Assembly: GCF_016887565.1 (NCBI RefSeq)
Contig: NZ_CP069396.1
Span: forward strand, 1,391,001-1,455,000
Length of the DNA: 64,000 nt
DNA from: Archangium violaceum
Lineage (GTDB): Bacteria; Myxococcota; Myxococcia; Myxococcales; Myxococcaceae
Direction: 5' to 3'
Numbering within the stretch: the first letter of the stretch is position 1; every line of letters starts with the position of its first letter. The position numbers were made by a program, and so were the translations under genes. The notes beneath the pieces are model-generated. The model made no database searches. It worked only from the letters and a program-made list of their open reading frames with translations, and was not told where the DNA came from. This document shows, in pieces, positions 1-64,000 of the stretch.

Positions 1-313
1 GGACATCTTCGCGTCCGGCGGCTTCGAGGTCGTCGGCGAGGCGGCCAACGGACTGGAGGCCGTGGAGAAGTACAAGGAGTTGAAGCCGGATCTGACGACG
101 ATGGACATCGTCATGCCGTTCAAGAGCGGCATCGAGGCCACGCGGGAGATCATCAAGTACGACGCCAACGCGGTGGTCATCATGTGCTCGGCGCTGGGAC
201 AGGAGAGCCTGGTGATGGAGGCCATCGAGGCGGGAGCCTCGGACTTCATCGTCAAGCCGTTCCGAGCGGAGGACGTGCTGGCGGTCGTCAAGAAGGTACT
301 GGGCGAGGGCTGA
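1..313 (+). CDS. CheY-like response regulator (5' end missing)
   Basis: Single receiver domain whose N-terminus lies before the window; the reading frame is already open at base 2. Visible receiver landmarks are the phospho-acceptor Asp in MDIVMP, the Ser/Thr switch position in IMCSALG and the invariant Lys in VKPF followed by a final helix. No output domain follows before the stop at 313, so it is a stand-alone regulator. It sits 55 bases ahead of cheA on the same strand, so it is probably a CheY partner phosphorylated by that kinase and dephosphorylated by the CheC encoded next. The family call is secure; the pathway output cannot be told from this fragment. Confidence 0.93.
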   Translation, partial: DIFASGGFEVVGEAANGLEAVEKYKELKPDLTTMDIVMPFKSGIEATREIIKYDANAVVIMCSALGQESLVMEAIEAGASDFIVKPFRAEDVLAVVKKVLGEG

Positions 314-368
314 GGCCCCGTCCCGTTGCTGGCGTGCGGATGACCGTCGTGCGCCTCCGAGGCCGGAC

Positions 369-2579
369 ATGACGATGGACATGTCCCGCTACCTCGGCCT
401 GTTCCTCACCGAGGCTAGCGAGCACCTGGAAGGGTTGGGGCGGGACCTCGTGCAATTGGAGCGCGAGGGAGCACCCGCCGTGGTGGACTCCATGTTCCGC
501 CACGCCCACTCGGTCAAGGGGATGGCGTCCTCGATGGGCTTCGAGGCCATCGCCGTGCTGGCCCACCGGGTGGAGGACCTGGTGGACGCCATCCGCCAGG
601 ACCCGAGCAGGCTGGAGCGCACCCTGGTGGACCTGCTCCTGTCGGCCACCGACATCATGCTGGCCCAGGTGCGCTCCGTGGCGGACAACAAGCCGCCGGA
701 TGACGCCTCGGCGCTGCTGGGCCAGCTGGCCGAGCGGGTGAGCACGCTCACGGGCCGAGCGCCCGGCGCTACGCGGGTGCTGGGCCGGACCTCCGTCACC
801 AGTGCCGCGCCCGCTCCGGTCGCGACCCCCGTGGCCGCCGCGCCCGCTCCGGCCGCCGCGCCCGCCGCTCCGGTCGCGACCCCCGTGGCCGCCGCCGTGC
901 CCGCTCCGGTCGCCGCGCGCGCCCCGAGCGCGCCCGGTGTCACCGCCGAGGCCGCTCCCGTCGCCACGCCCGCTCCCGAGGCTCCGGTGGCCGCGACGGC
1001 CCAGCTGGCCGCCTCGGTGTCCATGGCGGTGGTGACCCCCTTCACGATGGAGGGGGAGGCGAAGCCCGAGGCCCCTCCGAAGACGATGAAGCGCTGGGCG
1101 GTGCGGTTGCGCATCGCGCCCACCTGCCAGACGCCGGGGGTGCGGGCCTTCCTGGTGCACAAGCGGCTCACGGGCCTGGGCACGCTGCACGACCTGTTTC
1201 CCGCGCTGGAGGACCTCAAGGCCGGCCGCATCCCGGATGGGAACATCCAACTCGAGCTGGAGACGGCCGAGGGCGAGGAGGGCATCCGCAAGGCGCTGCG
1301 CAACGTGGCGGAGGTGGAGCTCGTCTCGCTGGCGCCCGCGGTCGCCGCGCCACCGCCCGTGCCCGTCTCGCAGGCGGCGCAGTCGCTGGCGGAGTCCGCC
1401 CGGGCGGTGGGAGGGGACTCGGCGACGCGCACGGTGCGCGTGCGCACGGAGCTGCTGGACTACTTCCTGGACACGGTGGGCGAGCTGCTGCTGGCCACCG
1501 CGCGCCTGCGCGAGCTGGGCAAGGTGCTGCCGGAGAACTCGCGCCCGCCCATTGAAGAGGGCGTCTACCGGCTGCAGACGCTGGTGAAGGACCTGCACGA
1601 CAAGGTGATGAGCGCGCGCATGACGCCGCTGTCGCTCATCACGGACCGGCTGCCCCGCGCGGCGCGCGACATCGCGCGGCGCAAGGAGCGCGAGGTCGAC
1701 CTGGTCATCACCGGCGCGGAGATCGAGCTGGACCGGGCCATCCTCGACGAGCTGGCGGACCCGCTGCTGCACCTGCTGCGCAACTGCATCGACCACGGCC
1801 TGGAGTCGTCGGAGGAGCGGGTGGCGGCGGGCAAGGGCGCGCGCGGGCGCGTGCTGGTGTCCGTGCGGCGCGCGCGCGACCGGGTGGTGGTGGAGATGGA
1901 GGACGACGGCCGCGGCATGAACGCGGCCAAGCTGAAGGCGGCGGCGGTGGCTCGCGGCGCCATCAGCGCGGAGGCGGCGGCGCGGATGACGGACCGCGAG
2001 GCCTTCCTGCTCGCGTGCCTGCCGGGCGTGTCCACCGCGAAGGACGTCTCGGAAATCTCGGGCCGCGGCGTGGGCATGGACGCGGTGAAGCGGGTGGTGG
2101 AGAACGTGGGCGGGACGCTGGAGATCGAGAGCGAGCTGGGCCGCGGCACGCGCTTCACGCTGCGGCTGCCGCTGACGGTGGCGGTGGTGCACCTGCTGCT
2201 GGTGGCGGTGGGCGACGAGGTGTTCGGCCTGCCCATCGCCAAGGTGGTGGGGGCGACGGAGGCGGACGGCGAGAAGCTCGAGCGCAGCCGGGAGACGCCG
2301 ATGCTGCCCCACGGCCACGGGCTGCTGCCGGTGTACGGGCTGGATGCGCTGGTGGGCGTCGACGCCCCGCCGCGCAAGGGCGTGCGGCCGTTCGTGGTGA
2401 TGGAAGGAGACGCGGGACGGGTCGCTCTCGCGGTCGACAGACTGGTGGGGCAGGAGGAGGCGGTGCTCAAGCCGTTGTCCCGGCCCCTGGACTTGCTGCC
2501 GGGCCTCTCGGGAGTGACCATCCTGGGAAGTGGCCGCCCGGTGTTCATCCTGGACGTGCCGAGGTTACTGTCCGCGTGA
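369..2579 (+). CDS. cheA: Chemotaxis histidine kinase CheA
   Basis: CheA-type hybrid of 736 residues. An N-terminal HPt (P1) domain carries the phospho-accepting His47 in HAHSVKG. A long Ala/Pro-rich linker covers about residues 131-225, and a P2-like response-regulator docking domain about 240-325. The dimerisation helices follow near 365-430. The HATPase domain has its N-box near 465-480 (LRNCIDHG), then DDGRGM near 512 and GRGVGMDAV near 565. A C-terminal CheW-like domain spans about 605-736. It should autophosphorylate under receptor control and pass phosphate to the CheY-like protein upstream. The ATG at 369 begins a complete HPt domain. Its stop overlaps the GTG of cheC, so translation is probably coupled. 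Confidence 0.96.
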   Translation: MTMDMSRYLGLFLTEASEHLEGLGRDLVQLEREGAPAVVDSMFRHAHSVKGMASSMGFEAIAVLAHRVEDLVDAIRQDPSRLERTLVDLLLSATDIMLAQVRSVADNKPPDDASALLGQLAERVSTLTGRAPGATRVLGRTSVTSAAPAPVATPVAAAPAPAAAPAAPVATPVAAAVPAPVAARAPSAPGVTAEAAPVATPAPEAPVAATAQLAASVSMAVVTPFTMEGEAKPEAPPKTMKRWAVRLRIAPTCQTPGVRAFLVHKRLTGLGTLHDLFPALEDLKAGRIPDGNIQLELETAEGEEGIRKALRNVAEVELVSLAPAVAAPPPVPVSQAAQSLAESARAVGGDSATRTVRVRTELLDYFLDTVGELLLATARLRELGKVLPENSRPPIEEGVYRLQTLVKDLHDKVMSARMTPLSLITDRLPRAARDIARRKEREVDLVITGAEIELDRAILDELADPLLHLLRNCIDHGLESSEERVAAGKGARGRVLVSVRRARDRVVVEMEDDGRGMNAAKLKAAAVARGAISAEAAARMTDREAFLLACLPGVSTAKDVSEISGRGVGMDAVKRVVENVGGTLEIESELGRGTRFTLRLPLTVAVVHLLLVAVGDEVFGLPIAKVVGATEADGEKLERSRETPMLPHGHGLLPVYGLDALVGVDAPPRKGVRPFVVMEGDAGRVALAVDRLVGQEEAVLKPLSRPLDLLPGLSGVTILGSGRPVFILDVPRLLSA
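811..894 (+). repeat. 30-bp direct repeats in the CheA linker
   Basis: A 30-base stretch at 811-840 recurs exactly at 865-894 (period 54), and the repeat begins to recur again from about 899. It encodes the Ala/Pro/Val-rich flexible linker between the HPt and P2-like domains of CheA. Such repeats can change copy number by slippage or recombination and so alter linker length. Confidence 0.85.
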
Positions 2580-3172
2580 GCCCCCAACCGAGCGACATTC
2601 AGCTGGACGCCCTCCGTGAGGTGGCCAACATCGGTTGTGGGCACGCGGTGAACGCGCTCGCGCGGCTGGTGGGCGGCCGCACGGTGAACCTGTCCGTGCC
2701 TCGCGCGATGCTGGCGGAGACCTCGGAGGTGGCGGAGCTGCTGGGCGGAGGCAAGGCCTCCGTGGTGGCGGCGAAGCTGGGCATGGAGGGGCAACTCCGG
2801 GGCGTGCTGTTGCTGGTGCTGCCCGCGGAGGACAGCGAGTCGCTGGAGTCGCTGCTGCTGCGGCGCCGGGACGCGCCGCTGGAGGAGCGGGAGAGCGCGC
2901 TGTCGGAGACGGCCAACATCGTGGCGAGCGCGTGCCTGTCGGCCATCGGCACGCTGACGGGCTGGCGGTTGCTGCCGACGGTGCCGACGCTGGTGCGGGG
3001 CACGGCGGACGCGGTGGTGGCGGGCGCCATGCCGGAGCCCGAGGGCAACAGCCGCGTGGTGGTGATGGAGACGCGCTTCTCGGCGGTGGGGGCGCCCGCG
3101 GTGTCCGGCCAGGTGCTGCTGCTGCTGGAGCGCGAGAGCTCCGGGGCCCTGCTCGCCCGTCTCGGCGTCTGA
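2576..3172 (+). CDS. cheC: CheC-type chemotaxis phosphatase
   Basis: Member of the CheC/CheX/FliY phosphatase family, 198 residues. Two copies of the family active-site signature (Asp/Ser-x3-Glu-x2-Asn) are visible: DALREVAN near the N-terminus and SALSETAN in the middle, each on a long helix. Two active sites match CheC rather than single-site forms. It should dephosphorylate CheY-P. The GTG start at 2576 overlaps the cheA stop by four bases, and the protein begins MSPQPSDIQL just before the first active-site helix. An in-frame start further upstream would lie inside cheA and is rejected. No CheD gene is visible next to it. Confidence 0.93.
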   Translation: MSPQPSDIQLDALREVANIGCGHAVNALARLVGGRTVNLSVPRAMLAETSEVAELLGGGKASVVAAKLGMEGQLRGVLLLVLPAEDSESLESLLLRRRDAPLEERESALSETANIVASACLSAIGTLTGWRLLPTVPTLVRGTADAVVAGAMPEPEGNSRVVVMETRFSAVGAPAVSGQVLLLLERESSGALLARLGV

Positions 3173-3288
3173 CCGGGGGGGCCGGGCAACCAGCATTGTC
3201 CCGAGGTGCTGCTTGCGGCCCCCGGGCCCTCATCCCAACTTGACCCATCGTGGGGCGCGGCGTCCGCGCGTCCCATGGGGGAGCGAGC

Positions 3289-3702
3289 ATGCGGGGTGTC
3301 ATCTGGGGCGCGGTGTTGGGGGCGGTGGTGCTCGCGGGTTGCCGGACGGATGGCACGGTGGCCATGCGCGGGACCTCGGGTAGCGAGGGCACCATCGCGA
3401 AGAACCCTTCCTCGCTCGAGCGGGGCTTCACGATGAAGGGCACTGTCGCCGCCGAGTACTCGGACGTGCTCGTCATCGAGGACAAGTGGGGCAAGACGCG
3501 CTACCTGCGCATCACCCCGCAGACGCGCTACTACCAGGACGGCAAGTTGATTGGCCGCGAGTTCCTCGCACCCGGCTCCACCGTGCGCGCCTCGTTCGCC
3601 AGCAACGACATGGAGATGGTCGCTCGCGAAATCACCGTCGTGGAGGACGTGGGCAAGGCCGACCCCCATGACGTGCCGGACAGGGCGAATACCCTTCCCT
3701 GA
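3289..3702 (+). CDS. Small lipoprotein with OB-like domain
   Basis: Predicted lipoprotein of 137 residues. The chosen ATG at 3289 follows a GGGGGAG ribosome-binding site and gives a short basic N-region, a hydrophobic core and the lipobox LAGC. An in-frame ATG at 3250 would add 13 residues without a good site and spoil the signal peptide. The mature part (from about residue 45) reads as a compact beta domain, with MKGTVAAEYSDVLVIED then REITVVED, resembling small OB-fold domains such as DUF5666; that resemblance is by eye only. It lies alone between the che genes and the amylase. Function unknown. Confidence 0.8.
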   Translation: MRGVIWGAVLGAVVLAGCRTDGTVAMRGTSGSEGTIAKNPSSLERGFTMKGTVAAEYSDVLVIEDKWGKTRYLRITPQTRYYQDGKLIGREFLAPGSTVRASFASNDMEMVAREITVVEDVGKADPHDVPDRANTLP

Positions 3703-3715
3703 CGGATGTGAGGCT

Positions 3716-3745
3716 TTGACACGGTGCGCTAGCGCGGCGTGTCAA
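3716..3745. repeat. 30-bp imperfect inverted repeat
   Basis: Dyad with half-sites TTGACACG at 3716-3723 and CGTGTCAA at 3738-3745, and an inner palindrome GCGCTAGCGC at 3726-3735. Thirteen of 15 positions per half pair. It starts 13 bases after the stop of the small lipoprotein gene. It could be a terminator stem, although no clear T-run follows, or an operator for the amylase gene 140 bases downstream. A further TTGACA stands at 3842. Confidence 0.6.
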
Positions 3746-3881
3746 GCTTTGAATGCCTCGAACGTGACTTGACGGGGTGTGTACGCGCTGCGCGCGGGAC
3801 GTGAAAGCGACACTTCAACCTCCTGGATTCACTGCCGTTCGTTGACACACGAAGTGGCAGGGTTCACTTTCTAGAGCGGGT

Positions 3882-5510
3882 GTGGAAAAGTCCCGCCCAA
3901 TGGTTGATTCGTCGCCTCGTCGCCCCCCGGCCAGACGCGCGAACATTCGTCACCCCGCTGCGATTTCCCTGTTGCTTTTTCCCTTGGCGTTCACCGGCTG
4001 CGTTCATTCGCAACCGCCCGCTGGGAGCGCAACCTCGGAGGTCGGCACGCCCGCGTCCGCTCCGGCGCCCGCCCCCGTCGTCACGGAGGCTCCGGCGCCC
4101 GCGACGGCGGCTCCCGCGCGCCGTTGGTCCGACGAGGTGCTCTACTTCGTCGTGCTGGACCGCTTCGCCAATGGCGACCCGGCCAATGACCTCAAGGTGG
4201 ACAAGAAGGCCCCCGGCGCGTTCCACGGGGGGGACTTCAAGGGCCTGCGCGAGCAGCTCGACGAGCTGTCCTCGCTGGGCGTGACGGCCATCTGGATCAC
4301 CCCGGTGGTGAAGAACATCGACGGCTTCGTCACCGGCGCCGGCTTCCCCGACTGGGGCTACCACGGCTACTGGGCGGATGACTTCCATCAGCTCGACCCG
4401 CGCTTCGGCGGCGAGCAGGAGCTGAAGGCGCTGGTGGAGGCGTGTCACCAGCGGGGCATCCGCGTGCTGCTGGACGTGGTCTACAACCACCCGGGCTACA
4501 ACTCGCGCTACGTGACGGCACCCGAGACGCGCGACTGGCTGCGCTCCGAGGAGAAGGGCACCTGCGGGCAGGATGACCTGACCACCTGCGTGTCCGGCCT
4601 GCCGGACTTCAAGACGGAGCGGCCCGAGGTGGCGAAGTACCTGCTCGACGCGCAGCTGTCCTGGGGCAAGCGTTCAGGAGTGGACGGTTTCCGGCTGGAC
4701 ACGGTGAAGCACGTCGACCACCCCTTCTGGCAGGAGCATCGCCGCCGCACGCGCGCGGAGCTGGGCCAGGACTTCTTCCTCATTGGCGAGGTGTGGGGCG
4801 GGGACCGCGAGTCGCTCGACCCGTGGTTCGTCAACGACGAGATGGACGCCGGCTTCGACTTCGGCTTCCAGGGCAGCGCGCTCGCGTGGGTGCAGGGCCG
4901 CGGGCGCACCGTGGCCTTCGATGCCTACCTCCGCTCGCGCGGCAAGGTGCGCAAGGGCTACCTGCTGTCTCACTTCCTGTCCTCGCACGACGTGCCCGGC
5001 GCGCTCTTCCAGCTGGGGGGCGACAAGGCGCGCTTCCGGCTCGCGGCGGCGCTGCAGCTCACCACCTCCGGCATGCCCGTCATCTATTACGGCGAGGAGG
5101 TGGGCCGCGCCGGAGGGGACTGGCCGGCCAACCGGAGCGACATGCCCTGGGGCGAGCGCGCGGTGCAGCCCGGCGCGGGCCTGCCGCGCGACGAATCTCT
5201 CCGCCAGTTCTATCAAAAGCTCATCGCCATTCGCCGTGCACACCCGGCGCTCGCGCGTGGTACGCACAAGGGGCTCTCCACGGAGGGCGACGTCTACACC
5301 TTCCTCCGGCACGAGCCGGAGTCGGGTGATGCGGTCGTGGTAGCGGTGAACCGCGGTGACAAGAAGGCGGCCGTGTCGTTTCCCTGGCCCGAGGCCTGGA
5401 GCGGTGCGGACGCGGAAGACCTGCTCGATGGAGGACCCCTGAAGGCCGGTCCCACGGTAGAAGTGACCGTCGAGCCCCTGTCCGTCCGCATCCTGGGACG
5501 GACTCGTTAG
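3882..5510 (+). CDS. Secreted GH13 alpha-amylase lipoprotein
   Basis: Glycoside hydrolase family 13 enzyme of 542 residues that should hydrolyse alpha-1,4-glucan chains outside the cytoplasm. The N-terminus has a basic segment, a hydrophobic stretch and a lipobox-like FTGC, then an Ala/Pro linker. The catalytic barrel shows the conserved VVYNH, the nucleophile Asp273 in GFRLD, the acid/base Glu303 in LIGEVW and the third acid Asp370 in SSHD, followed by a short C-terminal beta domain. GTG 3882 is used as start; an in-frame ATG at 3900 is a real alternative and keeps the signal. It heads the mal genes (malK begins 72 bases later), so it probably feeds maltodextrins to that transporter. Confidence 0.9.
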   Translation: MEKSRPMVDSSPRRPPARRANIRHPAAISLLLFPLAFTGCVHSQPPAGSATSEVGTPASAPAPAPVVTEAPAPATAAPARRWSDEVLYFVVLDRFANGDPANDLKVDKKAPGAFHGGDFKGLREQLDELSSLGVTAIWITPVVKNIDGFVTGAGFPDWGYHGYWADDFHQLDPRFGGEQELKALVEACHQRGIRVLLDVVYNHPGYNSRYVTAPETRDWLRSEEKGTCGQDDLTTCVSGLPDFKTERPEVAKYLLDAQLSWGKRSGVDGFRLDTVKHVDHPFWQEHRRRTRAELGQDFFLIGEVWGGDRESLDPWFVNDEMDAGFDFGFQGSALAWVQGRGRTVAFDAYLRSRGKVRKGYLLSHFLSSHDVPGALFQLGGDKARFRLAAALQLTTSGMPVIYYGEEVGRAGGDWPANRSDMPWGERAVQPGAGLPRDESLRQFYQKLIAIRRAHPALARGTHKGLSTEGDVYTFLRHEPESGDAVVVAVNRGDKKAAVSFPWPEAWSGADAEDLLDGGPLKAGPTVEVTVEPLSVRILGRTR

Positions 5511-5582
5511 ATGAGAACGCAGTCAACTGCAAACAGGCACCCGGATGAGCCGGGGTGTGCCCGCGTGGTGGGGAGAGCCTGA

Positions 5583-6677
5583 ATGGCCGGTGTGGTTTTC
5601 AAGAATGTGGCCAAGCGGTATGGCGAAGTCTCGGTCATCGAGGGATTGAACCTCGATATCCGTGACCATGAGTTCATGGTGCTGGTGGGCCCGTCGGGCT
5701 GTGGCAAGTCCACGGCGCTGCGGATGATCGCCGGCCTCGAGGAGATCACCGGCGGGAGCCTGTCCATTGGCGACCGCGTGGTGAACGAGCTGCCGCCCAA
5801 GGATCGCGACGTCGCGATGGTCTTCCAGAACTATGCGCTCTACCCGCATATGACCATCCGGGAGAACCTCGAGTTCGGTCTGAAGATCCGCAAGACGCCC
5901 AAGCCGGAGATGGACAAGCTGGTGAACGATGCCGCCGAGATTCTCGGCATCACGCACCTGCTGGACCGCAAGCCGAAGCAGCTCTCCGGTGGTCAGCGCC
6001 AGCGCGTGGCGCTCGGCCGCGCCATCGTGCGCAAGCCGGCGGTGTTCCTCTTCGACGAGCCTCTGTCCAACCTCGACGCCAAGCTGCGCGTGCAGATGCG
6101 CTCGGAGATCAAGAAGCTCCAGCAGCGTCTAGGGGTCACCTCGGTCTACGTGACGCACGACCAGATCGAGGCCATGACGATGGGCCACCGCATCGCGGTG
6201 ATGAAGGAGGGCAAGCTGCAGCAGCTCGGCACCCCGCTGGAGGTGTACGAGCGCCCGGCCAACGTCTTCGTGGCCCAGTTCATCGGCTCTCCGCCCATGA
6301 GCTTCACCACCGCCACGCTCTCGGCCAATGGCGAGGCGCTCGAGGGCGAGGGCTTCAAGATTCCGGTACCCCAGAGCCTGCGCCCGGTGACGGCGGGCAA
6401 GGGGGGCCGCAAGTTGAAGGTCGGCATCCGTCCTGACAACATCATCGCGCCGTCGGCTACCGCCCGCGGCGAGACGGCGCCGCTGGAGGTGAAGGTGGAT
6501 CTCGTCGAGCCGCTCGGCAACGAGGTCATCGTCCACTCCCGCCTCGCCGAGAACTTCATCGTCTTCCGGTTGCCGCCCCAGCACACGCCCGAGACGGGCG
6601 CGAAGATGCAGGTGGTGGTCGAGCTGGAGTCGCTGCACCTGTTCGACGCTGAAACCGAACAACGTCTGTCCGCCTAG
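5583..6677 (+). CDS. malK: Maltodextrin ABC transporter ATPase MalK/UgpC type
   Basis: Sugar-importer ATPase of 364 residues. It has Walker A GPSGCGKST at 36-44, Q-loop FQNYALYPHM near 81-90, the ABC signature LSGGQ at 134-138, Walker B FLFDEP with Asp158 and Glu159, and the switch His192. About 120 residues of C-terminal TOBE/OB-type domain follow, as expected for MalK/UgpC/MsmX. It powers the MalFG channel on the cytoplasmic face. It is followed 29 bases later by malE on the same strand, which fixes the substrate class as oligosaccharide, most likely maltose/maltodextrin given the amylases and pullulanase around it. Confidence 0.94.
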   Translation: MAGVVFKNVAKRYGEVSVIEGLNLDIRDHEFMVLVGPSGCGKSTALRMIAGLEEITGGSLSIGDRVVNELPPKDRDVAMVFQNYALYPHMTIRENLEFGLKIRKTPKPEMDKLVNDAAEILGITHLLDRKPKQLSGGQRQRVALGRAIVRKPAVFLFDEPLSNLDAKLRVQMRSEIKKLQQRLGVTSVYVTHDQIEAMTMGHRIAVMKEGKLQQLGTPLEVYERPANVFVAQFIGSPPMSFTTATLSANGEALEGEGFKIPVPQSLRPVTAGKGGRKLKVGIRPDNIIAPSATARGETAPLEVKVDLVEPLGNEVIVHSRLAENFIVFRLPPQHTPETGAKMQVVVELESLHLFDAETEQRLSA

Positions 6678-6706
6678 TCGAGTCCCCTCCAGAGGAGCAC
6701 CACGAC

Positions 6707-7939
6707 ATGAAGAACCTGCGACTGATGATCGCGGCCGTGTGCCTGTGCGCGCTCGGCCTGATTGCAAGGCCCGCCGCCGCCGCCGAGACGAAGGAGATCG
6801 TCCTGTGGCACGCCTACCGCGCCGAGGAGAAGACGGCGCTGGAGAAGGTGATCGCCCAGTTCAACGCCGCCAATGCCTCCAAGGGCATCAAGGTGACGAC
6901 GCTGGCGGTGCCGTATGACGCCTACGCGGACAAGATCTCCGCCACCGTGCCGCGCGGCAAGGGCCCGGACATCTTCATCTTCGCCCAGGACCGCCTGGGT
7001 GGATGGATCGAAGCGGGCAACACGGTGGCGCCCATCGACTTCTTCGTGGATGACGCGCTTCGCAAGCGCTTCATCCCCACCACGATGGAGGCGATGACCT
7101 ACCGCGGCACCGTGTACGGCCTGCCGCTGAACTACAAGGTCATCACGCTCATCTACAACAAGAAGCTCGTGCCCACCCCGCCCAAGACGAGCGGCGAGCT
7201 GGTGACGATCGCCAAGAAGCTCACCGACAAGAAGGCGGGCCGCTTCGGTCTGGCGTACTCCTACGGTGACTTCTACTTCCACGCGGCCCTGATGAACGGC
7301 TTCGGCGGCGGCGTGTTCGGCCCGGGCACCACGCCCACCCTCAACTCGCCGCAGAACGTGAAGTCGGTGGAGCAGGTGATGAAGTGGGTGGAGAAGGACG
7401 GCATCCTCCCGGCCGAGCCCTCCTCGGCGCTCATCACCTCGCTCTTCAACGAGGGCAAGGCGGCCATGGTGTTCTCCGGCCCCTGGTTCCTGGGGGAGAT
7501 CGCCAAGGGCGTGGACTACGGCCTGGCGCCGCTGCCCACGCTGGACGAGGCCGGTGGCAAGCCGATGCGCCCGTGGATGACGGTGGAGGGCGTGTACATC
7601 TCCGCTCCGTCGAAGAACACGGACGCGGCGTTCGAGGTGGCGAAGTTCCTCACCAGCGACGAGGCCGCCAAGGTGCTCGCGCTGGAGGGCCGTCAGAGCC
7701 CCGCCAACCTGGCGGTGTATTCCGATCCGAAGGTGCAGGCGGACCCGCAGCTCAAGGCGTTCCGCGACCAGGTCGACACGGCGGTGCCGATGCCCAACGT
7801 GCCGGAGATGACGATGGTCTGGTCGCCGGCCACCTCGGCGATGAACTCCATCCTCAAGAAGGCCGCCACGCCCAAGGCCGCCCTCGACGTAGCCCAGAAG
7901 GCCGTGGCCAAGGACGTGGCCGGCCTGCGCAAGAAGTGA
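6707..7939 (+). CDS. malE: Maltose/maltodextrin-binding protein
   Basis: Periplasmic solute-binding protein of 410 residues, family 1 (MalE type). The signal peptide has two basic residues and a hydrophobic core and ends with ARPAAAA. The mature protein begins ETKEIVLWHAYRAEE and shows the typical TVPRGKGPDIFIFAQDR and PLNYKVITLIYNK segments, and MVFSGPWF. Length fits MalE (about 370 mature). The ATG follows an AGAGGAG site. It delivers sugar to MalFG, which is encoded only 7 bases downstream. Exact ligand length cannot be read from the sequence. Confidence 0.93.
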   Translation: MKNLRLMIAAVCLCALGLIARPAAAAETKEIVLWHAYRAEEKTALEKVIAQFNAANASKGIKVTTLAVPYDAYADKISATVPRGKGPDIFIFAQDRLGGWIEAGNTVAPIDFFVDDALRKRFIPTTMEAMTYRGTVYGLPLNYKVITLIYNKKLVPTPPKTSGELVTIAKKLTDKKAGRFGLAYSYGDFYFHAALMNGFGGGVFGPGTTPTLNSPQNVKSVEQVMKWVEKDGILPAEPSSALITSLFNEGKAAMVFSGPWFLGEIAKGVDYGLAPLPTLDEAGGKPMRPWMTVEGVYISAPSKNTDAAFEVAKFLTSDEAAKVLALEGRQSPANLAVYSDPKVQADPQLKAFRDQVDTAVPMPNVPEMTMVWSPATSAMNSILKKAATPKAALDVAQKAVAKDVAGLRKK

Positions 7940-7946
7940 GGAGCGA

Positions 7947-10016
7947 GTGAGCAATATGGCCCCACAGCGAACCGGCGATGAGCAGAATGACGTCGCCGCC
8001 CACGCGCTCGGCGAGCGCGGTCACACCCAAGCCCTCCACAGTACCGGGGGCCGTCCCTCGGGCGGCTCGTCGGGCCCTGGTGCTCCCCACCGCGGGCGGG
8101 TGTTCGTGGGGCTCTCCCTCGCGCTCGGTCTGTCCCTGGCGATCGCCCACGGCCTGCTGGCCGGGGCGCTGGACAAGATGTCCACCGAGCGCGCGGATCG
8201 CCAGTCCCTCGTGTCCCTGCGTGCGCTGGAGGACCTGGTCCAGCGCGCGGGGGGCTCGGGGGATGCCGTGCGCGCCGTGGTGTCCACGTGGAAGGAGCAG
8301 CTTCCGCCGGGCAGCGCGGTGCGAGTGATTGCCTTCTCGGGCATCCAGCTCGAGGCCTCCACCTTCCCCGAGGACCAGGGGGAGCGCGCGGCGCCGCGCC
8401 GGCTGTCGCGCGAGGAGAAGCCCCTCTACGACCGCGGGCAGCGGCTGCGCGCCGCGGTGGAGACCAACCGGGAGGAAGGCTCCGCGCGCAAGCTGGAGGT
8501 GGAGACGGAGGCGCTGCCGGATGGCCGGCGCCTGCTGAGCGCGCCGGTGGAGGTGGACGGCTCGGTGGTGGGCATGGTGGAGCTGGCCACGGCTCCGCTG
8601 GCGGCCCCGTTGAAGCCGGGCATGCTGGCGACGCTGGCCTTCTTCCTGGTGCCGCTGGCGGTGTGTGGTGCCGCGGCCTTCGTCGTGCGCCGCCAGGGCC
8701 TGCTCGTCGCCATGTCGGTGGTGTTGCTCGCGGCGGGCCTGGGTGGCTACGTGTCCTATTCGCTGGGCACGTTGGGCTCCGAGGTGCATGCGACGCAGAC
8801 GCTCGTGGCCTCGCAGCTACAAGCGATGGCGCAGCGGGCCCAGGCGGTGATGGCCGAGCGGCAGCTCGCGGCCGAGCCGGCGCTGCAGCCCGGCAACTGG
8901 GACGCGGATCAGTTCCGCCGTCCGCTGGGGCTGGTGACGCCGGCGGGTGAGGTGAACGAGGCGGTGGTGTCCGCGCGCGTGGCCGAGCTGCGCTCGGGCG
9001 CGGGCCGCGCGCTCGGTGGGCTGGGCGCGCTGGCCCTGGCCGTGCTGCTCTTCATCGGCATGGGCGGTCTGGCCCGCACGGTGGAGACGGTGGTGGAGTA
9101 CCGGACGGCCTACCTCTACATCGCCCCGGCGATGGTGGGCATGCTGGTCCTCGTCTTCTTCCCGTTCTTCTACGGCATCACCCTGTCCTTCACCGACTCC
9201 AACCTCTACAACACGGGGCAGGCGCTGTCGGACATCTGGGTGGGCCTGCGCAACTACGTGGAGATCCTCGGCGACTTCAACATCGCCCGGAGGGCGCAGG
9301 ACGGGTCGCTCGTCTTCAACTACCTCAACTTCTATTACACGCTCTTCTTCACGGTGGTGTGGACGGTCACCAACGTGACCATCGGCGTGACGGTGGGCCT
9401 GGCGCTGGCGCTCATGCTCAACGTGCAGGGGCTGGCGCTGCGGCCGGTGTACCGCGTGCTGCTCATCCTGCCGTGGGCCATGCCCAACTACATCACCGCG
9501 CTCATCTGGAAGGGCATGTTCCACCAGCAGTTCGGCGTGGTGAACCACGTCATCCGGATGTTCGGTGGACAGGGGCTCGCCTGGTACGACACGCCGACGA
9601 CGTCGTTCCTCACGGCGCTCGCCACCAACGGCTGGCTGAGCTTCCCCTTCATGATGGTGGTGTCGCTGGGCGCGCTGACGTCCATCCCCAACGAGCTCTA
9701 CGAGGCCGCGCGCGTGGATGGGGCCTCTCGCTGGCAGCAGTTCAAGTCGATTACACTGCCCTCGCTCAAGCCCGCGCTGGTCCCGGCCGTCATCCTGTCG
9801 GTCGTCTGGACCTTCAACATGTTCAACATCATCTTCCTGGTGACCGAGGGCGAGCCGAGCAACTCGACGGAAATCCTCGTGACCCAGGCGTACAAGTTCG
9901 CCTTCCAGCGCTACCGCTACGGGTACGCGGCGGCGTACTCGACGGTCATCTTCGGCATCCTGCTGCTCTACAGCGTGGTGCAGAACCGCATGTCGCGCGC
10001 CACGGAGGCCGCCTGA
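7947..10016 (+). CDS. malF: MalF permease with long N-terminal sensor-like extension
   Basis: Inner-membrane permease of 689 residues. The C-terminal 305 residues (from YRTAYLYIAPAM near 387) form a normal MalF/UgpA core with the EAA loop EAARVDGASRW that docks MalK. The first about 380 residues are extra: a helix at 52-72, an extracytoplasmic alpha/beta segment at 73-224 resembling single Cache/PAS-like sensor domains, two helices near 225-245 and 250-272, a second outside segment to about 352, and a helix at 353-372. E. coli MalF (514 residues) instead carries its large periplasmic insertion inside the core. GTG 7947 is chosen because GAGGAGC precedes it. The sensor role is inference. Confidence 0.9.
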   Translation: MSNMAPQRTGDEQNDVAAHALGERGHTQALHSTGGRPSGGSSGPGAPHRGRVFVGLSLALGLSLAIAHGLLAGALDKMSTERADRQSLVSLRALEDLVQRAGGSGDAVRAVVSTWKEQLPPGSAVRVIAFSGIQLEASTFPEDQGERAAPRRLSREEKPLYDRGQRLRAAVETNREEGSARKLEVETEALPDGRRLLSAPVEVDGSVVGMVELATAPLAAPLKPGMLATLAFFLVPLAVCGAAAFVVRRQGLLVAMSVVLLAAGLGGYVSYSLGTLGSEVHATQTLVASQLQAMAQRAQAVMAERQLAAEPALQPGNWDADQFRRPLGLVTPAGEVNEAVVSARVAELRSGAGRALGGLGALALAVLLFIGMGGLARTVETVVEYRTAYLYIAPAMVGMLVLVFFPFFYGITLSFTDSNLYNTGQALSDIWVGLRNYVEILGDFNIARRAQDGSLVFNYLNFYYTLFFTVVWTVTNVTIGVTVGLALALMLNVQGLALRPVYRVLLILPWAMPNYITALIWKGMFHQQFGVVNHVIRMFGGQGLAWYDTPTTSFLTALATNGWLSFPFMMVVSLGALTSIPNELYEAARVDGASRWQQFKSITLPSLKPALVPAVILSVVWTFNMFNIIFLVTEGEPSNSTEILVTQAYKFAFQRYRYGYAAAYSTVIFGILLLYSVVQNRMSRATEAA

Positions 10017-10894
10017 TGTTCTCGCGTCGAGATGGGGTGCCCCACTGGCCGCTGCACGTGCTGCTGACGGGCTTCACCCTCTTCACCCTCTACCCCATCC
10101 TCTGGGTCATCACGATCGCCTTCTCGGGTAAGCAGAGCCTGGCGATCGCCACGATCCCCGAGGAGCCCTCGTTCCTGGACCAGGTGCGCGCCGTCATGCC
10201 CTGGCCGGAGACGTGGTCGTTCTCCAACTTCGTCTCGGTGATGAGGGATCAGCCCTTCGGGCAGTGGATGTTCAACAGCGCCGTCATCGCGCTGGGCACC
10301 ACGGTGGTGGGCGTGTTCCTCGCGTGCACCGCGGCCTATGCCTTCAGCCGCTTCAAGTTCGCCGGCCAGCGCGCGGGCATGATGGCCTTCCTCGTGTCCC
10401 AGATGTTCCCGGGCACGCTGATGCTCATCCCCCTCTACATCATCCTGGTGCAGTGGCTGGGCCTGGGCAGCTCGCGCTTCGGCCTGATGATCGTCTACGC
10501 CACCACCTCCATCCCCTTCAGCGTGTGGATGCTCAAGGGCTACTTCGACACGATTCCGAAGGACCTGGAGGAGGCCGCGCTCATCGAGGGCGCGTCGGTG
10601 GGGAAGATCTTCTGGACCATCATCCTGCCGCTGGCCAAGCCGGCGGTGGCGGTGACGGCGCTCTTCTCGTTCATGACGTCGTGGAACGAGTTCATCCTCG
10701 CGGCCACCTTCATGGACCAGGAGACGATGTACACGGCGCCGGTGGGCTTGCGCTTCTTCGTGGGTGGCTTCTCGCAGCAGTGGGGCTACTTCGCCGCGGG
10801 CTCCATCATCGTCTCGGTGCCGGTGGTCGTCCTGTTCCTGTTCCTCCAGAAGTACCTCGTCTCCGGCCTGACCGCCGGCAGCGTCAAGGGTTAG
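10016..10894 (+). CDS. malG: MalG permease
   Basis: Second maltodextrin permease subunit, 292 residues, with about six membrane helices and the EAA motif EEAALIEGASVGKIF that contacts MalK. The ATG overlaps the malF stop (TGATG), so the two subunits are translationally coupled, and the open frame upstream of 10016 belongs to malF. It ends GLTAGSVKG, a tail typical of MalG, where the C-terminus reaches into the MalK dimer. Followed 47 bases later by the DOMON-like secreted protein. Confidence 0.94.
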   Translation: MFSRRDGVPHWPLHVLLTGFTLFTLYPILWVITIAFSGKQSLAIATIPEEPSFLDQVRAVMPWPETWSFSNFVSVMRDQPFGQWMFNSAVIALGTTVVGVFLACTAAYAFSRFKFAGQRAGMMAFLVSQMFPGTLMLIPLYIILVQWLGLGSSRFGLMIVYATTSIPFSVWMLKGYFDTIPKDLEEAALIEGASVGKIFWTIILPLAKPAVAVTALFSFMTSWNEFILAATFMDQETMYTAPVGLRFFVGGFSQQWGYFAAGSIIVSVPVVVLFLFLQKYLVSGLTAGSVKG

Positions 10895-10941
10895 TCCGTC
10901 GTTTTCCAGCCCCTCCATTTCCCAGCAAGGAGAAGTCGAAC

Positions 10942-11781
10942 ATGAAGACCTCGCGTTTCGCCGTGTTCACGCTGACCGCCGCGCTCCTGGGCGCTCCCGC
11001 CCTGGCCGCTGACAAGGTGTCCTTCAAGGACCCGACCGGTGACGACAACGGTCCCGGTACCTACAAGTACCCGACCGACACCGTGTACAAGCGCGGCTCG
11101 TTCGACCTGACGGACTTCACCTTCGAGAAGAAGGGCACCAAGGCCGACGTCACCCTGGGCTTCAACACCAGCCTGGAGGATGCGTGGAAGACGGGCTCTG
11201 GCTTCTCCGTGCAGATGGCCTTCATCTTCATCGACACGGATGGCAAGGAGGGCAGCGGCTCCACCGACTCCCTGCCGGGCCTCAACGTGAAGTTCGCCCC
11301 CGCGTTCGGCTGGGAGAAGGTCATCGTCATCTCGCCGCAGGGCGCTTCGCGCGTGAAGGCCGAGGTGGGCAACAAGGCCGGCGCGGCCAAGGACAACGTC
11401 CTGGTTCCCAACCGCATCAAGGGCTCGGGCCGGAAGGTGAACGCCACCGTCGACCTGGCGGGCCTTGAGGGGGACCCCTCGCAGTGGCGCTTCCAGGTGC
11501 TGGTGCAGTCCAACGAGGGCTTCCCCGCGGGCAATGATCTGCTGACCCGCAAGGTGAACGAGTACGAGGGCCAGCACCGCTTCGGTGGTGGCAACGACGG
11601 CGAGTGTGATCCGCACGTAATGGACCTGCTCGCGGGCGAGGGCAAGGGCGATGCTTCCGAGGTGAAGGCCCAGCACGATATGCTGAGCTACGAGTGCGCC
11701 GAGGACGGCACCGCGAAGAAGGCGGCGACGCTCACGATGGTGGGCGGCGTGAAGGCGCCGGCGGCCCAGGAGCAGAAGTAG
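10942..11781 (+). CDS. Secreted glucodextranase-C (DOMON-like) protein
   Basis: Exported protein of 279 residues with a signal peptide ending APALA. The mature part starts DKVSFKDPTGDDNGPG and continues with YKYPT, IFIDTDGKEGSGSTD and LPG. This pattern is that of the C-terminal carbohydrate-associated domain of glucodextranases and amylopullulanases (Glucodextran_C, DOMON-like beta sandwich), here as a free-standing protein. An AAGGAG site precedes the ATG. The C-terminal third holds two cysteines (GECDP, SYEC) that may pair. It lies between malG and the outer-membrane barrel, and a clear paralog is encoded on the other side of that barrel at 14174. A role in glucan binding or transfer at the envelope is inferred. 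Confidence 0.82.
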   Translation: MKTSRFAVFTLTAALLGAPALAADKVSFKDPTGDDNGPGTYKYPTDTVYKRGSFDLTDFTFEKKGTKADVTLGFNTSLEDAWKTGSGFSVQMAFIFIDTDGKEGSGSTDSLPGLNVKFAPAFGWEKVIVISPQGASRVKAEVGNKAGAAKDNVLVPNRIKGSGRKVNATVDLAGLEGDPSQWRFQVLVQSNEGFPAGNDLLTRKVNEYEGQHRFGGGNDGECDPHVMDLLAGEGKGDASEVKAQHDMLSYECAEDGTAKKAATLTMVGGVKAPAAQEQK

Positions 11782-11816
11782 TAGTCTGTCTTTGATTCGA
11801 GTTTCCGCCGGAGGTC

Positions 11817-11871
11817 GCGCGGGCGGTGTCGAGCCGTCCGCGCCGGTGACCGGGAAGTCCCCCTTCCCGGT
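11817..11871 (+). other. Two tandem stem-loops upstream of the barrel gene
   Basis: Stem 1: GCGCGGGCGG (11817-11826) with CCGTCCGCGC (11834-11843), ten pairs including one G-U. Stem 2: ACCGGGAAG (11849-11857) with CTTCCCGGT (11863-11871), nine perfect pairs around a five-base loop. No T-run follows. They sit between the DOMON-like gene and the barrel gene, where they could protect mRNA ends or act as a partial terminator. Confidence 0.6.
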
Positions 11872-11897
11872 TCGGCCAAAAGAGAGGGGAATCACCC

Positions 11898-14093
11898 ATG
11901 AAGATGAAGTCCATGCGGAAGGGCGCAGTCGCCCTGACCGCTGCCGCCACCCTGCTGCCCGCCGCATCCTCGCTCGCCCAGGAGGCCCCCAAGCTGCAGA
12001 TTGGTGGTACCACCTACACGAAGTGGCTGTATGGCAGCTCCCGTGAGCAGGGCTCGCTCTACAACTACACCACCATCCCGGGCGAGAGCGCGGGTGACAA
12101 CGGTATCGGTACAGAGCTCGAACTGTTGCTCAACGCCAGGCTGTCCAGCGCGGTCGAGGTTCGTGGCCGCATCCACAGTCGCTTCAGCCAGAACTTCTGG
12201 ACCAACGGTGGTGGCTGGGGGAAGACGGACAACAACTGCACCTCGGGTAACTGCGGTGAGTTCGACAACCGTTCCAGCCAGTACATCAAGCTGCGCGGCA
12301 TGGCCGTCACCCTGACGCCTGGCTATCTCGTCGACTCCGCGACCATCGGTGCCAACGACTTCGGTCAGTTCGATCCGCTCGTCGTGGGCCGCATCCGCTA
12401 CATCGACCGGGACAACGTCTATGGCGTGCTCGTGCAGGGCTCGGCGCTCGAGCGGAAGCTGACGTGGGATGTCGCTGGTATCTCGCTGCCGCGCCTCTGG
12501 GCCGGCCCGCGCTTCAGCACCGGCGCCTTCCACGCCACGGACGCCACCTACGTCGCCCAGTCGAAGTACACCTTCAACGACATGTTCGACCTGGGAGCCA
12601 TCTTCCAGTACACGAACGACTCGGAGGTGAACCCGACCGACCTCAACTCCGATGACGGCCGTGACCTCATGCCGCGCTACCGCAACGGCGTGGGTGGTCT
12701 CAAGGCTGGCCTGCACCTCGCATCCAAGGTGGACGTGAAGGGGTCGTTCTACCGCTCGTACTCCAACGTGGACGCGGACCCGGCCAAGGGGCTCGTCGAC
12801 CGCTACTCCCCGATTCCGGGCGGCCGGCTCACGGACAACACCATGATGCTGGACGTGGCGTTCGCCGATCCGTTCGACATCGGTCTGTCGCTGAACATGC
12901 AGGCGTTCAGCATCGGCGCCAACTACGTGTCCGTCATGGCGTCCCGCCGCGAGTCCGACGTGCTCCTCACCGAGGGGCACGACGGCTCCTTCGGCGGTCC
13001 TGGTCCCGCGAACGATCGTTCCGGCCAGTGGGGTGACCCCAACTACATCGGCTACGGCGGTTGGACGGGTGAGACCCAGCAGGTGGCCACCGTCAACGTG
13101 GACAACGAGTTCACCGACTTCGACGAGCCGTTCGCCGAGACGGTCATCGGCTGGAAGGGCGCCACCTTCAACCCGGTCTTCAGCACGGGCGCGCTCGAGC
13201 TGTCGGGTGAGTACTCGTTCATCACCTACAACACCAACTGGCAGGCCTTCGGGGATGACTCGCAGCCCCTCAACAACCGCTACCCGGTCATGGATGGCGA
13301 CGTGGGCGTGGGCCACGGTTACCGCAGCGCCTACCAGCCCTTCCAGGACAAGCAGACCCAGATCCTCGTGGCCAAGGGCCGCTACGTTCTCGACATCGGC
13401 CGTGGCATCGACGTGTTCGGCAAGGTCAAGTACATCTACGAGAACGACAAGCGCATGAACGACAAGAAGTACCTCCCCTACCAGGAGGGCGACTGCCCGG
13501 GTGGGGGCCTGCCATGCGCCAACGTTCGCAACGAGTACAGCCCGGGCAACAGCACGGCGGACCTGGACTACGCCACCATCAAACCGTACGCGAATCCCGG
13601 GCTGGTCACCGTGGACGGCCAGACGGGCTACGCCTTCAAGCCGTTCGACAGCATCGACGACGATGATCGCGAGCTGAAGTACACCACCTTCAACCTGGGC
13701 GCTGGCTATCAGCTCACCGACGACCTCTACATGTCGCTGAGCTATGCCAAGTACCTGGCGGACCTGAAGGACGGCACGACCGCCTACCGCGCCTTCAGCA
13801 GCCACCAGATGGCTTCTGGCAAGCACGACAAGAACCAGCTCTCGCTCCGGGCCAAGTACATCCTGGCGGGCGTGGAGTTCGGCGCCGAGGCCGGGTACGC
13901 CTTCGGAACCTTCAAGCCGGATTACTACGGCGATGGCTTCCTGATGCAGCAGGCCAGCGCGACGAACGCCGCGAAGGCCAAGGTGCCGGAAGGAACGAAG
14001 GGTTTCACCGCCGCGTATGACAACTGGTTCAACCTGGAGGATCGCAAGTTCCAGCAGATGCGCCTCAAGGTGTTCATGAAGGCGCAGTTCTAG
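11898..14093 (+). CDS. Large outer-membrane beta-barrel protein of the mal locus
   Basis: Exported protein of 731 residues with a signal peptide (ASSLAQ). The mature sequence alternates polar and hydrophobic residues with many Tyr, Asn, Asp and Gly, and ends in MRLKVFMKAQF, a C-terminal Phe strand as recognised by the barrel assembly machinery. I do not recognise it as LamB, TonB-dependent SusC or a standard porin. By position inside the mal locus, between two DOMON-like paralogs, it is a candidate maltodextrin outer-membrane channel. Two paired Cys segments (NNCTSGNCG near 115 and GDCPGGGLPC near 535) suggest disulfide-tied loops. Start ATG 11898 is preceded by AGAGAGGGG. A strong terminator follows. 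Confidence 0.82.
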   Translation: MKMKSMRKGAVALTAAATLLPAASSLAQEAPKLQIGGTTYTKWLYGSSREQGSLYNYTTIPGESAGDNGIGTELELLLNARLSSAVEVRGRIHSRFSQNFWTNGGGWGKTDNNCTSGNCGEFDNRSSQYIKLRGMAVTLTPGYLVDSATIGANDFGQFDPLVVGRIRYIDRDNVYGVLVQGSALERKLTWDVAGISLPRLWAGPRFSTGAFHATDATYVAQSKYTFNDMFDLGAIFQYTNDSEVNPTDLNSDDGRDLMPRYRNGVGGLKAGLHLASKVDVKGSFYRSYSNVDADPAKGLVDRYSPIPGGRLTDNTMMLDVAFADPFDIGLSLNMQAFSIGANYVSVMASRRESDVLLTEGHDGSFGGPGPANDRSGQWGDPNYIGYGGWTGETQQVATVNVDNEFTDFDEPFAETVIGWKGATFNPVFSTGALELSGEYSFITYNTNWQAFGDDSQPLNNRYPVMDGDVGVGHGYRSAYQPFQDKQTQILVAKGRYVLDIGRGIDVFGKVKYIYENDKRMNDKKYLPYQEGDCPGGGLPCANVRNEYSPGNSTADLDYATIKPYANPGLVTVDGQTGYAFKPFDSIDDDDRELKYTTFNLGAGYQLTDDLYMSLSYAKYLADLKDGTTAYRAFSSHQMASGKHDKNQLSLRAKYILAGVEFGAEAGYAFGTFKPDYYGDGFLMQQASATNAAKAKVPEGTKGFTAAYDNWFNLEDRKFQQMRLKVFMKAQF

Positions 14094-14115
14094 TCTTCAT
14101 CCATGCGGTTCAGGG

Positions 14116-14158
14116 GGGCCCGGTGCGCGGAGACGCCCGCCGGGCCCTCGCTTTTTTT
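14116..14158 (+). terminator. Rho-independent terminator after the barrel gene
   Basis: GGGCCCGG at 14116-14123 pairs perfectly with CCGGGCCC at 14140-14147. A short inner stem (GCG/CGC) lies in the loop, and the outer stem is followed three bases later by a run of seven T. It ends the malK-barrel transcription unit 23 bases past the barrel stop. Confidence 0.9.
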
Positions 14159-14173
14159 CGTCTACGAGGACTC

Positions 14174-15211
14174 ATGCCCATGGGGCTTCTCCGTCGTCTC
14201 TTCTTGTCCCTGTTGCTGACCATGGTGGTTGGCGCCTGCCACGACCGCGGCTCGCGTGGCGAAGCGCTGCTCTTCACCTTGAAGGATCCTCGAGGGGACG
14301 ATCACGGTGATGGTGAGCTCCGCTATCCCCTGCGCCAGGACTTCGAGCCCGGCTCGCTGGACCTGCTGTCCCTGGAGGCATTCGCCGAGAGTGGCGGGAC
14401 GCGCTTCGAGGCCACCTTCGCTCGCTCCATTCCCCGGCCCCAGCGGGGGCGCACCGTGGATGCCGCGGGCACCACGCTGTCGAACCAGGCGCGCTACGGT
14501 TTCTACACCTTCAACCTGGACATCTACGTCGATACGGACCGGGCGGAGGGCTCGGGCCGCACGGACACGCTCCCCGGTCGCCACCTCACACTCGCACCGG
14601 GTAGTGCCTGGGAGAAGGCCATCGTGCTCACCCCGCGCCCGCATGAGGCGCGAGACGTCCTGCGCAAGCTGTGGGGACAGGCAGCGCGCGAGGAGGCCCA
14701 GCGGCGCGAGGGCTCGTTGAGCGAGTCGGCCGCGCGTGTCCTGGACACGCAGGTGGAGCGCCAGTTGGAGGAGGGCGTCTTCTTTCCCACCCGCATCCGT
14801 ATTGCTGGCAACACGGTGTCCTTCTTCGTCCCGGACGGCTTCCTCGGCGGACAAGCACTGCCCACGTGGGGCTACGCGGTGGCCGCCACGGGGGCCACGT
14901 TGGAGCGCCGGGTGGAACTGCCCACCTTCTTCGGGGGAGTCACCGCTCCGACGACGGAGGCGGGATTGATGGTGCTCGGCATCGGGCCGGGCGTGTCTCA
15001 GGAGCGCTTCGGGGGCGGGCGCCTGGGAGGCTCCCGCCAGTCACCCGTGGTGGACCTGATGGTGCCCGAGGGCATCCAGCAGGAGGAGGTGCTTGGGCCA
15101 AGGGTGACGCCCTGGCCCGCGGTGGTGCCGGCCGCGCCCGTGTTACCGCAGGCGCCAGATGCCGGTGCTCCTGGCAGGCAGGATGACACGCCCGGCACTG
15201 GAGCCCTCTGA
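14174..15211 (+). CDS. Glucodextranase-C/DOMON-like lipoprotein
   Basis: Predicted lipoprotein of 345 residues: N-terminus MPMGLLRRL, hydrophobic core and lipobox VGAC. The body is a paralog of the secreted protein at 10942: LKDPRGDDHGDG and LRYPL, YVDTDRAEGSGRTDTLPG and APGSAWEKAIVLTPR align with the corresponding blocks there. It has an extra helical insertion (about 165-205) and a Pro/Ala-rich tail. ATG 14174 is chosen because GAGGA precedes it and the signal begins there; the longer open frame starts inside the terminator. Its last 69 bases overlap the 3' end of the minus-strand amylase. A surface- or periplasm-anchored glucan-binding role beside the barrel is inferred. Confidence 0.8.
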   Translation: MPMGLLRRLFLSLLLTMVVGACHDRGSRGEALLFTLKDPRGDDHGDGELRYPLRQDFEPGSLDLLSLEAFAESGGTRFEATFARSIPRPQRGRTVDAAGTTLSNQARYGFYTFNLDIYVDTDRAEGSGRTDTLPGRHLTLAPGSAWEKAIVLTPRPHEARDVLRKLWGQAAREEAQRREGSLSESAARVLDTQVERQLEEGVFFPTRIRIAGNTVSFFVPDGFLGGQALPTWGYAVAATGATLERRVELPTFFGGVTAPTTEAGLMVLGIGPGVSQERFGGGRLGGSRQSPVVDLMVPEGIQQEEVLGPRVTPWPAVVPAAPVLPQAPDAGAPGRQDDTPGTGAL

Positions 15212-16804
15212 GAGATAGGTCGCGCCGGAATCGGTGAAGAGGGGTTCCGCCGTGCTCTCCGCGAGGTTGAAGGGGCCGGCCGTCGCGGAGCTGTCGGACA
15301 GGTTGTGCACGACCAGCACCCGCTCGTCCGCCAGCGTGCGCAGGAAGGCGAGCGTGAGCGAGTTACCCGAGGTGGGGGTGAACAGGGTGAGGCCTCCTCG
15401 CTCCAGGGCAGCCGAGGACTGGCGGACGCGGAGGAGGTCGCGGTAGCGCGACAGCAGCGAGCTGGAGGTGCTCGTCTGCGCGGCCACGTTGGCGCTTTCC
15501 CGGCCGGGGGCGAAGGAGAACCAGGGCGCGCTGGTGGAGAATCCGCCACTCGAGCTGGCATCCCAAGGCATGGGAGTGCGCTTGGCCTCGTCGTTGTTCG
15601 TGGTGCCGTTGGCCAGTCCCACCTCCTCGCCGTAGTACAGGAAGGGAGAGCCGGGCAGGGTGAGGAGCAGGGATGCCGCGTTGACCAGCTGGCCTCGTGC
15701 GCCACCAAGTTGTGTGGCGATCCGCACATGGTCGTGGTTGGTGAGGAAGGGCGCATCCGCCACGCCCGCGGGGTAGACGCGCGCCATCTCCGCCAGCTTG
15801 GCGGCGATGCCGGTGGCGTTACCCCGCTGGATGCCGGAGATCATCTGCTCGGCCAGGGGGAAGTTGAAGTTGAGAGGCAGCTCGTCGCCGCCGGGCATCT
15901 TGTCGGTGGACCCGTAGTAGGTGGCGATGCTGGAGGTGGGGCTCCAGTTCTCCCCCACCAGCACCGCGTCCGGCTTCACCTGGCGCACGTGCGCGGCGAA
16001 CTCCTTCCAGAAGGCGTGGGTCTCCGGCGTATCGGCCTGTCCGGTCCCGGAGCCGGTCTCGATGAGGTAGCGGGCCGCGTCCAGCCTGAACCCATCCGCC
16101 CCCTTGCCCAGCCAGAATGCGGCGATGCGTTTGGCCTCCTCGCGTACCGCGGGCGTCTTGAAGTTCAGGTCCGGCATGCCGCCCCAGAAGACCCCGTAGT
16201 AGTACGCGCCATTGCGCGCGTGCCAGGTCTGGGTGGTGGAGTAGGCATCCCAGGGCTGCTTCCAGCCCGGGTTGTTGTCCCTCCACTGGTACCAGTCCCG
16301 CTTCGCGGAGGTGCTCGAGGAGGCGGACTCGACGAACCACGGGTGCTGCGAGCTGCTGTGGTTGATGACCAGGTCCAGGATGACGCGCAGGCCCCGGCGG
16401 TGGGCCTCGGCGCACAGGCGCTCGAAGTCCTCCAGGGTGCCGTAGTCCGGGTTGATGCGCTCGTAGTCCACCACGTCGTAGCCGTGGTAGCTGGGCGAGT
16501 CGAAGATGGGCATCAGCCACAGCGCATCCACCCCGAGGTCCGTGGTGGTGCTCGGGTCGCCGTCGTTGAGGTAGTCCAGACGTGAGATGAGGCCGGGCAG
16601 GTCGCCTTTGCCGTCGCCGTTGGAGTCCTGGAAGCTGCGGACGAAGACCTCGTAGAAGACGGCGTGCCGGTACCACTCGGTGCCCGCGGGTGGGGCAATC
16701 TCCACTGGAGTCGACGGCACCTGCCCCGTGGGCGTGGTTGGACCCGAGATGCAGGCCGTCAAGGTGAGCAGGGGGAGGAGGCGGAGAGAGCGGGAGCGCG
16801 GCAT
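15143..16804 (-). CDS. GH13 alpha-amylase/glucosidase lipoprotein
   Basis: Lipoprotein of 553 residues with lipobox LTAC (Cys18). The GH13 barrel begins at WYRHAVFYEVFVRSFQDSNG, an opening shared with oligo-1,6-glucosidase, trehalose synthase and related alpha-amylases. Catalytic residues are Asp242 in GFRLDAARYL, Glu285 in LVGENW and Asp358 in TNHD, with VINHS at 147-151. A C-terminal beta domain ends STGIWRLR. It is transcribed away from the pullulanase gene and toward the DOMON-like lipoprotein, with which it overlaps tail to tail by 69 bases. Likely cleaves starch or maltodextrins at the envelope; the exact linkage is undecided. Confidence 0.9.
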   Translation of the reverse strand: MPRSRSLRLLPLLTLTACISGPTTPTGQVPSTPVEIAPPAGTEWYRHAVFYEVFVRSFQDSNGDGKGDLPGLISRLDYLNDGDPSTTTDLGVDALWLMPIFDSPSYHGYDVVDYERINPDYGTLEDFERLCAEAHRRGLRVILDLVINHSSSQHPWFVESASSSTSAKRDWYQWRDNNPGWKQPWDAYSTTQTWHARNGAYYYGVFWGGMPDLNFKTPAVREEAKRIAAFWLGKGADGFRLDAARYLIETGSGTGQADTPETHAFWKEFAAHVRQVKPDAVLVGENWSPTSSIATYYGSTDKMPGGDELPLNFNFPLAEQMISGIQRGNATGIAAKLAEMARVYPAGVADAPFLTNHDHVRIATQLGGARGQLVNAASLLLTLPGSPFLYYGEEVGLANGTTNNDEAKRTPMPWDASSSGGFSTSAPWFSFAPGRESANVAAQTSTSSSLLSRYRDLLRVRQSSAALERGGLTLFTPTSGNSLTLAFLRTLADERVLVVHNLSDSSATAGPFNLAESTAEPLFTDSGATYLSEGSSAGRVILPARSTGIWRLR

Positions 16805-16827
16805 GGACGCAAGGCTTTAACAGTGTC

Positions 16828-16879
16828 TTGGCGCCCGTGCCAACGGCTGCGGGTGCTCGGTCCGAGGCTCTGCTAGTCT
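16828..16879 (+). promoter_or_regulatory. Divergent control region: inverted repeat and extended -10
   Basis: Between the divergent amylase and pullulanase genes, TTGGC (16828-16832) and GCCAA (16839-16843) form a 16-bp inverted repeat, a plausible operator. On the plus strand TGCTAGTCT at 16871-16879 fits an extended -10 element for the pullulanase, though no good -35 stands 17 bases upstream. The remainder of the 200-base gap shows nothing else clear. Confidence 0.4.
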
Positions 16880-17004
16880 CCACCGCGCTCCCTCGGGCCG
16901 TGCCTGGATGACGGACGAGGGGCGCTTCCCCAAGACTCGAAGGGTGTGCGGGCTGGCTCGTCTCCAGGGAGGGGGCGGATCGTGCACCCAGGAAGGTGTG
17001 TTGA

Positions 17005-20451
<3,447 letters not shown>

Positions 20452-20466
20452 TCGTCCTCCCGTGAG

Positions 20467-20537
20467 GGTCCCCTCTCCTCCGCGAGGGGGGGACCTTCCG
20501 GCCGGGGCGGCCGCGGACCGGCCGATCGGGTCCGCGG
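20467..20537 (+). terminator. Two stem-loops after the pullulanase gene
   Basis: First stem: GGTCCCCTC (20467-20475) with the G-rich arm 20484-20495, three G bulged. Second stem: CCGCGGACC (20511-20519) with GGTCCGCGG (20529-20537), nine perfect pairs and a nine-base loop. Neither has a strong T-run; together they probably end the pullulanase transcript before larB. Confidence 0.5.
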
Positions 20538-20596
20538 GTGCACGTTCCGCACGCTCCTCATTCCTCCGCCCCGCACAGTGGGGTAGAGGAGCGTGC

Positions 20597-21349
20597 ATGG
20601 ACGAGAAGACGCTCACCCGACTGCTCGAGCAGGTGAAGGGCGGCAAGGTCTCCGTGGATGATGCCGTGGGACGGCTCAAGGACCTGCCCTTCGCCGAGCT
20701 CGGCTATGCCACCCTGGACACCCACCGCAGCCTGCGTTTCGGCTTCCCGGAAGTGGTGCTGGGAGAGCCGAAGACGGCGGAGCAGGTGCTGGGAATCGTA
20801 GGCAAGCTGGTGGAGCGCAAGCAGACGGTGCTGGTGACGCGGTTGCAGCCGGAGAAGGCCGAGGCGCTGCTGGCCGCCTTCCCCAAGGGCCAGTACCACG
20901 ACGTGGCGCGCATCTTCCATCTGAGGCAGGGCAAGCCGAAGGCGGGCACGGTGGCGGTGGTGACGGCGGGCACCAGCGACATCCCCGTGGCGGAGGAGGC
21001 GGCCGTCACCGCGGAGGCCATGGGGGCCACGGTGAAGCGCGTGTACGACGTGGGCGTGGCGGGCATCCACCGGCTGCTGCGGCGGCGCGAGGAGATTCAA
21101 GACGCGCACGCGGCGGTGGTGGTGGCGGGCATGGAGGGGGCGCTGGCGAGCGCATTGGGCGGGCTGGTGGGCATCCCGGTGGTGGCGGTGCCGACGTCGG
21201 TGGGTTACGGGGCCAACTTCGGTGGCGTGTCGGCGCTGCTGGCGATGATCAACTCGTGCGCGTCCAACGTGGCGACGATGAACATCGACAACGGCTTCGG
21301 TGGTGGTTTCTACGCGGCGCTGATCTCGCGGACGAAGGGCCGGCGCTGA
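20597..21349 (+). CDS. larB: Nickel-pincer cofactor biosynthesis protein LarB
   Basis: LarB of 250 residues, a PurE-like enzyme known to carboxylate and hydrolyse nicotinate adenine dinucleotide as the first step toward the nickel-pincer cofactor of lactate racemase-type enzymes. The family pattern is intact: LRFGFPEVVLGEPK in the N-terminal half, TAGTSDIPVAEEA, GMEGALASALGGL, VAVPTSVGYG and NIDNGFGGGFYA. ATG 20597 follows AGAGGAG. larC begins 70 bases later with one palindromic repeat in between, so they are probably cotranscribed. No larE or larA gene lies in the window. Confidence 0.95.
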   Translation: MDEKTLTRLLEQVKGGKVSVDDAVGRLKDLPFAELGYATLDTHRSLRFGFPEVVLGEPKTAEQVLGIVGKLVERKQTVLVTRLQPEKAEALLAAFPKGQYHDVARIFHLRQGKPKAGTVAVVTAGTSDIPVAEEAAVTAEAMGATVKRVYDVGVAGIHRLLRRREEIQDAHAAVVVAGMEGALASALGGLVGIPVVAVPTSVGYGANFGGVSALLAMINSCASNVATMNIDNGFGGGFYAALISRTKGRR

Positions 21350-21357
21350 GCCAAACA

Positions 21358-21392
21358 CCCCTCTCCCTCCGGGAGAGGGACGGGGTGAGGGT
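21358..21392 (+). repeat. REP-like palindromic repeat, copy A
   Basis: Arms CCCTCTCCC and GGGAGAGGG around a three-base loop (TCC), followed by an ACGGGGTGAGGGT tail. Same element as at 48593 (same orientation) and 28985 and 59630 (inverted). It lies between larB and larC and ends next to an in-frame ATG of larC at 21393. Confidence 0.85.
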
Positions 21393-21419
21393 ATGTCGGA
21401 CCCCGAGGGAGAACCAACC

Positions 21420-22595
21420 GTGCGCAAGATTCTCTACCTGGAGCCGGTGGGCGGCATCGCCGGGGACATGTTCCTGGCGGCGGGCGTGGACCTGGGCGTG
21501 TCGCCGGAGGCCATCGCGCAGGCGCTGAGCGGGCTGAAGGTGCCGGGCTGGAAGCTGGCGGTGAGCCGGGCGGTGCGGCACGCCATCAGTGGCACGCACC
21601 TGGACGTGGTGCTGGACGAGCGCGAGGCCCATCCGCACCGGGCGTACGCGGACATCCGCCAGCTCATCGAGGCGGCGCCAACACTCTCTCCCAAGGCGAA
21701 GGAGCGCGCGCTCGCGGTGTTCCGCGCCATCGGCGAGGCGGAGGCGAAGGTGCACGGCGTCTCCATCGACGCCATCCACTTCCACGAGGTGGGCGCGGTG
21801 GACTCCATCGTGGACATCTGCGGGGCGGCGGTGGTGTTGGACCTGTTGGGAGACCCAGAGGTGTACGCGGCGCCGCCGCCGCTGGGGAGTGGCACCATCC
21901 GGGTGGCGCACGGGAACATGCCCATCCCCGTGCCGGCCACGCTGGAGCTGCTCAAGGACGTGCCGGTGCGCTTCGAGGGCGTGGGCGAGCTGACGACGCC
22001 CACGGGCGCGGCGCTGCTGAAGGTGCTGGCGCGAATCGGCCAGCCGCTGCCGCCGGACTTCATCGTGGAGCGCATCGGCTACGGCGTGGGGACGAAGGAC
22101 TTCCGGGACAGGCCCAACGTGCTGCGCGCGTCCATGGGACGGGCGGAGGCGCGGACCGAGGGCCTCTGGGTGCTGGAGGCGAACCTGGACGACAGCACGC
22201 CGCAGCTGCTCGGCTACCTCCTCGAGCACCTGCTGGGCAAGGGAGCGCTGGATGCCTGGGTGGTGCCGGCGACGATGAAGAAGGCGCGGCCGGGGCACGT
22301 GCTGAGCGTGCTGGTGGACGGAGGCGCGAAGGAGAAGGTGGTGGACACGCTGATGCGCGAGTCCACCACACTCGGGGTGCGCTCCTACCCGGTGGAGCGG
22401 ATGGCGCTGGAGCGGGACTGGGTGGAGGTGGAGACGCCGTGGGGCCGGGTGCGCGTGAAGCGCGGCCTGCGCAACGGCGAGGTGCTCAACGCCCATCCCG
22501 AGTTCGAGGACTGCCGCAAGGTGGCCGAGGCCGCGGGCGTGCCGCTCAAGCAGGTGATGGCGGCGGCGCTGGCGGCGCTCGGCTCGGGGCGGTGA
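21420..22595 (+). CDS. larC: Nickel insertion protein LarC
   Basis: LarC of 391 residues, the CTP-dependent cyclometallase that inserts nickel into the pincer cofactor. It begins MRKILYLEPVGGIAGDM, the expected N-terminus, and shows HFHEVGAVDSIVDI, GNMPIPVPAT, LTTPTGAALL and the C-terminal ATMKKARPGH and ANLDDSTPQ segments. It is one continuous frame, unlike the larC1/larC2 frameshifted arrangement known from lactobacilli. GTG 21420 is chosen: GAGGGAG stands nine bases ahead and the family start fits. The in-frame ATG at 21393 lies at the edge of the repeat and would add nine odd residues. Partner LarB is immediately upstream. Confidence 0.93.
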   Translation: MRKILYLEPVGGIAGDMFLAAGVDLGVSPEAIAQALSGLKVPGWKLAVSRAVRHAISGTHLDVVLDEREAHPHRAYADIRQLIEAAPTLSPKAKERALAVFRAIGEAEAKVHGVSIDAIHFHEVGAVDSIVDICGAAVVLDLLGDPEVYAAPPPLGSGTIRVAHGNMPIPVPATLELLKDVPVRFEGVGELTTPTGAALLKVLARIGQPLPPDFIVERIGYGVGTKDFRDRPNVLRASMGRAEARTEGLWVLEANLDDSTPQLLGYLLEHLLGKGALDAWVVPATMKKARPGHVLSVLVDGGAKEKVVDTLMRESTTLGVRSYPVERMALERDWVEVETPWGRVRVKRGLRNGEVLNAHPEFEDCRKVAEAAGVPLKQVMAAALAALGSGR

Positions 22596-22596
22596 G

Positions 22597-22610
22597 CCGG
22601 GGGCGCCCGG
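22597..22610 (+). terminator. Short hairpin after larC
   Basis: CCGGG and CCCGG (five pairs, four-base loop) directly after the larC stop, followed by a T/C-rich stretch. A weak terminator candidate. Confidence 0.3.
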
Positions 22611-22683
22611 TCTTGCGCTCTCCTCGGTGTGCTTGTCAGAGTTCGCACGAGCCCGTCGGTCTTCGGCCTGTGGAGGTTCCCCG

Positions 22684-23715
22684 GTGAAAGTCGCTCATTC
22701 CCCGCTGCATGCCCGTCACGATGGTGGCAAGGAGCTGCACCGCGGCGAGCTGGTGCCGTGCTTCGAGATGCCGGTGCGCGCGGATTACATCCTGAAGGCG
22801 GTGGAGCGCGTGGGGTTCGAGGTGCGCGAGCCGCGCCCGTTCCCTCTGGAGTCGCTGCTGCGCGTCCACGACGCCGGCTTCGTCGAGTTCCTGCGCACCG
22901 CCCATGAGCAGTGGCGGGCCGCTGGCAAGGAAGGCTTCATGCTGCCCAGCGGCTTCCCCGCCCGCGCCCTGCGGCGTGACCACATCCCGTCCGGCATCAA
23001 CGGCAGGATGGGCTACTACGCCTTCGACGCCAGCACGCCCATCGTCGAGGGTACCTGGGAGGCCGCCTTCGCCGCCGCCCGGTGTGCCCTGACCGCCGCC
23101 GAGTGGGTCGCCGAAGGTGACAAGAGCGCCTACGCCCTGTGCCGTCCGCCCGGACACCACGCCGGGCACTCCGTCTACGGCGGTTACTGCTTCCTCAACA
23201 ACGCCGCGCTGGCGGCGCAGCACCTGCGCGACAGGGGCTTCGCGCGGGTGGCGGTGCTCGACGTGGACTACCACCACGGCAACGGCACCCAGGACATCTT
23301 CTGGGAGCGCTCCGACGTGCTGTTCGTGTCCATCCACGGCACCCCGGAGACCGAGTACCCCTACTTCCTCGGCTATGCCGACGAGCGCGGGGCCGGCGCG
23401 GGCGAGGGCTACACCCGCAACTTCCCGCTGCCGCGCGGCACCACCTGGGCGGAGTACAGCGCCGCGCTGGGGGCGGCGATGGATGTGCTCGGCGGGTTCT
23501 CGCCCGACGCCCTGGTGGTGTCGCTCGGCGTCGATACCTACGAGGGCGATCCGATCAGCTCCTTCAAGCTCTCCACCCACCACTACCCGTTGATGGGCCA
23601 GCGCCTGGCCGGGCTCAAGGTGCCGACGGTGTTCGTGCAGGAAGGCGGCTACGCCGTCGAGGACATCGGTACGAATGTCGCCGGAGTGTTGGAGGGATTT
23701 CTCGGTAAGGGTTGA
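22684..23715 (+). CDS. aphA: Acetylpolyamine amidohydrolase (class II histone-deacetylase fold)
   Basis: Zinc deacetylase of 343 residues in the arginase/HDAC superfamily, closest to acetylpolyamine amidohydrolases. Start GTG 22684 has GGAGG seven bases upstream and yields MKVAHSPLHARHDGGKEL, the family N-terminus. With this start the catalytic residues are His158-His159 (PPGHHAG), zinc ligands Asp195 and His197 (DVDYHHGNG) and Asp284 (LGVD), and Tyr323 (GGY), the same numbers I recall for the Mycoplana ramosa enzyme. It should remove acetyl groups from acetylated polyamines or similar small amines in the cytoplasm. It follows larC by 88 bases on the same strand, with no obvious functional link. 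Confidence 0.9.
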   Translation: MKVAHSPLHARHDGGKELHRGELVPCFEMPVRADYILKAVERVGFEVREPRPFPLESLLRVHDAGFVEFLRTAHEQWRAAGKEGFMLPSGFPARALRRDHIPSGINGRMGYYAFDASTPIVEGTWEAAFAAARCALTAAEWVAEGDKSAYALCRPPGHHAGHSVYGGYCFLNNAALAAQHLRDRGFARVAVLDVDYHHGNGTQDIFWERSDVLFVSIHGTPETEYPYFLGYADERGAGAGEGYTRNFPLPRGTTWAEYSAALGAAMDVLGGFSPDALVVSLGVDTYEGDPISSFKLSTHHYPLMGQRLAGLKVPTVFVQEGGYAVEDIGTNVAGVLEGFLGKG

Positions 23716-23906
23716 GGATTTCTCGTCCTCCGGGGCAGCTCCGTGCTCCGGCCTCGACGTCTGGACGCGCGCTCCTGGCGGTCTGCCCTGGAGTGCATCT
23801 CCTTCATCGGATGCCGTGCTGTTGGGAGTGCCTCGCGCGTTCCTCTCCGGGGAATGCTTTGCCCAGTGTGAGGGCGTGTCACTGGCCTTTCAGGGGTTTC
23901 CCTTTG
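23716..23906. other. Intergenic stretch before the glycan operon
   Basis: About 190 bases between the aphA-like gene and the sigma-54 site. No convincing gene or strong hairpin is visible. It is the place where an enhancer-binding protein site for the downstream promoter would be expected, but I could not identify a clear repeat. Confidence 0.4.
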
Positions 23907-23922
23907 TGGTGCGGTGGTTGCA
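23907..23922 (+). promoter_or_regulatory. Sigma-54 (-24/-12) promoter candidate
   Basis: TGGTGCG-GTGG-TTGCA matches the TGGCACG-N4-TTGCW consensus at 10 of 12 specified positions, with the GG and GC doublets at the correct spacing. Transcription would start near 23933, about 13 bases before the ATG of the deacetylase gene, which has GGGGA in that leader. It implies control by an enhancer-binding activator, common for myxobacterial developmental genes. Confidence 0.65.
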
Positions 23923-23945
23923 ATGCATCCGCACGGGGGAAATGA

Positions 23946-25070
23946 ATGAAGCAGGCCAATACAGTGATCCCGTTGCCCATACGGAATCAGGTCGCCCTGG
24001 AGAGACCCAGGAACCAGGTGGATCTGGAGCGGCTGGTGTTGCGCGCACGCAGCGGCATCGAGCGGCGCTGGACATCCTGGCTGGCCAGGGGCGTGAAGAC
24101 ACTCTCGTATTACGGAGGCTTCTCCGCCTCCAGGCCGCTGGGAGAGGGCGAGGCGGTCATCCTCTTCTACCACAAGGTGCAGCGGCGGCCGGTGGGAGTC
24201 TGGGGCGAGCCGGTGCTCGATGTCCGGGAGTTCGAGCGGCATGCCCTCTTCCTGGCGCGCGAGTACCAACCGGTGCTCCTGTCCGAGCTCGTCGCGGGGC
24301 TCGCGGGACGGGCGAGATTGCCCCGCCGGGCCCTGGCGCTGACCTTCGATGATGGCTACCGCAACAACCTGTACCTCGTCGCGCCCATCCTCGCGCGCCA
24401 TGGCATCCCGGCCACCGTCTTCGTCACCACGGGGCTGGTGGGGACCGATCGCTGGATGTGGGCGTATGAGCTGGAGGAGCTCTTCTCCCGCAACCCGCCC
24501 GACCAGGTGTGCCGCGCGAGTGGAGACCCGGCCATCCTGCGGCTCGGCTCGCTCGGCTTGAGACCGCGAGTCCTGATGATGGCGTGCGTCGAGTACCTCA
24601 AGGAGCTGCCGCACGCGAGCATGCTCGGCATCGTGGAGCGGATGCGCGCATCGCTGCCGGTCCCGGTGAACGATGAGAACCGTTTCCTCTCCTGGGAGGA
24701 GGTGCGGGAGCTGTCGCGCCAGGGGTTCGAGATCGGAGCTCATACGGAGAACCACCCCATCCTCACGCGGCTCCCGCTCGCGGAGGTGGAGCGGGAGCTT
24801 CGGGCCTGCCGCGACACCCTCGAGGAGAAGCTGGGCGTGCGTCCGACGCTCTTCTCCTATCCCAACGGGGCCACGGACCCCGGGGTGACGGAGCTCGTGG
24901 GCCGCTACTTCGAGGCGGCGGTCACCACGCAGTCGGGAATCTGCTCGCGAGCGAGTGGGCTCCTCGAGCTTCCGCGCATCGGGGCGCCCGTTCCCGTGTC
25001 GGAGCTGGCCTTCGAGCTGACCTGGAACTATCTGCGGACAGAAGTGGCGCGGCCCGTGCCGGCACCGTGA
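23946..25070 (+). CDS. Polysaccharide deacetylase (NodB domain)
   Basis: Carbohydrate esterase family 4 protein of 374 residues. The NodB motifs are complete: TFDDGY with Asp135 and Asp136, the metal-binding His266 and His270 in AHTENHP, and FSYPNG near 303-308. The N-terminal 60 residues are basic and lack a clear signal peptide, so it probably acts in the cytoplasm or at the inner membrane face on a lipid- or nucleotide-linked sugar, removing N-acetyl groups. It is the first gene of a four-gene operon with acyltransferases and an aminotransferase; the next gene starts 24 bases on. Substrate unknown. Confidence 0.88.
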   Translation: MKQANTVIPLPIRNQVALERPRNQVDLERLVLRARSGIERRWTSWLARGVKTLSYYGGFSASRPLGEGEAVILFYHKVQRRPVGVWGEPVLDVREFERHALFLAREYQPVLLSELVAGLAGRARLPRRALALTFDDGYRNNLYLVAPILARHGIPATVFVTTGLVGTDRWMWAYELEELFSRNPPDQVCRASGDPAILRLGSLGLRPRVLMMACVEYLKELPHASMLGIVERMRASLPVPVNDENRFLSWEEVRELSRQGFEIGAHTENHPILTRLPLAEVERELRACRDTLEEKLGVRPTLFSYPNGATDPGVTELVGRYFEAAVTTQSGICSRASGLLELPRIGAPVPVSELAFELTWNYLRTEVARPVPAP

Positions 25071-25094
25071 GCAGCCGAGGGGGGAGGGGGGAAG

Positions 25095-26240
25095 ATGGAA
25101 CAGGCGGTCCGGTGGGAAGAGGTGCCCGGGCTCGACATCACCGTCGAGCAGCGGGTGGGGCTGGAGACCCTGTCCGGGTTCTCGTCCGAGTGGGACGCGC
25201 TCGCGCGAGCCACTCCTGGGGCGGGACCCTTCGCGCTCAGTGGTTGGACGCGGTTGTGGATGGAGAGCTTCGCCCCGGGTTCCACGCTGCGGGTGCTGCG
25301 TGCGAGCAGGGGCGGCCGGGCGATCGCCTTCGCTCCGCTCCTGGAGCGGCGCGGGCGTCTCGCGGGCGTGCCCGTGCGGCTGTGGCAGTCTCCGTCCAAC
25401 GAGCACTCGCAGCGGGTGGCGTGGGCGCTCGACGCGGCGCGCCCGGAGGAAGCCGTGCGCGGCGTCTGGGCGCACCTCCGGGAGGAGCCCTGGGAGGTGC
25501 TCCTCCTCAAGGACATCGAGGCGGGTGGCGTGGTGGACGCGGCGCTCGGCGCGGCCGCCGGAGAGGACGGCTTCCTGGTGGCGCGCTGGCCCTCGCTCGA
25601 GTCGCCGTGGCTTCCGGTGCTCTCCCGCGGCGCGCTCGAGGAGACGCTCGATGCCAGGTTCCGCGCCAACCTCCGGCGGCGGCGCAAGAAGCTCGCGCGG
25701 CAGGGCCCGCTCGTGCTGCGCCGTGTGGACGATGAGGCTTCCGTCTCCCGTGCGCTCGAGGAGGGGCTCGCGCTCGAAGGGAGCGGGTGGAAGGGGCGCG
25801 GTGGGACGGCCATCGTCTGCCGTCCGGAGACGCTCGCCTTCTACACGCGGCTGGCCCGGCTCGCCGCGTCGGGGGGATGGCTCTCCCTCTATACGCTCTC
25901 GGCGGGCGACCATCCCGTGGCCTTCCACTTCGGGCTGGAGTACGGGGGCCGCTACTACCTGCTCAAGCCCGGCTACGACGAGCGCTTCTCCGAGTGCTCT
26001 CCGGGCCAGCTCCTCGTCGAGGACGTGCTGGAGGAGCTCTCCCACCGGGGCACGGCGGAGTTCGATTTCCTGGGCCCGCGGATGACCTGGAAGCTCGACT
26101 GGACCGAGCGGCTCCGTTCTCACGTCTGGTTGTTCATCGTCCGGCCCTCGCTCAAGGGTCGGCTCCTGCACGCGGCTCGCTTCCGCCATGGACCGGCGCT
26201 GAAGCGATGGATTCGGGAGGTGGGTGGATGGAAACATTGA
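25095..26240 (+). CDS. CelD/BcsL-type (FemAB-like) GNAT acyltransferase
   Basis: Protein of 381 residues with the double-GNAT layout of the Acetyltransf_6 group (COG5653; loosely FemAB-related). The second half carries the typical blocks: RFRANLRRRRKKLARQG, then LEGSGWKGRGGTA, a FYTRLARLAA segment, YYLLKPGYDERFSECSPGQLL and FDFLGPRMTWKLDW. Family members are tied to exopolysaccharide synthesis and transfer acyl or aminoacyl groups to amino sugars; the donor here is unknown. ATG 25095 follows GGGAGGGGGGAAG. Its stop overlaps the start of the aminotransferase gene, so translation is coupled. Confidence 0.85.
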   Translation: MEQAVRWEEVPGLDITVEQRVGLETLSGFSSEWDALARATPGAGPFALSGWTRLWMESFAPGSTLRVLRASRGGRAIAFAPLLERRGRLAGVPVRLWQSPSNEHSQRVAWALDAARPEEAVRGVWAHLREEPWEVLLLKDIEAGGVVDAALGAAAGEDGFLVARWPSLESPWLPVLSRGALEETLDARFRANLRRRRKKLARQGPLVLRRVDDEASVSRALEEGLALEGSGWKGRGGTAIVCRPETLAFYTRLARLAASGGWLSLYTLSAGDHPVAFHFGLEYGGRYYLLKPGYDERFSECSPGQLLVEDVLEELSHRGTAEFDFLGPRMTWKLDWTERLRSHVWLFIVRPSLKGRLLHAARFRHGPALKRWIREVGGWKH

Positions 26241-27364
26241 TGGCCATTCCGTCGATGCCGGACCTCGGCCCGGCGCAACTGCTGCCGCGCCGGGGCGGCA
26301 AGGTGCTCTTTCCCTTCAACAGGCACGGGCTCGAGCTGACCTACCTCGGCCGCAACGCCGTCTGGCGGGCCGCCAGGATGCTGGGGCTCGAAGGGTGCGA
26401 GGTCATCGTCCCGGCGTACCACCATGGTGTGGAAGTCTCGGCCCTGCTCCACGCGGGAGCGCGGCTCCGGTTCGCGCGCGTGGATGCGTCGGGACGGTTG
26501 GATCCGGACGATGTCCGAGCGCGCGTGGGCCCTCGCACGCGCGCCATCTATGTCATTCATTACGCGGGGTTCCCCCAGCCGCTCGATGCGCTGCTGGAGA
26601 TCGCCCGCGAGGCTGGCGCCTTCCTGATCGAGGACTGCGCGCTGTCGCTCTTCTCCCGCGAGGGCGTGTATCCGCTGGGAAGCAGGGGCGATGCCGCCAT
26701 CTTCTGTTTCTACAAAACGCTCCCCGTGCCTCATGGCGGAGGTCTGCTCCTGCGAGAGGCTCACGCGGAGCGGCTCGCGGACCTGGCACCTCCTCCGCTC
26801 CTGCCAACGCTCTCGCACATGGCTGGCTCGATGCTGGTGGGTGCCGAGCGCCGGTTCCAGGGTCCGGGCAGGTGGCTGCGCTCGATGGCGAAGACCTTCA
26901 CCGGGCGCGTCCGGGCCCGGGCGCGGCTCGAGGACGTTCCGGTGGGAACCCAGGCCTTCGAGCCGGGAGCGGTTCATCTCGGGATGAGCCCCGTCGTCGC
27001 GAGGGCGCTGGGGTCCGTGGACGCGGAGCAGGTGGTGCGCCGCCGCCGCGCCAACTGGCTCTTTCTCCACGAGCGGATCGGCAGGCCCGAGCGAGCGACG
27101 TGGTCCTCGCTGCCGCCAGGGGTGTGCCCGCTCTTCTATGCGCTGGAGGTGGAGGACAAGGCTCGCGCCCTGCGCCTGCTGTGGTCACGGGGCATCCAGG
27201 CGGTCGATTTCTGGAGGTCCGGTCATCCCGCAGCCTCGTGCGAGCGCTTCCCCGAGGTGGAGGCACTGCGCCAGCGGGTGGTGGAGCTCCCCTGTCATCA
27301 AGCGCTCGGCTCCGAGGAGCTCGAGCATGTCGCGAAGGTGGCGAGGGAGGCGCTGGAGGCATGA
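26228..27364 (+). CDS. DegT/DnrJ/EryC1-type PLP aminotransferase
   Basis: PLP-dependent fold-type I enzyme of 378 residues, DegT-like. Visible features are the N-terminal GRNAVWRAARML and VPAYHHGVEVSALLHAGA cofactor-binding blocks, YVIHYAGFPQPL, the acidic pair Glu135-Asp136 in LIEDCAL that holds the pyridine nitrogen, and Lys163 in FCFYKTLPVPHGG as the Schiff-base lysine. It should make an amino sugar or use a related sugar nucleotide; the GEGG pattern of classic sugar aminotransferases is replaced by PVPHGGG, so the substrate may differ. ATG 26228 has GGGAGG six bases upstream and overlaps the previous gene by 13 bases; ATG 26240 is an alternative. Confidence 0.86.
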   Translation: METLMAIPSMPDLGPAQLLPRRGGKVLFPFNRHGLELTYLGRNAVWRAARMLGLEGCEVIVPAYHHGVEVSALLHAGARLRFARVDASGRLDPDDVRARVGPRTRAIYVIHYAGFPQPLDALLEIAREAGAFLIEDCALSLFSREGVYPLGSRGDAAIFCFYKTLPVPHGGGLLLREAHAERLADLAPPPLLPTLSHMAGSMLVGAERRFQGPGRWLRSMAKTFTGRVRARARLEDVPVGTQAFEPGAVHLGMSPVVARALGSVDAEQVVRRRRANWLFLHERIGRPERATWSSLPPGVCPLFYALEVEDKARALRLLWSRGIQAVDFWRSGHPAASCERFPEVEALRQRVVELPCHQALGSEELEHVAKVAREALEA

Positions 27365-28530
27365 ACAGCCGCTGGACAGTGGGCATCGTGAGGGAGACGC
27401 GGGGCTTCCTGGCGCTCCGGGACGAGTGGCGGCGCTTGTACGGGTCCGTCCGGGCGCGCGTCTTCAACACCTGGGAATGGCTCTTCGGCTGGCACCTCCA
27501 CTTCGGCAGGGAGCGGCGGCTCTTCATCCTCACGGCACGGGACGAGACGGGCGGGCTCGTCGGAGTGCTGCCGCTCTCCATCGAGGAGCAGCGGTGGGCA
27601 GGTGGCCGCCTCCGGTGGCTCCGGTTCCTGGGGGATGAGGCCGTGGGCAGCGACTACCTGGATGCCATCCTCCGGCCCGGGGATGAGCCGGCCATCGCCG
27701 GGGCGCTGGTGGATGCGCTCGCGAGCACCTGGCGCGAGTGGGACATCCTGGAGCTGGCCGACATGGAGGAGACGTCTCCCCTCGTGGCGCTCCTGAGAGC
27801 GCGCTGCGAGGCTCGAGGGTGGCACCTGGAGAGCACCGGGCGGAACCGCTGTCCGTACGAGGCTTTCGAGGTGGGCGAGAGCTTCGACACCCTGCTGGCC
27901 CGGGTGCCCCGGGCCGACAACTACCTGCGCCGTCGCAAGTGGCTCGAACGCCAGAAGGGCTTCGCCATCACGAAGGCGGAGGACCCCGAGGCGCTCGCCC
28001 TCGCGCTGCCCGAGTTCTTCCGGTTGCATGCCCTGCGTTGGGGAGCGCGCAGCTCGCTCGATGCGCCAGACGTCCAGGAGTTCCACCGTGCGGTGGTGCC
28101 GCTCCTGGCGGCGGAGGGAAAGGTCCGCGTCTACCTGCTGTCCGTGGAGGGCAGGGCGGTGGCATCGGTCTACGCCCTGCTGCACGGGCGCACCTTCAGT
28201 TATTACAACGCGGGATATGACCCCGAGTGGAAGGCGCGGAGCGTGGGGCTCGTCCTCGTGGGCGAGACGTTCCGCGATGCGCTGGCCGAGGGCTTTTCCG
28301 AGTACGACTTCCTGCGCGGTGTCGAGGCGTACAAGTCGGACTGGACGCGGGGGCTCCGGACGACGGTGCGGCTGCGCATCACCCGGCCGGCGAGCCTCGG
28401 CGATTGGGTCGTGCGTGCCCAGGCGCTCGAACAGACGGCCCGAGGCGTGCTCCGGGATGCGCTCCCCGGGGAGGTGCTCACACGCCTCCGGCGGTTGCGG
28501 TCGCGGGGTCAGGAGGTACCGGTGAGGTGA
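27361..28530 (+). CDS. Second CelD/BcsL-type (FemAB-like) acyltransferase
   Basis: Protein of 389 residues of the same Acetyltransf_6 group as the gene at 25095 but clearly diverged. Recognisable parts are FNTWEWLFGWHLHFG near the N-terminus, NYLRRRKWLERQKG, FFRLHALRWGARSSLD, YAL-HGRTFSYYNAGYDPEW and YDFLRGVEAYKSDWTRG. The ATG overlaps the aminotransferase stop (ATGA). Two different acyltransferases around an aminotransferase suggest two distinct acylations, or one enzyme acting on a newly made amino group and one on a deacetylated one. This ends the operon; the convergent CULT gene stops 9 bases away. Confidence 0.85.
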   Translation: MNSRWTVGIVRETRGFLALRDEWRRLYGSVRARVFNTWEWLFGWHLHFGRERRLFILTARDETGGLVGVLPLSIEEQRWAGGRLRWLRFLGDEAVGSDYLDAILRPGDEPAIAGALVDALASTWREWDILELADMEETSPLVALLRARCEARGWHLESTGRNRCPYEAFEVGESFDTLLARVPRADNYLRRRKWLERQKGFAITKAEDPEALALALPEFFRLHALRWGARSSLDAPDVQEFHRAVVPLLAAEGKVRVYLLSVEGRAVASVYALLHGRTFSYYNAGYDPEWKARSVGLVLVGETFRDALAEGFSEYDFLRGVEAYKSDWTRGLRTTVRLRITRPASLGDWVVRAQALEQTARGVLRDALPGEVLTRLRRLRSRGQEVPVR

Positions 28531-28539
28531 TGGAGGCGC

Positions 28540-28962
28540 TCAGCTCGGGGCGGTGAGCCGGTCCAGGACGAGGGCGAGGAAGTCGCTCTCGCCGTGGAAG
28601 GCCCAGCCCAGGTGCGTCTTGCAGGCGGCGCACAGGGCGTACTCCCAGACGAAGCCCGGGAACCAGCTCGCCTCCGCGGTGAGCGGGCCGATGACGAGGC
28701 AGCCCTCGGCCCGCGCGAAGCAGCCGAAGTGGAAGACGAACCCGGATGGGTTCACGCGCGTGTGGCCGTGCCGGCCGTTGACGGTGGTGCGGTCTCGCTC
28801 GTGGGTGATGACGTGGCCGCACCGCGCGCAGCACAGGGGCGTCTCCGGAGCTCGGGATTCGGTGTCTTCCTTTGACTGGCTGGTGGGCGTGGTCTCGGTG
28901 GGCGCCGGGGGCTTGCCCTTGAGTCGTCGTGCTTCAGGGGTTGGCCAGGGGGACGGATTCAT
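28540..28962 (-). CDS. CULT-domain (cereblon-like ligand-binding) protein
   Basis: Zinc-binding protein of 140 residues. After a polar N-terminal tail of about 40 residues comes a single CULT domain, the fold that binds thalidomide in human cereblon and is known from some bacteria. Two CxxC zinc pairs are present (Cys45-Cys48 in CARC, Cys111-Cys114 in CAAC). All three aromatic-cage tryptophans are in place: Trp100 in SWFPG, Trp106 in FVWEYAL and Trp120 in HLGW. GFVFHFGCF and FLALVLDRL complete the family pattern. No Lon-like domain is attached. It should bind a uracil- or imide-like small molecule; the natural role of bacterial forms is unknown. ATG 28962 is used; an upstream GTG at 28992 lies inside a repeat. 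Confidence 0.88.
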   Translation of the reverse strand: MNPSPWPTPEARRLKGKPPAPTETTPTSQSKEDTESRAPETPLCCARCGHVITHERDRTTVNGRHGHTRVNPSGFVFHFGCFARAEGCLVIGPLTAEASWFPGFVWEYALCAACKTHLGWAFHGESDFLALVLDRLTAPS

Positions 28963-28984
28963 GGCTCGGACGAACGGACGGTAG

Positions 28985-29019
28985 ACCCTCACCCTGTCCC
29001 TCTCCCAGAGGGAGAGGGG
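28985..29019 (-). repeat. REP-like palindromic repeat, copy B
   Basis: Inverted copy of the element at 21358: ACCCTCACCCTG then arms CCCTCTCCC and GGGAGAGGG around AGA. It lies between the divergent CULT and ABC-transporter genes. Confidence 0.85.
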
Positions 29020-29110
29020 ACTCTTCCCGACTGCTCTTGCCCATGCGCGTGGCCGGATGCAAGCCCGGGCCCGCGTGGTATGTCCGCCTCGCGAGTGGGA
29101 GGTCGGTCGC

Positions 29111-30037
29111 TTGACGCGGAACGTTCACGTGCCCCTGGAGGTCTCCGAGGTCACCAAGGTGTACCCCAGGGGCATCCAGGCGCTCGATCAGGTCAGCTTC
29201 AGGATCTCCCCGGGCGAGCGGGCCTGCCTGCTCGGCCCCAACGGCGCGGGGAAGACGACCCTCATCCGCCTGCTCACCGGTGCGCTCCGGCCCTCGTCCG
29301 GACGGGTGAGCCTCTTCGGGCTTGGGATCGACGACCCCGACTTCCTCCTGGCCAAGCGGCGCGTGGGCATCGTCCCCCAGTCACCGGGCATGTATCGGGA
29401 CCTCACGGTGGACGACTACCTCCAACTGGTGAGAGACCTCTACGGCAGCGGGAACATCGCCGAGGTGGTGGAGGCCTTCGGTCTGGCGTCCTTCCGCTCG
29501 CGGCGGATGGCCGAGCTGTCCGGGGGCATGCAGCGCCGGTTGTCCATGGCCGCCGCGCTCGTCTCCTCGCCGGAGGTGCTGCTGTTGGACGAGCCCACGG
29601 TGGGGTTGGATCCCGTCGCCACGCGCGAGGTGCACACCTTCCTGCGCGAGGTGATGCCCGGCCGCACGGTGCTGCTGTGCACGCACAACCTGGCCGAGGC
29701 CGAGGCCCTCTGTGAGAGCGCGGTCATCCTCCGCCAGGGCCGGGTGTTGCTGCACGAGCGCATCGCCACCCTGCGCCAGCGCATCCAGCCAGTGCTGGTG
29801 CTGCGCGCCGCCCAGGGTCCCGAACGGCTGCTCCAGGCCCTCTCCGCGCGGGGCATCTCGCCCACGCGCGAGGAGGACGCGGTGCGCGTGCACGTGGCGG
29901 ACGCGGTGGCCCGGGCGCCCGAGCTGCTGCGCGGGCTGCTCGCCGAGGGCATGGATGTCTACGAGTGCCGGGTGGTGACGCCGAGCCTCGAGGACCTCTT
30001 CCTGGAGGTCGTGGGAGCCAAAGATGCTCGCGCGTGA
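29111..30037 (+). CDS. ABC-2 exporter ATPase
   Basis: ABC ATPase of 308 residues of the NodI/DrrA/CcmA group. Walker A is GPNGAGKTT, the Q-loop VPQSPGMYRDLTV, the signature LSGGMQRRLSMAAAL, Walker B VLLLDEPTVGLDP and the switch His in CTHNLAEAE, followed by a C-terminal extension of about 90 residues usual for this group. TTG 29111 is chosen because GGGAGG lies eight bases ahead; ATG 29057 is in frame but has no site and would add 18 atypical residues. It overlaps the permease gene by 14 bases, so the two form one exporter. Substrate unknown. Confidence 0.88.
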   Translation: MTRNVHVPLEVSEVTKVYPRGIQALDQVSFRISPGERACLLGPNGAGKTTLIRLLTGALRPSSGRVSLFGLGIDDPDFLLAKRRVGIVPQSPGMYRDLTVDDYLQLVRDLYGSGNIAEVVEAFGLASFRSRRMAELSGGMQRRLSMAAALVSSPEVLLLDEPTVGLDPVATREVHTFLREVMPGRTVLLCTHNLAEAEALCESAVILRQGRVLLHERIATLRQRIQPVLVLRAAQGPERLLQALSARGISPTREEDAVRVHVADAVARAPELLRGLLAEGMDVYECRVVTPSLEDLFLEVVGAKDARA

Positions 30038-30776
30038 GGTGCGGATCCTCTTCGGCAAGGAGTGGCGCCAGTTGCTGCGCAGTCGGGGCGCCATGGTGAC
30101 GGCGCTGCTGCTGCCGGTGCTGCTGCTGGTCATCATCCCGGGAGTGCAGATGCTCGGGCTGAAGAGCGGCGCGATGAAGCCGGTGAACCTCCCGCCCGGC
30201 GTGGAGCTGCCCCCAGGTCTCCGCGAGCTCGCGGAGGATCCCGTGGCCATGATGCGGGCCATGCTGGTTCCGTTCATCGCGCTCGGCGGGCTCATCGTGC
30301 CCTCGGTGACGGCCAGCTACATCCTCATCACCGAGCGCGAGTCGCGCACGCTCGAGCTGCTGGTGGCGCTCCCGGTACGCGTGGGGCAGATATTGCTCGC
30401 CAAGCTGCTGGCCCTGCTCGCCCTGGCCTCGGCCGTCACCCTGGTCCTCTTCTCCGTCGACGCGGCGCTCATCCTCTGGCTGCGCGTGGGCTCGCCCGGC
30501 TTCGTGCTGGCGCTCCTGCTGGTGCTGCTCACGTCACTGACCTTCTCCACCACCAGCGCGTTGCTCGTCAGCCTGTTGGCACGCGACTTCCGCACGGCCA
30601 ACAACATCAACGGGCTGCTCATCGGCCCCATCATCCTCGTCTGCTTCCTCGCCATGGTGGCGGTGCCGGGCCCCATCCTGACCGCGCTGCTGCTCGCGGC
30701 GCTGTTCACCGTGGGCGCGGGGGTGGCCACCTTCGTGGCACTGAGGGTCATCACCTTCGAGCGGCTGCTGCGCTGA
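30024..30776 (+). CDS. ABC-2 type permease
   Basis: Membrane subunit of 250 residues with about six helices. It begins MLAREVRILFGKEWRQLLRSRGAMV, the usual amphipathic start of ABC-2 permeases, then a hydrophobic helix, an outside loop (NLPPGVELPPG) and SYILITERESRTLELLVALPVR, a hallmark segment of this family. Gene start overlaps the ATPase gene. The pair would export a lipid, drug, sugar or similar compound; nothing in the sequence decides which. Confidence 0.88.
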   Translation: MLAREVRILFGKEWRQLLRSRGAMVTALLLPVLLLVIIPGVQMLGLKSGAMKPVNLPPGVELPPGLRELAEDPVAMMRAMLVPFIALGGLIVPSVTASYILITERESRTLELLVALPVRVGQILLAKLLALLALASAVTLVLFSVDAALILWLRVGSPGFVLALLLVLLTSLTFSTTSALLVSLLARDFRTANNINGLLIGPIILVCFLAMVAVPGPILTALLLAALFTVGAGVATFVALRVITFERLLR

Positions 30777-30815
30777 GCCGTCATCGGGGGTGGCCGGCAT
30801 GGCCGGGATCGTTCT

Positions 30816-31910
30816 ATGACCGGCTCTCCCATGCTCCTCCCGACCTGCATCACCGACCTGCACTTCGAGCCGTTGGATCTCGCCCTCACCGAGCCCTTCG
30901 CCATCGCCACGGGCGCGCCGGACATGGCGAACAACGTGCTCGTGCGCCTGAAGCTGGCGGACGGGACGGTGGGCCTGGGTGAGTCGGCGCCCCTCACGGC
31001 GGTGTCCGGCGAGACGCAGGCCAGCACGCTCGCGGCCATCACCTCCGTGCGCGAGGCGCTGCTCGGACGGGACGCGCGTGGCTGGCGCCCCATTGGCGCA
31101 TGGCTCGCCGAGGCCCTCCCGGGGGCTCCCTCCGCGCGCTGTGGCATCGAGCTGGCGCTGCTGGACGCGCTGGGCCGGCACTACCGGATGCCGCTGTTCG
31201 CCTTCTTCGGCGGGGCGGGCACCGGGCTGGACATCGACATGACGGTGACGGCTGGTGACGAGGCGCACGCGGCGTCCTCGGCCCGGGCCATCGTCGCCAG
31301 GGGCATCCGCACCCTCAAGGTGAAGGTGGGCGCGCTGTCCGCCGAGGAGGACGTGCGGCGCATGGTGGTCATCCGGCGCGAGGCGCCCAACGCGCGGCTG
31401 TTCGCGGACGCCAACGGGGGCTACACCGTGGCGCAGGCCCGGACGTTCCTCGAGGGGCTGGAGGCCGCGGGCATCCCCCTGGCGCTCTTCGAGCAGCCCG
31501 TGCCTCGCGAGGACTGGGAGGGCATGGCCGAGCTGACGCGCTCGTCGCGGGTGCCCATCTGCGCGGACGAGTCGGCCCGCACGGCGAAGGACGTGCTGCG
31601 CCTGGCGCGCGAGGGTGGCGCGCACGGCGTCAACCTCAAGCTGATGAAGAGTGGCGTGGTGGAGTCCCTGGCCATGTGGAACCTGGCGCGCGCCTCCGGC
31701 ATGGAGCTGATGATGGGGGGCATGGTGGAGAGCACCCTGGCCATGAGCAGCGCGGCGCACTTCGCCGCCGGGTTGGGCGGCTTCGACTACGCGGACCTGG
31801 ACACGCACCTCTTCATCCGAGAGCACTCCTTTCAAGGGGGTCTGCGGATGCGGGACGGGCACGTGGACATCGGACATGTCCAGGCCGGCCACGGTGTCGA
31901 CCTGGGCTGA
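30816..31910 (+). CDS. Dipeptide epimerase-like enolase superfamily enzyme
   Basis: Mandelate racemase/muconate-lactonising-type enzyme of 364 residues. The capping domain includes GLGESAPL. The barrel has the KxK pair Lys168-Lys170 (LKVKVG), metal ligands Asp198 (ADANGGY), Glu226 (FEQPVP) and Asp251 (ADES), and a catalytic Lys in NLKLMKSG (275-278). This set, with ES at the third ligand and MMGGMVES near the end, is that of L-Ala-D/L-Glu and related dipeptide epimerases, though specificity cannot be read directly. Forty bases separate it from the permease gene, so it may share that transcript. It could recycle murein peptides or act on a small peptide. Confidence 0.87.
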   Translation: MTGSPMLLPTCITDLHFEPLDLALTEPFAIATGAPDMANNVLVRLKLADGTVGLGESAPLTAVSGETQASTLAAITSVREALLGRDARGWRPIGAWLAEALPGAPSARCGIELALLDALGRHYRMPLFAFFGGAGTGLDIDMTVTAGDEAHAASSARAIVARGIRTLKVKVGALSAEEDVRRMVVIRREAPNARLFADANGGYTVAQARTFLEGLEAAGIPLALFEQPVPREDWEGMAELTRSSRVPICADESARTAKDVLRLAREGGAHGVNLKLMKSGVVESLAMWNLARASGMELMMGGMVESTLAMSSAAHFAAGLGGFDYADLDTHLFIREHSFQGGLRMRDGHVDIGHVQAGHGVDLG

Positions 31911-31985
31911 GCCGTTGGGCGCCGTGGGTCTCCTGTGCCAAAGTGACACGCACCGGCCGTGAAGGCCGGCAGGGGGAGACACCGC

Positions 31986-33662
<1,677 letters not shown>

Positions 33663-33698
33663 GGGCTCGGGTGGTCCTGGTAGCGTGCGTGGAGCGAC

Positions 33699-33938
33699 AT
33701 GTCCACGACCGCCACCCGCAGGCTGCACATCGCCCTCTGGCTTCTCGCCACCCTCGCCGCGTTGGCGGGGGCGCTGTTCTGCGCCTTTCAGTGGCTGGGG
33801 CACGCGCTGGGCTTTCTGCGGTCCGACAACGCCGTGCTGATGCGCGGGGCGGGCTCCTGGGCGTTCGCGACCCTCCTGTGCCTGTTCGTGTGCTTCCGGT
33901 GCGCGATGCGCTTCGCAGACTCCGGAAAGTACGACTGA
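33699..33938 (+). CDS. Small two-helix membrane protein
   Basis: Protein of 79 residues with two hydrophobic helices (about 10-34 and 49-66) joined by a short loop, ending FADSGKYD. The ATG at 33699 follows GTGGAG. I do not recognise the family. It begins 36 bases after the monooxygenase stop and may belong to that transcript, and it converges with the EamA transporter gene. Confidence 0.65.
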   Translation: MSTTATRRLHIALWLLATLAALAGALFCAFQWLGHALGFLRSDNAVLMRGAGSWAFATLLCLFVCFRCAMRFADSGKYD

Positions 33939-33959
33939 GCCTCCCGGAGCTGGGTCCGC

Positions 33960-34826
33960 TCAGCTCCCCGCGCCCTCGTGCGCCGGAGTCTCCTTCGACG
34001 CGGACGCATGGCCGCCCCGGGAGCCCAGCAGCGTGCGCCACGCGGTGGCGAGCAGGATGATGGTGCCGCCCACGAGCGCCCACTTCCCGGGCCGCTCGCC
34101 CGCGAAGAGGAAGGTCCACACCGGGTTGAGCACCGGCTCCAGCAGGATGAGCAGCGAGGCCTCCACGGCGGGAGTCTCGCGCAGGCCGCGCTGGAAGAGG
34201 GCGTAGGCCAAGCCGAGCTGGAACACGCCGAGGAAGACGAGCAGTCCGAGGTCCAGCGCCGTGGGCGCGGGCCCCCCGAGCGCGGGCAGCAGCACGCTGG
34301 CGCCAGCGATGATGTTGCCCCACACGAGCACCGCGGAGCCCTCCTCTCCCACCGCGCGCAGTCCGAGGATGCACAGGGCGAAAGCGAGGCCCGAGCCCAG
34401 CGCCAGCACGTTGCCCAGGAACTGCCCGGGGTCGAGCTGGTCGAGGAAGAAGAGGCTCAGGCCGAGCAGGAACACGGGGACGGCGGCCAGCTCACCGCGG
34501 GAGGGGCGCTCGCGCAGCAGCAGCGGCGACAGGAGCAGCACGTAGAGCGGCGCGGTGTCCTGCAGGAAGATGGCGTTGGCCGAGGTGGTGAGCTTGTTGG
34601 CGAGGATGAAGAGCACCACCGTGCCCGCGTAGGCCACCGCCGCGGCGAAGCCCCGCCAGGACAGACGTCGGCGGCCAGCGGGAATGGCGAGCGCCAGCGT
34701 CAGCGCCGCGACGAGCGAGCGCCCGGAGGCGATCTGCCAGCCCGACAGGGTGGACAGCTTCACGGCGGCGCCGGCCGTGGACCAGAGCACGGCGGCGGCG
34801 AGGAGGTAGAGGCGGGAGCGGAGCAT
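33960..34826 (-). CDS. EamA/DMT-family transporter
   Basis: Inner-membrane protein of 288 residues with about ten helices in two five-helix EamA repeats. It starts MLRSRLYLLAAAVLWSTAGAAVKLS, a classic opening of the drug/metabolite transporter family, with LLLSPLLLRERPS at the end of repeat one and PVLNPVWTFLFAGERPG in repeat two. Substrates of this family range from amino acids to nucleotide sugars; not predictable here. First gene of a minus-strand group facing the small membrane protein. Confidence 0.9.
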   Translation of the reverse strand: MLRSRLYLLAAAVLWSTAGAAVKLSTLSGWQIASGRSLVAALTLALAIPAGRRRLSWRGFAAAVAYAGTVVLFILANKLTTSANAIFLQDTAPLYVLLLSPLLLRERPSRGELAAVPVFLLGLSLFFLDQLDPGQFLGNVLALGSGLAFALCILGLRAVGEEGSAVLVWGNIIAGASVLLPALGGPAPTALDLGLLVFLGVFQLGLAYALFQRGLRETPAVEASLLILLEPVLNPVWTFLFAGERPGKWALVGGTIILLATAWRTLLGSRGGHASASKETPAHEGAGS

Positions 34827-34899
34827 GGCGGCGCGGGTGACTCATACGCCGGGCACTCCGGGAAAGCCACCGCCGCTGGCTGGAGCGCACGAGGGGCGG

Positions 34900-35769
34900 C
34901 TAGGCCCCCAGGAAGCGGCGGTACCGGGCCTCGAGCGCCATGTAGATGGCATAGGCCACGAGGCCCGCCGCGGCCAGGGCCAGCAGCACCGTCCCGTAGG
35001 GCTGGGCCGCGAGCGTCGCCAGGGCCCCATCCAGTCCATGGGCTCGCCGCGGGTTGGCGGTGAGCGCCGCCTGGACGAGGAACACGCCCATCATCACGAA
35101 CACCAGGCCTCGCGCGAGGATGCCCAGCTTGGAGACGCGCACCGCCCACTCGGCCTGTCGTGGCGGCATCCCGTCCAGCCGCAGCTTGTCGCGGAACTTC
35201 TCCTTCCACGCCTTGTAGGCCTGCCAGATGCCGACGCCAGCGATGACGAGGCCCACCACGGCCACCAGGGCCTGCCCGAAGGGCTGCGACATCAACCGGG
35301 CCGTCCAGGTCTGGGCGCTCTGGTCCCCGTGTCTGCCGACGCCTCCAGTGCCCAGCACCAGGCGGAAGGCCGCCATCGCGAGGAAGGCGTAGACGCCCGC
35401 GCTCACCAGGTAGCCCGCCCGCGTGACGAGCCCCTTGGCGCCGGTGCCCTTGCCGTCCGGATCCATCCAGGCCTGCACCACGCGCCAGAGGACGTAGCCC
35501 ACCATGCCCACGGCCACCACCGCGAGCAGCACCGTGCCCCAGGTCTCCTGGGCCAGCGTGGTCAGTGCGCCCTTCGTATCGGTCGTCTCGCCGCCCTGGC
35601 CGAAGGCCACCTGCAGCGCGAGCACCCCGACCACGGCGTACACCACGCCCTTGGCCAGGTAGCCCAGGCGGGCCAGCCGCTCCGTCCAGGGATTGTGCAT
35701 CGCCCTGGCCCCGAGGTGGTCTCCCTGTCGTTTCAGCTCCGACGCCTTCCGGCCAATCTCGTTCGCCAT
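34900..35769 (-). CDS. DUF1206 membrane protein
   Basis: Protein of 289 residues made of three related two-helix units, each opening with a glycine-rich pattern: GYLAKGVVYAVVG, GYLVSAGVYAFLA and GILARGLVFVMMG. This is the DUF1206 architecture. The start at 35769 is chosen because GGGAGG stands just upstream and gives MANEIGRKASEL; the longer frame to 35847 adds a basic stretch with no site. Function unknown; members occur near stress genes in many bacteria. It lies 73 bases upstream of the EamA gene on the same strand. Confidence 0.85.
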   Translation of the reverse strand: MANEIGRKASELKRQGDHLGARAMHNPWTERLARLGYLAKGVVYAVVGVLALQVAFGQGGETTDTKGALTTLAQETWGTVLLAVVAVGMVGYVLWRVVQAWMDPDGKGTGAKGLVTRAGYLVSAGVYAFLAMAAFRLVLGTGGVGRHGDQSAQTWTARLMSQPFGQALVAVVGLVIAGVGIWQAYKAWKEKFRDKLRLDGMPPRQAEWAVRVSKLGILARGLVFVMMGVFLVQAALTANPRRAHGLDGALATLAAQPYGTVLLALAAAGLVAYAIYMALEARYRRFLGA

Positions 35770-35886
35770 CGTCCCTCCCGTCCTCTGGCGTTTCCAAAGG
35801 TAGGCACACGCGGCGGCGTACCTGGGAGAGCGCCTGGAAGGCCGCATGGCCTCCGAGCGGACGAGCTCACACCGTGCCCGAGCGCG

Positions 35887-36942
35887 CTACTCGCTCCCGG
35901 CGGGCGAGGTGAGCCGCCGCGACGAGTCCGGCGGAGGCGTCACGTCGAACACGAAGCGGCTGAGCACCGGGTAGTGGTCCGACGTGGTGGTGCCGTACTG
36001 GGAGATGTAGTTGTCCGGCCGCAGGCGCTGGGCCGAATCGCTCACGTAGCGCGGGAGCAGCTCGTTGCTGACGAGCTGGTGGTCGATGAACTGGGTGTTG
36101 CTCACCGTGCTCCGCTGTCCCACGAGGGACAGGGGCTGGGTGAGGAAGGTGTACTCCTCCGGAGCGTCGAGGAGGTTCTTGTACGGCGTGGGCATGTAGC
36201 CGTTGACGACGTTGGGGTCGCGGGTGATGGAGACGTCCACGTCGTCGTTCCAGTCTCCGAGCACGAGGACCGGCGTGTTCATCAGCTCCGTGTCCAGGTA
36301 GTCCTCGAGCGCCAGCGCCGCGCGCCGACGTCGGTCATAGGACTCCATGTCCGAGAACGCCTTCATGTGCAGCACGATGGCCACCAGGTCCACACTCGCC
36401 CCGTCGCGGGTGATGCGCAGGTCCACCCGCAGTGGTGGCCGCGTACCGAAGTCGTAGTTGCTCGAGGTCAGGATGAGCTGCTTGTCCAGGAGGGTGACCA
36501 CGTCCGAGCGGTAGAGGAGGCCCACCTTCTGTTCGGTGGTGGAGTAGTAGGTCGAACCATAGGGGACCTCGTTGGCCAGGAATCCGTCGTAGCCGGGCAG
36601 CTGCTGCTTCAGCGCGGCGAAGTGCGTGGCATCGACCACCTCCTCCAGGCCCCAGATGTCCGCCCCGGTCGTGGAGATGACCTTCCGCACGTTGTCGAGC
36701 TGGAGCTGCTCGTTCGACGGACCCGCATCCGGGGATCCGAAGAACTCGAGGTTCCAGTTGGCCGCGCTGAACGCCAGGGGCGGTGTGCCCGCATCCCCCG
36801 TCGTCCCGGCATCACCCCCGGGAGTGCCCGCGTCCCCCGTCATCCCGGCATCGAGGGGCGGGTCGCCCTCCTCGGAGGGCTTCTGGCAGGCACCAAGGAC
36901 GGTGAGAACGGCGAGCGTTCCCAGCAGGCGGGCGAACGGCAT
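35887..36942 (-). CDS. Endonuclease/exonuclease/phosphatase-fold lipoprotein
   Basis: Lipoprotein of 351 residues: lipobox LGAC near residue 19, then an Asp-Ala-Gly-Thr-Pro repeat linker (DAGTPGGDAGTTGDAGTPP). From about residue 60 an EEP-superfamily domain follows: ANWNLEFFG, DIWGLEEVVDATHF (metal-binding Glu), VLHMKAFSD, LGDWNDDVDV (Asp-x-Asn) and the C-terminal TTSDHYPV with the catalytic Asp-His pair. All catalytic positions are present, so it is probably an active extracytoplasmic nuclease or phosphodiesterase. Substrate unknown. It is transcribed toward the DUF1206 gene. Confidence 0.88.
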   Translation of the reverse strand: MPFARLLGTLAVLTVLGACQKPSEEGDPPLDAGMTGDAGTPGGDAGTTGDAGTPPLAFSAANWNLEFFGSPDAGPSNEQLQLDNVRKVISTTGADIWGLEEVVDATHFAALKQQLPGYDGFLANEVPYGSTYYSTTEQKVGLLYRSDVVTLLDKQLILTSSNYDFGTRPPLRVDLRITRDGASVDLVAIVLHMKAFSDMESYDRRRRAALALEDYLDTELMNTPVLVLGDWNDDVDVSITRDPNVVNGYMPTPYKNLLDAPEEYTFLTQPLSLVGQRSTVSNTQFIDHQLVSNELLPRYVSDSAQRLRPDNYISQYGTTTSDHYPVLSRFVFDVTPPPDSSRRLTSPAGSE

Positions 36943-37035
36943 GGGAGTCGGGCTCCGGACTCGGGGGAGGGGTTCTCCACCCCGGGGAGCCCGACTCTAG
37001 CGTGTCCCCGCTCCGGTACAGAAGCGTGACACGGA

Positions 37036-37716
37036 CTACTGCGCCGCCAGGATGCGGCGCAGCTCGTCCTTGTCGTTGGAGTACTGGAAGGACTCGTACA
37101 GCTTGAAGCTGTTCTCCATGTCCAGCAGGTGCGGGCGGATCAGGCGGAGGGCCTTCAGCTTGTCCTTGGAGAAGTTGAAGTGGCGGAGGATGTCCTGCGT
37201 CTGGGACACCAGGAAGTACTGGGTGGACGCCGCCTCCTCCAGCACGGCGAGCTGATCATCCCCGAAGGGCTCGTTGCGGATGGCCGCCACCAGCGAGCGC
37301 AGCATGGCATCGGTGATGGGCTGCGCCGTGGGCGGCTGCGGCTGCGGCGGGGGCTGCGGCGGACGCGAGGGCTCCGGGCGCTGCGCCAGCGGGGCGTTCG
37401 TCACCTGCCGGCCCACCTCCTTGAGGTCCGCGCGCGCGCTGTCGATCATCTGCTGCAGCTGCCGGTCCTTCTTCGCCCGGCCCGCGGCGGTGGCGAGCTT
37501 CTCGTTGATGTTCGCCAGCTGCAGGAGCAGCGCGTCGCGCTCCACCACCACCGGGGTCCCCGCCGTGTCCGGGAAGCCCGTGGTGCCCGGATTGCCGTTC
37601 GGCGGCGGCGGCCGGACCTGCGCGGGCGGGGGAGCGGCCTTCGCCTCCGTGCTCTTGTTCTGGGCCAGGGCCGGGACAGACAGCAGGGTCGCCACGGCAA
37701 TCAGTACCGCTCTCAT
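37036..37716 (-). CDS. Secreted DUF4476 protein
   Basis: Exported protein of 226 residues: a signal peptide ending VPALAQ, a Pro-rich stretch (APPPAQVRPPPPNG), a coiled-coil-like segment near 60-100, a second Pro/Gln-rich linker (PPQPPPQPQPPT) and a C-terminal DUF4476 domain of about 90 residues (from DAMLRSLVAAIRNEPFGDD to the end). The domain is all-helical and of unknown function; similar proteins are common in myxobacteria and Bacteroidota. Divergent from the basic protein gene at 37866, with a 149-base gap. Confidence 0.82.
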   Translation of the reverse strand: MRAVLIAVATLLSVPALAQNKSTEAKAAPPPAQVRPPPPNGNPGTTGFPDTAGTPVVVERDALLLQLANINEKLATAAGRAKKDRQLQQMIDSARADLKEVGRQVTNAPLAQRPEPSRPPQPPPQPQPPTAQPITDAMLRSLVAAIRNEPFGDDQLAVLEEAASTQYFLVSQTQDILRHFNFSKDKLKALRLIRPHLLDMENSFKLYESFQYSNDKDELRRILAAQ

Positions 37717-37865
37717 CCGTTTCTCCGGGGTGAAGATTGTTTTGTGCGCCGGACAGGTGTGCAGTCTGATGGATGTTCCCGCGCTCGCCCGACTGGCGAA
37801 TCAGTATAGCCTGTCCGGCTCCGGGCCCAGCGGCTCGCACCGCCCGTGATGGAGGAAAGAGACTG

Positions 37866-38366
37866 ATGGCCGAGAAATGGGACAAGCAGCTGATGGACTT
37901 CCTCAAGCGCTCCGGTGAGGAGCTCAAGCGCACCGGCGAGGAGCTCAAGACCGAGGCGCAGCGGCTGATGGTGGAGGTGAAGGACCCCGCCAAGCAGGCC
38001 AAGGTGCGGGAGGGTCTCGAGAACCTGCGCACCTGGGCGGTGTCCACCGGCAAGCAGGCGGCGGAGCGCATCGAGTCGGCCGTGCGCCACGTCGAGGAGA
38101 GCGTCGAGGGTGCTTTCAAGGAGCAGGCGGCCTCCGCGCCGGCCCCCAGCCCGAGCCCGGAGCCGAGCCCCCGTCAGGAGTCGAGTCCCCGCTCCGAGCC
38201 AGCGCCCCGTCCCCAGCCGGCGAAGAAGGCGGGGACCAAATCCATCGGCCGCAAGAAGACGGCCGCCAAGGCCCCCGCCCAGAAGACGGCCGCCAAGAAG
38301 GCCGCCGCCAGGAAGGGCCCCCAGAAGTCCATCGGCCGCAAGAAGCCCTCCCGCCCGGCGACCTGA
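37866..38366 (+). CDS. Helical protein with histone H1-like Lys/Ala tail
   Basis: Protein of 166 residues. Residues 1-85 are amphipathic helix with an 11-residue-like periodicity (SGEELKRTGEELKTEAQRL), then a Pro/Ser linker, then a basic tail with AKKAGT, KTAAKAPAQKTAAKKAAARK and two KSIGRKK repeats. The tail resembles histone H1 C-termini and could bind DNA or acidic surfaces; the head resembles apolipoprotein/YtxH-type helices. ATG 37866 follows GGAGGAAAGAG; the longer frame begins upstream without a site. It is 87 bases upstream of grpE. Function unknown. Confidence 0.72.
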   Translation: MAEKWDKQLMDFLKRSGEELKRTGEELKTEAQRLMVEVKDPAKQAKVREGLENLRTWAVSTGKQAAERIESAVRHVEESVEGAFKEQAASAPAPSPSPEPSPRQESSPRSEPAPRPQPAKKAGTKSIGRKKTAAKAPAQKTAAKKAAARKGPQKSIGRKKPSRPAT

Positions 38367-38452
38367 CATCCAGGGGACGCCAGTGGGGCGGCCTGCCTCT
38401 GGCCGCCCCCGGAGCGGTTGGATCGACCCAGGCCCCATGACATAGTGCGCCC

Positions 38453-39406
38453 GTGGCCGACTCGAACCGCGACGAGAAGGGCAGCTTCCAGACCCACATC
38501 TCACAAGACGTCATCGACGCCGCTTTGAAGAGCGTCGAGCGTCGTGCCGAGACTCCTCCACCGGAGGAGGACGAGGCGTCCCTGGGGGGGATGACGCAAG
38601 AGGTGGAATTCCCCGAGGGTGGGAGGACGCTCGATGTGGAGGTCCCCGAGGGGGGAATGACCCTGGAGGTGGACCTGCCTCCGTCCGTCTTCGAGGAGCC
38701 CTCCTCCGGATCCTCCGAGACCTTCGCGCTGGCGACCGCGCTGGAGCAGACCCGGCGCGAGCTGGAGGAGACGCGCCAGCAGCTGGAGCAGACCCGGCGC
38801 GAGCTGGGGGAGACGCGCCAGCAGCTCGAGTTCAGCCAGTCCAAGGGCCGCGAGATGATGGAGCGCCTCAAGGACAGCCACGAGCGCGGCCTGCGCGCCA
38901 CGGCCGACCTGGAGAACTACAAGAAGCGCGCCCAGAAGGAGAAGGAGGAGGTCCAGAAGTTCGGCTCCGAGCGCCTGCTCAAGGACTTCCTCTCGGTGGT
39001 GGACAACCTGGACCGCGCGCTGGAGGCGGCCCAGAAGTCCTCCGATTTCGAGAGCCTCCGCACGGGCGTGGAGATGACGCGCAAGCTCTTCGACAGCGCG
39101 TTCGGCAAGCACGGCGTGAAGGGCTTCTCCGCCGTCGGCCAGCCTTTCGACCCCCGCCTGCACGAGGCCATGCAGCAGGTGGAGAGCGCCGCGGTGCCCT
39201 CGGGCCACGTCCTCTACGAGGCCGTGCGCGGCTACATGCTCAACGAGCGGTTGATGCGGCCCGCGCTGGTCGTGGTGGCGCGCGCCCCCGAGAACCAACC
39301 GCCCGCGCCCGAGTCGACCTCTTCTTCAGATACAACGCCAGGTGATGGACCCACGGGGGGGACCACCACCGACCAGAGCGGAACCACGCCCTCGGGGAGC
39401 CAGTAG
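38453..39406 (+). CDS. grpE: GrpE-family nucleotide exchange factor (GrpS-like)
   Basis: GrpE-type cochaperone of 317 residues, much longer than the usual about 200. The N-terminus has three 11-12-residue repeats of GG-x-T-x-E/D-V-E/D-x-P (45-80). A coiled coil with two 14-residue repeats ([14 protein letters not shown]) follows. The GrpE core begins near residue 145 ([16 protein letters not shown]), with [13 protein letters not shown] and [10 protein letters not shown] then [22 protein letters not shown], and a Ser/Thr/Gly-rich tail. It would release ADP from the DnaK encoded 6 bases downstream. A grpE-dnaK pair of this sort (grpS-sglK) is required for social motility in Myxococcus xanthus; orthology here is inference. 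GTG 38453 has no clear ribosome site. Confidence 0.9.
38744..38827 (+). repeat. Two 42-bp tandem repeats in grpE
   Basis: Units 38744-38785 and 38786-38827 differ at two bases only. Each encodes 14 residues, two heptads of the coiled coil, so copy-number change would lengthen or shorten the coil without breaking its register. Confidence 0.85.
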
Positions 39407-39412
39407 GACGTC

Positions 39413-41245
39413 ATGGGCAAGGTGATTGGAATCGATCTGGGGACGACGAACTCGTGCGTCGCCGTCATGGAGGGCGGCGAGCCGGTGGTCATCCCCAACA
39501 GCGAGGGCAGCCGCACCACGCCGTCGATGGTGGGTTTCACCGAGTCCGGTGAGCGCCTGGTGGGGCAGATCGCCAAGCGTCAGGGCATCACCAATCCGGA
39601 GAACACGGTCTTCGCCGTCAAGCGGCTCATCGGCCGCAAGTTCGACTCGCCCGAGGCCAAGAAGGCCATCAGCGTGAGCCCCTTCCGCGTGGTGCCCAGC
39701 CCCAACGGGGACGCCTGGGTGGAAATCCGCGGCAAGGGCTACAGCCCGCCGGAAGTCAGCGCCATCGTGCTGATGAAGATGAAGCAGACGGCGGAGGACT
39801 ACCTCGGCGAGCCCGTCACCGAGGCCGTCATCACCGTCCCGGCCTACTTCAACGACAGCCAGCGCCAGGCGACCAAGGACGCGGGCCGCATCGCCGGCCT
39901 CAACGTGCTGCGCATCATCAACGAGCCCACGGCCGCGGCGCTCGCCTACGGCCTGGACAAGGTGCGCGACATCGGCGCCGAGCGCATCGCCGTGTACGAC
40001 CTGGGCGGTGGCACGTTCGATATCTCCATCCTGGAGCTCAACTCGGGCGTCTTCGAGGTCAAGAGCACCAACGGCGACACCTTCCTGGGCGGTGAGGACT
40101 TCGACCAGCGCCTCATCGACTTCCTGGCCAAGCGCTTCGCCGAGCAGAACAACGGCCTGGACCTGCGCAAGGACCGCATGGCGCTGCAGCGCCTGAAGGA
40201 GGCGGCCGAGCGCGCCAAGCACGAGCTGTCCAGCGCCACGGAGACGGAGGTCAACCTCCCCTTCATCACCGCGGACGCCACGGGCCCCAAGCACCTCACC
40301 GAGACGGTCGAGCGCTCCACCTTCGAGGCCCTGGTGGCCGATCTGGTGGATCGCTCCATCGAGCCGTGCCGCATCGCGCTCAAGGACGCGGGCATCACCG
40401 CGCAGCAGATCCACCAGGTGCTGCTGGTGGGCGGCATGACGCGCATGCCGGCGGTGCAGCAGAAGGTGAAGGAGTTCTTTGGCAAGGAGCCGCACAAGGG
40501 CATCAACCCGGACGAGGTCGTCGCCGTGGGCGCGGCCATCCAGGGCGGCGTGCTCAAGGGCGAGGTGAAGGACGTCCTCCTGCTGGACGTGACGCCGCTG
40601 TCGCTCGGTGTCGAGACGGCCGGTGGCGTCTTCACGAAGATCATCGACAAGAACACCACCATCCCCTGCAAGAAGGGCCAGGTGTTCTCCACGGCGGTGG
40701 ACAACCAGCCGCTGGTGTCCGTGCACGTGCTCCAGGGTGAGCGCGAGATGGCGGTGGACAACAAGACGCTGGCCCGCTTCGAGCTGGTGGGCATCCCGCC
40801 CGCGCCCCGTGGCGTGCCGCAGATCGAGGTGTCCTTCGACATCGACGCCAACGGCATCGTGCACGTGAGCGCCAAGGACCTGGGCACCGGGAAGATCCAG
40901 CAGGTGCGCGTGGTGGGCAACTCCGGCCTGTCCGAGGCGGAGATCCAGGCGATGATCTCCGACGCCCAGGCCAACCAAGCCAACGACAAGCTCAAGAAGG
41001 AGCTGGCCGAGCTGCGCAACAACTGCGACTCGCTCCTCTACACCACCGAGAAGAGCCTGGAGGAGTACGGCAATGTGCTCCAGGAGAAGGACCGGGTGGA
41101 GATCAAGGCCGACCTGGACCGCCTCAAGGAGCTGCTGACGGGCTCGGACCCGGCCGCCATCAAGGAGGCCTACCAGCAGCTGGAGACCAGCGCCTACCGC
41201 ATCGCGGACGCCCTCTACGCGGACCAGTCGAAGTCGGGCTCCTGA
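39413..41245 (+). CDS. dnaK: DnaK/Hsp70 chaperone (SglK-like)
   Basis: Hsp70 of 610 residues. Nucleotide-binding domain: [47 protein letters not shown] and LVGGMTRMP. The linker [12 protein letters not shown] and the substrate-binding domain follow, then a short helical lid. The C-terminus ends YADQSKSGS, lacking the long acidic tail and EEV-type end of housekeeping DnaK, and [16 protein letters not shown] stands where most DnaK have an ARNQAD-type sequence. This points to a specialised Hsp70. Placed directly after a GrpE gene, it resembles M. xanthus SglK, needed for social motility and fruiting; that assignment is by context. No dnaJ gene is adjacent. Confidence 0.93.
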
Positions 41246-41255
41246 GTCTCGCGCG

Positions 41256-41273
41256 GGCCCCCTTCCCGGGGCC
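41256..41273 (+). terminator. Hairpin between dnaK and the kinase gene
   Basis: GGCCCC (41256-41261) and GGGGCC (41268-41273), six pairs with a six-base loop, 11 bases after the dnaK stop and followed by a pyrimidine-rich stretch. It may attenuate rather than end transcription. Confidence 0.35.
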
Positions 41274-41290
41274 TGCCTTCCCGGTGTTCA

Positions 41291-42814
41291 ATGTGCACCG
41301 TGGAATTCCCCTCGCTCGAAGCAGAAGTCGCCTTTCTGCGCGGCCTGACCGCCGTGGTGCGGATGGCGGATCACATCCTCGAGGACTGCCTGGAGCGGGG
41401 CATGGACCTCGACACGGCGGTGGATGTGTTCCTCACCCAGTGCGCGCGGCTGGTGCACGCCTCCGCCGGCTTCGTCTGCCTCCGCGGGACGGCGGGCCCG
41501 GTGCTCACCCGGGTGCTGGGCCAGCTGGACGTGGACGTCTTCGACGCCGCGAGCTGGACGGGCCCCCACCGCCTGAAGGACGGGCGGATGCTCTTCTGCT
41601 CCAAGCTGGCGCTCGGCAAGCTGGAGCTGGGCACCCTGGGGCTGGTGGTGGAGGGGCGCTTCGACGACGGCGGCCAGCTGGTGATGAAGCTGGTGGACGC
41701 CATCGGAGATCAGCTCGACAACGCGGTGGTGGCCTTCCTCGCGTTCTCCGATGGCCGCAACGTGCTGGAGCGGCTGGACGACCTGGCCCCGCAGGACGAT
41801 GACCCGGTGACGGGGCCGCGCGGGCGCATCGGGCGGTACGAACTGGTGACGCCGCTGGGCACCGGCGGCATGGCGCAGGTGCTGGTGGCGCGCACGCGGG
41901 GCCCCGAGGGGCTCGGGCGGCTGGTGGCGCTCAAGCGCATCCTCCCGCACCTGGCCTCGGACCCGGACATCGTGAAGCAGTTCCTGGACGAGGCGCGCAT
42001 CGGGTTGCGGCTGTCGCACCCCAACCTCGTCACCTTCTACGACTTCGGTGAGGCCCAGGGCGCCTACTTCCTGGTGATGGAGCTGGTGCGCGGGGTGGAC
42101 TTCGATCGGCTCCTGAAGACCCTGCGGCCCACTCCGGCGGTGACGATCGCCGTCGTCATCCAGGCGCTGCAGGGGCTGCACGCGGCCCACACCGCCCGGG
42201 CCGAGGACGGGGTGCCGCTCAACCTGGTGCACAGGGACCTGTCGCCGCACAACCTGATGGTGGGCTTCGACGGGCGGGTGAAGGTGCTGGACTTCGGCGT
42301 GGCCAAGGCGCGCGCCCAGCGCACGGTGACGCTGCCGGGCATCGTGAAGGGCAAGCCCCTCTACATGTCACCGGAGCAGGCGCGGGGCCACCGCCTGGAC
42401 GCGCGCAGCGACCTGTTCGCCGTGGGCCTCATCCTCTTCGAGGCGCTCACCGGCGTGCGCGCGTTCGACCGCGGGGACGAGCTGGAGTCCATGCACGCCA
42501 TCTGCGACGACAGGCTGAGCCGTCCCACCAGCATCACCCTGCCCCTGTGGGAGGTGATGGAGGTGGCGCTCGCGAAGAAGCCGGAGGGCCGCTACATCAA
42601 CGCGCTCCAGATGGCGGAGGCGCTGGCGGAGGCGTGTCCCCCGGCGCGCGACGTGGAGGTGGGCCGGCTCGTGTCGACCCACTTCCCCGAGCGCCTGCGC
42701 GGCTTCGAGCGTCTGGAGCGTGTCCACCTCTCGGGGAGCACGGCGAGCGCGCCCTCCGAGTCGACCCGGTTGCGCGCCGCCGCCTCCGCCAAGGGCGAGC
42801 GTTCGGGTCGCTAG
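41291..42814 (+). CDS. Ser/Thr protein kinase with N-terminal GAF-like domain
   Basis: Cytoplasmic kinase of 507 residues. Residues 1-175 look like a GAF-type sensor (HASAGFVCLRG, KLELGTLGLVVEGRF). The Hanks-type kinase domain spans about 183-460: glycine loop LGTGGMAQVLVA, Lys215 in VALKR, His314-Arg-Asp316 in HRDLSPHN, DFG at 334, and YMSPEQARG. The catalytic-loop Lys is replaced by Ser (HRDLSPHN), a variant seen in other myxobacterial kinases, and should still allow activity. There is no membrane segment. It lies 45 bases after dnaK, so it may be cotranscribed, and its end overlaps the convergent gene by 4 bases. Confidence 0.9.
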   Translation: MCTVEFPSLEAEVAFLRGLTAVVRMADHILEDCLERGMDLDTAVDVFLTQCARLVHASAGFVCLRGTAGPVLTRVLGQLDVDVFDAASWTGPHRLKDGRMLFCSKLALGKLELGTLGLVVEGRFDDGGQLVMKLVDAIGDQLDNAVVAFLAFSDGRNVLERLDDLAPQDDDPVTGPRGRIGRYELVTPLGTGGMAQVLVARTRGPEGLGRLVALKRILPHLASDPDIVKQFLDEARIGLRLSHPNLVTFYDFGEAQGAYFLVMELVRGVDFDRLLKTLRPTPAVTIAVVIQALQGLHAAHTARAEDGVPLNLVHRDLSPHNLMVGFDGRVKVLDFGVAKARAQRTVTLPGIVKGKPLYMSPEQARGHRLDARSDLFAVGLILFEALTGVRAFDRGDELESMHAICDDRLSRPTSITLPLWEVMEVALAKKPEGRYINALQMAEALAEACPPARDVEVGRLVSTHFPERLRGFERLERVHLSGSTASAPSESTRLRAAASAKGERSGR

Positions 42815-43500
42815 AGGCCACGCTTCGTCGGGTCGTCCTCGCCGCCGAGGTTCAGCTTGCGCGTGCCCTCCACGGTGCCGTCGCTCCGGGTCGTCACGCG
42901 GCGGGGATCGTCATAGAGCTCGTCCCCGAGCGCGCGCTCACGGGCCGATTCGTCCTCTGCGCGCAGGGCCGCGGGCCGCTCCGTCATGGGCGCCGTCATG
43001 GGAGGGATGGGGATGTCCCTGCTCCTGTCCGCGGGGATCGGTTGGGTGCCGATGCCCCGGTCCTCCTCGGTGAGGATGGGGCTCGCCCGGGCGCCTTCCG
43101 TGTTGTACGGGCCGATCTCCTGGTTGCCCAGGTCCTGCGTGCGCAGGTCCTCGGGACGACGGCCGAAGGGCATCCCCGTGCGCTCGCCCGCGTTCAGCCA
43201 CGCGGCGTTCGTGGCCGCCTCGTGTCCGACCTGGCTGGTGCCCATGCCCTCGCGGGTGGCATCCGAGCTGTAGAGCCCCTCGTCGGAGAACGTCCGCAGG
43301 CTCTCCTTGCCGTGGGCCAGGATGATCTCCCCGTCGCGCAGGACGCTGATCTCCGAGTAGCGCACCGCGTAGTCCTTGGGGAAGAAAAGACCCTTCTCGA
43401 TGTGGAACTCCGTCTCGCCCACGGCGTACACCTTGCCGAGCTTGTGGCCGTCGACACTGCGGACCGTCATGCCTTCCTTGATGTCTCCGCGCTGATACAT
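42811..43500 (-). CDS. PRC-barrel-like (DUF2171) protein with disordered tail
   Basis: Protein of 229 residues. The first about 70 residues (GDIKEGMTVRSVDGHKLGKVY, then KDYAVRYSEISVLRDGEIIL) form a small beta domain like DUF2171/PRC-barrel. The remainder is polar and low in hydrophobics (THR/GLN/GLU/GLY-rich, several RG motifs), predicted disordered. ATG at 43500 follows GGGAGGCGGAC. It is divergent from the liv operon and converges on the GAF-kinase gene. No catalytic motif is visible; PRC-barrel proteins in other bacteria often act in stress response or RNA metabolism, which is no proof here. Confidence 0.75.
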   Translation of the reverse strand: MYQRGDIKEGMTVRSVDGHKLGKVYAVGETEFHIEKGLFFPKDYAVRYSEISVLRDGEIILAHGKESLRTFSDEGLYSSDATREGMGTSQVGHEAATNAAWLNAGERTGMPFGRRPEDLRTQDLGNQEIGPYNTEGARASPILTEEDRGIGTQPIPADRSRDIPIPPMTAPMTERPAALRAEDESARERALGDELYDDPRRVTTRSDGTVEGTRKLNLGGEDDPTKRGL

Positions 43501-43681
43501 GTCCGCCTCCCTGGTGAGGTTCGTCTCCACCAAAGGTGGGAGCCGAGGGGGCGGGAGGGCAGTCTCCGGGAGGAGGGAAGGCGAGGCTCGGCAGCCTGGC
43601 GGCCCCAGGGGGGACCGGGTAACGCACCCGGACGCGGTGTGGAAAAAAGTCAGGGGAGCCGGACGGCGAGCCGTTGCGAGC

Positions 43682-43710
43682 TTGACCCCTCTTCCGGGTC
43701 CCCATAGAAA
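43682..43710 (+). promoter_or_regulatory. Sigma-70-type promoter for the liv operon
   Basis: TTGACC (43682-43687), a 17-base spacer and TAGAAA (43705-43710). Transcription would begin near 43717, about 34 bases before the livK start. Each element is one or two bases from consensus, good for a high-GC genome. Confidence 0.6.
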
Positions 43711-43750
43711 ACCGGGGCTTTGCCGTGGCCCTGCCCAGGAGATGCCCCGC

Positions 43751-44962
43751 ATGCGCCGTTTCGCCCCGATGCTCATCGCCGCGTTCGCGCTGTTCGCGGC
43801 CGCGTGTGAGAAGAAGACGCAGCCCGCTCCCTCAGGTGAGGCGACGCCGGGCGGCCAGGCTGCCCAGCCCGCCACCCCCGGAGGAGGCGGCACGCCCGGT
43901 GGTGCGGACACCATCCTGCTCGGCGAGGTGGGAAGCCTCACCGGTGCCCAGGCCACCTTTGGCATCTCCACCCGCAACGGTGTGGACCTGGCCATCAAGG
44001 AGGCCAACGCCGCCGGTGGGGTGAAGGGCAAGAAGCTGGCCGTGCGCGTCTATGACGATCAGGGCAAGCCCGAGGAGGCCGCCCAGGCCGTCACCCGCCT
44101 CATCACCCAGGACAAGGTGGTGCTCATCCTCGGCGAGGTGGCCTCGTCCAACTCCCTGGCCATGGCCGAGAAGGCCCAGGCGGCCGGAGTGCCGATGATC
44201 ACCCCCTCGTCCACCAACCCCACGGTGACGCAGAAGGGCGATTACATCTTCCGCGTCTGCTTCATCGATCCCTTCCAGGGCTTCGTGATGGCGAAGTTCG
44301 CCCGCGAGAACCTGAAGATGGACCAGGTGGCCATCTTCCAGGACAACAAGAGCGCCTACTCCATCGGCCTCACGGAAGTGTTCAGCAAGAAGTTCGCGGA
44401 GATGGGTGGGAAGATCACCGCCACGGAGAGCTACTCGCAGGGCGACACCGACTTCCGCGCGCAGCTCACGGCCATCAAGCGCACGAAGCCGCAGGGCATC
44501 TACGTGCCGGGCTACTACAACGACGTGGGCATCATCGCCCGCCAGGCGCGCGAGCAGGGTCTGACGGTGCCGCTGATGGGCGGTGACGGCTGGGATTCGG
44601 AGAAGCTGTTCGAGCTGGCCGGCAACGCGCTGGATGGCAGCTACTTCTCGAACCACTACTCGCCGGACAACCCGGATCCGAAGACGCAGAAGTTCATCGC
44701 GGACTACAAGGCGGCGTACGGCGGCGTGCCGGACGCGCTCGCGGCGCTGGGCTACGACTCGGCCAAGGTGGCGATCGCCGCCATCGAGAAGGCCAAGGAC
44801 CTGAGCGGCCCCGCCATCCGGGACGCCATCGCCCAGACCAAGGACTTCCCGGGCGTGGCCGGCACCATCACGCTGGACAGCAACCGCAACGCCGTGAAGT
44901 CGGCCGTCATCCTCAAGGTGGGCGACGGCAAGACCACGTTCGTCACGACCGTCAACCCGTAA
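43751..44962 (+). CDS. livK: Branched-chain amino-acid ABC binding lipoprotein (LivK type)
   Basis: Periplasmic-binding fold type I protein of 403 residues, LivJ/LivK family. It has a hydrophobic signal with lipobox-like AAAC, then a Pro/Gly-rich linker (ATPGGQAAQPATPGGGG) before the domain: LLGEVGSLTGAQATFG, VYDDQGKPEEAAQAV, LGEVASSNSLAMA and TPSSTNPTVTQKG. So the binding protein is membrane-tethered, unlike the free E. coli form. ATG 43751 is chosen with AGGAG nine bases upstream; ATG 43742 touches that site. The stop overlaps the livH start. Substrate likely branched-chain or other hydrophobic amino acids, not provable here. Confidence 0.9.
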   Translation: MRRFAPMLIAAFALFAAACEKKTQPAPSGEATPGGQAAQPATPGGGGTPGGADTILLGEVGSLTGAQATFGISTRNGVDLAIKEANAAGGVKGKKLAVRVYDDQGKPEEAAQAVTRLITQDKVVLILGEVASSNSLAMAEKAQAAGVPMITPSSTNPTVTQKGDYIFRVCFIDPFQGFVMAKFARENLKMDQVAIFQDNKSAYSIGLTEVFSKKFAEMGGKITATESYSQGDTDFRAQLTAIKRTKPQGIYVPGYYNDVGIIARQAREQGLTVPLMGGDGWDSEKLFELAGNALDGSYFSNHYSPDNPDPKTQKFIADYKAAYGGVPDALAALGYDSAKVAIAAIEKAKDLSGPAIRDAIAQTKDFPGVAGTITLDSNRNAVKSAVILKVGDGKTTFVTTVNP

Positions 44963-45891
44963 TGTCCCAGCTCCTCCAGCACCTCATCAACGGCATCGCC
45001 GCCGGCACCATCTACGCGCTCGTCGCGCTCGGCTACACGATGGTGTACGGCGTGCTCAAGCTCATCAACTTCGCCCACGGCGACGTGATGATGGTCGGCG
45101 TGTACATGGGCTACTCGACGGCCTTCATGCTCGGCCGCCAGGCGCAGGGCACGCTCTGGGGCGTGCTGCTCATCTTCCTGGTGGCGATGGGGGGCTGCGC
45201 GCTGATGGGCTTCCTCATCGAGCGCTTCGCCTACCGGCCGCTGCGCGAGAAGCCCCGGCTCACCGCACTCATCACCGCCATCGGCATCTCGTTCACGCTC
45301 TCGTACGGCTTCCAACTGGACATCGGCTTCCTGCCGGGCGCGGCGCCGCGGGCCTTCCCGCAGATCATCAAGCCCGCCATGTGGTTCACCGTGGGCGACC
45401 CCGAGTTCCCGGACGTGGTGCTGTGGAACTGGCAGGTCATCTCCCTGCTGCTGGCGGTGGGGCTGATGGCGGGCCTGCAGTACCTCGTCTACCGCACCCG
45501 CTTCGGGCGGGCGATGCGGGCGGTCTCCTTCGACCACCGCGTGGCGGCGCTGATGGGCATCCCCACCGACCGCGTCATCTCGCTGACGTTCATGATCGGC
45601 AGCGCGCTGGCGGCGGGAGCGGGCCTGCTCTACGCCATCAAGGACACCTCGGTGAGCCCGCTGATGGGGCTGTACGTGGGCCTGAAGGCCTTCGTGGCGG
45701 CGGTCATCGGCGGCATCGGCAACGTGCCGGGGGCCATGGTGGGCGGGTTGCTGCTGGGTCTGGTGGAGGAGTTCGTGGTGGGCTACGCCGCGAGCACCTG
45801 GCGTGACGCGGTGGCCTTCGGCTTCCTCATCCTCGTGCTGCTCGTCCGGCCCGGTGGTCTGTTCGGCCGGGTCGCGGCGGAGAAGGTCTGA
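44962..45891 (+). CDS. livH: Branched-chain amino-acid ABC permease LivH
   Basis: Inner-membrane permease of 309 residues with about eight helices. The family opening is MSQLLQHLINGIAAGTIYAL, and GVLKLINFAHGDVMMVG is the LivH signature. FVAAVIGGIGNVPGAMVGG near the C-terminus is the ATPase-contacting loop region. The ATG overlaps the livK stop by one base (TAATG). Forms the channel with LivM. Confidence 0.94.
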   Translation: MSQLLQHLINGIAAGTIYALVALGYTMVYGVLKLINFAHGDVMMVGVYMGYSTAFMLGRQAQGTLWGVLLIFLVAMGGCALMGFLIERFAYRPLREKPRLTALITAIGISFTLSYGFQLDIGFLPGAAPRAFPQIIKPAMWFTVGDPEFPDVVLWNWQVISLLLAVGLMAGLQYLVYRTRFGRAMRAVSFDHRVAALMGIPTDRVISLTFMIGSALAAGAGLLYAIKDTSVSPLMGLYVGLKAFVAAVIGGIGNVPGAMVGGLLLGLVEEFVVGYAASTWRDAVAFGFLILVLLVRPGGLFGRVAAEKV

Positions 45892-45899
45892 CGCCGCGC

Positions 45900-46967
45900 A
45901 TGCATACCGCCGCTGCCGTCTCTTCTGGTTCCGGGAAGCCCTCTGGGATTCCCGCCCCGCTCCGGGGCATCTTCCCCCTGTTGGTGGCCCTGCCGGTGCT
46001 GCTCCTGCTGGAGTGGCTGCTGAGCAACTCGCCCTTCGCCACCTACCTGTTGTCCATCATGGGGGTGAACATCATCCTCGCGGTGAGCCTCAACATCGTG
46101 AACGGGATGACGGGGCAGTTCTCCATTGGCCACGCGGGCTTCATGGCGGTGGGGGCCTACCTCTCCGGCGTGACGTCGCTGGCGCTCAAGGACGTGGCCA
46201 TCTCGTTCCTGCCGGTGGCGGCGAGCGACCAGGTGATCCTGGTGGTGACGCTGCTGGCGGGCGGTATCGCCGCGGCCATCTGCGGCTTCCTGGTGGGCCT
46301 GCCCTCGCTGCGCCTGCGCGGTGACTACCTGGCCATCGTGACGCTGGGCTTCGGGGAGATCATCCGCGTGGCGGTGCAGAACACCGAGGCCTTCGGCAAG
46401 GCGCTGGGGCTGAGCGGGATTCCGCAGACGTCCTCGGTGGCCATGGTGGGCTTCTGGGTGTTCCTGGTGGTGCTGGTGGCGCGCCGCATCGCCGCCTCCA
46501 GCCATGGCCGCAGCCTGTGGGCCATCCGCGAGGACGAGGTGGCCGCCGAGGCCATGGGCGTCAACACCACGGGCTACAAGGTGCGCGCCTTCGTCATCTC
46601 CTCCTTCTTCGCGGGCGTGGCGGGCGGACTGTTCGCGCACTTCGTCCCCATCATCAACCCCGGCTCCTTCACCTTCGTGAAGTCGATGGAGATCGTCGTG
46701 ATGGTGGTGCTGGGCGGACTGGGCTCGACGACGGGCGCCATCGTGGCGGCGGTGTTCCTCACGCTGCTGCCCGAGGGGCTGCGCTCGGCCTTCACCGCCT
46801 TCGGGGCGGAGGGGAGCCTGGCGCAGAAGGTCGATCAGATCCGCATGCCCGTGTACGGCATGCTGCTGGTGGCGCTGATGCTGGCACGGCCGCAGGGTCT
46901 GTTCGGCACGAGGGAAATCTGGGAGATCCTGCCTCGGTGGATTCCGCGCCGCCGGAAGGGGATGTGA
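45900..46967 (+). CDS. livM: Branched-chain amino-acid ABC permease LivM
   Basis: Permease of 355 residues with about eight to ten helices. The key segments are LNIVNGMTGQFSIGHAGFMAVGAY and DYLAIVTLGFGEIIRV, both standard in LivM, and MVVLGGLGSTTGAIVAA at the cytoplasmic coupling region. A polar N-terminal tail of about 25 residues precedes the first helix. Starts 8 bases after livH and overlaps livG by one base (TGATG). Confidence 0.94.
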   Translation: MHTAAAVSSGSGKPSGIPAPLRGIFPLLVALPVLLLLEWLLSNSPFATYLLSIMGVNIILAVSLNIVNGMTGQFSIGHAGFMAVGAYLSGVTSLALKDVAISFLPVAASDQVILVVTLLAGGIAAAICGFLVGLPSLRLRGDYLAIVTLGFGEIIRVAVQNTEAFGKALGLSGIPQTSSVAMVGFWVFLVVLVARRIAASSHGRSLWAIREDEVAAEAMGVNTTGYKVRAFVISSFFAGVAGGLFAHFVPIINPGSFTFVKSMEIVVMVVLGGLGSTTGAIVAAVFLTLLPEGLRSAFTAFGAEGSLAQKVDQIRMPVYGMLLVALMLARPQGLFGTREIWEILPRWIPRRRKGM

Positions 46968-47818
46968 TGAGCGGGCCACTGCTCGAGGCGGTGGGGGTGA
47001 GCATCCAGTTCGGGGGCCTCAAGGCGCTCTCGGACTTCAATCTCGCCATCCACAAGGGAGACCTGCAGGGCCTCATCGGCCCCAACGGCGCGGGCAAGAC
47101 GACGGCGTTCAACGTGCTGACCGGCGTGTACCAGCCCACCCAGGGCGAGGTGCGCGTGAGCGGGCAGCGGGTGAACGGGTGGCTGCCGCATCAGATCAAC
47201 CACCTGGGACTGGCGCGCACCTTCCAGAACATCCGCCTGTTCCGGGCGCTGACGGCGCTGGACAACGTGAAGGTGGCGTGCCGGGCGCAGGGGGCGCTGA
47301 ACCCCGAGGGCGTGGGGCTGGGGGCGAAGTTCCGCGGGGCGATGGGCAACTACCGCGACTGGTGGCGGGCGATGCTGTTGACGCCGGGCTTCCAGGCCGA
47401 GGAGCGCGAGCTCACCGAGCAGGCCGAGCGCCTGCTGGAGGTGATGGGGCTGGGGCACCGGCGTAACGAGGAGGCGCGCAACCTGCCCTACGGCGAGCAG
47501 CGGCGGCTGGAGATCGCCCGCGCGCTGGGGACGCGGCCCAAGGTGCTGCTGCTGGACGAGCCGGCGGCGGGCATGAACACCCGGGAGAAGGCGGACCTGA
47601 TGGTGCTGATCCGCAAGCTCCGGGACGACTTCAACCTGGGCATCCTGGTCATCGAGCACGACATGAAGCTCGTGATGGGCATCTGCGAGAAGATCACGGT
47701 GCTGGACCACGGCGAGACGATCGCCCGGGGAGCACCGGCCGAGGTGCGCAGCGACCGGAAGGTCATCGAGGCGTACCTGGGAGACAGCTACCTGGAGTCG
47801 CAGGGAGGGGCGGCGTGA
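46967..47818 (+). CDS. livG: Branched-chain amino-acid ABC ATPase LivG
   Basis: ATPase of 283 residues: Walker A GPNGAGKTT, Q-loop RTFQNIRLFRALTALDNV, then the LivG-type insertion (about 95-145, with FRGAMGNYRDWWRAM). The ABC signature reads LPYGEQRRLEIARAL, where LSGGQ is changed to LPYGEQ as is normal for LivG. Walker B is VLLLDEPAAGMN, and the switch His lies in VIEHDMKLVM. Start ATG 46967 overlaps livM; the open frame upstream belongs to no gene. Overlaps livF by four bases. Confidence 0.94.
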   Translation: MSGPLLEAVGVSIQFGGLKALSDFNLAIHKGDLQGLIGPNGAGKTTAFNVLTGVYQPTQGEVRVSGQRVNGWLPHQINHLGLARTFQNIRLFRALTALDNVKVACRAQGALNPEGVGLGAKFRGAMGNYRDWWRAMLLTPGFQAEERELTEQAERLLEVMGLGHRRNEEARNLPYGEQRRLEIARALGTRPKVLLLDEPAAGMNTREKADLMVLIRKLRDDFNLGILVIEHDMKLVMGICEKITVLDHGETIARGAPAEVRSDRKVIEAYLGDSYLESQGGAA

Positions 47819-48570
47819 ACGAGGCTCAGGTGAAGCTGCTGGGCGAGCGCCAGGAGTTCCCGCCGTTGCTGGCGGTGAACGACGTGAAGGTGTCGTACGG
47901 GGCCATCCAGGCGCTCCGGGGCGTGACGCTGAAGGTGGGCAAGGGCGAGGTGGTGGCGCTCATTGGCGCCAACGGAGCGGGGAAGACGAGCACGCTGCGA
48001 GCGGTGAGCGGGATGCTCAAGCCGGTGGGCGGGCGCATCTCGTTCGCGGGCGAGGACACCACGGGAGCGAAGGCGCACACCCTGGTGCCGCGCGGTATGG
48101 CGCATGCGCCCGAGGGCCGGGGTGTGTTCCCGAACCTGACGGTGCTGGAGAACCTGGAGCTGGGTGCGTACCTGCGCAACGACGCGGACGGCATCGCGGC
48201 GGACCTGGAGAAGAGCTACGCGCTCTTCCCGCGACTGAAGGACCGGCGGAAGCAGCTGGCGGGGACGCTGTCGGGAGGAGAGCAGCAGATGCTGGCGATC
48301 GCCCGGGCGCTGCTGAGCCGGCCGAAGCTGCTGTTGCTGGACGAGCCCTCGCTGGGACTGGCGCCGCAGGTGACGGAGACGATCTTCCGCAACCTGAGGG
48401 ACGTGAACGCGGCGGGGGTGAGCATCCTGCTGGTGGAGCAGAACGCGCACCTGGCACTGAACTTCGCCCATTACGGCTACGTGCTGGAGACGGGCGAGGT
48501 GGTGATGGCGGGAGCGGGCAAGGCGTTGTTGGACAGCCCGGAGATCCGCAAGGCCTACCTGGGCGAGTAA
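47815..48570 (+). CDS. livF: Branched-chain amino-acid ABC ATPase LivF
   Basis: ATPase of 251 residues: Walker A GANGAGKTS, Q-loop APEGRGVFPNLTVLENLELGA, signature LSGGEQQMLAIARAL, Walker B LLLLDEPSLGLAP and switch His region LLVEQNAHLAL, with VLETGEVVMAGAG at the C-terminus, all LivF features. GTG 47815 overlaps the livG stop. Last gene of the liv operon; a palindromic repeat follows 22 bases later. Confidence 0.94.
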   Translation: MNEAQVKLLGERQEFPPLLAVNDVKVSYGAIQALRGVTLKVGKGEVVALIGANGAGKTSTLRAVSGMLKPVGGRISFAGEDTTGAKAHTLVPRGMAHAPEGRGVFPNLTVLENLELGAYLRNDADGIAADLEKSYALFPRLKDRRKQLAGTLSGGEQQMLAIARALLSRPKLLLLDEPSLGLAPQVTETIFRNLRDVNAAGVSILLVEQNAHLALNFAHYGYVLETGEVVMAGAGKALLDSPEIRKAYLGE

Positions 48571-48592
48571 CCGGGTTGCGTCCTGTGTATGC

Positions 48593-48627
48593 CCCCTCTC
48601 CCTCTGGGAGAGGGCTGGGGTGAGGGT
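48593..48627 (+). repeat. REP-like palindromic repeat, copy C
   Basis: Arms CCCTCTCCC and GGGAGAGGG around TCT, then GGGGTGAGGGT. Same orientation as copy A. It lies between livF and the DUF2381 gene. Confidence 0.85.
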
Positions 48628-48656
48628 ATGTGGCCTCCCCGCCCGAGCCACATGCG

Positions 48657-48685
48657 CTGACCCGACCGGAAAAGACTGCTAGCAT
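48657..48685 (+). promoter_or_regulatory. Extended -10 promoter for the DUF2381-kinase pair
   Basis: CTGACC (48657-48662), 17-base spacer, and TAGCAT (48680-48685) preceded by TGC, an extended -10. The start would fall near 48692, leaving about 13 bases of leader with GGGAGG before the GTG at 48705. Confidence 0.55.
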
Positions 48686-48704
48686 TGTTGACCAGGGAGG
48701 TCAC

Positions 48705-49550
48705 GTGCTCGCTACTCTTCTCCGGATGGCGCTGGTGCTGGTGACGCTCGTGGCGTCAGCGGCATGGGCGCGGCCCGGGCCGGTGGCGGCGCGGGTGACG
48801 AAGGCGCGACAGGTGGTGCTGCGCGAGGGCCCTGGCGAGTCGGGGGAGCTGCGGGTCCACCCGGACTACCTCACCACGGTGGTCTTCGATGTGGACGTGG
48901 CACCCGGCGCCGTGGAGGTGGAAGACGCCGAGCGCGTCCGCGTGCTGGGCGCGCAGGGGCGGGTGGCGGTGCTCGAGCCCGTGCGGGAGCTGGCCGAGGG
49001 GGAGCGGGTAGCGCTGTGGGTGACCTTCACCCGAGGCCGTACGGTGACACGGGCCGTGTTGATGCTCGTGCCGCACCCGTCCGAGGTGGACACGGAGGTG
49101 CGGGTGGCGCTCTCGGAGAAGCTCACGCGGGCGGTGGGGCCGGCGGAGCCGGGTGAGCCGCCGACGTTGATGCATCAATTGCTGGCGGGTACGTGGGTTC
49201 TGGGAAAGCGGCTCGATGGGAGAGTGCTCCACGCCAGCACCTTCCCTCTGGGCGTGGAAGCGGGAGTGCCCTGGATGTACGAGCTGGGAGTGCAGCGGGT
49301 TGTCGCCATTCCCGTCAACAATCCCGGGGGAGCGCCTCCGTGGGAACCCCGGGTGGTGTGGTTGGCGAGCGAGGTGCTCGGCCCGAAGCCGGTGGCACTG
49401 TCCGCGCGGATGCGCGTTCCCCGGCTCATGCCGGGAGAGCGCGATTGGGTATTCGTGGAGTGGCCATTGAAAACAGGGGTGTTCCATTTGGAAGTACGGG
49501 AGCATGAATCAGGGCGAGGCTTTCGGCTGGAATGGGCAGGGCCGCAATGA
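48705..49550 (+). CDS. DUF2381 (TIGR02268) secreted protein
   Basis: Myxobacterial paralogous-family protein of 281 residues. GTG 48705, with GGGAGG four bases ahead, gives a signal peptide (MLATLLRMALVLVTLVASAAWA) and a mature protein with VTKARQVVLREGPGESGELRVHP, then TTVVFDVDVAPGAVEVED, and a C-terminal WVFVEWPL. The family is known almost only from myxobacteria and is regularly found beside a Ser/Thr kinase gene, as here; the stop overlaps the kinase ATG (ATGA). Its role is unknown; coupling suggests a periplasmic partner of the kinase. Confidence 0.85.
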   Translation: MLATLLRMALVLVTLVASAAWARPGPVAARVTKARQVVLREGPGESGELRVHPDYLTTVVFDVDVAPGAVEVEDAERVRVLGAQGRVAVLEPVRELAEGERVALWVTFTRGRTVTRAVLMLVPHPSEVDTEVRVALSEKLTRAVGPAEPGEPPTLMHQLLAGTWVLGKRLDGRVLHASTFPLGVEAGVPWMYELGVQRVVAIPVNNPGGAPPWEPRVVWLASEVLGPKPVALSARMRVPRLMPGERDWVFVEWPLKTGVFHLEVREHESGRGFRLEWAGPQ

Positions 49551-51439
49551 ATGGCAAGTCCTCCTCTTCGGCGTCGACCGTGAGCTCGGGCGAGGACGTG
49601 CTGCCCGTGGGCGAGGCATTTCCGCGCTGGGTGTCGGCGGGGATGTGCGTGGGTCCCTGGCGCATCTCTCGGTGGTTGGGGCAGGGGGGTTATGGGGTGG
49701 TGTACCTCTCGGAGGACACACGGCCGGAATCGGCCGGAGGCTTGTTGGAACCCGTGGCGCTGAAGCTGGCCGTGGGCCGGACGCCGTACGAGGATCCGCA
49801 GGCGAGACAAAGGCTGCTCCGTGAGGCGGAAATCCTGCGCCGGGTCGTGCACCCGGGGGTGGTGCGTTGCTTCGGGCAGGGCGAGTACCAGGGCGTGCCC
49901 TACCTGGTGTTGGAATTCGTTCCAGGTCCGAACCTCTACGAGTGGTCGGCTCAGCGCAACCGGACGGCGCGAGAGGTGGTGGACCGGGTGTGCTCACTGA
50001 CGTTGGCGCTGGAGGCCGTGCACGGAGCGGGGGTGTTCCATCGGGACCTGAAGGGCGAAAACATCCTCGTTCGTGAGCGGGACGATCAGCCGGTGCTGCT
50101 GGATTTCGGTGTGGGCGATCATGAGGGAGCCGCCACCCTCACGGGTGCGGGACTGCCTCCGGGCACCGCGCATTATCGCAGCCCGGAGGCGGTACGCTTC
50201 CTTCTGGCGGAGCAGGGGCAGGCCCGGTACTGCTTCACACTCGCGGACGAACTCTACGCGCTGGGAGTCATCCTCTACCGGCTGCTGACGGACGAATATC
50301 CCTTCTCGCCCGCGCTCCCCCGGCCCTTGCTGTACGAGAGAATCGAGCAGACACAGCCCTCCGCGCCGGTGCTGCTCAACCCTCGGGTACCGGGTTCCGT
50401 CAGCGACCTGGTCATGCGCCTGTTGTCCAAGCAGCCGGAGGAGCGGGGTGGAAGCGCCCGAGCGGTCTACACGGCCCTTCAGGCCGCCCTGGCGGATGGA
50501 GACGATCGGTGGGACGAATGGCTCTTCCAGTGGGACGAGGGTCCCTCCACGCACTCGCGGTCGACGGAAAAGGCGGGGATTCGGGGACCCATCGCACCCG
50601 GGCACGAAGCGGAGCTCATGCATGCCGCCGCGCGTGCGCGTGAGCTCCGGTGGCAGTGGAGGAAGAGTCGGGCGTTGCGCAAGCGACCTCCCATTCCCAC
50701 TCCCACCGAGCCAGCACCGGCCGCTTCATCGCGGCCCGAGCGCAAGCGACCGGGTAAGAAGGCCGCATGGGTGATGTTGGCTGTCGTATGTCTTTCGGGT
50801 CTGGTGTGGTCTATCCGTGAGTCAGGAGCGTCATGTACTGATTCCTGGAGGTCTCCGATGAAGGAAGGTCCACCCGTGAATACCCAGAAGGCTCGTAGCG
50901 ACCTGCCGCGGCAGGAAGCCGAGGACAGCTCCAGCGTGAAGGAAGGTGCTCATCCGTTGGAGAGGTGTGCCGCGGCGCTCGCGGCGGGTCTGGTTCTCTC
51001 GGCTTGTGCGGGAGTTCCGGCACAGCCTCCACGGCGGGAGTGTCCGAAGGAGGCGCTTGCCAGCATGGAGAGGCTGAGGGTTCCCTTGGATAACCCCATG
51101 CAAGTGCATGTCGATGTCAATCAGCCCGGAGAGTACTCAGATGTGTCGAACTTCCGAGAGGGCCCCCTCGTGAGCGAGACCGCCATGAGTCTCGAGGGAT
51201 TCTCGGGGTACCTGCCTCTGGGCACTCTGCTGTACGGCTACTTGTGGACGCGCGGCAAGTACATCGTCGCCCACTACGACCGGGCGAAGTTGCCAACTGG
51301 AGAAATCGTCCCCGTGTGCTTCGCGTTCGGGACGGGTGATGGACCCCAGGGGTGGCCCCGATTGTGGGAGCCCAGTCCGCCCGGGACCTTGAACATGCCC
51401 AAGAAGTTTGTCGTCGTCGCGGTCGACCACTTCGAATAG
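49547..51439 (+). CDS. Membrane Ser/Thr protein kinase with lipoprotein-like C-terminal module
   Basis: Hanks-type kinase of 630 residues. Kinase domain about 37-320: LGQGGYGVVYL, Lys73 in VALKLAV, His165-Arg-Asp167 in HRDLKGEN, Asp186 in LLDFGVGD, and HYRSPEAV. A basic juxtamembrane segment leads to a helix at about 408-424. After about 50 polar residues a second hydrophobic stretch appears near 474-490 ending LSACAGV, which looks like a lipoprotein signal within the protein, and then a beta-rich domain (to HFDRAKLPTGEIVPVCF-like and VVAVDHFE). The domain after the second stretch could be a fused lipoprotein. ATG 49547 overlaps the DUF2381 stop, so the pair is coupled. Confidence 0.87.
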   Translation: MNGKSSSSASTVSSGEDVLPVGEAFPRWVSAGMCVGPWRISRWLGQGGYGVVYLSEDTRPESAGGLLEPVALKLAVGRTPYEDPQARQRLLREAEILRRVVHPGVVRCFGQGEYQGVPYLVLEFVPGPNLYEWSAQRNRTAREVVDRVCSLTLALEAVHGAGVFHRDLKGENILVRERDDQPVLLDFGVGDHEGAATLTGAGLPPGTAHYRSPEAVRFLLAEQGQARYCFTLADELYALGVILYRLLTDEYPFSPALPRPLLYERIEQTQPSAPVLLNPRVPGSVSDLVMRLLSKQPEERGGSARAVYTALQAALADGDDRWDEWLFQWDEGPSTHSRSTEKAGIRGPIAPGHEAELMHAAARARELRWQWRKSRALRKRPPIPTPTEPAPAASSRPERKRPGKKAAWVMLAVVCLSGLVWSIRESGASCTDSWRSPMKEGPPVNTQKARSDLPRQEAEDSSSVKEGAHPLERCAAALAAGLVLSACAGVPAQPPRRECPKEALASMERLRVPLDNPMQVHVDVNQPGEYSDVSNFREGPLVSETAMSLEGFSGYLPLGTLLYGYLWTRGKYIVAHYDRAKLPTGEIVPVCFAFGTGDGPQGWPRLWEPSPPGTLNMPKKFVVVAVDHFE

Positions 51440-51459
51440 CGGGCTCTCGCCCCAGGGCC

Positions 51460-52485
51460 TCAGGGCAGGAGGACGTGGACGCTCACGCCACCAGGGCCCG
51501 CCGAGAGGGCCGCGGTCCCCGGTGTGGCCGAGGCCTGCCGGTCGTTGAGCCAGAGGTACACACCCGCGCCCGCGAGCGCGGCGCCCACGGCGGCGCTCAC
51601 GCCCGCGATGGTGCGCTTGCTGCTGGCCTCCTTGCGCAACTCGACGATGCCATCCAGTTCGTTCTGGGCGGGGAATTGGTTGTTCGCGTAGGGCTTGTTG
51701 GATTCGATCATCGCGTTGTTGCCGGCGATGGCGAAGTAGCCCGCGAGCCCGAGCGCCACGACCCCCGCGCCCGCGGCGCCGTAGGCCACGGGGCGCTTCC
51801 AGTTGCGCCAGAGGCTGGGGCCCTCCTGCTTCACGGCGATGGCGTCGGGCGGAGCGGGTTGTGGGGCGGGAGCGGTCTCGGCCTGCGCCGTGCCCGGGGT
51901 GGACTGGGCGGGTGGGGGAGTCGTCGCGAGCGGAGCGGGAGCCGGTGGCTGCTCGACGAGCGGCGCGATCTTCACGGGGACGATGCTGAGTTGCTCGCGC
52001 AGGCGGGAGATGGCGGTGCGGACGAGCTCCACCTGGGGCTGACCCCGGCTGCGGATCTGAATGCTCTTCTGGTCGAGCACCTCGCCCTTGGGGTCCACCA
52101 CGAGCCCGGAGACGCGCGTGAGCTGGCCAGGGATGACAGTGATGAGGACAGCGCGGCTGGCCTGGGTGGCGGCGGCGAGCCTGCCGAGACACTCGGTGGG
52201 CTTCCTGGCGTGCGTGCACGAGTTGGAAGGGTTCTTGGAGCTCTTGGCGTCCTTGTCCTTGTCGAGGAAGGCGCGGACCTGGTCGGAGGACACGAGCTGC
52301 ACGTCGCTGCGGGCGATCTCCGTGGCGCAGGTGGCCTGGAGGTCCTGGACGGTGTTCTTGTCCTTCTCGCCGACGATGGCGCACGGGTGCAGGGCGACGA
52401 GGTCGGTCTGGGCCCGGGCCGCTGGGGCGAGCAGCAGGCCGAGCGTGAGGAGCAGGGTGGGTCGCGAGGAGGGAGACTGTTTCAC
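51460..52485 (-). CDS. Exported protein with two C-terminal helices
   Basis: Protein of 341 residues: signal peptide ending APAARA, a mature N-terminal domain of about 160 residues (ALHPCAIVGEKDKNTVQDLQ, CTHARKPTECLGRLAAAT, VLITVIPGQLTRVSG), a Pro/Ala/Thr linker (about 185-215) and two hydrophobic helices at about 236-255 and 298-315. Four Cys in the first domain may pair. Similar layouts (signal, domain, Pro linker, twin helices) recur in myxobacterial envelope proteins, but I do not recognise the family. GTG start at 52485. Convergent with the kinase and divergent from the propeller lipoprotein. Confidence 0.75.
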   Translation of the reverse strand: MKQSPSSRPTLLLTLGLLLAPAARAQTDLVALHPCAIVGEKDKNTVQDLQATCATEIARSDVQLVSSDQVRAFLDKDKDAKSSKNPSNSCTHARKPTECLGRLAAATQASRAVLITVIPGQLTRVSGLVVDPKGEVLDQKSIQIRSRGQPQVELVRTAISRLREQLSIVPVKIAPLVEQPPAPAPLATTPPPAQSTPGTAQAETAPAPQPAPPDAIAVKQEGPSLWRNWKRPVAYGAAGAGVVALGLAGYFAIAGNNAMIESNKPYANNQFPAQNELDGIVELRKEASSKRTIAGVSAAVGAALAGAGVYLWLNDRQASATPGTAALSAGPGGVSVHVLLP

Positions 52486-52625
52486 GGTGGACTCCTCGAG
52501 AAGGACAGGTCGTACGCGGAAGCAGGAAGCGAGGGGAGACCCGGGGGATGGCTCGCTTCCGTGAGTAGGGGCACCATGCTATCCCCCAGGCTTGGGCCGT
52601 CAAAGGGTTTGGAGAGGTGACTGTG

Positions 52626-54785
52626 ATGCTGCGCAAGGTCCTCGCAACGGTGCTGCTGCTGGGGGCGCTCTCGGGATGTACCGTACCGGCTCGGACGTGC
52701 ACGACGGACGCTGATTGTCAGGCGAACGGTGGCGATGGCCTCTGCGATCTGCGGGTGAATCTCTGCTACGCGGGTAGCAAGGAAGTCAGTGGCGACCAGT
52801 GCGATCCGGCGTGTGCGCCGTATCAGGCGTGTACGAAGTCGAACGGCTGCGTGCCGAGGTACACGGGGCTGGTGGTGACGCCGGGTGACGGTGGCCTGGT
52901 GGGTGGAGGCGTGGTCGCGGTGCGGGCGGAGTTGGTTGCGGACCCTACGTTCGAGCTGAAATTCCCTGAGACCCTGAGCTTCAGCGTGGTTCGGAGCGAC
53001 GGCGGAACGGGCGGTTCGCTGAGCGCGGTCCCGGGAAACGCGGGCGTCTACACCGCTCAGTGGACACCGCCAGCCGGAGATGGAGTGTTCCTCCTGACTG
53101 CGGCGTATCCGGATGGTGGTAGCCCGAGCACCACGGTTCATCTGACGGTGGATGCGACTCCGCCTTCCTTCACGGTCATAGTGCCTGCGGCGGATGCGGG
53201 CGTTCCGGATGGTGGCTTTGCCTACGCTGATCCCATGGCTGTGACAGCGTGGCGTAGGGATCAAACTGTAACGATACGAGTGGAGTCTGATTCGGCGGAC
53301 TTGGATCCGAGCAGCCTGCGCGTGGTTGTGCGTGGACATGGTGGCGGAGCATCCGTGACAGATCTATCACTCGCCCCTGTGACTCCTTGTGGCAGGTTGT
53401 TTTGCGGAACCGTTGATATTCCTCTATGGCGACCTGGACTGCCCGACTTCCGTGGGAATTTCACTGTCGAGGTGACGGCGAAGGACCAGTTGGGCAATGA
53501 GCGCATGTTGACGGGAACTATCCCGGTGACACGCTGGAAGTGGTCATTCAATGGGGCATCTGGGTCAATCGAAGCGACACCCGCAGTCGGTCAATTGGGC
53601 ACTATCTACTTTGGTACGAGTGATTCCAATGGAAAGGTGTTTGCTCTCAACCCCGAGGGTACGAAGAAATGGGAAACCTCATTGGGCAAGGTGGTGGGGA
53701 GTCCTGCTTTGGGGGCGTTTTCCGCAGGCACTGAGTTGGTGTACGTCGGAGCCAACAGCAGCAGTGGCGGGGTGCTTTATGCCTTGGGCGCAGATGGTGG
53801 CGTGTCGACGAGGTGCCCAGGTGGCAATGCATCTGGTGAGATTTTGGCGTCCGTTGCGATTGCGAGCACAAGGTTCGACAACGAGAGCGCTCCTCTTGAG
53901 ACAGCTATTGCGCTGGGAAATGGTGACGCACTGATTTCTCTTCGGCCTGAGGCCATAGGCTCACGCCTGTGCAGGACCGATCTGCTGAATGCAAGTCAAA
54001 GCAGCCAGCCAGGCGCTAGCATCATAGTAAAGGGCTCGGATGCTTACTTTAGCGCTCTGGATACCAAGGTTTGGAGCTACCAGTTCTCGGGTAGTTCTGG
54101 CTGGGCAGCCAAGGCTGGTTTCGCTGCACCGACGATTGGCACTCTGATTACTGGGCTGGGCTTCGCGACTGGTAATAGGGTCGTCGGAGCTGGAGGACTG
54201 ATTGCACCGCAGTCAGGAGGAGTATTTTCCTTCCTTGAGACTGATGGCTCCGGGCTTTGGAAGTATCCGGACCCGTTCACACAGTCCACCCCCGTTCGTA
54301 ATATGTCCATTGGCGCCGGAAACCAGCTCTTCTTCGGTCGTGAAGTTTCTTCAGGACGCGCGGACATGACGTCCATCAATCTTCTTGCGACAGATCCTCG
54401 TGCTACCGCGACGAATGCGGGCAGTTTCCCGGCAGCTCCAGTGCTGGGGAAACAGGGGATATTCTACACTGCTTCCTACACAGGTTCTGTGGTCGGCGTT
54501 GGTGAAGTATCTGCCTGGAATGCGACCAATCTGACCAATGTATGGAGGCTTAGTGATAGCGTAGGCCGTACCAACGCATCGCCGACACTCGATTGCGCCC
54601 GTAGTCCCGATGGCACTGCTGTCTCTGCGCCTCACGGCGTACTGTATGTTCCCTCGATTGATGGCAAGCTGTACGCCTTCGTCGTCGACAGCCCAGGTCT
54701 CGACCCGGATGCGCCGTGGCCCAAGTACCAGCATGACGCTCGCAACACCGGCAACCCGAATACCCCTATCTCCTCGTGCCCGTGA
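52626..54785 (+). CDS. PQQ-type beta-propeller lipoprotein
   Basis: Lipoprotein of 719 residues: lipobox LSGC, then a Cys-rich segment (CTTDADCQANGGDGLCDLRVNLC), several Ig-like beta domains (about 75-290) and a C-terminal beta-propeller with PQQ-like repeats (SIEATPAVGQLGTIYFG, KVFALNPEGTKKW, VYVGANSSSGGVLYALG). ATG 52626 follows GGAGAGG; the in-frame GTG at 52617 overlaps that site. A possible TATCCC -10 with TGC lies at 52577-52585. Base composition falls from about 53.5 kb: two sampled 60-base lines have 55% and 57% G+C against 65-67% in two neighbouring genes, and AT-ending codons rise, hinting at acquisition or relaxed codon use. Confidence 0.82.
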   Translation: MLRKVLATVLLLGALSGCTVPARTCTTDADCQANGGDGLCDLRVNLCYAGSKEVSGDQCDPACAPYQACTKSNGCVPRYTGLVVTPGDGGLVGGGVVAVRAELVADPTFELKFPETLSFSVVRSDGGTGGSLSAVPGNAGVYTAQWTPPAGDGVFLLTAAYPDGGSPSTTVHLTVDATPPSFTVIVPAADAGVPDGGFAYADPMAVTAWRRDQTVTIRVESDSADLDPSSLRVVVRGHGGGASVTDLSLAPVTPCGRLFCGTVDIPLWRPGLPDFRGNFTVEVTAKDQLGNERMLTGTIPVTRWKWSFNGASGSIEATPAVGQLGTIYFGTSDSNGKVFALNPEGTKKWETSLGKVVGSPALGAFSAGTELVYVGANSSSGGVLYALGADGGVSTRCPGGNASGEILASVAIASTRFDNESAPLETAIALGNGDALISLRPEAIGSRLCRTDLLNASQSSQPGASIIVKGSDAYFSALDTKVWSYQFSGSSGWAAKAGFAAPTIGTLITGLGFATGNRVVGAGGLIAPQSGGVFSFLETDGSGLWKYPDPFTQSTPVRNMSIGAGNQLFFGREVSSGRADMTSINLLATDPRATATNAGSFPAAPVLGKQGIFYTASYTGSVVGVGEVSAWNATNLTNVWRLSDSVGRTNASPTLDCARSPDGTAVSAPHGVLYVPSIDGKLYAFVVDSPGLDPDAPWPKYQHDARNTGNPNTPISSCP

Positions 54786-54838
54786 GATGACGGACGGTTT
54801 CTCGCCCTAGCCACCTCTCTCCGTACTCGGACGTAGCG

Positions 54839-54873
54839 ACCGGCGGCGGACTCGTCTAGGGTCCGCCGCTGGT
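54839..54873. repeat. 13-bp hairpin between two lipoprotein genes
   Basis: ACCGGCGGCGGAC (54839-54851) and GTCCGCCGCTGGT (54861-54873) pair at 12 of 13 positions around a nine-base loop. It stands between the propeller lipoprotein stop and the next lipoprotein ATG. No T-run; a likely transcript-end structure. Confidence 0.6.
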
Positions 54874-54905
54874 CCGTTCACCCACCACCTTCAGGACTCG
54901 CACAT

Positions 54906-55628
54906 ATGTCATCGCTGTCCCGATTGCTCGCCGCCCTCGTCACCCTCTCGCTCCTCGGCGCCGCCTGCGCCACCAAGGAGGGCGCCACCGGTTCCTCCTC
55001 CGTCGAGGAGGTCTCCGCCAGCGAGAGCACCCCCGTCGAGCGCGCCAAGCCCCAGCTCCAGAAGCTCTCTCCTCCCGAGAACTTCTCCGTGATGATTCCC
55101 GGTGAGCCCCAGGCCCAGCGCGGCGAGGTCGCCATCCCCGGCGGCAAGGTGACCACCGCCGCCTGGACCTCCAACGTCGATGGCGTCCTCTACTCCATCA
55201 GCACCGCCGACTACCCCGAGAAGGTCGTCGCCGCCAACCCCGCCTCCGCCTTCCTCAACGAGGGCAAGAACGGCCTCGTCAACCAGCTCAAGGGCACCAT
55301 CAAGTCCGAGGAGGACGTCACCGTCCAGGGCTACCCCGGCAAGTCCTTCGTCGTCTCCTCCGACGCCGGTGAGGTCAAGGCCCGCAACTTCCTCGTCGGC
55401 CCCCGCCTCTACACCCTCCTCGTCCTCTACAACCCCAGCATCGGCGCTCCCGCCGCCGATGACTTCCTCACCTCGCTCGAGCTGATCAACCCGCCTCCCG
55501 CCATCGGCCCGGGCTCCGCCGCCGGCGCCGCCGCTGACGGTGGCTCCCCCGCCTCCGATGCCGGCTCCCCGGCCTCCGACGCGGGCACTGGCACCACGGA
55601 CGCCGGTACCGCGACGCCGCGCAAGTAG
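54906..55628 (+). CDS. Lipoprotein with Asp-Ala-Gly repeat tail
   Basis: Predicted lipoprotein of 240 residues: signal MSSLSRLLAALVTLSLLGAAC with lipobox GAAC, a short Ser/Glu-rich linker, and one globular domain of about 140 residues (LSPPENFSVMIPGEPQ, TTAAWTSNVDGVLYSIST, GYPGKSFVVSSDAGEVKAR, FLVGPRLYTLLVLYNP). The C-terminus is a low-complexity repeat of SPASDAG-type units. The central domain resembles small envelope domains that hold back polypeptides or ligands, but I cannot name it. Neighbours give no functional clue. Confidence 0.75.
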   Translation: MSSLSRLLAALVTLSLLGAACATKEGATGSSSVEEVSASESTPVERAKPQLQKLSPPENFSVMIPGEPQAQRGEVAIPGGKVTTAAWTSNVDGVLYSISTADYPEKVVAANPASAFLNEGKNGLVNQLKGTIKSEEDVTVQGYPGKSFVVSSDAGEVKARNFLVGPRLYTLLVLYNPSIGAPAADDFLTSLELINPPPAIGPGSAAGAAADGGSPASDAGSPASDAGTGTTDAGTATPRK

Positions 55629-55804
55629 TTCCTCCTCCCGGGGCTCGCTCCGCTTTCGCGTGCCCCGGTCACCCGGTACGGTCGTCTCGTCCCCGGGCGT
55701 TTCGCTCTGGCCGGTTCGCTGTCTCCGGCTGGGGCCTCGCGTCATCTCATCCCGCGGCAACGCGCGGGGCTGCCTCGCGCGACCAGGACTCGTGGAGGCA
55801 CTTC
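55629..55804. other. Intergenic stretch before the methyltransferase
   Basis: A 176-base region, pyrimidine-rich on the plus strand. I see no convincing promoter, hairpin with T-run or small gene; GGAGG stands shortly before the methyltransferase ATG. Confidence 0.4.
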
Positions 55805-56578
55805 ATGTGGGACCCCCTGCAGTACGCGCACTTCCGCGACGCTCGCAAGCGCCCCTTCTTCGAGCTGCTCGCCCGCGTGCCCGCTTCCGCTCCCGCACTC
55901 GTCGCCGACCTCGGGTGTGGCACGGGCGACCTCACCCTCACCCTCGCTGAACGTTGGCCCGGCTCCCGCGTGCTCGGCGTCGACTCCTCCGAGGCCATGG
56001 TCTCCGAGGCGCTTCGCCGCCCCGCCCCCGAGCGCGTCCGCTTCGAGCTCGCCGACCTCGCGCGCTGGGCCCCCTCCGCGCCGCTCGACGTGCTCGTCTC
56101 CAATGCCGCCCTCCACTGGCTGCCCGACCATGCCGCCCTGCTGTCCCGGCTGGTGGGGCTGATCGCGCCAGGCGGCGTGCTCGCCTTCCAGGTGCCCGCC
56201 AACTTCGAGGAGCCCTCGCACCGGCTCATCGACGAGGTGCGCGCGCTCCCCCGGTTCGCTCCCGCGCTCGCCTCCGTGCGCCGCGGACACGCCGAGTCGC
56301 TCGCCTTCTACGAGGCTCACCTGTCAGCGCTCGGCCTCGCCGTGGATGCCTGGGAGACGGCGTACCTCCACGTGCTCCCGGGCGAGGACGCCGTGCTTCA
56401 GTGGTTGCTCGGCACGACCCTGAGGCCGGTGCTCTTGGCCCTGGGCCCCTCGGAGGGCGAGGCCTTCCTCGACACCCTCCGGCCCCTCCTGCGCCAGGCC
56501 TACCCGGCCGCCTCGCACGGCACGCCCTTCCTGTTCCGCAGGCGCTTCGTCGTGGCGTTGCGCCCCTCCGCCTCCTGA
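55805..56578 (+). CDS. Trans-aconitate 2-methyltransferase-type SAM methyltransferase
   Basis: Class I methyltransferase of 257 residues. The N-terminus WDPLQYAHFRDARKRPFFELL is typical of trans-aconitate methyltransferases. SAM motif I is ADLGCGTGDLT, followed by VLGVDSSEAM, the acidic-loop DLARW and SNAALHWLPDHAALL, which marks the Tam/biotin-synthesis-like branch. The C-terminal helical part (GTTLRPVLLAL and HGTPFLFRRRFVVA) fits Tam. Tam methylates trans-aconitate to relieve inhibition of the citric acid cycle; here the substrate is inferred only from resemblance. Confidence 0.85.
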   Translation: MWDPLQYAHFRDARKRPFFELLARVPASAPALVADLGCGTGDLTLTLAERWPGSRVLGVDSSEAMVSEALRRPAPERVRFELADLARWAPSAPLDVLVSNAALHWLPDHAALLSRLVGLIAPGGVLAFQVPANFEEPSHRLIDEVRALPRFAPALASVRRGHAESLAFYEAHLSALGLAVDAWETAYLHVLPGEDAVLQWLLGTTLRPVLLALGPSEGEAFLDTLRPLLRQAYPAASHGTPFLFRRRFVVALRPSAS

Positions 56579-56588
56579 GCGGCCGCGC

Positions 56589-58901
56589 TCACTGCGGCCA
56601 GTGCGTGATGGAGCCCCCGCTGCCGACGATCCACAGGTTGTCCGGTCCCGTGCCCGCGATGTCATTGAGCACTTTGCCGGACACCGTGTGTGCCTTCTCC
56701 CAGGTCTTTCCGTCGAAGTAGAAGACATTGCCCTTGTTGGAGACGACGTAGAGCGCATTGCCGCCAAAGGCGATCACTCCGTGCAGGTCCTCATCCGTGG
56801 CGGCCTTGTCCAACGTCACCGGGTGCTTGCTCCAGGTCTGTCCGTTCCATTGCAGCACGGTCCGGTTCTCGCCCACGGCGAAGGCGAGCTTCGGGTTGAC
56901 CGCCCAGACGGCATTCAGACCGTTCGTGCCCGTCGTCGGAACCGTGACTTCCTTCCAGTCCGAAGGAGGGATGTGCTGGAGGATGCGCGGCGTACTCACC
57001 GGGCCTCCCACGATGAAGATCGGTGTGGTCGCGAGGCCATGGGCATCCAGGAAAGGGAAGCCGGTGACGGGCGTGACGGTCTGGTTGGCCACGCCACCAT
57101 CCCAGCCGAACGCGCGTCCGTCGGAGACGCCGGCGTTGGAACCCACGCCCAGTATCTCCACTCCCCCTCCATCCAGGGTCCTGCCCACCAGGCCTCGAGT
57201 CGTGCTGTCTCCGGCCGCCGGCGGATCCACCGTGCAGGAGCTGCTGTCCCGCTCCTGGATGCCCAGCTTGCCCGAGCCTCCTCCCAGGTAGAGGCGTCCC
57301 GTCGCCTCGTCGACCCACAGGGAGTACCAGTTGGCCGAGCAGTTGGCGTTCTGGTACGTGAAGCTGGTCTCGCCCGGGAGCATCCTGGCGCGCCGGCCGC
57401 TCTCGCCCGCGATCCAGAACCCCCCGTCTCCCCACTCCTTCACCGTGTACCAATCCTTGGAGGTGTCTCCCAGGGTCGTCGAGCTCCACACGGGAGGGTT
57501 GCTCGGACAGACCCCCGGGGCCTCGGCGGCTCCGTCGCAGTCGTTGTCCTCCCGGTCGCACAGCTCCGCCGCGGTCGCGTGCGTGAACGGGTTGCCGTCG
57601 TTGCAGTCGCCCGCCTGGAGGATGTAGCCCGCGTCCGGCGCGCAGGTCAGCACGCCCGCGTCCTGCTTGCCGTACTCGTCGAGGTCGTCATCCGGGTAGT
57701 ACGTCGAGGGCTGGGTGACGTAGTTGCACTGCGTGCCTCCGTCCGCCGCGCACGCCGTCACCCCCGTGCAGCCCAGTCCCGTGCAGCCCCCGTCCACGTT
57801 GAAGCTCTCGTCTAGCGTCCCGTCGCAGTCGTTGTCCTGCCCGTCGCAGATCTCCGGCGCGCCGACGTACACGTTGGCCCGGGTGTCGTCGCAATCGTTC
57901 GCGTTGTCGACGTGGCCGGCGCGGGTGGGGCCGCAGTTCGTCACGCCCGCGTCCGCCGCGCCCCGGGTGTCCTGGTCGTTGTCCGGGTACAGCACGGTGG
58001 GCGTGGGGCTGTTGCACAGCGTGCCTCCATCCGTGGCGCAGGCGAGCTTGCCCGTGCATCCCGCCAGGCCCGTGCAGTCGTTCCCCAGGCCGAGCCCCTC
58101 GTCCTTCTTGTCGTCGCAGTTGTCGTCCACGTCGTTGCACAGCTCGGAGGCCTTCGTGTTGCGCCGCGGGTTGGTGTCGTCGCAGTCGAAGTCGTTGGCC
58201 ACGTAGCCGGCGGGCGGCTTGCACGCCGTCATGCCCGGGCCCCTCGCGCCGTCTCCGTCTCCGTCTCCATCGGGATGCCACTGGCCCGTCTTGTTGGCCA
58301 GGCAGGTGCGTGTGCCCTGGGTGCCACAGGCCCACGCGCCCTGGCAGCCATCGGGGGCGTCACACAGGTCGCCCAGCTCGAAGCGTTCCTCGTCCTGTTG
58401 CTTGTCGCAGTTGTCATCCCTGTCGTTGCAGAGCTCCTGCGCGCCAGGGTGCACGTCGGGTTCCGCGTCGTCGCAGTCGCTGCCGCCCGGGTTGCTCGAG
58501 GACACGTAGCCATCCCCGTCCCCGTCGCTGGCCGCCAGCGCCAGCGTCTCCTCGGCTATCTGGTCCTTGTCCACCGTCACCGTCCTGGTGTCGGTGGCCA
58601 CCGGCGGCGACTCCGTCGTGCACGCCTTCTCGAAGGCCTCGGCCTTCACGGTCAGGCTGTTGCTCCATCCGGCCTCCCGGAAGGCCGCCACCGTCACCGT
58701 GCCGCCCGTGACGTCGCCCTTGTTCGGGAGGAACTCCGTCTTGCGCTCCTCTCCCGCCCCCTCCGCATCCCTCACGCTCACCCGCAGGCAGCCGGGCTTG
58801 AAGCCGGAATAGGAGACGGTCAGCTTCACCGCTCCCTCGTTCTTGTTTCGACAACCGGTGAGGGCCAACAGGCCAAGGAGGAGCAGGAGACGCGCGGGCA
58901 T
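56589..58901 (-). CDS. MopE-like metal-binding-motif lipoprotein
   Basis: Lipoprotein of 770 residues: lipobox LTGC, an N-terminal beta domain, then four MopE-type repeats with the pattern D-C-D-D-x10-P/x-G-A-x-E-x-C-N/D-x3-D-x-C-D (near 140, 235, 335 and 435), rich in Asp and Cys and interspersed with DGDGDG and CTGLAGC segments likely to bind calcium or other metals. The C-terminal 280 residues form a repetitive beta structure with Trp-Asn-Gly and aromatic blades (WSSTTLGD, LYLGGGSGKLGI, VFYFDGKTWEK), probably a propeller. Such proteins are common at myxobacterial surfaces. Binding partner unknown. Confidence 0.85.
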   Translation of the reverse strand: MPARLLLLLGLLALTGCRNKNEGAVKLTVSYSGFKPGCLRVSVRDAEGAGEERKTEFLPNKGDVTGGTVTVAAFREAGWSNSLTVKAEAFEKACTTESPPVATDTRTVTVDKDQIAEETLALAASDGDGDGYVSSSNPGGSDCDDAEPDVHPGAQELCNDRDDNCDKQQDEERFELGDLCDAPDGCQGAWACGTQGTRTCLANKTGQWHPDGDGDGDGARGPGMTACKPPAGYVANDFDCDDTNPRRNTKASELCNDVDDNCDDKKDEGLGLGNDCTGLAGCTGKLACATDGGTLCNSPTPTVLYPDNDQDTRGAADAGVTNCGPTRAGHVDNANDCDDTRANVYVGAPEICDGQDNDCDGTLDESFNVDGGCTGLGCTGVTACAADGGTQCNYVTQPSTYYPDDDLDEYGKQDAGVLTCAPDAGYILQAGDCNDGNPFTHATAAELCDREDNDCDGAAEAPGVCPSNPPVWSSTTLGDTSKDWYTVKEWGDGGFWIAGESGRRARMLPGETSFTYQNANCSANWYSLWVDEATGRLYLGGGSGKLGIQERDSSSCTVDPPAAGDSTTRGLVGRTLDGGGVEILGVGSNAGVSDGRAFGWDGGVANQTVTPVTGFPFLDAHGLATTPIFIVGGPVSTPRILQHIPPSDWKEVTVPTTGTNGLNAVWAVNPKLAFAVGENRTVLQWNGQTWSKHPVTLDKAATDEDLHGVIAFGGNALYVVSNKGNVFYFDGKTWEKAHTVSGKVLNDIAGTGPDNLWIVGSGGSITHWPQ

Positions 58902-58930
58902 GGCCTCCCATTATGCCCGCATTCCCGGCT

Positions 58931-59551
58931 TCAACGGATGCCCGGGAAGTCCGAGTGCACCACCTTCAGGCGCTCGTCGGCCGCGAGGCTCGCGGGCGTG
59001 ATGAGCTCCAGCTCCAGCGGCACCGTCCCGCCGTAGCGCTCCCTCAGCGCTGGTCCCAGCTTCTTCACGTTGAGTGTGCCCAGCCGCTCCATCTTCCCGT
59101 AGTCCACCCCCGCCGCCTTCGTGTACGCCTTGCGCGCCAGCTCCGAGCAGTACAGCGCCTCGTCCCCCCAGCCGAAGCGCCAGTCGTAGGGTTTGCCCAG
59201 GTGCCGCTTCGCCTCCGCCACGGCCTCCACCCGCTTGTTCTCGGGGAGCTGCTCGGGTCGCAGCACCAGGACGTGGCCTCCCACCCCGCGCGCCTTCCAC
59301 TTCGCGAATGCCACCCGTTGTACTGGCTGCACCGCCTCCACCACGAACACCCCCGCCGGTGTCACCTCCACCAGCCCCACGTGCGACAGCGGACTGTCCG
59401 TCGCCGCCCGGATGGCCTCCGACTGCCTCGAGCGCGACGTGTGGAAGACGAGGTCCCCCGTCTTCAGTGTTTCCTCCAGCTCCCGTGGCCCCGCGCCCGC
59501 GGTGTGGGCCAGGAGCGACAGAGCCAGGAGCGACAGCATCGGCCAACGCAT
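58931..59551 (-). CDS. YiiX-type (NlpC/P60-superfamily) cysteine hydrolase
   Basis: Exported protein of 206 residues: signal peptide (MRWPMLSLLALSLLAHTAGAG), then a permuted papain-like fold. TGDLVFHTSRSRQSEAI opens it, the catalytic His lies in SPLSHVGLVE and the catalytic Cys in LYCSELARKAY, as in the YiiX/YebB group, and KRHLGKPYDWRFGW links them. It probably cleaves amide or ester bonds in cell-wall or lipid substrates outside the cytoplasm. Downstream of thpR on the same strand, with one palindromic repeat between. Confidence 0.85.
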   Translation of the reverse strand: MRWPMLSLLALSLLAHTAGAGPRELEETLKTGDLVFHTSRSRQSEAIRAATDSPLSHVGLVEVTPAGVFVVEAVQPVQRVAFAKWKARGVGGHVLVLRPEQLPENKRVEAVAEAKRHLGKPYDWRFGWGDEALYCSELARKAYTKAAGVDYGKMERLGTLNVKKLGPALRERYGGTVPLELELITPASLAADERLKVVHSDFPGIR

Positions 59552-59629
59552 GGATACCCGGTCCTTTCGGGCGCGAGTCCCGCGCCCGCCGGTTCTCAGT
59601 GCAGTGTGGATGCCACGGGCTTGGGGAAG

Positions 59630-59664
59630 ACCCTCACCCTAACCCTCTCCCAGAGGGAGAGGGG
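59630..59664 (-). repeat. REP-like palindromic repeat, copy D
   Basis: Inverted copy: ACCCTCACCCTAA then arms CCCTCTCCC and GGGAGAGGG around AGA. It extends into the 3' end of thpR and supplies its stop codon and last codons. Confidence 0.88.
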
Positions 59665-60212
59665 ACTTGTCCCAGCGGGAACTCGGCTCGCGGGTGGTAC
59701 TTGCCCCCCAGGCTCTCGAAGAGGATCAGCCGGTCCACCCGTGTTTCTCCCCACTTCTCGTCCCGGAGTGCACGCACGCACTCGGCCAGCTCCCGGTCTC
59801 CCCTCGGGACCTTCGAACGCGCCAGTGTCAGGTGCGCCGCGTAGTCGCGGTGCTCGGGCTCGAAGCCCAGCGGCCTCAGCACGTCCACCACGTCCGCTTG
59901 CAGCGCTCCCAGCGCCTTCGTGTCTCCTCCCACTCCCGCCCAGAGCACCCTCGGGTGTGACGGCGCTCCGAAGCAGCCCCCTCCCTCGACGGTCAGCGTC
60001 AGCGGTTCGTGAACCGGGCCCACCGGCGCGAGGGCTTCCTTCACCTCGGGCAGTCGCTCCGCCTCCACCTCCCCGAGGAAGTGCAGGGTGAGGTGCAGGT
60101 TCGTCGGAGGCACCCACCGCGCGTGGCGTGCCAGTCCCTTGAGGCGCGGGATGGCGGCCGTGGCCCTGGACTCGATCGCTTCCCCGAGCGTGACGGCGAC
60201 GAAGAGGCGCAT
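59634..60212 (-). CDS. thpR: RNA 2',3'-cyclic phosphodiesterase ThpR
   Basis: 2H phosphoesterase of 192 residues. The two HxTx signatures are HLTLHFLG near 40 and HLTLARS near 126, placed as in ThpR/LigT. It opens MRLFVAVTLG and has PPTNLHLTLHFLGEV, the family start. It opens cyclic phosphates on RNA ends. Its last residues (VPSPSGRGLG) are encoded by the repeat at 59630-59664, so the original end was probably replaced when the repeat inserted; the catalytic core is unaffected. The downstream side is the YiiX-like gene. Confidence 0.93.
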   Translation of the reverse strand: MRLFVAVTLGEAIESRATAAIPRLKGLARHARWVPPTNLHLTLHFLGEVEAERLPEVKEALAPVGPVHEPLTLTVEGGGCFGAPSHPRVLWAGVGGDTKALGALQADVVDVLRPLGFEPEHRDYAAHLTLARSKVPRGDRELAECVRALRDEKWGETRVDRLILFESLGGKYHPRAEFPLGQVPSPSGRGLG

Positions 60213-60218
60213 ACCGGT

Positions 60219-60752
60219 TCATCCCTCCACGGGACGCGCCACCCGGCGGCGCGGCCACAGCGCATAGGCCCAGAAGGGCAGGAACAGGAGTGCTTCCACC
60301 ATCACCACGTGCAGGCCTCGCGCGGAGAGCATTCCCGCTCCAATGGGGGCCACGGGGATGGGGCGCATCGGGAAGAAGTAGCGGGCCTGGGTGAAGGGCC
60401 AGAGGATCGCCGCACCCAGGCCTCCCGTGGTCATCGCGTCCAGCAGGCCGTGGCTCCCCACGGCCACGAGGGTGAGCAGCCCCGCCTTCAGCGCCGGCCT
60501 CCGGGTCGCGCGTGCCCCCGCCGCCACCACCAGCGCCGTCACCACCGCCAGGACGAGCGAGTGCGACGCCCCGCGGTGTCCCCACTCCGCTCCGTAGGGA
60601 ATCCTCAGCTTGAAGGCGATGACGTCCGCGTCCGGCAGCATCGCCAGCGCGGACATCAGCAGCATGCTGGCGGCCACACGCCTCGGCGGCGCAGCTCCCG
60701 CGCCGATGCGTCCCAATGCCATTCCCACCGCCACGTGACCGAAGCTCGCCAT
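60219..60752 (-). CDS. YdjM-like membrane metal-dependent hydrolase
   Basis: Membrane protein of 177 residues with about four or five helices of the YdjM/DUF457 type. Conserved acidic and His positions are present: LPDADVIAF in helix 2, HRGASHSL, and GSHGLLDAMTTGG, the usual metal-binding pattern of this predicted hydrolase family. It starts MASFGHVAVGMALGRI. Function in vivo unknown. It overlaps no gene and ends 6 bases before thpR begins, so the two are likely cotranscribed. Confidence 0.85.
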   Translation of the reverse strand: MASFGHVAVGMALGRIGAGAAPPRRVAASMLLMSALAMLPDADVIAFKLRIPYGAEWGHRGASHSLVLAVVTALVVAAGARATRRPALKAGLLTLVAVGSHGLLDAMTTGGLGAAILWPFTQARYFFPMRPIPVAPIGAGMLSARGLHVVMVEALLFLPFWAYALWPRRRVARPVEG

Positions 60753-60812
60753 GTGATTGCCGAGGATACACCGGCCCTCCGTCTGGAGAATGCTCGCGGA
60801 GTGGGGGGATGG

Positions 60813-60844
60813 CGCGGGGGGAGCAGGCGCTACCTCCCCCCGCG
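60813..60844 (-). terminator. Hairpin downstream of the subtilisin gene
   Basis: CGCGGGGGGAG (60813-60823) pairs perfectly with CTCCCCCCGCG (60834-60844), 11 pairs around a ten-base loop, 20 bases past the protease stop on the minus strand. No T-run follows; still a likely transcript end. Confidence 0.55.
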
Positions 60845-60864
60845 ACGTGCCCTGCTTCGGACGG

Positions 60865-63800
60865 CTAGTGCGTCAGCGCCTCGGCCAGCCGGCTCAGCGT
60901 CGCCGCCTGCTCGGCCGTGAGGGCCTTGCCCGACTGCGCCTCCACCTGGTGCCGGTAGGCGGCGAGCTGGTGGTTCGCCGCGGTGGTGTTGCCCCGCTCC
61001 GAGGCGCTCTTCGCCGCATCCAGCTTCGCCCCCAGGCTGTTCGCCTGGCCCGGCGCCGCGCCCTCCAGCAAGCGGCTCGTCAACGCACGGAGCGAGTCGA
61101 AGGTCGCCCGCACCGTCACGCTCACCTGCCTGCTCGTCACGTTGCCCGCCCGGTCGCTCGCGAGCAGCGGGAAGGTGCTCGTGCCGAGCGGGAGGTTCCA
61201 CGCGGCCTCGCTCACCACCGGAGCGCCGCACGGATCCAGGTCCAGCCCGGAGAGCGCGTCCGCCGCCGTGCAGCTCACGGCCACCGTCTGCTCCACCGTG
61301 TAGCTGCCCTCGCCGCTCACCCCCAGGGCCGGGGCCGTGCGGTCGATGCGGACCCCCAGCGACTTCGTCGGCTCCACGTTCCCCGCCTGGTCCACGGCGC
61401 GGAACTCGAGGGTCTGGATGCCCTCGGACTCCAGCCGCACCTGGGCGGACGCGCCCGCCACGCTCACCAGCGGAGCACCCGCGAGCCCGTAGTCCAACCC
61501 GCTCACCCCCGAGCCGTCCGTGTCCGTGGCGGCGAGCCCCACCGTCACGCTCCCGTTGTTCCAGCCGAAGCCATTCGGCCCCGGCGAGGCCGTGGCCACC
61601 GTCACCGGCCCCCGGGTGTCCAGCCGGAGCTCATAGGTGTACGTCACCGCGCTCCGGTTGCCTGAGCGGTCCTCGGCGTAGAGGGTGACGGTGTTCATCC
61701 CCTCACGCAGGGTGAGCTCGTGGCCGAAGGCGAGCTCGCTGTTCTGCTCGGGGAAGCTCAGCGCGGGGGCTCGCAGGAAGAGGTCCGCGGGCTGGCCGTT
61801 GATGTCCACCCGTCCGCCCACGTCGCCCCAGGTGTACATCCCGCTGTCCGCCACCGCGCCCGTGAGGGCAAGCCGCGGGTTGGACACCACTCCGGGCGCC
61901 GGCGCGTCGATGGCGAGCAGCGGCGCGGTGCGGTCCACGAAGAAGCGGGTGTACGTGGTGCCGAAGGTGAACGTCGTGGTGCCCGGCAGCCGGTACCACA
62001 CGCCCATGTTCCAGTTGCCCTCCGCCAGCAGCAGGCCCGCGCTGGTCCGGCCGTTCCACCGGTACGTCCGGCTCCCGGGCTGCGCTGGCCCCTGGTTCGC
62101 CGTGTAGCGCGTCCCCGCCATCGAGCCCAGGTACCAGTCCGCCAGCGGCTGGCCCACCTTGAAGCTCACGTCCACCGACTCGCGGCCGTTGGCCTGCGTC
62201 CCGATGAAGAGGTCCGCCAGCCGCAGCTCGCTCACCGGCAGCCGGTGCACGAAGAAGAACGGCACCCGGTAGCTGTCGCTCGGGTCCTCGGTGTTGGTGA
62301 AGCGCAGGTAGCCCTCGTACTCGCCCGCGGCGGCCACCGCGGGGTCCACCGAGACCGACAGGCCCACCTCCACCGCGCTCCCGTCCGTGCTCACCTGGGT
62401 GACGCTCGACGCCGCCGTCACGCCGGGCCAGCTCTTGAGCAGCTCCGCCCGCACCTGGTAGCCGCGGCCAGCGGCCCTCGGGGTGACGGTGAGCGTGCGC
62501 GTGGCGCTGTATCCACCCTCCGGCGTCAGCATGCCGAAGCTGAGGCTCCCCGGCGCGATGGAGACGGCGGGCGCGAGGGCCCGGGACAGGTCCACGAAGC
62601 CCGAGCCCTGCTCGATGGTGCGGTAGCTGTCACCCGTCAGCGTGGCGAGGTTCCCGGCGGTGTTCATCAGCGCGGTCTTCACCTGGAGGGGCGTCCACTC
62701 GGGGTGCGCCTGCCTCAGCAGCGCCGCCGAGCCGGCGATGTGCGGGGACGCCATCGAGGTGCCGGAGAGGGACGCGTAGCCGGTGGCGCTGATGGCGAAG
62801 GGCACCGCGGCGACGATGGCGGTGCCGGGCGCGCTGACGTCCGGCTTCATGAGGAGATCCGGCGTGGGCCCGCGCGAGCTGCCCGAGTTCATCTGCGGGC
62901 CCGGGTTGAAGTCGTTGACGACGACGAGCGGGTTGGCGAGCACCTTGCGCCCGTTGGCGTAGGACAGTGTGAAGCTCGGCAGCCCCAGGGCGGCGGTGGT
63001 GAAGTCCGTGGCGCGGGCGGCGTCGTTATAAAGGAGGATGCCCGCGGCCCCGGCCGCCGCCGCCTGGTTGGCCTTGTTGACGAAGGACACGTCCCCCGTC
63101 CCGCCACGCTGGGCGATGACGAGCTTGCCCACCACGCTCTTGCCCGCGTAGTCCGAGGGCGCGTTGCCATAGCCCACGTCCACCACCTGCAGGTGGGTGC
63201 CGAGCAGCGACGCCGGGAAGGACGTGCCGTAGGAGCCGCCCAGCAGCGCCTCGCCCGTGGCCGCCAGGGTCGTGCGCGGGTAGCGCGCCGCTCGCGCGTC
63301 CGAGTTGCCCACGCCAATGGTGTCCGGCGTGGCCGCATACACGCCCGTGGTGTACGTGCCCGGCCCGTTGTTGCCGTTGGAGTTGGTGACCACGACGCCC
63401 GCGCGGACGGCGTTGGCCACCATCTCGCCCCAGAGGTTGTTGGCCTGTGCATACGTGGTGCCCAGTCCGAGGCTCATGTTGGCCACGTCCGCACCCTGGG
63501 CCACCGCGTAGTCCAGGCCCGCCATCACCGCCGACAGGTTGCTCGACTTCCCGCTGGTGCTCGTGCCCAGCACCCGGATGGCCAGCAGCTTCGCCCCGGG
63601 CGCCACGCCCTTGAGGCCCGCCGCCGTCGCCGCCACGTGCGTGCCGTGGTAGTCCTCCGGGGCCTCCTGTGGATCCGCGTCGAGGTCCACGAAGTCATAG
63701 CCCCCCTGCACCTTGCACCCCGCGCCCAGGCACCCGCCCAGGTCCGGGTGGGTGTAGTCCACTCCGTCATCCAGGATGGCCACCAGCATGCCCTCGCCCC

Positions 63801-64000
63801 GGTAGCCCCGCGCCCAGAGGGCCGGTGCGCCAATGGCTGGCACGCTCTCGGTGAGCTCGGGCGCGGGCGCCGGCGCGTCCGTGTCCTCCTTCAGCCCCTG
63901 CTCCCTCACCACCTCCGCGTCGGGATAGATGCCCACCACCCCGGGCAGCGAGGCGATCAGCGCCAGCTGGTCCGCGGGCACCCTGAGGGCGAAGCCGTTG
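60865..64000 (-). CDS. Subtilisin-family (S8) secreted protease, N-terminus outside window
   Basis: At least 1045 residues; the frame is open to the window end, so the signal and start are missing. The beginning shows an I9-type propeptide (ALRVPADQLALIASLPGVVGIYPDAEV). The S8 domain has Asp in AILDDGVDYTHPD (near 63770), His in DYHGTHVAATAAG (near 63640) and Ser in LSGTSMASPHIAGS (near 62755). A PA domain is inserted (YAGKSVVGKLVIAQRGG). The C-terminal half contains Fn3-like and other beta domains (TRTLTVTPRA, DRTAPLLAIDAP, DRTAPALGV) and a final helical segment (LVEGAAPGQANSLGAKLDAA-like) typical of secreted myxobacterial proteases. It should be extracellular and act in predation or nutrition. 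Confidence 0.94.
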   Translation of the reverse strand, partial: NGFALRVPADQLALIASLPGVVGIYPDAEVVREQGLKEDTDAPAPAPELTESVPAIGAPALWARGYRGEGMLVAILDDGVDYTHPDLGGCLGAGCKVQGGYDFVDLDADPQEAPEDYHGTHVAATAAGLKGVAPGAKLLAIRVLGTSTSGKSSNLSAVMAGLDYAVAQGADVANMSLGLGTTYAQANNLWGEMVANAVRAGVVVTNSNGNNGPGTYTTGVYAATPDTIGVGNSDARAARYPRTTLAATGEALLGGSYGTSFPASLLGTHLQVVDVGYGNAPSDYAGKSVVGKLVIAQRGGTGDVSFVNKANQAAAAGAAGILLYNDAARATDFTTAALGLPSFTLSYANGRKVLANPLVVVNDFNPGPQMNSGSSRGPTPDLLMKPDVSAPGTAIVAAVPFAISATGYASLSGTSMASPHIAGSAALLRQAHPEWTPLQVKTALMNTAGNLATLTGDSYRTIEQGSGFVDLSRALAPAVSIAPGSLSFGMLTPEGGYSATRTLTVTPRAAGRGYQVRAELLKSWPGVTAASSVTQVSTDGSAVEVGLSVSVDPAVAAAGEYEGYLRFTNTEDPSDSYRVPFFFVHRLPVSELRLADLFIGTQANGRESVDVSFKVGQPLADWYLGSMAGTRYTANQGPAQPGSRTYRWNGRTSAGLLLAEGNWNMGVWYRLPGTTTFTFGTTYTRFFVDRTAPLLAIDAPAPGVVSNPRLALTGAVADSGMYTWGDVGGRVDINGQPADLFLRAPALSFPEQNSELAFGHELTLREGMNTVTLYAEDRSGNRSAVTYTYELRLDTRGPVTVATASPGPNGFGWNNGSVTVGLAATDTDGSGVSGLDYGLAGAPLVSVAGASAQVRLESEGIQTLEFRAVDQAGNVEPTKSLGVRIDRTAPALGVSGEGSYTVEQTVAVSCTAADALSGLDLDPCGAPVVSEAAWNLPLGTSTFPLLASDRAGNVTSRQVSVTVRATFDSLRALTSRLLEGAAPGQANSLGAKLDAAKSASERGNTTAANHQLAAYRHQVEAQSGKALTAEQAATLSRLAEALTH

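Follow-up and report, generated by a model that had tools for sequence, protein, structure and literature searches.

The Exo spore-coat pathway of Myxococcus xanthus is the closest described relative of the genes considered here. Its nine-gene exoA-I locus is essential for spore-coat synthesis (PMC3858216), and the ExoA protein is 190 aa long (PMC9601211). The flippase of the spore coat is ExoM, and exoN is a serine-acetyltransferase-like gene (PMC7484181). The spore-coat material of M. xanthus has been described as chains of GalNAc with possible glucose and glycine decorations (PMC9603273) and perhaps with glycine-rich bridges (PMC12288465). In the literature searched, no biochemical data were found on any protein of the ExoG, ExoH or ExoI type. 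A second comparison comes from the holdfast of Caulobacter, where HfsH (a deacetylase) and HfsK (a tandem GNAT) bring a deacetylase and a FemX-like enzyme to bear on one polysaccharide, as is proposed here for the cassette. Unlike the cassette, this pair has no aminotransferase, and its genes are unlinked.

Layout of the cassette

The window, which is the whole stretch of DNA that was analysed, covers 64,000 nucleotides of an Archangium violaceum genome of 13.2 Mb in a single contig. It carries four genes on the + strand, called A to D here. A (23946..25070, 374 aa, PF01522) encodes a predicted cytoplasmic polysaccharide deacetylase of the NodB/CE4 type, a probable diverged paralog of ExoL. 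B (25095..26240, 381 aa, PF13480) encodes a predicted tandem-GNAT, FemX-like N-acyl/aminoacyltransferase, a paralog of ExoG. C (26228..27364, 378 aa, PF01041) encodes a predicted PLP sugar aminotransferase of the DegT family, a paralog of ExoH, and D (27361..28530, 389 aa, PF13480) a second predicted tandem-GNAT N-acyl/aminoacyltransferase, this one a paralog of ExoI. In the ORF calls, 24 bases separate A from B, while B and C overlap by 13 bases and C and D by 4.

All four products score above the curated Pfam family cut-offs: A for Polysacc_deac_1 (87.7 bits against 23.1), B and D for Acetyltransf_6 (127.4 and 117.2 bits against 22) and C for DegT_DnrJ_EryC1 (82.5 bits against 19.8). The catalytic DD of A (D135/D136) and its metal-binding HxxxH (H266, H270), found in the motifs TFDDG and HTxxH, are invariant in 16 aligned homologs, and A reaches 34.5 bits against the HfsH profile, which has a cut-off of 400. 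In C, K163 and D136 are invariant in 24 aligned homologs, and in the alignment with TlmJ (5uid) K163 falls on the equivalent lysine. The predicted model of C (pLDDT 90.4) and its profile both match TlmJ, ArnB, WbpE and similar enzymes, and on this modelled fold C is a sugar-aminotransferase-like PLP enzyme by predicted activity. The first ~56 positions of the DegT profile are unmatched in C, so its substrate site may differ.

The flanking genes, which encode an amylase, a pullulanase, a nickel-insertion protein, a histone-deacetylase-like protein, an ABC transporter and an FAD monooxygenase, are unrelated to the cassette. No glycosyltransferase or flippase is present among 10 flanking genes (14123-34826) and the two immediate neighbours, and no exo-locus partner (OPX, Wzz, kinase or sugar-phosphate transferase) is present among the flanking genes at 14123-34826. 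Neither a signal-peptide-like stretch nor a transmembrane hydrophobic stretch is found in A, B, C or D, so the enzymes would be expected to work in the cytoplasm, with a nucleotide sugar or a lipid-linked unit as their substrate. The GC content at the third codon position of A to D (0.84-0.89) is at the level of the surrounding genes; a recent foreign origin, as judged by composition, is unsupported, since the GC of the cassette matches that of its neighbours.

Two other features of the window can be recorded. A small convergent gene right downstream of D (28540-28992) has a weak, sub-cut-off Yippee/Mis18-like match and is kept at the same site in the related genome G045. A long open frame at 52617-54785 (722 aa) differs from its neighbours in that its GC is almost the same at each codon position, and it may not be an ordinary gene.

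Counterparts in the Exo pathway

The exo locus of the same genome lies at 7.78 Mb, 6.4 Mb from the cassette, and holds GNAT, DegT and GNAT genes in the same order as B-C-D. Each of the three is closest to its positional counterpart in that locus, exoG, exoH and exoI, respectively (45-48%). B is 46-47% identical to ExoG compared to 27% to ExoI, and D is 48% identical to ExoI compared to 29% to ExoG, which puts the GNAT cross-matches to the exo locus at 27-29%. C is 45-46% identical to ExoH at 7.78 Mb, its sole strong paralog in the genome. Upstream of the resident GNAT-DegT-GNAT genes lie CofD, a sugar-phosphate transferase and a kinase. A Myxococcus-like relative has a longer row, consisting of OPX (190 aa), a protein in the barrel position, Wzz, kinase, sugar-phosphate transferase, CofD, GNAT, DegT and GNAT. 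Judged by gene order, family content and the length of ExoA rather than by a direct match to an M. xanthus record, this row is the exoA-I layout. B-C-D are demonstrably homologous to ExoG-ExoH-ExoI, keep the same order and have descended as a block.

The deacetylase stands further away. The best paralog of A in its own genome is a NodB gene in the ExoL position, beside an ExoM-type flippase (29-30% identity, E 5e-27). The row that holds it (NodB, flippase, hexapeptide transferase, glycosyltransferase, glycosyltransferase) fits the layout of exoL-exoP, and by this gene order the NodB gene is taken to be exoL, the deacetylase gene of the pathway. The homologs of A form a clade of their own (support 100/100). 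A is probably a distant paralog of ExoL, but at 29% identity the direct link to ExoL, rather than to another NodB protein, is of moderate strength.

In other Myxococcota, the NodB gene sits with the other three families. For example, a single locus of Anaeromyxobacter terrae contains Wzz, a kinase, a PHPT sugar-phosphate transferase, GNAT, DegT, GNAT, NodB and Wzy, and NodB follows the D-type gene in at least 11 loci. Where a NodB gene lies directly 3' of an ExoI-type gene, as in Anaeromyxobacter and other Myxococcota, its product is 38-46% identical to the ExoL of the Archangium genome that holds the window. With NodB joined to GNAT-DegT-GNAT in this way, the four families form one set in Exo-type pathways.

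Compared with ExoG-ExoH-ExoI and ExoL of M. xanthus, the cassette has the same four families, the same GNAT-DegT-GNAT order, the positional counterparts as closest matches and a predicted cytoplasmic location. It differs in that its proteins are about 43-50% identical to the Exo proteins (29% for A and ExoL) and form a separate clade present in few genomes. Its NodB gene is directly upstream, whereas in the M. xanthus Exo pathway the deacetylase sits in another locus, and, unlike exoA-I, it is without adjacent export or assembly genes. In Anaeromyxobacter and other Myxococcota, exo-type loci such as L059 and L052 have all four families contiguous, as in the cassette, but there NodB is downstream of the second GNAT and the genes stand among those for Wzz, a kinase, a sugar-phosphate transferase and Wzy, as those of the cassette do not.

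A sequence-only reading of this DNA had described four same-strand genes with the gap and overlaps given above, a complete NodB deacetylase, a DegT-like PLP enzyme with its lysine, two divergent acyltransferases and no glycosyltransferase or flippase. The ORF coordinates, the Pfam scores and invariant active-site residues of A and C, and the opposite affinities of B and D all bear this out, the absence of glycosyltransferase and flippase holding for the flanking and neighbouring genes tested. Its further statement that no characterised system has this set has to be given up, since the Exo/MASC spore-coat pathway includes ExoG-ExoH-ExoI and a NodB deacetylase, and since Anaeromyxobacter and other Myxococcota have exo-type loci in which these four families adjoin one another. 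A published pathway largely matches the set, short of the exact product chemistry. A module that tailors a sugar, freeing or installing amino groups on it and N-acylating them, is still the best reading, and it is rather probable, from the homology and the proposed mechanism taken together, that the cassette is a relocated paralog of the Exo block that modifies the repeat unit, with an amine-acylating mechanism. With the supposed new system removed, what still holds interest is the chemistry of ExoG-ExoH-ExoI, together with the way the genes present in the cassette vary among close relatives.

A pair of the ExoH-ExoI type (about 36% and 31-33%) also occurs in the soil Chloroflexi MAGs L069, L070 and L071, so the group reaches beyond the Myxococcota.

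Distribution and history

A survey of 145 genomes of the order separates ExoH-type matches to C (41-51% identity) from cassette-type C (55-92%). By hand count, about 102 of the genomes have an ExoH-type gene. Cassette-type C is present in 8, all of which also have an ExoH-type gene elsewhere. The C proteins of the cassettes form one clade (support 100/99), which lies outside the ExoH clade to which the Archangium exo copies belong, and by this tree the cassette is an old paralogous lineage. The D proteins of the Archangium cassettes form a clade as well (SH-aLRT 100), and the trees of A, C and D each join the window copy to G045. The genomic site varies between species; the flanks of the window are common to G045 only, and no conserved flanking partners of the Archangium cassettes are common between sites, save for G045 at the site of the window. 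A recent duplication of the Archangium exo genes was also considered and is ruled out by the separate clade of cassette C proteins (100/99).

The full A-B-C-D order is not confined to one strain, being found in the window, in A. lansinium and in A. violaceum, where C is frameshifted or misread. In the last of these, strain Cb vi76, C is split over two frames (L056:4769-5898), which would reflect either a pseudogene or an error in the draft assembly. Two genomes, G045 and G047, are without B, of which about the last 50-60 bases are left between A and C. The left breakpoints look different, so B may have been deleted separately in each. In G081, which lacks D, the genes A-B-C stand beside two polysaccharide-lyase genes, and G085 has the order B-D'-A-C. 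In G089, D' is divergent from C and is followed by a polysaccharide lyase, a flippase and A; the flippase is 53% identical to the ExoM of the Archangium genome that holds the window. The gene order of the cassette is not fixed. The polysaccharide-lyase genes (PF14099) adjoin the cassette at L047:6114-7343 in G089 and at L046:4563-6821 in G081.

Two further points of the sequence-only reading change with this record. A stand-alone module, as it was called, fits poorly with Exo genes that are scattered over several loci and with the ExoM-like flippase held in the G089 cassette. Nor can both acyltransferases be counted as part of the unit, since two congeners have lost B by deletion and a third relative has no D. 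These losses suggest that the steps of B and D are optional or are supplied by the resident ExoG and ExoI, and they mean that the full four-step scheme would not be obligatory.

The same losses, with the frameshifted C of the A. violaceum draft, might be expected of a chance cluster or a decaying remnant without function. Such an origin is very improbable given the intact frames, the invariant catalytic residues of A and C, a dN/dS of about 0.2-0.4 for all four genes (0.19-0.41, indicating purifying selection) and an order that recurs at different genomic sites.

A weightier alternative, if still the less probable one, is that the cassette works on a different surface polysaccharide, one that has nothing to do with spores and whose synthesis genes are elsewhere in the genome. 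The tree of C, in which the cassette is an old lineage instead of a late copy of the Archangium exo genes, is in keeping with this, as is the presence of the cassette always in addition to a resident ExoH-type gene. Lyase genes adjoin the cassette in G081 and G089, and G089 has its own flippase; however, the likeness of that flippase to ExoM points to an Exo-type glycan after all. For a relocated Exo-type block, the variation among relatives is a natural experiment: coat chemistry could be compared between related Archangium species that have A-B-C-D, those that have A-C-D and those that have no cassette.

Possible chemistry and the acyl donor

In the mechanism proposed for a relocated Exo block, C would transaminate a keto-sugar and/or A would strip an N-acetyl group, in the cytoplasm, from a nucleotide sugar or an undecaprenyl-linked oligosaccharide. 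B and D would then acylate the resulting amines. Their donor would more probably be an aminoacyl-tRNA, as in FemX, than acetyl-CoA, and glycine is the obvious candidate. Flipping and polymerisation of the modified unit would fall to Wzx/Wzy proteins encoded elsewhere, either those of the resident Exo pathway, giving a variant coat, or those of a second polysaccharide pathway.

The case for this donor comes from the fold of B. Neither B nor D matches the Pfam FemAB family, PF13480 being the only family found at E 0.01 or better. When the profiles of the two were searched by sequence against solved structures, no convincing relative came up (none for B, a best E of 0.06 for D), so a comparison of folds was needed. 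The AlphaFold model of B (pLDDT 91.8) has a tandem-GNAT fold, and the solved structures that match it best are FemX, FemA and the streptothricin aminoacyl-tRNA ligases Sba18/Sbb17, with Z of 20.6-22.3 (for FemX, Z 21-22 with 302-306 residues aligned and an rmsd of about 4). MprF-type domains follow at Z 16.4-17.7 and CoA-dependent tandem GNATs at 16.1 or less. The identity of B to the FemX/FemA/Sba18-type proteins, with which it has the tandem-GNAT fold in common, is about 10-16%, and a fold like that of FemX is no proof that the donor is an aminoacyl-tRNA. Together with the glycine reported in the coat, this fold favours aminoacyl transfer to amino sugars, and the model suggests a step in which an amino acid, perhaps glycine, is placed onto them. 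The best structural matches of B also offer a specific possible source of the reported Myxococcus coat glycine.

It is possible, though rather unlikely, that B and D, with the same homology, are instead acyl-CoA-dependent N-acetyl- or acyltransferases that re-acetylate amino sugars in the manner of HfsK and HfsH. PF13480 is annotated as an acetyltransferase domain. HfsK and HfsH have been proposed to act in one pathway, with HfsK perhaps acylating the amines exposed by HfsH; the authors of that study found FemX to be the closest known structure to HfsK and the donor hard to predict (PMC5362036). Against an acyl-CoA donor, the aminoacyl-tRNA-dependent enzymes match B better than the CoA-dependent tandem GNATs do, by several Z units, and glycine has been reported in the coat (PMC9603273, PMC12288465).

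An aminoacyl-tRNA donor for B and D could be extended, as a tentative and somewhat doubtful proposal, to the whole group. The ExoG/ExoI-type proteins, including B and D, might be glycyl-tRNA-dependent and act on undecaprenyl-linked amino sugars, and spore coats and a related second glycan might be decorated with amino acids in a build like that of peptidoglycan interpeptide bridges. If this were true, the coat and the second glycan could possibly be peptide-cross-linked polysaccharides.

A third ExoG-like tandem-GNAT lineage, about 40-42% identical to B, adjoins very large genes in other genomes of the family (L113:8237-9469 and L114:7977-9176), and in L113 an AsmA-like gene lies near the ExoG-like gene.

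What the first reader, a model, noticed from the sequence alone, without database searches (positions are those of the whole stretch)
28540..28962. Free-standing bacterial cereblon-like (CULT) protein
Seen: two CxxC zinc pairs and all three cage tryptophans (SWFPG, FVW, HLGW) in the same order and spacing as human cereblon, in a 140-residue protein with no Lon-like domain. Known: CULT binds thalidomide-type imides and uridine-like ligands, and bacterial forms are described but their natural ligand and role are unclear. Inference: an intact ligand pocket next to a sigma-54-controlled surface-glycan operon may sense a small metabolite or damage product such as cyclic imides at protein C-termini.
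Basis: partly seen in the sequence, partly recalled or inferred. Interest (0 to 1): 0.78.

Follow-up and report, generated by a model that had tools for sequence, protein, structure and literature searches.

The report
Stand-alone bacterial cereblon-type (CULT) protein
[quoted passage not shown] the family is already known, but its relatives in some distant myxobacteria sit beside the ClpA-ClpS protease genes, which suggests, without proving, that it marks chemically damaged proteins for destruction.

Summary
The minus-strand gene 28540-28962 encodes a 140-residue, single-domain CULT protein in an Archangium-type genome. It matches bacterial cereblon MsCI4 (E 8e-21, 41% identity) and human cereblon (35% identity). 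The AlphaFold domain (pLDDT 95-99) superposes on thalidomide-bound MsCI4 at 1.0 Å. Zinc cysteines and the three cage tryptophans are invariant in the 44-sequence alignment, and the domain is under purifying selection (dN/dS 0.19).

The family is already described, including in a myxobacterium (Haliangium), so this is a new member of a known kind. The proposed link to a sigma-54 glycan operon is not supported: those genes flank CULT only in this genome and its closest relative.

Two leads bear on the unknown function. First, in four genomes of two other Myxococcota classes CULT lies just beyond the 3' end of clpA-clpS, convergent, while other genes there have turned over. Second, genera with CULT carry the isoaspartyl methyltransferase PIMT more often (22/26 versus 32/64; p=0.004, weakening to 0.057 after control for genome size); human PCMT1 makes C-terminal cyclic imides for cereblon.

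Best reading: a cytosolic reader of cyclic-imide (or uracil-like) groups, possibly a protease adaptor. The pocket is well supported; the biological role is inference.

The parts
28540..28962 (-). CULT gene, 140 aa, ATG start at 28962, stop at 28540-28542
   Evidence: orthologues; dN/dS 0.19 in the domain
28543..28839 (-). CULT beta-tent domain, residues 42-140
   Evidence: AlphaFold pLDDT 95-99; Foldseek to MsCI4 4v32, rmsd 1.0 over 100 columns
28840..28962 (-). N-terminal hydrophilic tail, residues 1-41, predicted disordered; contains RRLKG, conserved as [RW]LK[GED] in the family only
   Evidence: pLDDT 44-62; tail dN/dS 0.39; motif analysis
28819..28830 (-). first zinc CxxC, C45-x-x-C48
   Evidence: invariant in 44 sequences
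28621..28632 (-). second zinc CxxC, C111-x-x-C114
   Evidence: invariant in 44 sequences
28663..28665 (-). cage tryptophan W100 (human W380)
   Evidence: invariant; aligned
28645..28647 (-). cage tryptophan W106 (human W386)
   Evidence: invariant; aligned
28603..28605 (-). cage tryptophan W120 (human W400)
   Evidence: invariant; aligned
29111..30776 (+). divergent ABC transporter ATPase (29111-30037) and ABC-2 permease (30024-30776): the only neighbours kept next to CULT across Archangium and one sister genus
   Evidence: Pfam; synteny
30831..33662 (+). enolase-superfamily (MR_MLE) enzyme and FAD monooxygenase downstream of the ABC genes, conserved in the same Archangium block
   Evidence: Pfam; synteny
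23946..28530 (+). polysaccharide deacetylase, GNAT, DegT aminotransferase, GNAT genes convergent with CULT; shared there only with the nearest relative G005, so not a conserved partner
   Evidence: Pfam; synteny

Best explanation
A free-standing, cytosolic CULT protein of the MsCI4 type. A Zn-pinned beta-tent domain holds a three-tryptophan cage that recognises a five- or six-membered cyclic imide or uracil-like edge. SHOWN here: gene reality, family membership, invariant cage and zinc residues, predicted fold, purifying selection, a tail predicted disordered, no fixed operon. INFERRED: the physiological ligand is most likely a cyclic-imide group left on damaged or PIMT-processed protein C-termini, as for human cereblon, and binding marks these proteins for removal or repair. 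INFERRED, weaker: the disordered N-tail and the clpA-clpS linkage in some relatives point to delivery to an AAA+ protease such as ClpAP, much as ClpS delivers N-degrons.
For: Sequence and fold match to MsCI4 and human cereblon. C45, C48, W100, F101, W106, C111, C114, G119 and W120 invariant, and N71, P72, H117 nearly so, in a 44-sequence alignment across the phylum. dN/dS 0.19. MsCI4 binds thalidomide and uridine but not thymidine or cytidine (PMC4449219). Human cereblon reads C-terminal cyclic imides, which PCMT1 can generate (PMC11974815). Genera with CULT carry PIMT in 22/26 cases against 32/64 without (Fisher p=0.004); control families are not significant (MsrB 23/26 vs 50/64, p=0.38; ClpS p=0.17 by genome). 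clpA-clpS lies beside CULT in G059, G061, G063 and G070, with ClpA confirmed over the equivalog cut-off in three.
Against: No ligand was tested. The PIMT association falls to p=0.057 in a size-stratified permutation and is not corrected for phylogeny. In Archangium itself CULT is about 0.9 Mb from clpS (1.42 versus 2.32 Mb), and in most genera it has no conserved neighbour. Four CULT-bearing genera (g12, g71, g85, g87) lack a strong PIMT. CULT occurs in under a quarter of the genomes searched, so it is dispensable. Uridine-type metabolites remain an equally good fit to the pocket.
Confidence: 0.4

Rival explanations
1. Small-metabolite sensor: the cage binds uridine, uracil, dihydrouracil or hydantoin-like metabolites, and ligand-induced folding of the hairpin passes a signal to an unknown partner.
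For: MsCI4 binds deoxyuridine in the thalidomide mode and folds on binding (PMC4449219). In one lineage CULT neighbours an RsmE-like gene, the 16S rRNA m3U methyltransferase (clusters c31-c33/c59; named by eye).
Against: No nucleoside-metabolism or regulator gene recurs next to CULT across genera. No DNA-binding or enzymatic output domain is attached. The RsmE-like neighbour is confined to one genus.
Confidence: 0.3
2. Detoxification or immunity to imide natural products: CULT sequesters glutarimide, hydantoin or diketopiperazine-like compounds made or met by myxobacteria, with the divergent ABC-2 exporter as partner in Archangium.
For: An ABC ATPase with a DrrA-type C-terminus and an ABC-2 permease are kept divergent to CULT in all Archangium genomes and one sister genus.
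Against: The ABC neighbour is absent in every other CULT-bearing genus, and CULT is too widespread for one compound.
Confidence: 0.12
3. Glycan-linked sensor: CULT works with the adjacent sigma-54 controlled surface-glycan operon.
For: Physical adjacency in the window; polysaccharide deacetylase, GNAT and aminotransferase genes confirmed.
Against: The genes are on the opposite strand and shared only with G005. The sigma-54 site is not better than chance.
Confidence: 0.04
4. Protein-repair helper rather than protease adaptor: CULT holds cyclic imide ends for hydrolysis or PIMT repair.
For: The PIMT co-occurrence fits repair as well as degradation.
Against: No catalytic residues recognised and no fixed pairing with pcm in the neighbourhoods.
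Confidence: 0.1

Closest known systems
MsCI4 / MGR_0879, bacterial CULT protein of Magnetospirillum gryphiswaldense (PDB 4v2y, 4v32)
   Same: Single-domain bacterial CULT, short N-tail, same zinc and cage residues; 41% identity and 1.0 A over 100 columns
   Different: Longer N-tail (41 vs about 21 residues); residue before the SW motif is Ala (MsCI4 Phe); F104 replaces the conserved Tyr
Haliangium ochraceum CULT (WP_012831591) and other bacterial CULT proteins in PMC4287342
   Same: Same described family, primarily delta-proteobacteria, a myxobacterium already included
   Different: Different genus; not aligned here because the sequence was not held
Human cereblon CULT domain (thalidomide-binding domain)
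   Same: Cage W380/W386/W400 and zinc CxxC pairs map to W100/W106/W120 and C45/C48, C111/C114; 35% identity
   Different: No Lon domain, no DDB1-binding region, no ubiquitin system; H378 is Ala98, Y384 is Phe104
ClpS, N-degron adaptor of ClpAP
   Same: Works-like analogy only: small reader domain, flexible N-terminal extension, gene next to clpA in some CULT genomes
   Different: Unrelated fold and ligand; no direct evidence that CULT contacts ClpA
Yippee / Mis18 / MsrB (other beta-tent proteins)
   Same: Same fold class; weak Pfam and NCBIfam matches
   Different: Matches far below cut-off; the three-Trp cage is a CULT feature (PMC4287342)

Membership tests
CULT domain family (bacterial group, MsCI4-like) | Significant sequence similarity to cereblon CULT | tested here: met
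   MsCI4 E 7.9e-21, human cereblon about 1e-11
CULT domain family (bacterial group, MsCI4-like) | Two CxxC zinc motifs | tested here: met
   C45/C48 and C111/C114, invariant in 44 sequences; zinc itself not assayed
CULT domain family (bacterial group, MsCI4-like) | Three cage tryptophans in conserved spacing | tested here: met
   W100, W106, W120 aligned to human and MsCI4, invariant
CULT domain family (bacterial group, MsCI4-like) | Beta-tent fold with inserted hairpin | tested here: met
   model pLDDT 95-99; top Foldseek hits all cereblon
CULT domain family (bacterial group, MsCI4-like) | Binds thalidomide / uridine | not testable with these tools
   needs purified protein
Cereblon (full protein, CRL4 substrate receptor) | Lon-like domain and DDB1-binding region N-terminal to CULT | tested here: not met
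   only a 41-residue tail predicted disordered
Clp adaptor protein (works like ClpS) | Genetic linkage with clpA | tested here: inconclusive
   present in 4 genomes of 2 other classes, absent in Archangium and most genera
Clp adaptor protein (works like ClpS) | Physical interaction with the AAA+ unfoldase and substrate delivery | not testable with these tools
   needs pull-down or degradation assay
Sigma-54 glycan operon member | Conserved co-location with the glycan genes | tested here: not met
   shared only with G005

The most novel reading that the evidence does not exclude
Bacterial CULT is a C-recognin: an adaptor that hands proteins ending in a cyclic imide to ClpAP, in parallel with ClpS for N-degrons. 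Cereblon would then have inherited, from a bacterial Clp-adaptor setting, a degron reader later coupled to ubiquitin ligases, just as the ClpS domain was in UBR1-type ligases.
Probability: 0.15. Interest if true: 0.88.

Novelty: new member of a known kind. Interest (0 to 1): 0.48.

Why it matters
Cereblon is the most widely used ligase for targeted protein degradation, yet the ancestral job of its ligand-binding domain and the role of the bacterial versions are unknown. The survey here shows that most bacterial CULT genes have no fixed partner. It also gives two concrete testable leads, adjacency to clpA-clpS in two myxobacterial classes and co-occurrence with PIMT. Either would tie the bacterial protein to the same cyclic-imide damage chemistry that human cereblon reads.

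Tried and rejected
Glycan-operon partner: rejected, not conserved beyond the closest relative. Sigma-54 promoter: not above chance. Universal N-tail docking motif: the LK motif is significant only with same-family sequences; outside that family it is not above shuffles (36.1 vs mean 36.8). ClpS co-occurrence: uninformative, ClpS is near-universal (43/45 vs 132/150). The AAA protein 6 kb from CULT in genera g14/g15 first clustered with ClpA but scores far below the ClpA cut-off and was discarded. MsrB was run as control for the PIMT association. Other phyla could not be surveyed: the one genome-contig scan, with the single window protein, reached only myxobacteria.

Full report
Observation. The ORF is on the minus strand, ATG at 28962, stop at 28540, 140 residues. 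phmmer against PDB chains gives MsCI4 (4v32, E 7.9e-21) and vertebrate cereblon (about 1e-11) as the only kinds of hit. Pfam and NCBIfam have no model above cut-off; the best are Yippee-Mis18 and MsrB-type beta-tent families. AlphaFold with a 44-sequence alignment gives pLDDT 95-99 for residues 41-140 and 44-62 for the tail. Foldseek ranks MsCI4 structures first (4v32: rmsd 1.0 over 100 columns, TM 0.89 by target) and then human cereblon. Nine columns are invariant across 44 Myxococcota sequences, including all four cysteines and all three cage tryptophans. N71, P72 and H117 are nearly invariant. The human H378 position is Ala98 and Y384 is Phe104; as I recall the structures, the imide is held mainly by backbone contacts at this place, so this need not harm binding.

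Reality of the gene. Among Archangium genomes the domain has dN/dS 0.19 and the tail 0.39. All 6 genomes of the genus carry it, as do 13 of 48 good-quality relatives and 45 of 195 Myxococcota (26 of 90 genera). Presence is therefore scattered: an accessory, slowly evolving gene. No copy was found in phage or plasmid records or IMG/VR.

Neighbourhood. I called ORFs around 44 CULT loci with a codon-usage score and clustered them. In Archangium and one sister genus the divergent ABC ATPase / ABC-2 permease is kept, followed in Archangium by an enolase-superfamily enzyme and an FAD monooxygenase (Pfam). Genus-specific neighbours exist elsewhere (FHA/GNAT/PilB-type genes in g23; MFS/epimerase/KBL/RsmE-like genes in g38; named by eye) but none recurs between genera, with one exception.

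The exception. In G059, G061 and G063 (one class) and G070 (another class) CULT lies 13 bp to 3.3 kb beyond the 3' end of clpA, convergent with clpA-clpS. ClpA exceeds the NCBIfam equivalog cut-off in three genomes; in G070 the gene is split over two contigs whose fragments (528 + 230 aa) add up to one ClpA, with clpS on the other contig. As a control I compared all clpA-clpS neighbourhoods held for those classes: apart from clpA, clpS, generic kinase and sigma-54 regulator paralogues, no gene is shared by three or more, whereas CULT is beside clpA in four of the five CULT-bearing genomes (the G061 CULT ORF was missed by the caller but is at L087:4120-4518). ClpA there is 65-74% identical between genomes. 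This retention is suggestive, but it may be inherited gene order; CULT is far from clpS in the window's genome.

Co-occurrence. Human cereblon reads C-terminal cyclic imides arising from damage or from PCMT1 acting on C-terminal Asn (PMC11974815). I therefore tested PIMT (TIGR00080): a strong match occurs in 22 of 26 CULT-bearing genera and 32 of 64 others (p=0.004; genome level 40/45 vs 96/150, p=0.001; size-stratified permutation p=0.057; within the family 11/12 vs 8/14, p=0.08). MsrB as a control gives p=0.38, ClpS p=0.17. The genus labels were read by hand from the call outputs and are not phylogeny-corrected, so I treat this as a lead.

Tail. Nearly every CULT protein seen has a hydrophilic N-tail of about 20-45 residues. 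Within the window's family a [RW]LK[GED] motif is kept about 30 residues before the first cysteine; across all genera a motif search beats 60 shuffles (72.2 vs maximum 66.4), but without the family it does not. The tail is thus a possible docking arm, not a demonstrated one. ClpS uses its N-terminal extension to engage ClpA (PMC8138137).

Comparison with the known. Bacterial CULT proteins were defined in 2015, mainly from delta-proteobacteria and including Haliangium (PMC4287342). Their ligand pocket and uridine binding are known from MsCI4 (PMC4449219), and the physiological ligand is stated there as unknown. I found no paper in the held library that links bacterial CULT to Clp proteases or PIMT. 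The protein is thus a new member of a known family; the functional leads go beyond what I could find described.

Verdict. Membership about 0.98, functional imide/uracil pocket about 0.85, C-terminal cyclic-imide reader about 0.4, Clp adaptor about 0.15.

Noticed in passing
28998-29018: Palindromic CCCTCTCCCAGAGGGAGAGGG in the gap between CULT and the divergent ABC gene; resembles a dispersed REP-like repeat, also visible upstream of CULT in G005.
   Followed up: no
L093:4595-5577 (G074): A NADAR-like ORF (182 aa, by eye) overlaps the start of a divergent CULT gene by 4 bases, an operon-like arrangement seen once.
   Followed up: no
L028:14414-16999 (G018), also L068 and L069: An ORF joining an AAA+ ClpA/ClpB-like unfoldase lacking the N-domain to a release-factor-2-like C-terminal part (prfB E 4e-21 over 623-800).
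   Followed up: partly
L036 (G057), CULT near 8901-9236: CULT copy in G057 was flagged with an in-frame TAG at its upstream end in one search, so the start or integrity is uncertain.
   Followed up: no
L091, L092, L093 (G188, G075, G074): A divergent CULT subgroup (20-25% identity to the window protein) keeps zinc and Trp residues but has lost the HxH-type segment and carries an insertion before the last strand; possibly a different ligand.
   Followed up: no
G069 C39 and C143, G018 C6 and C17, f7 genomes: Several Myxococcota carry two ClpS paralogues; a few (G060, G062, family f3) have none detected.
   Followed up: no
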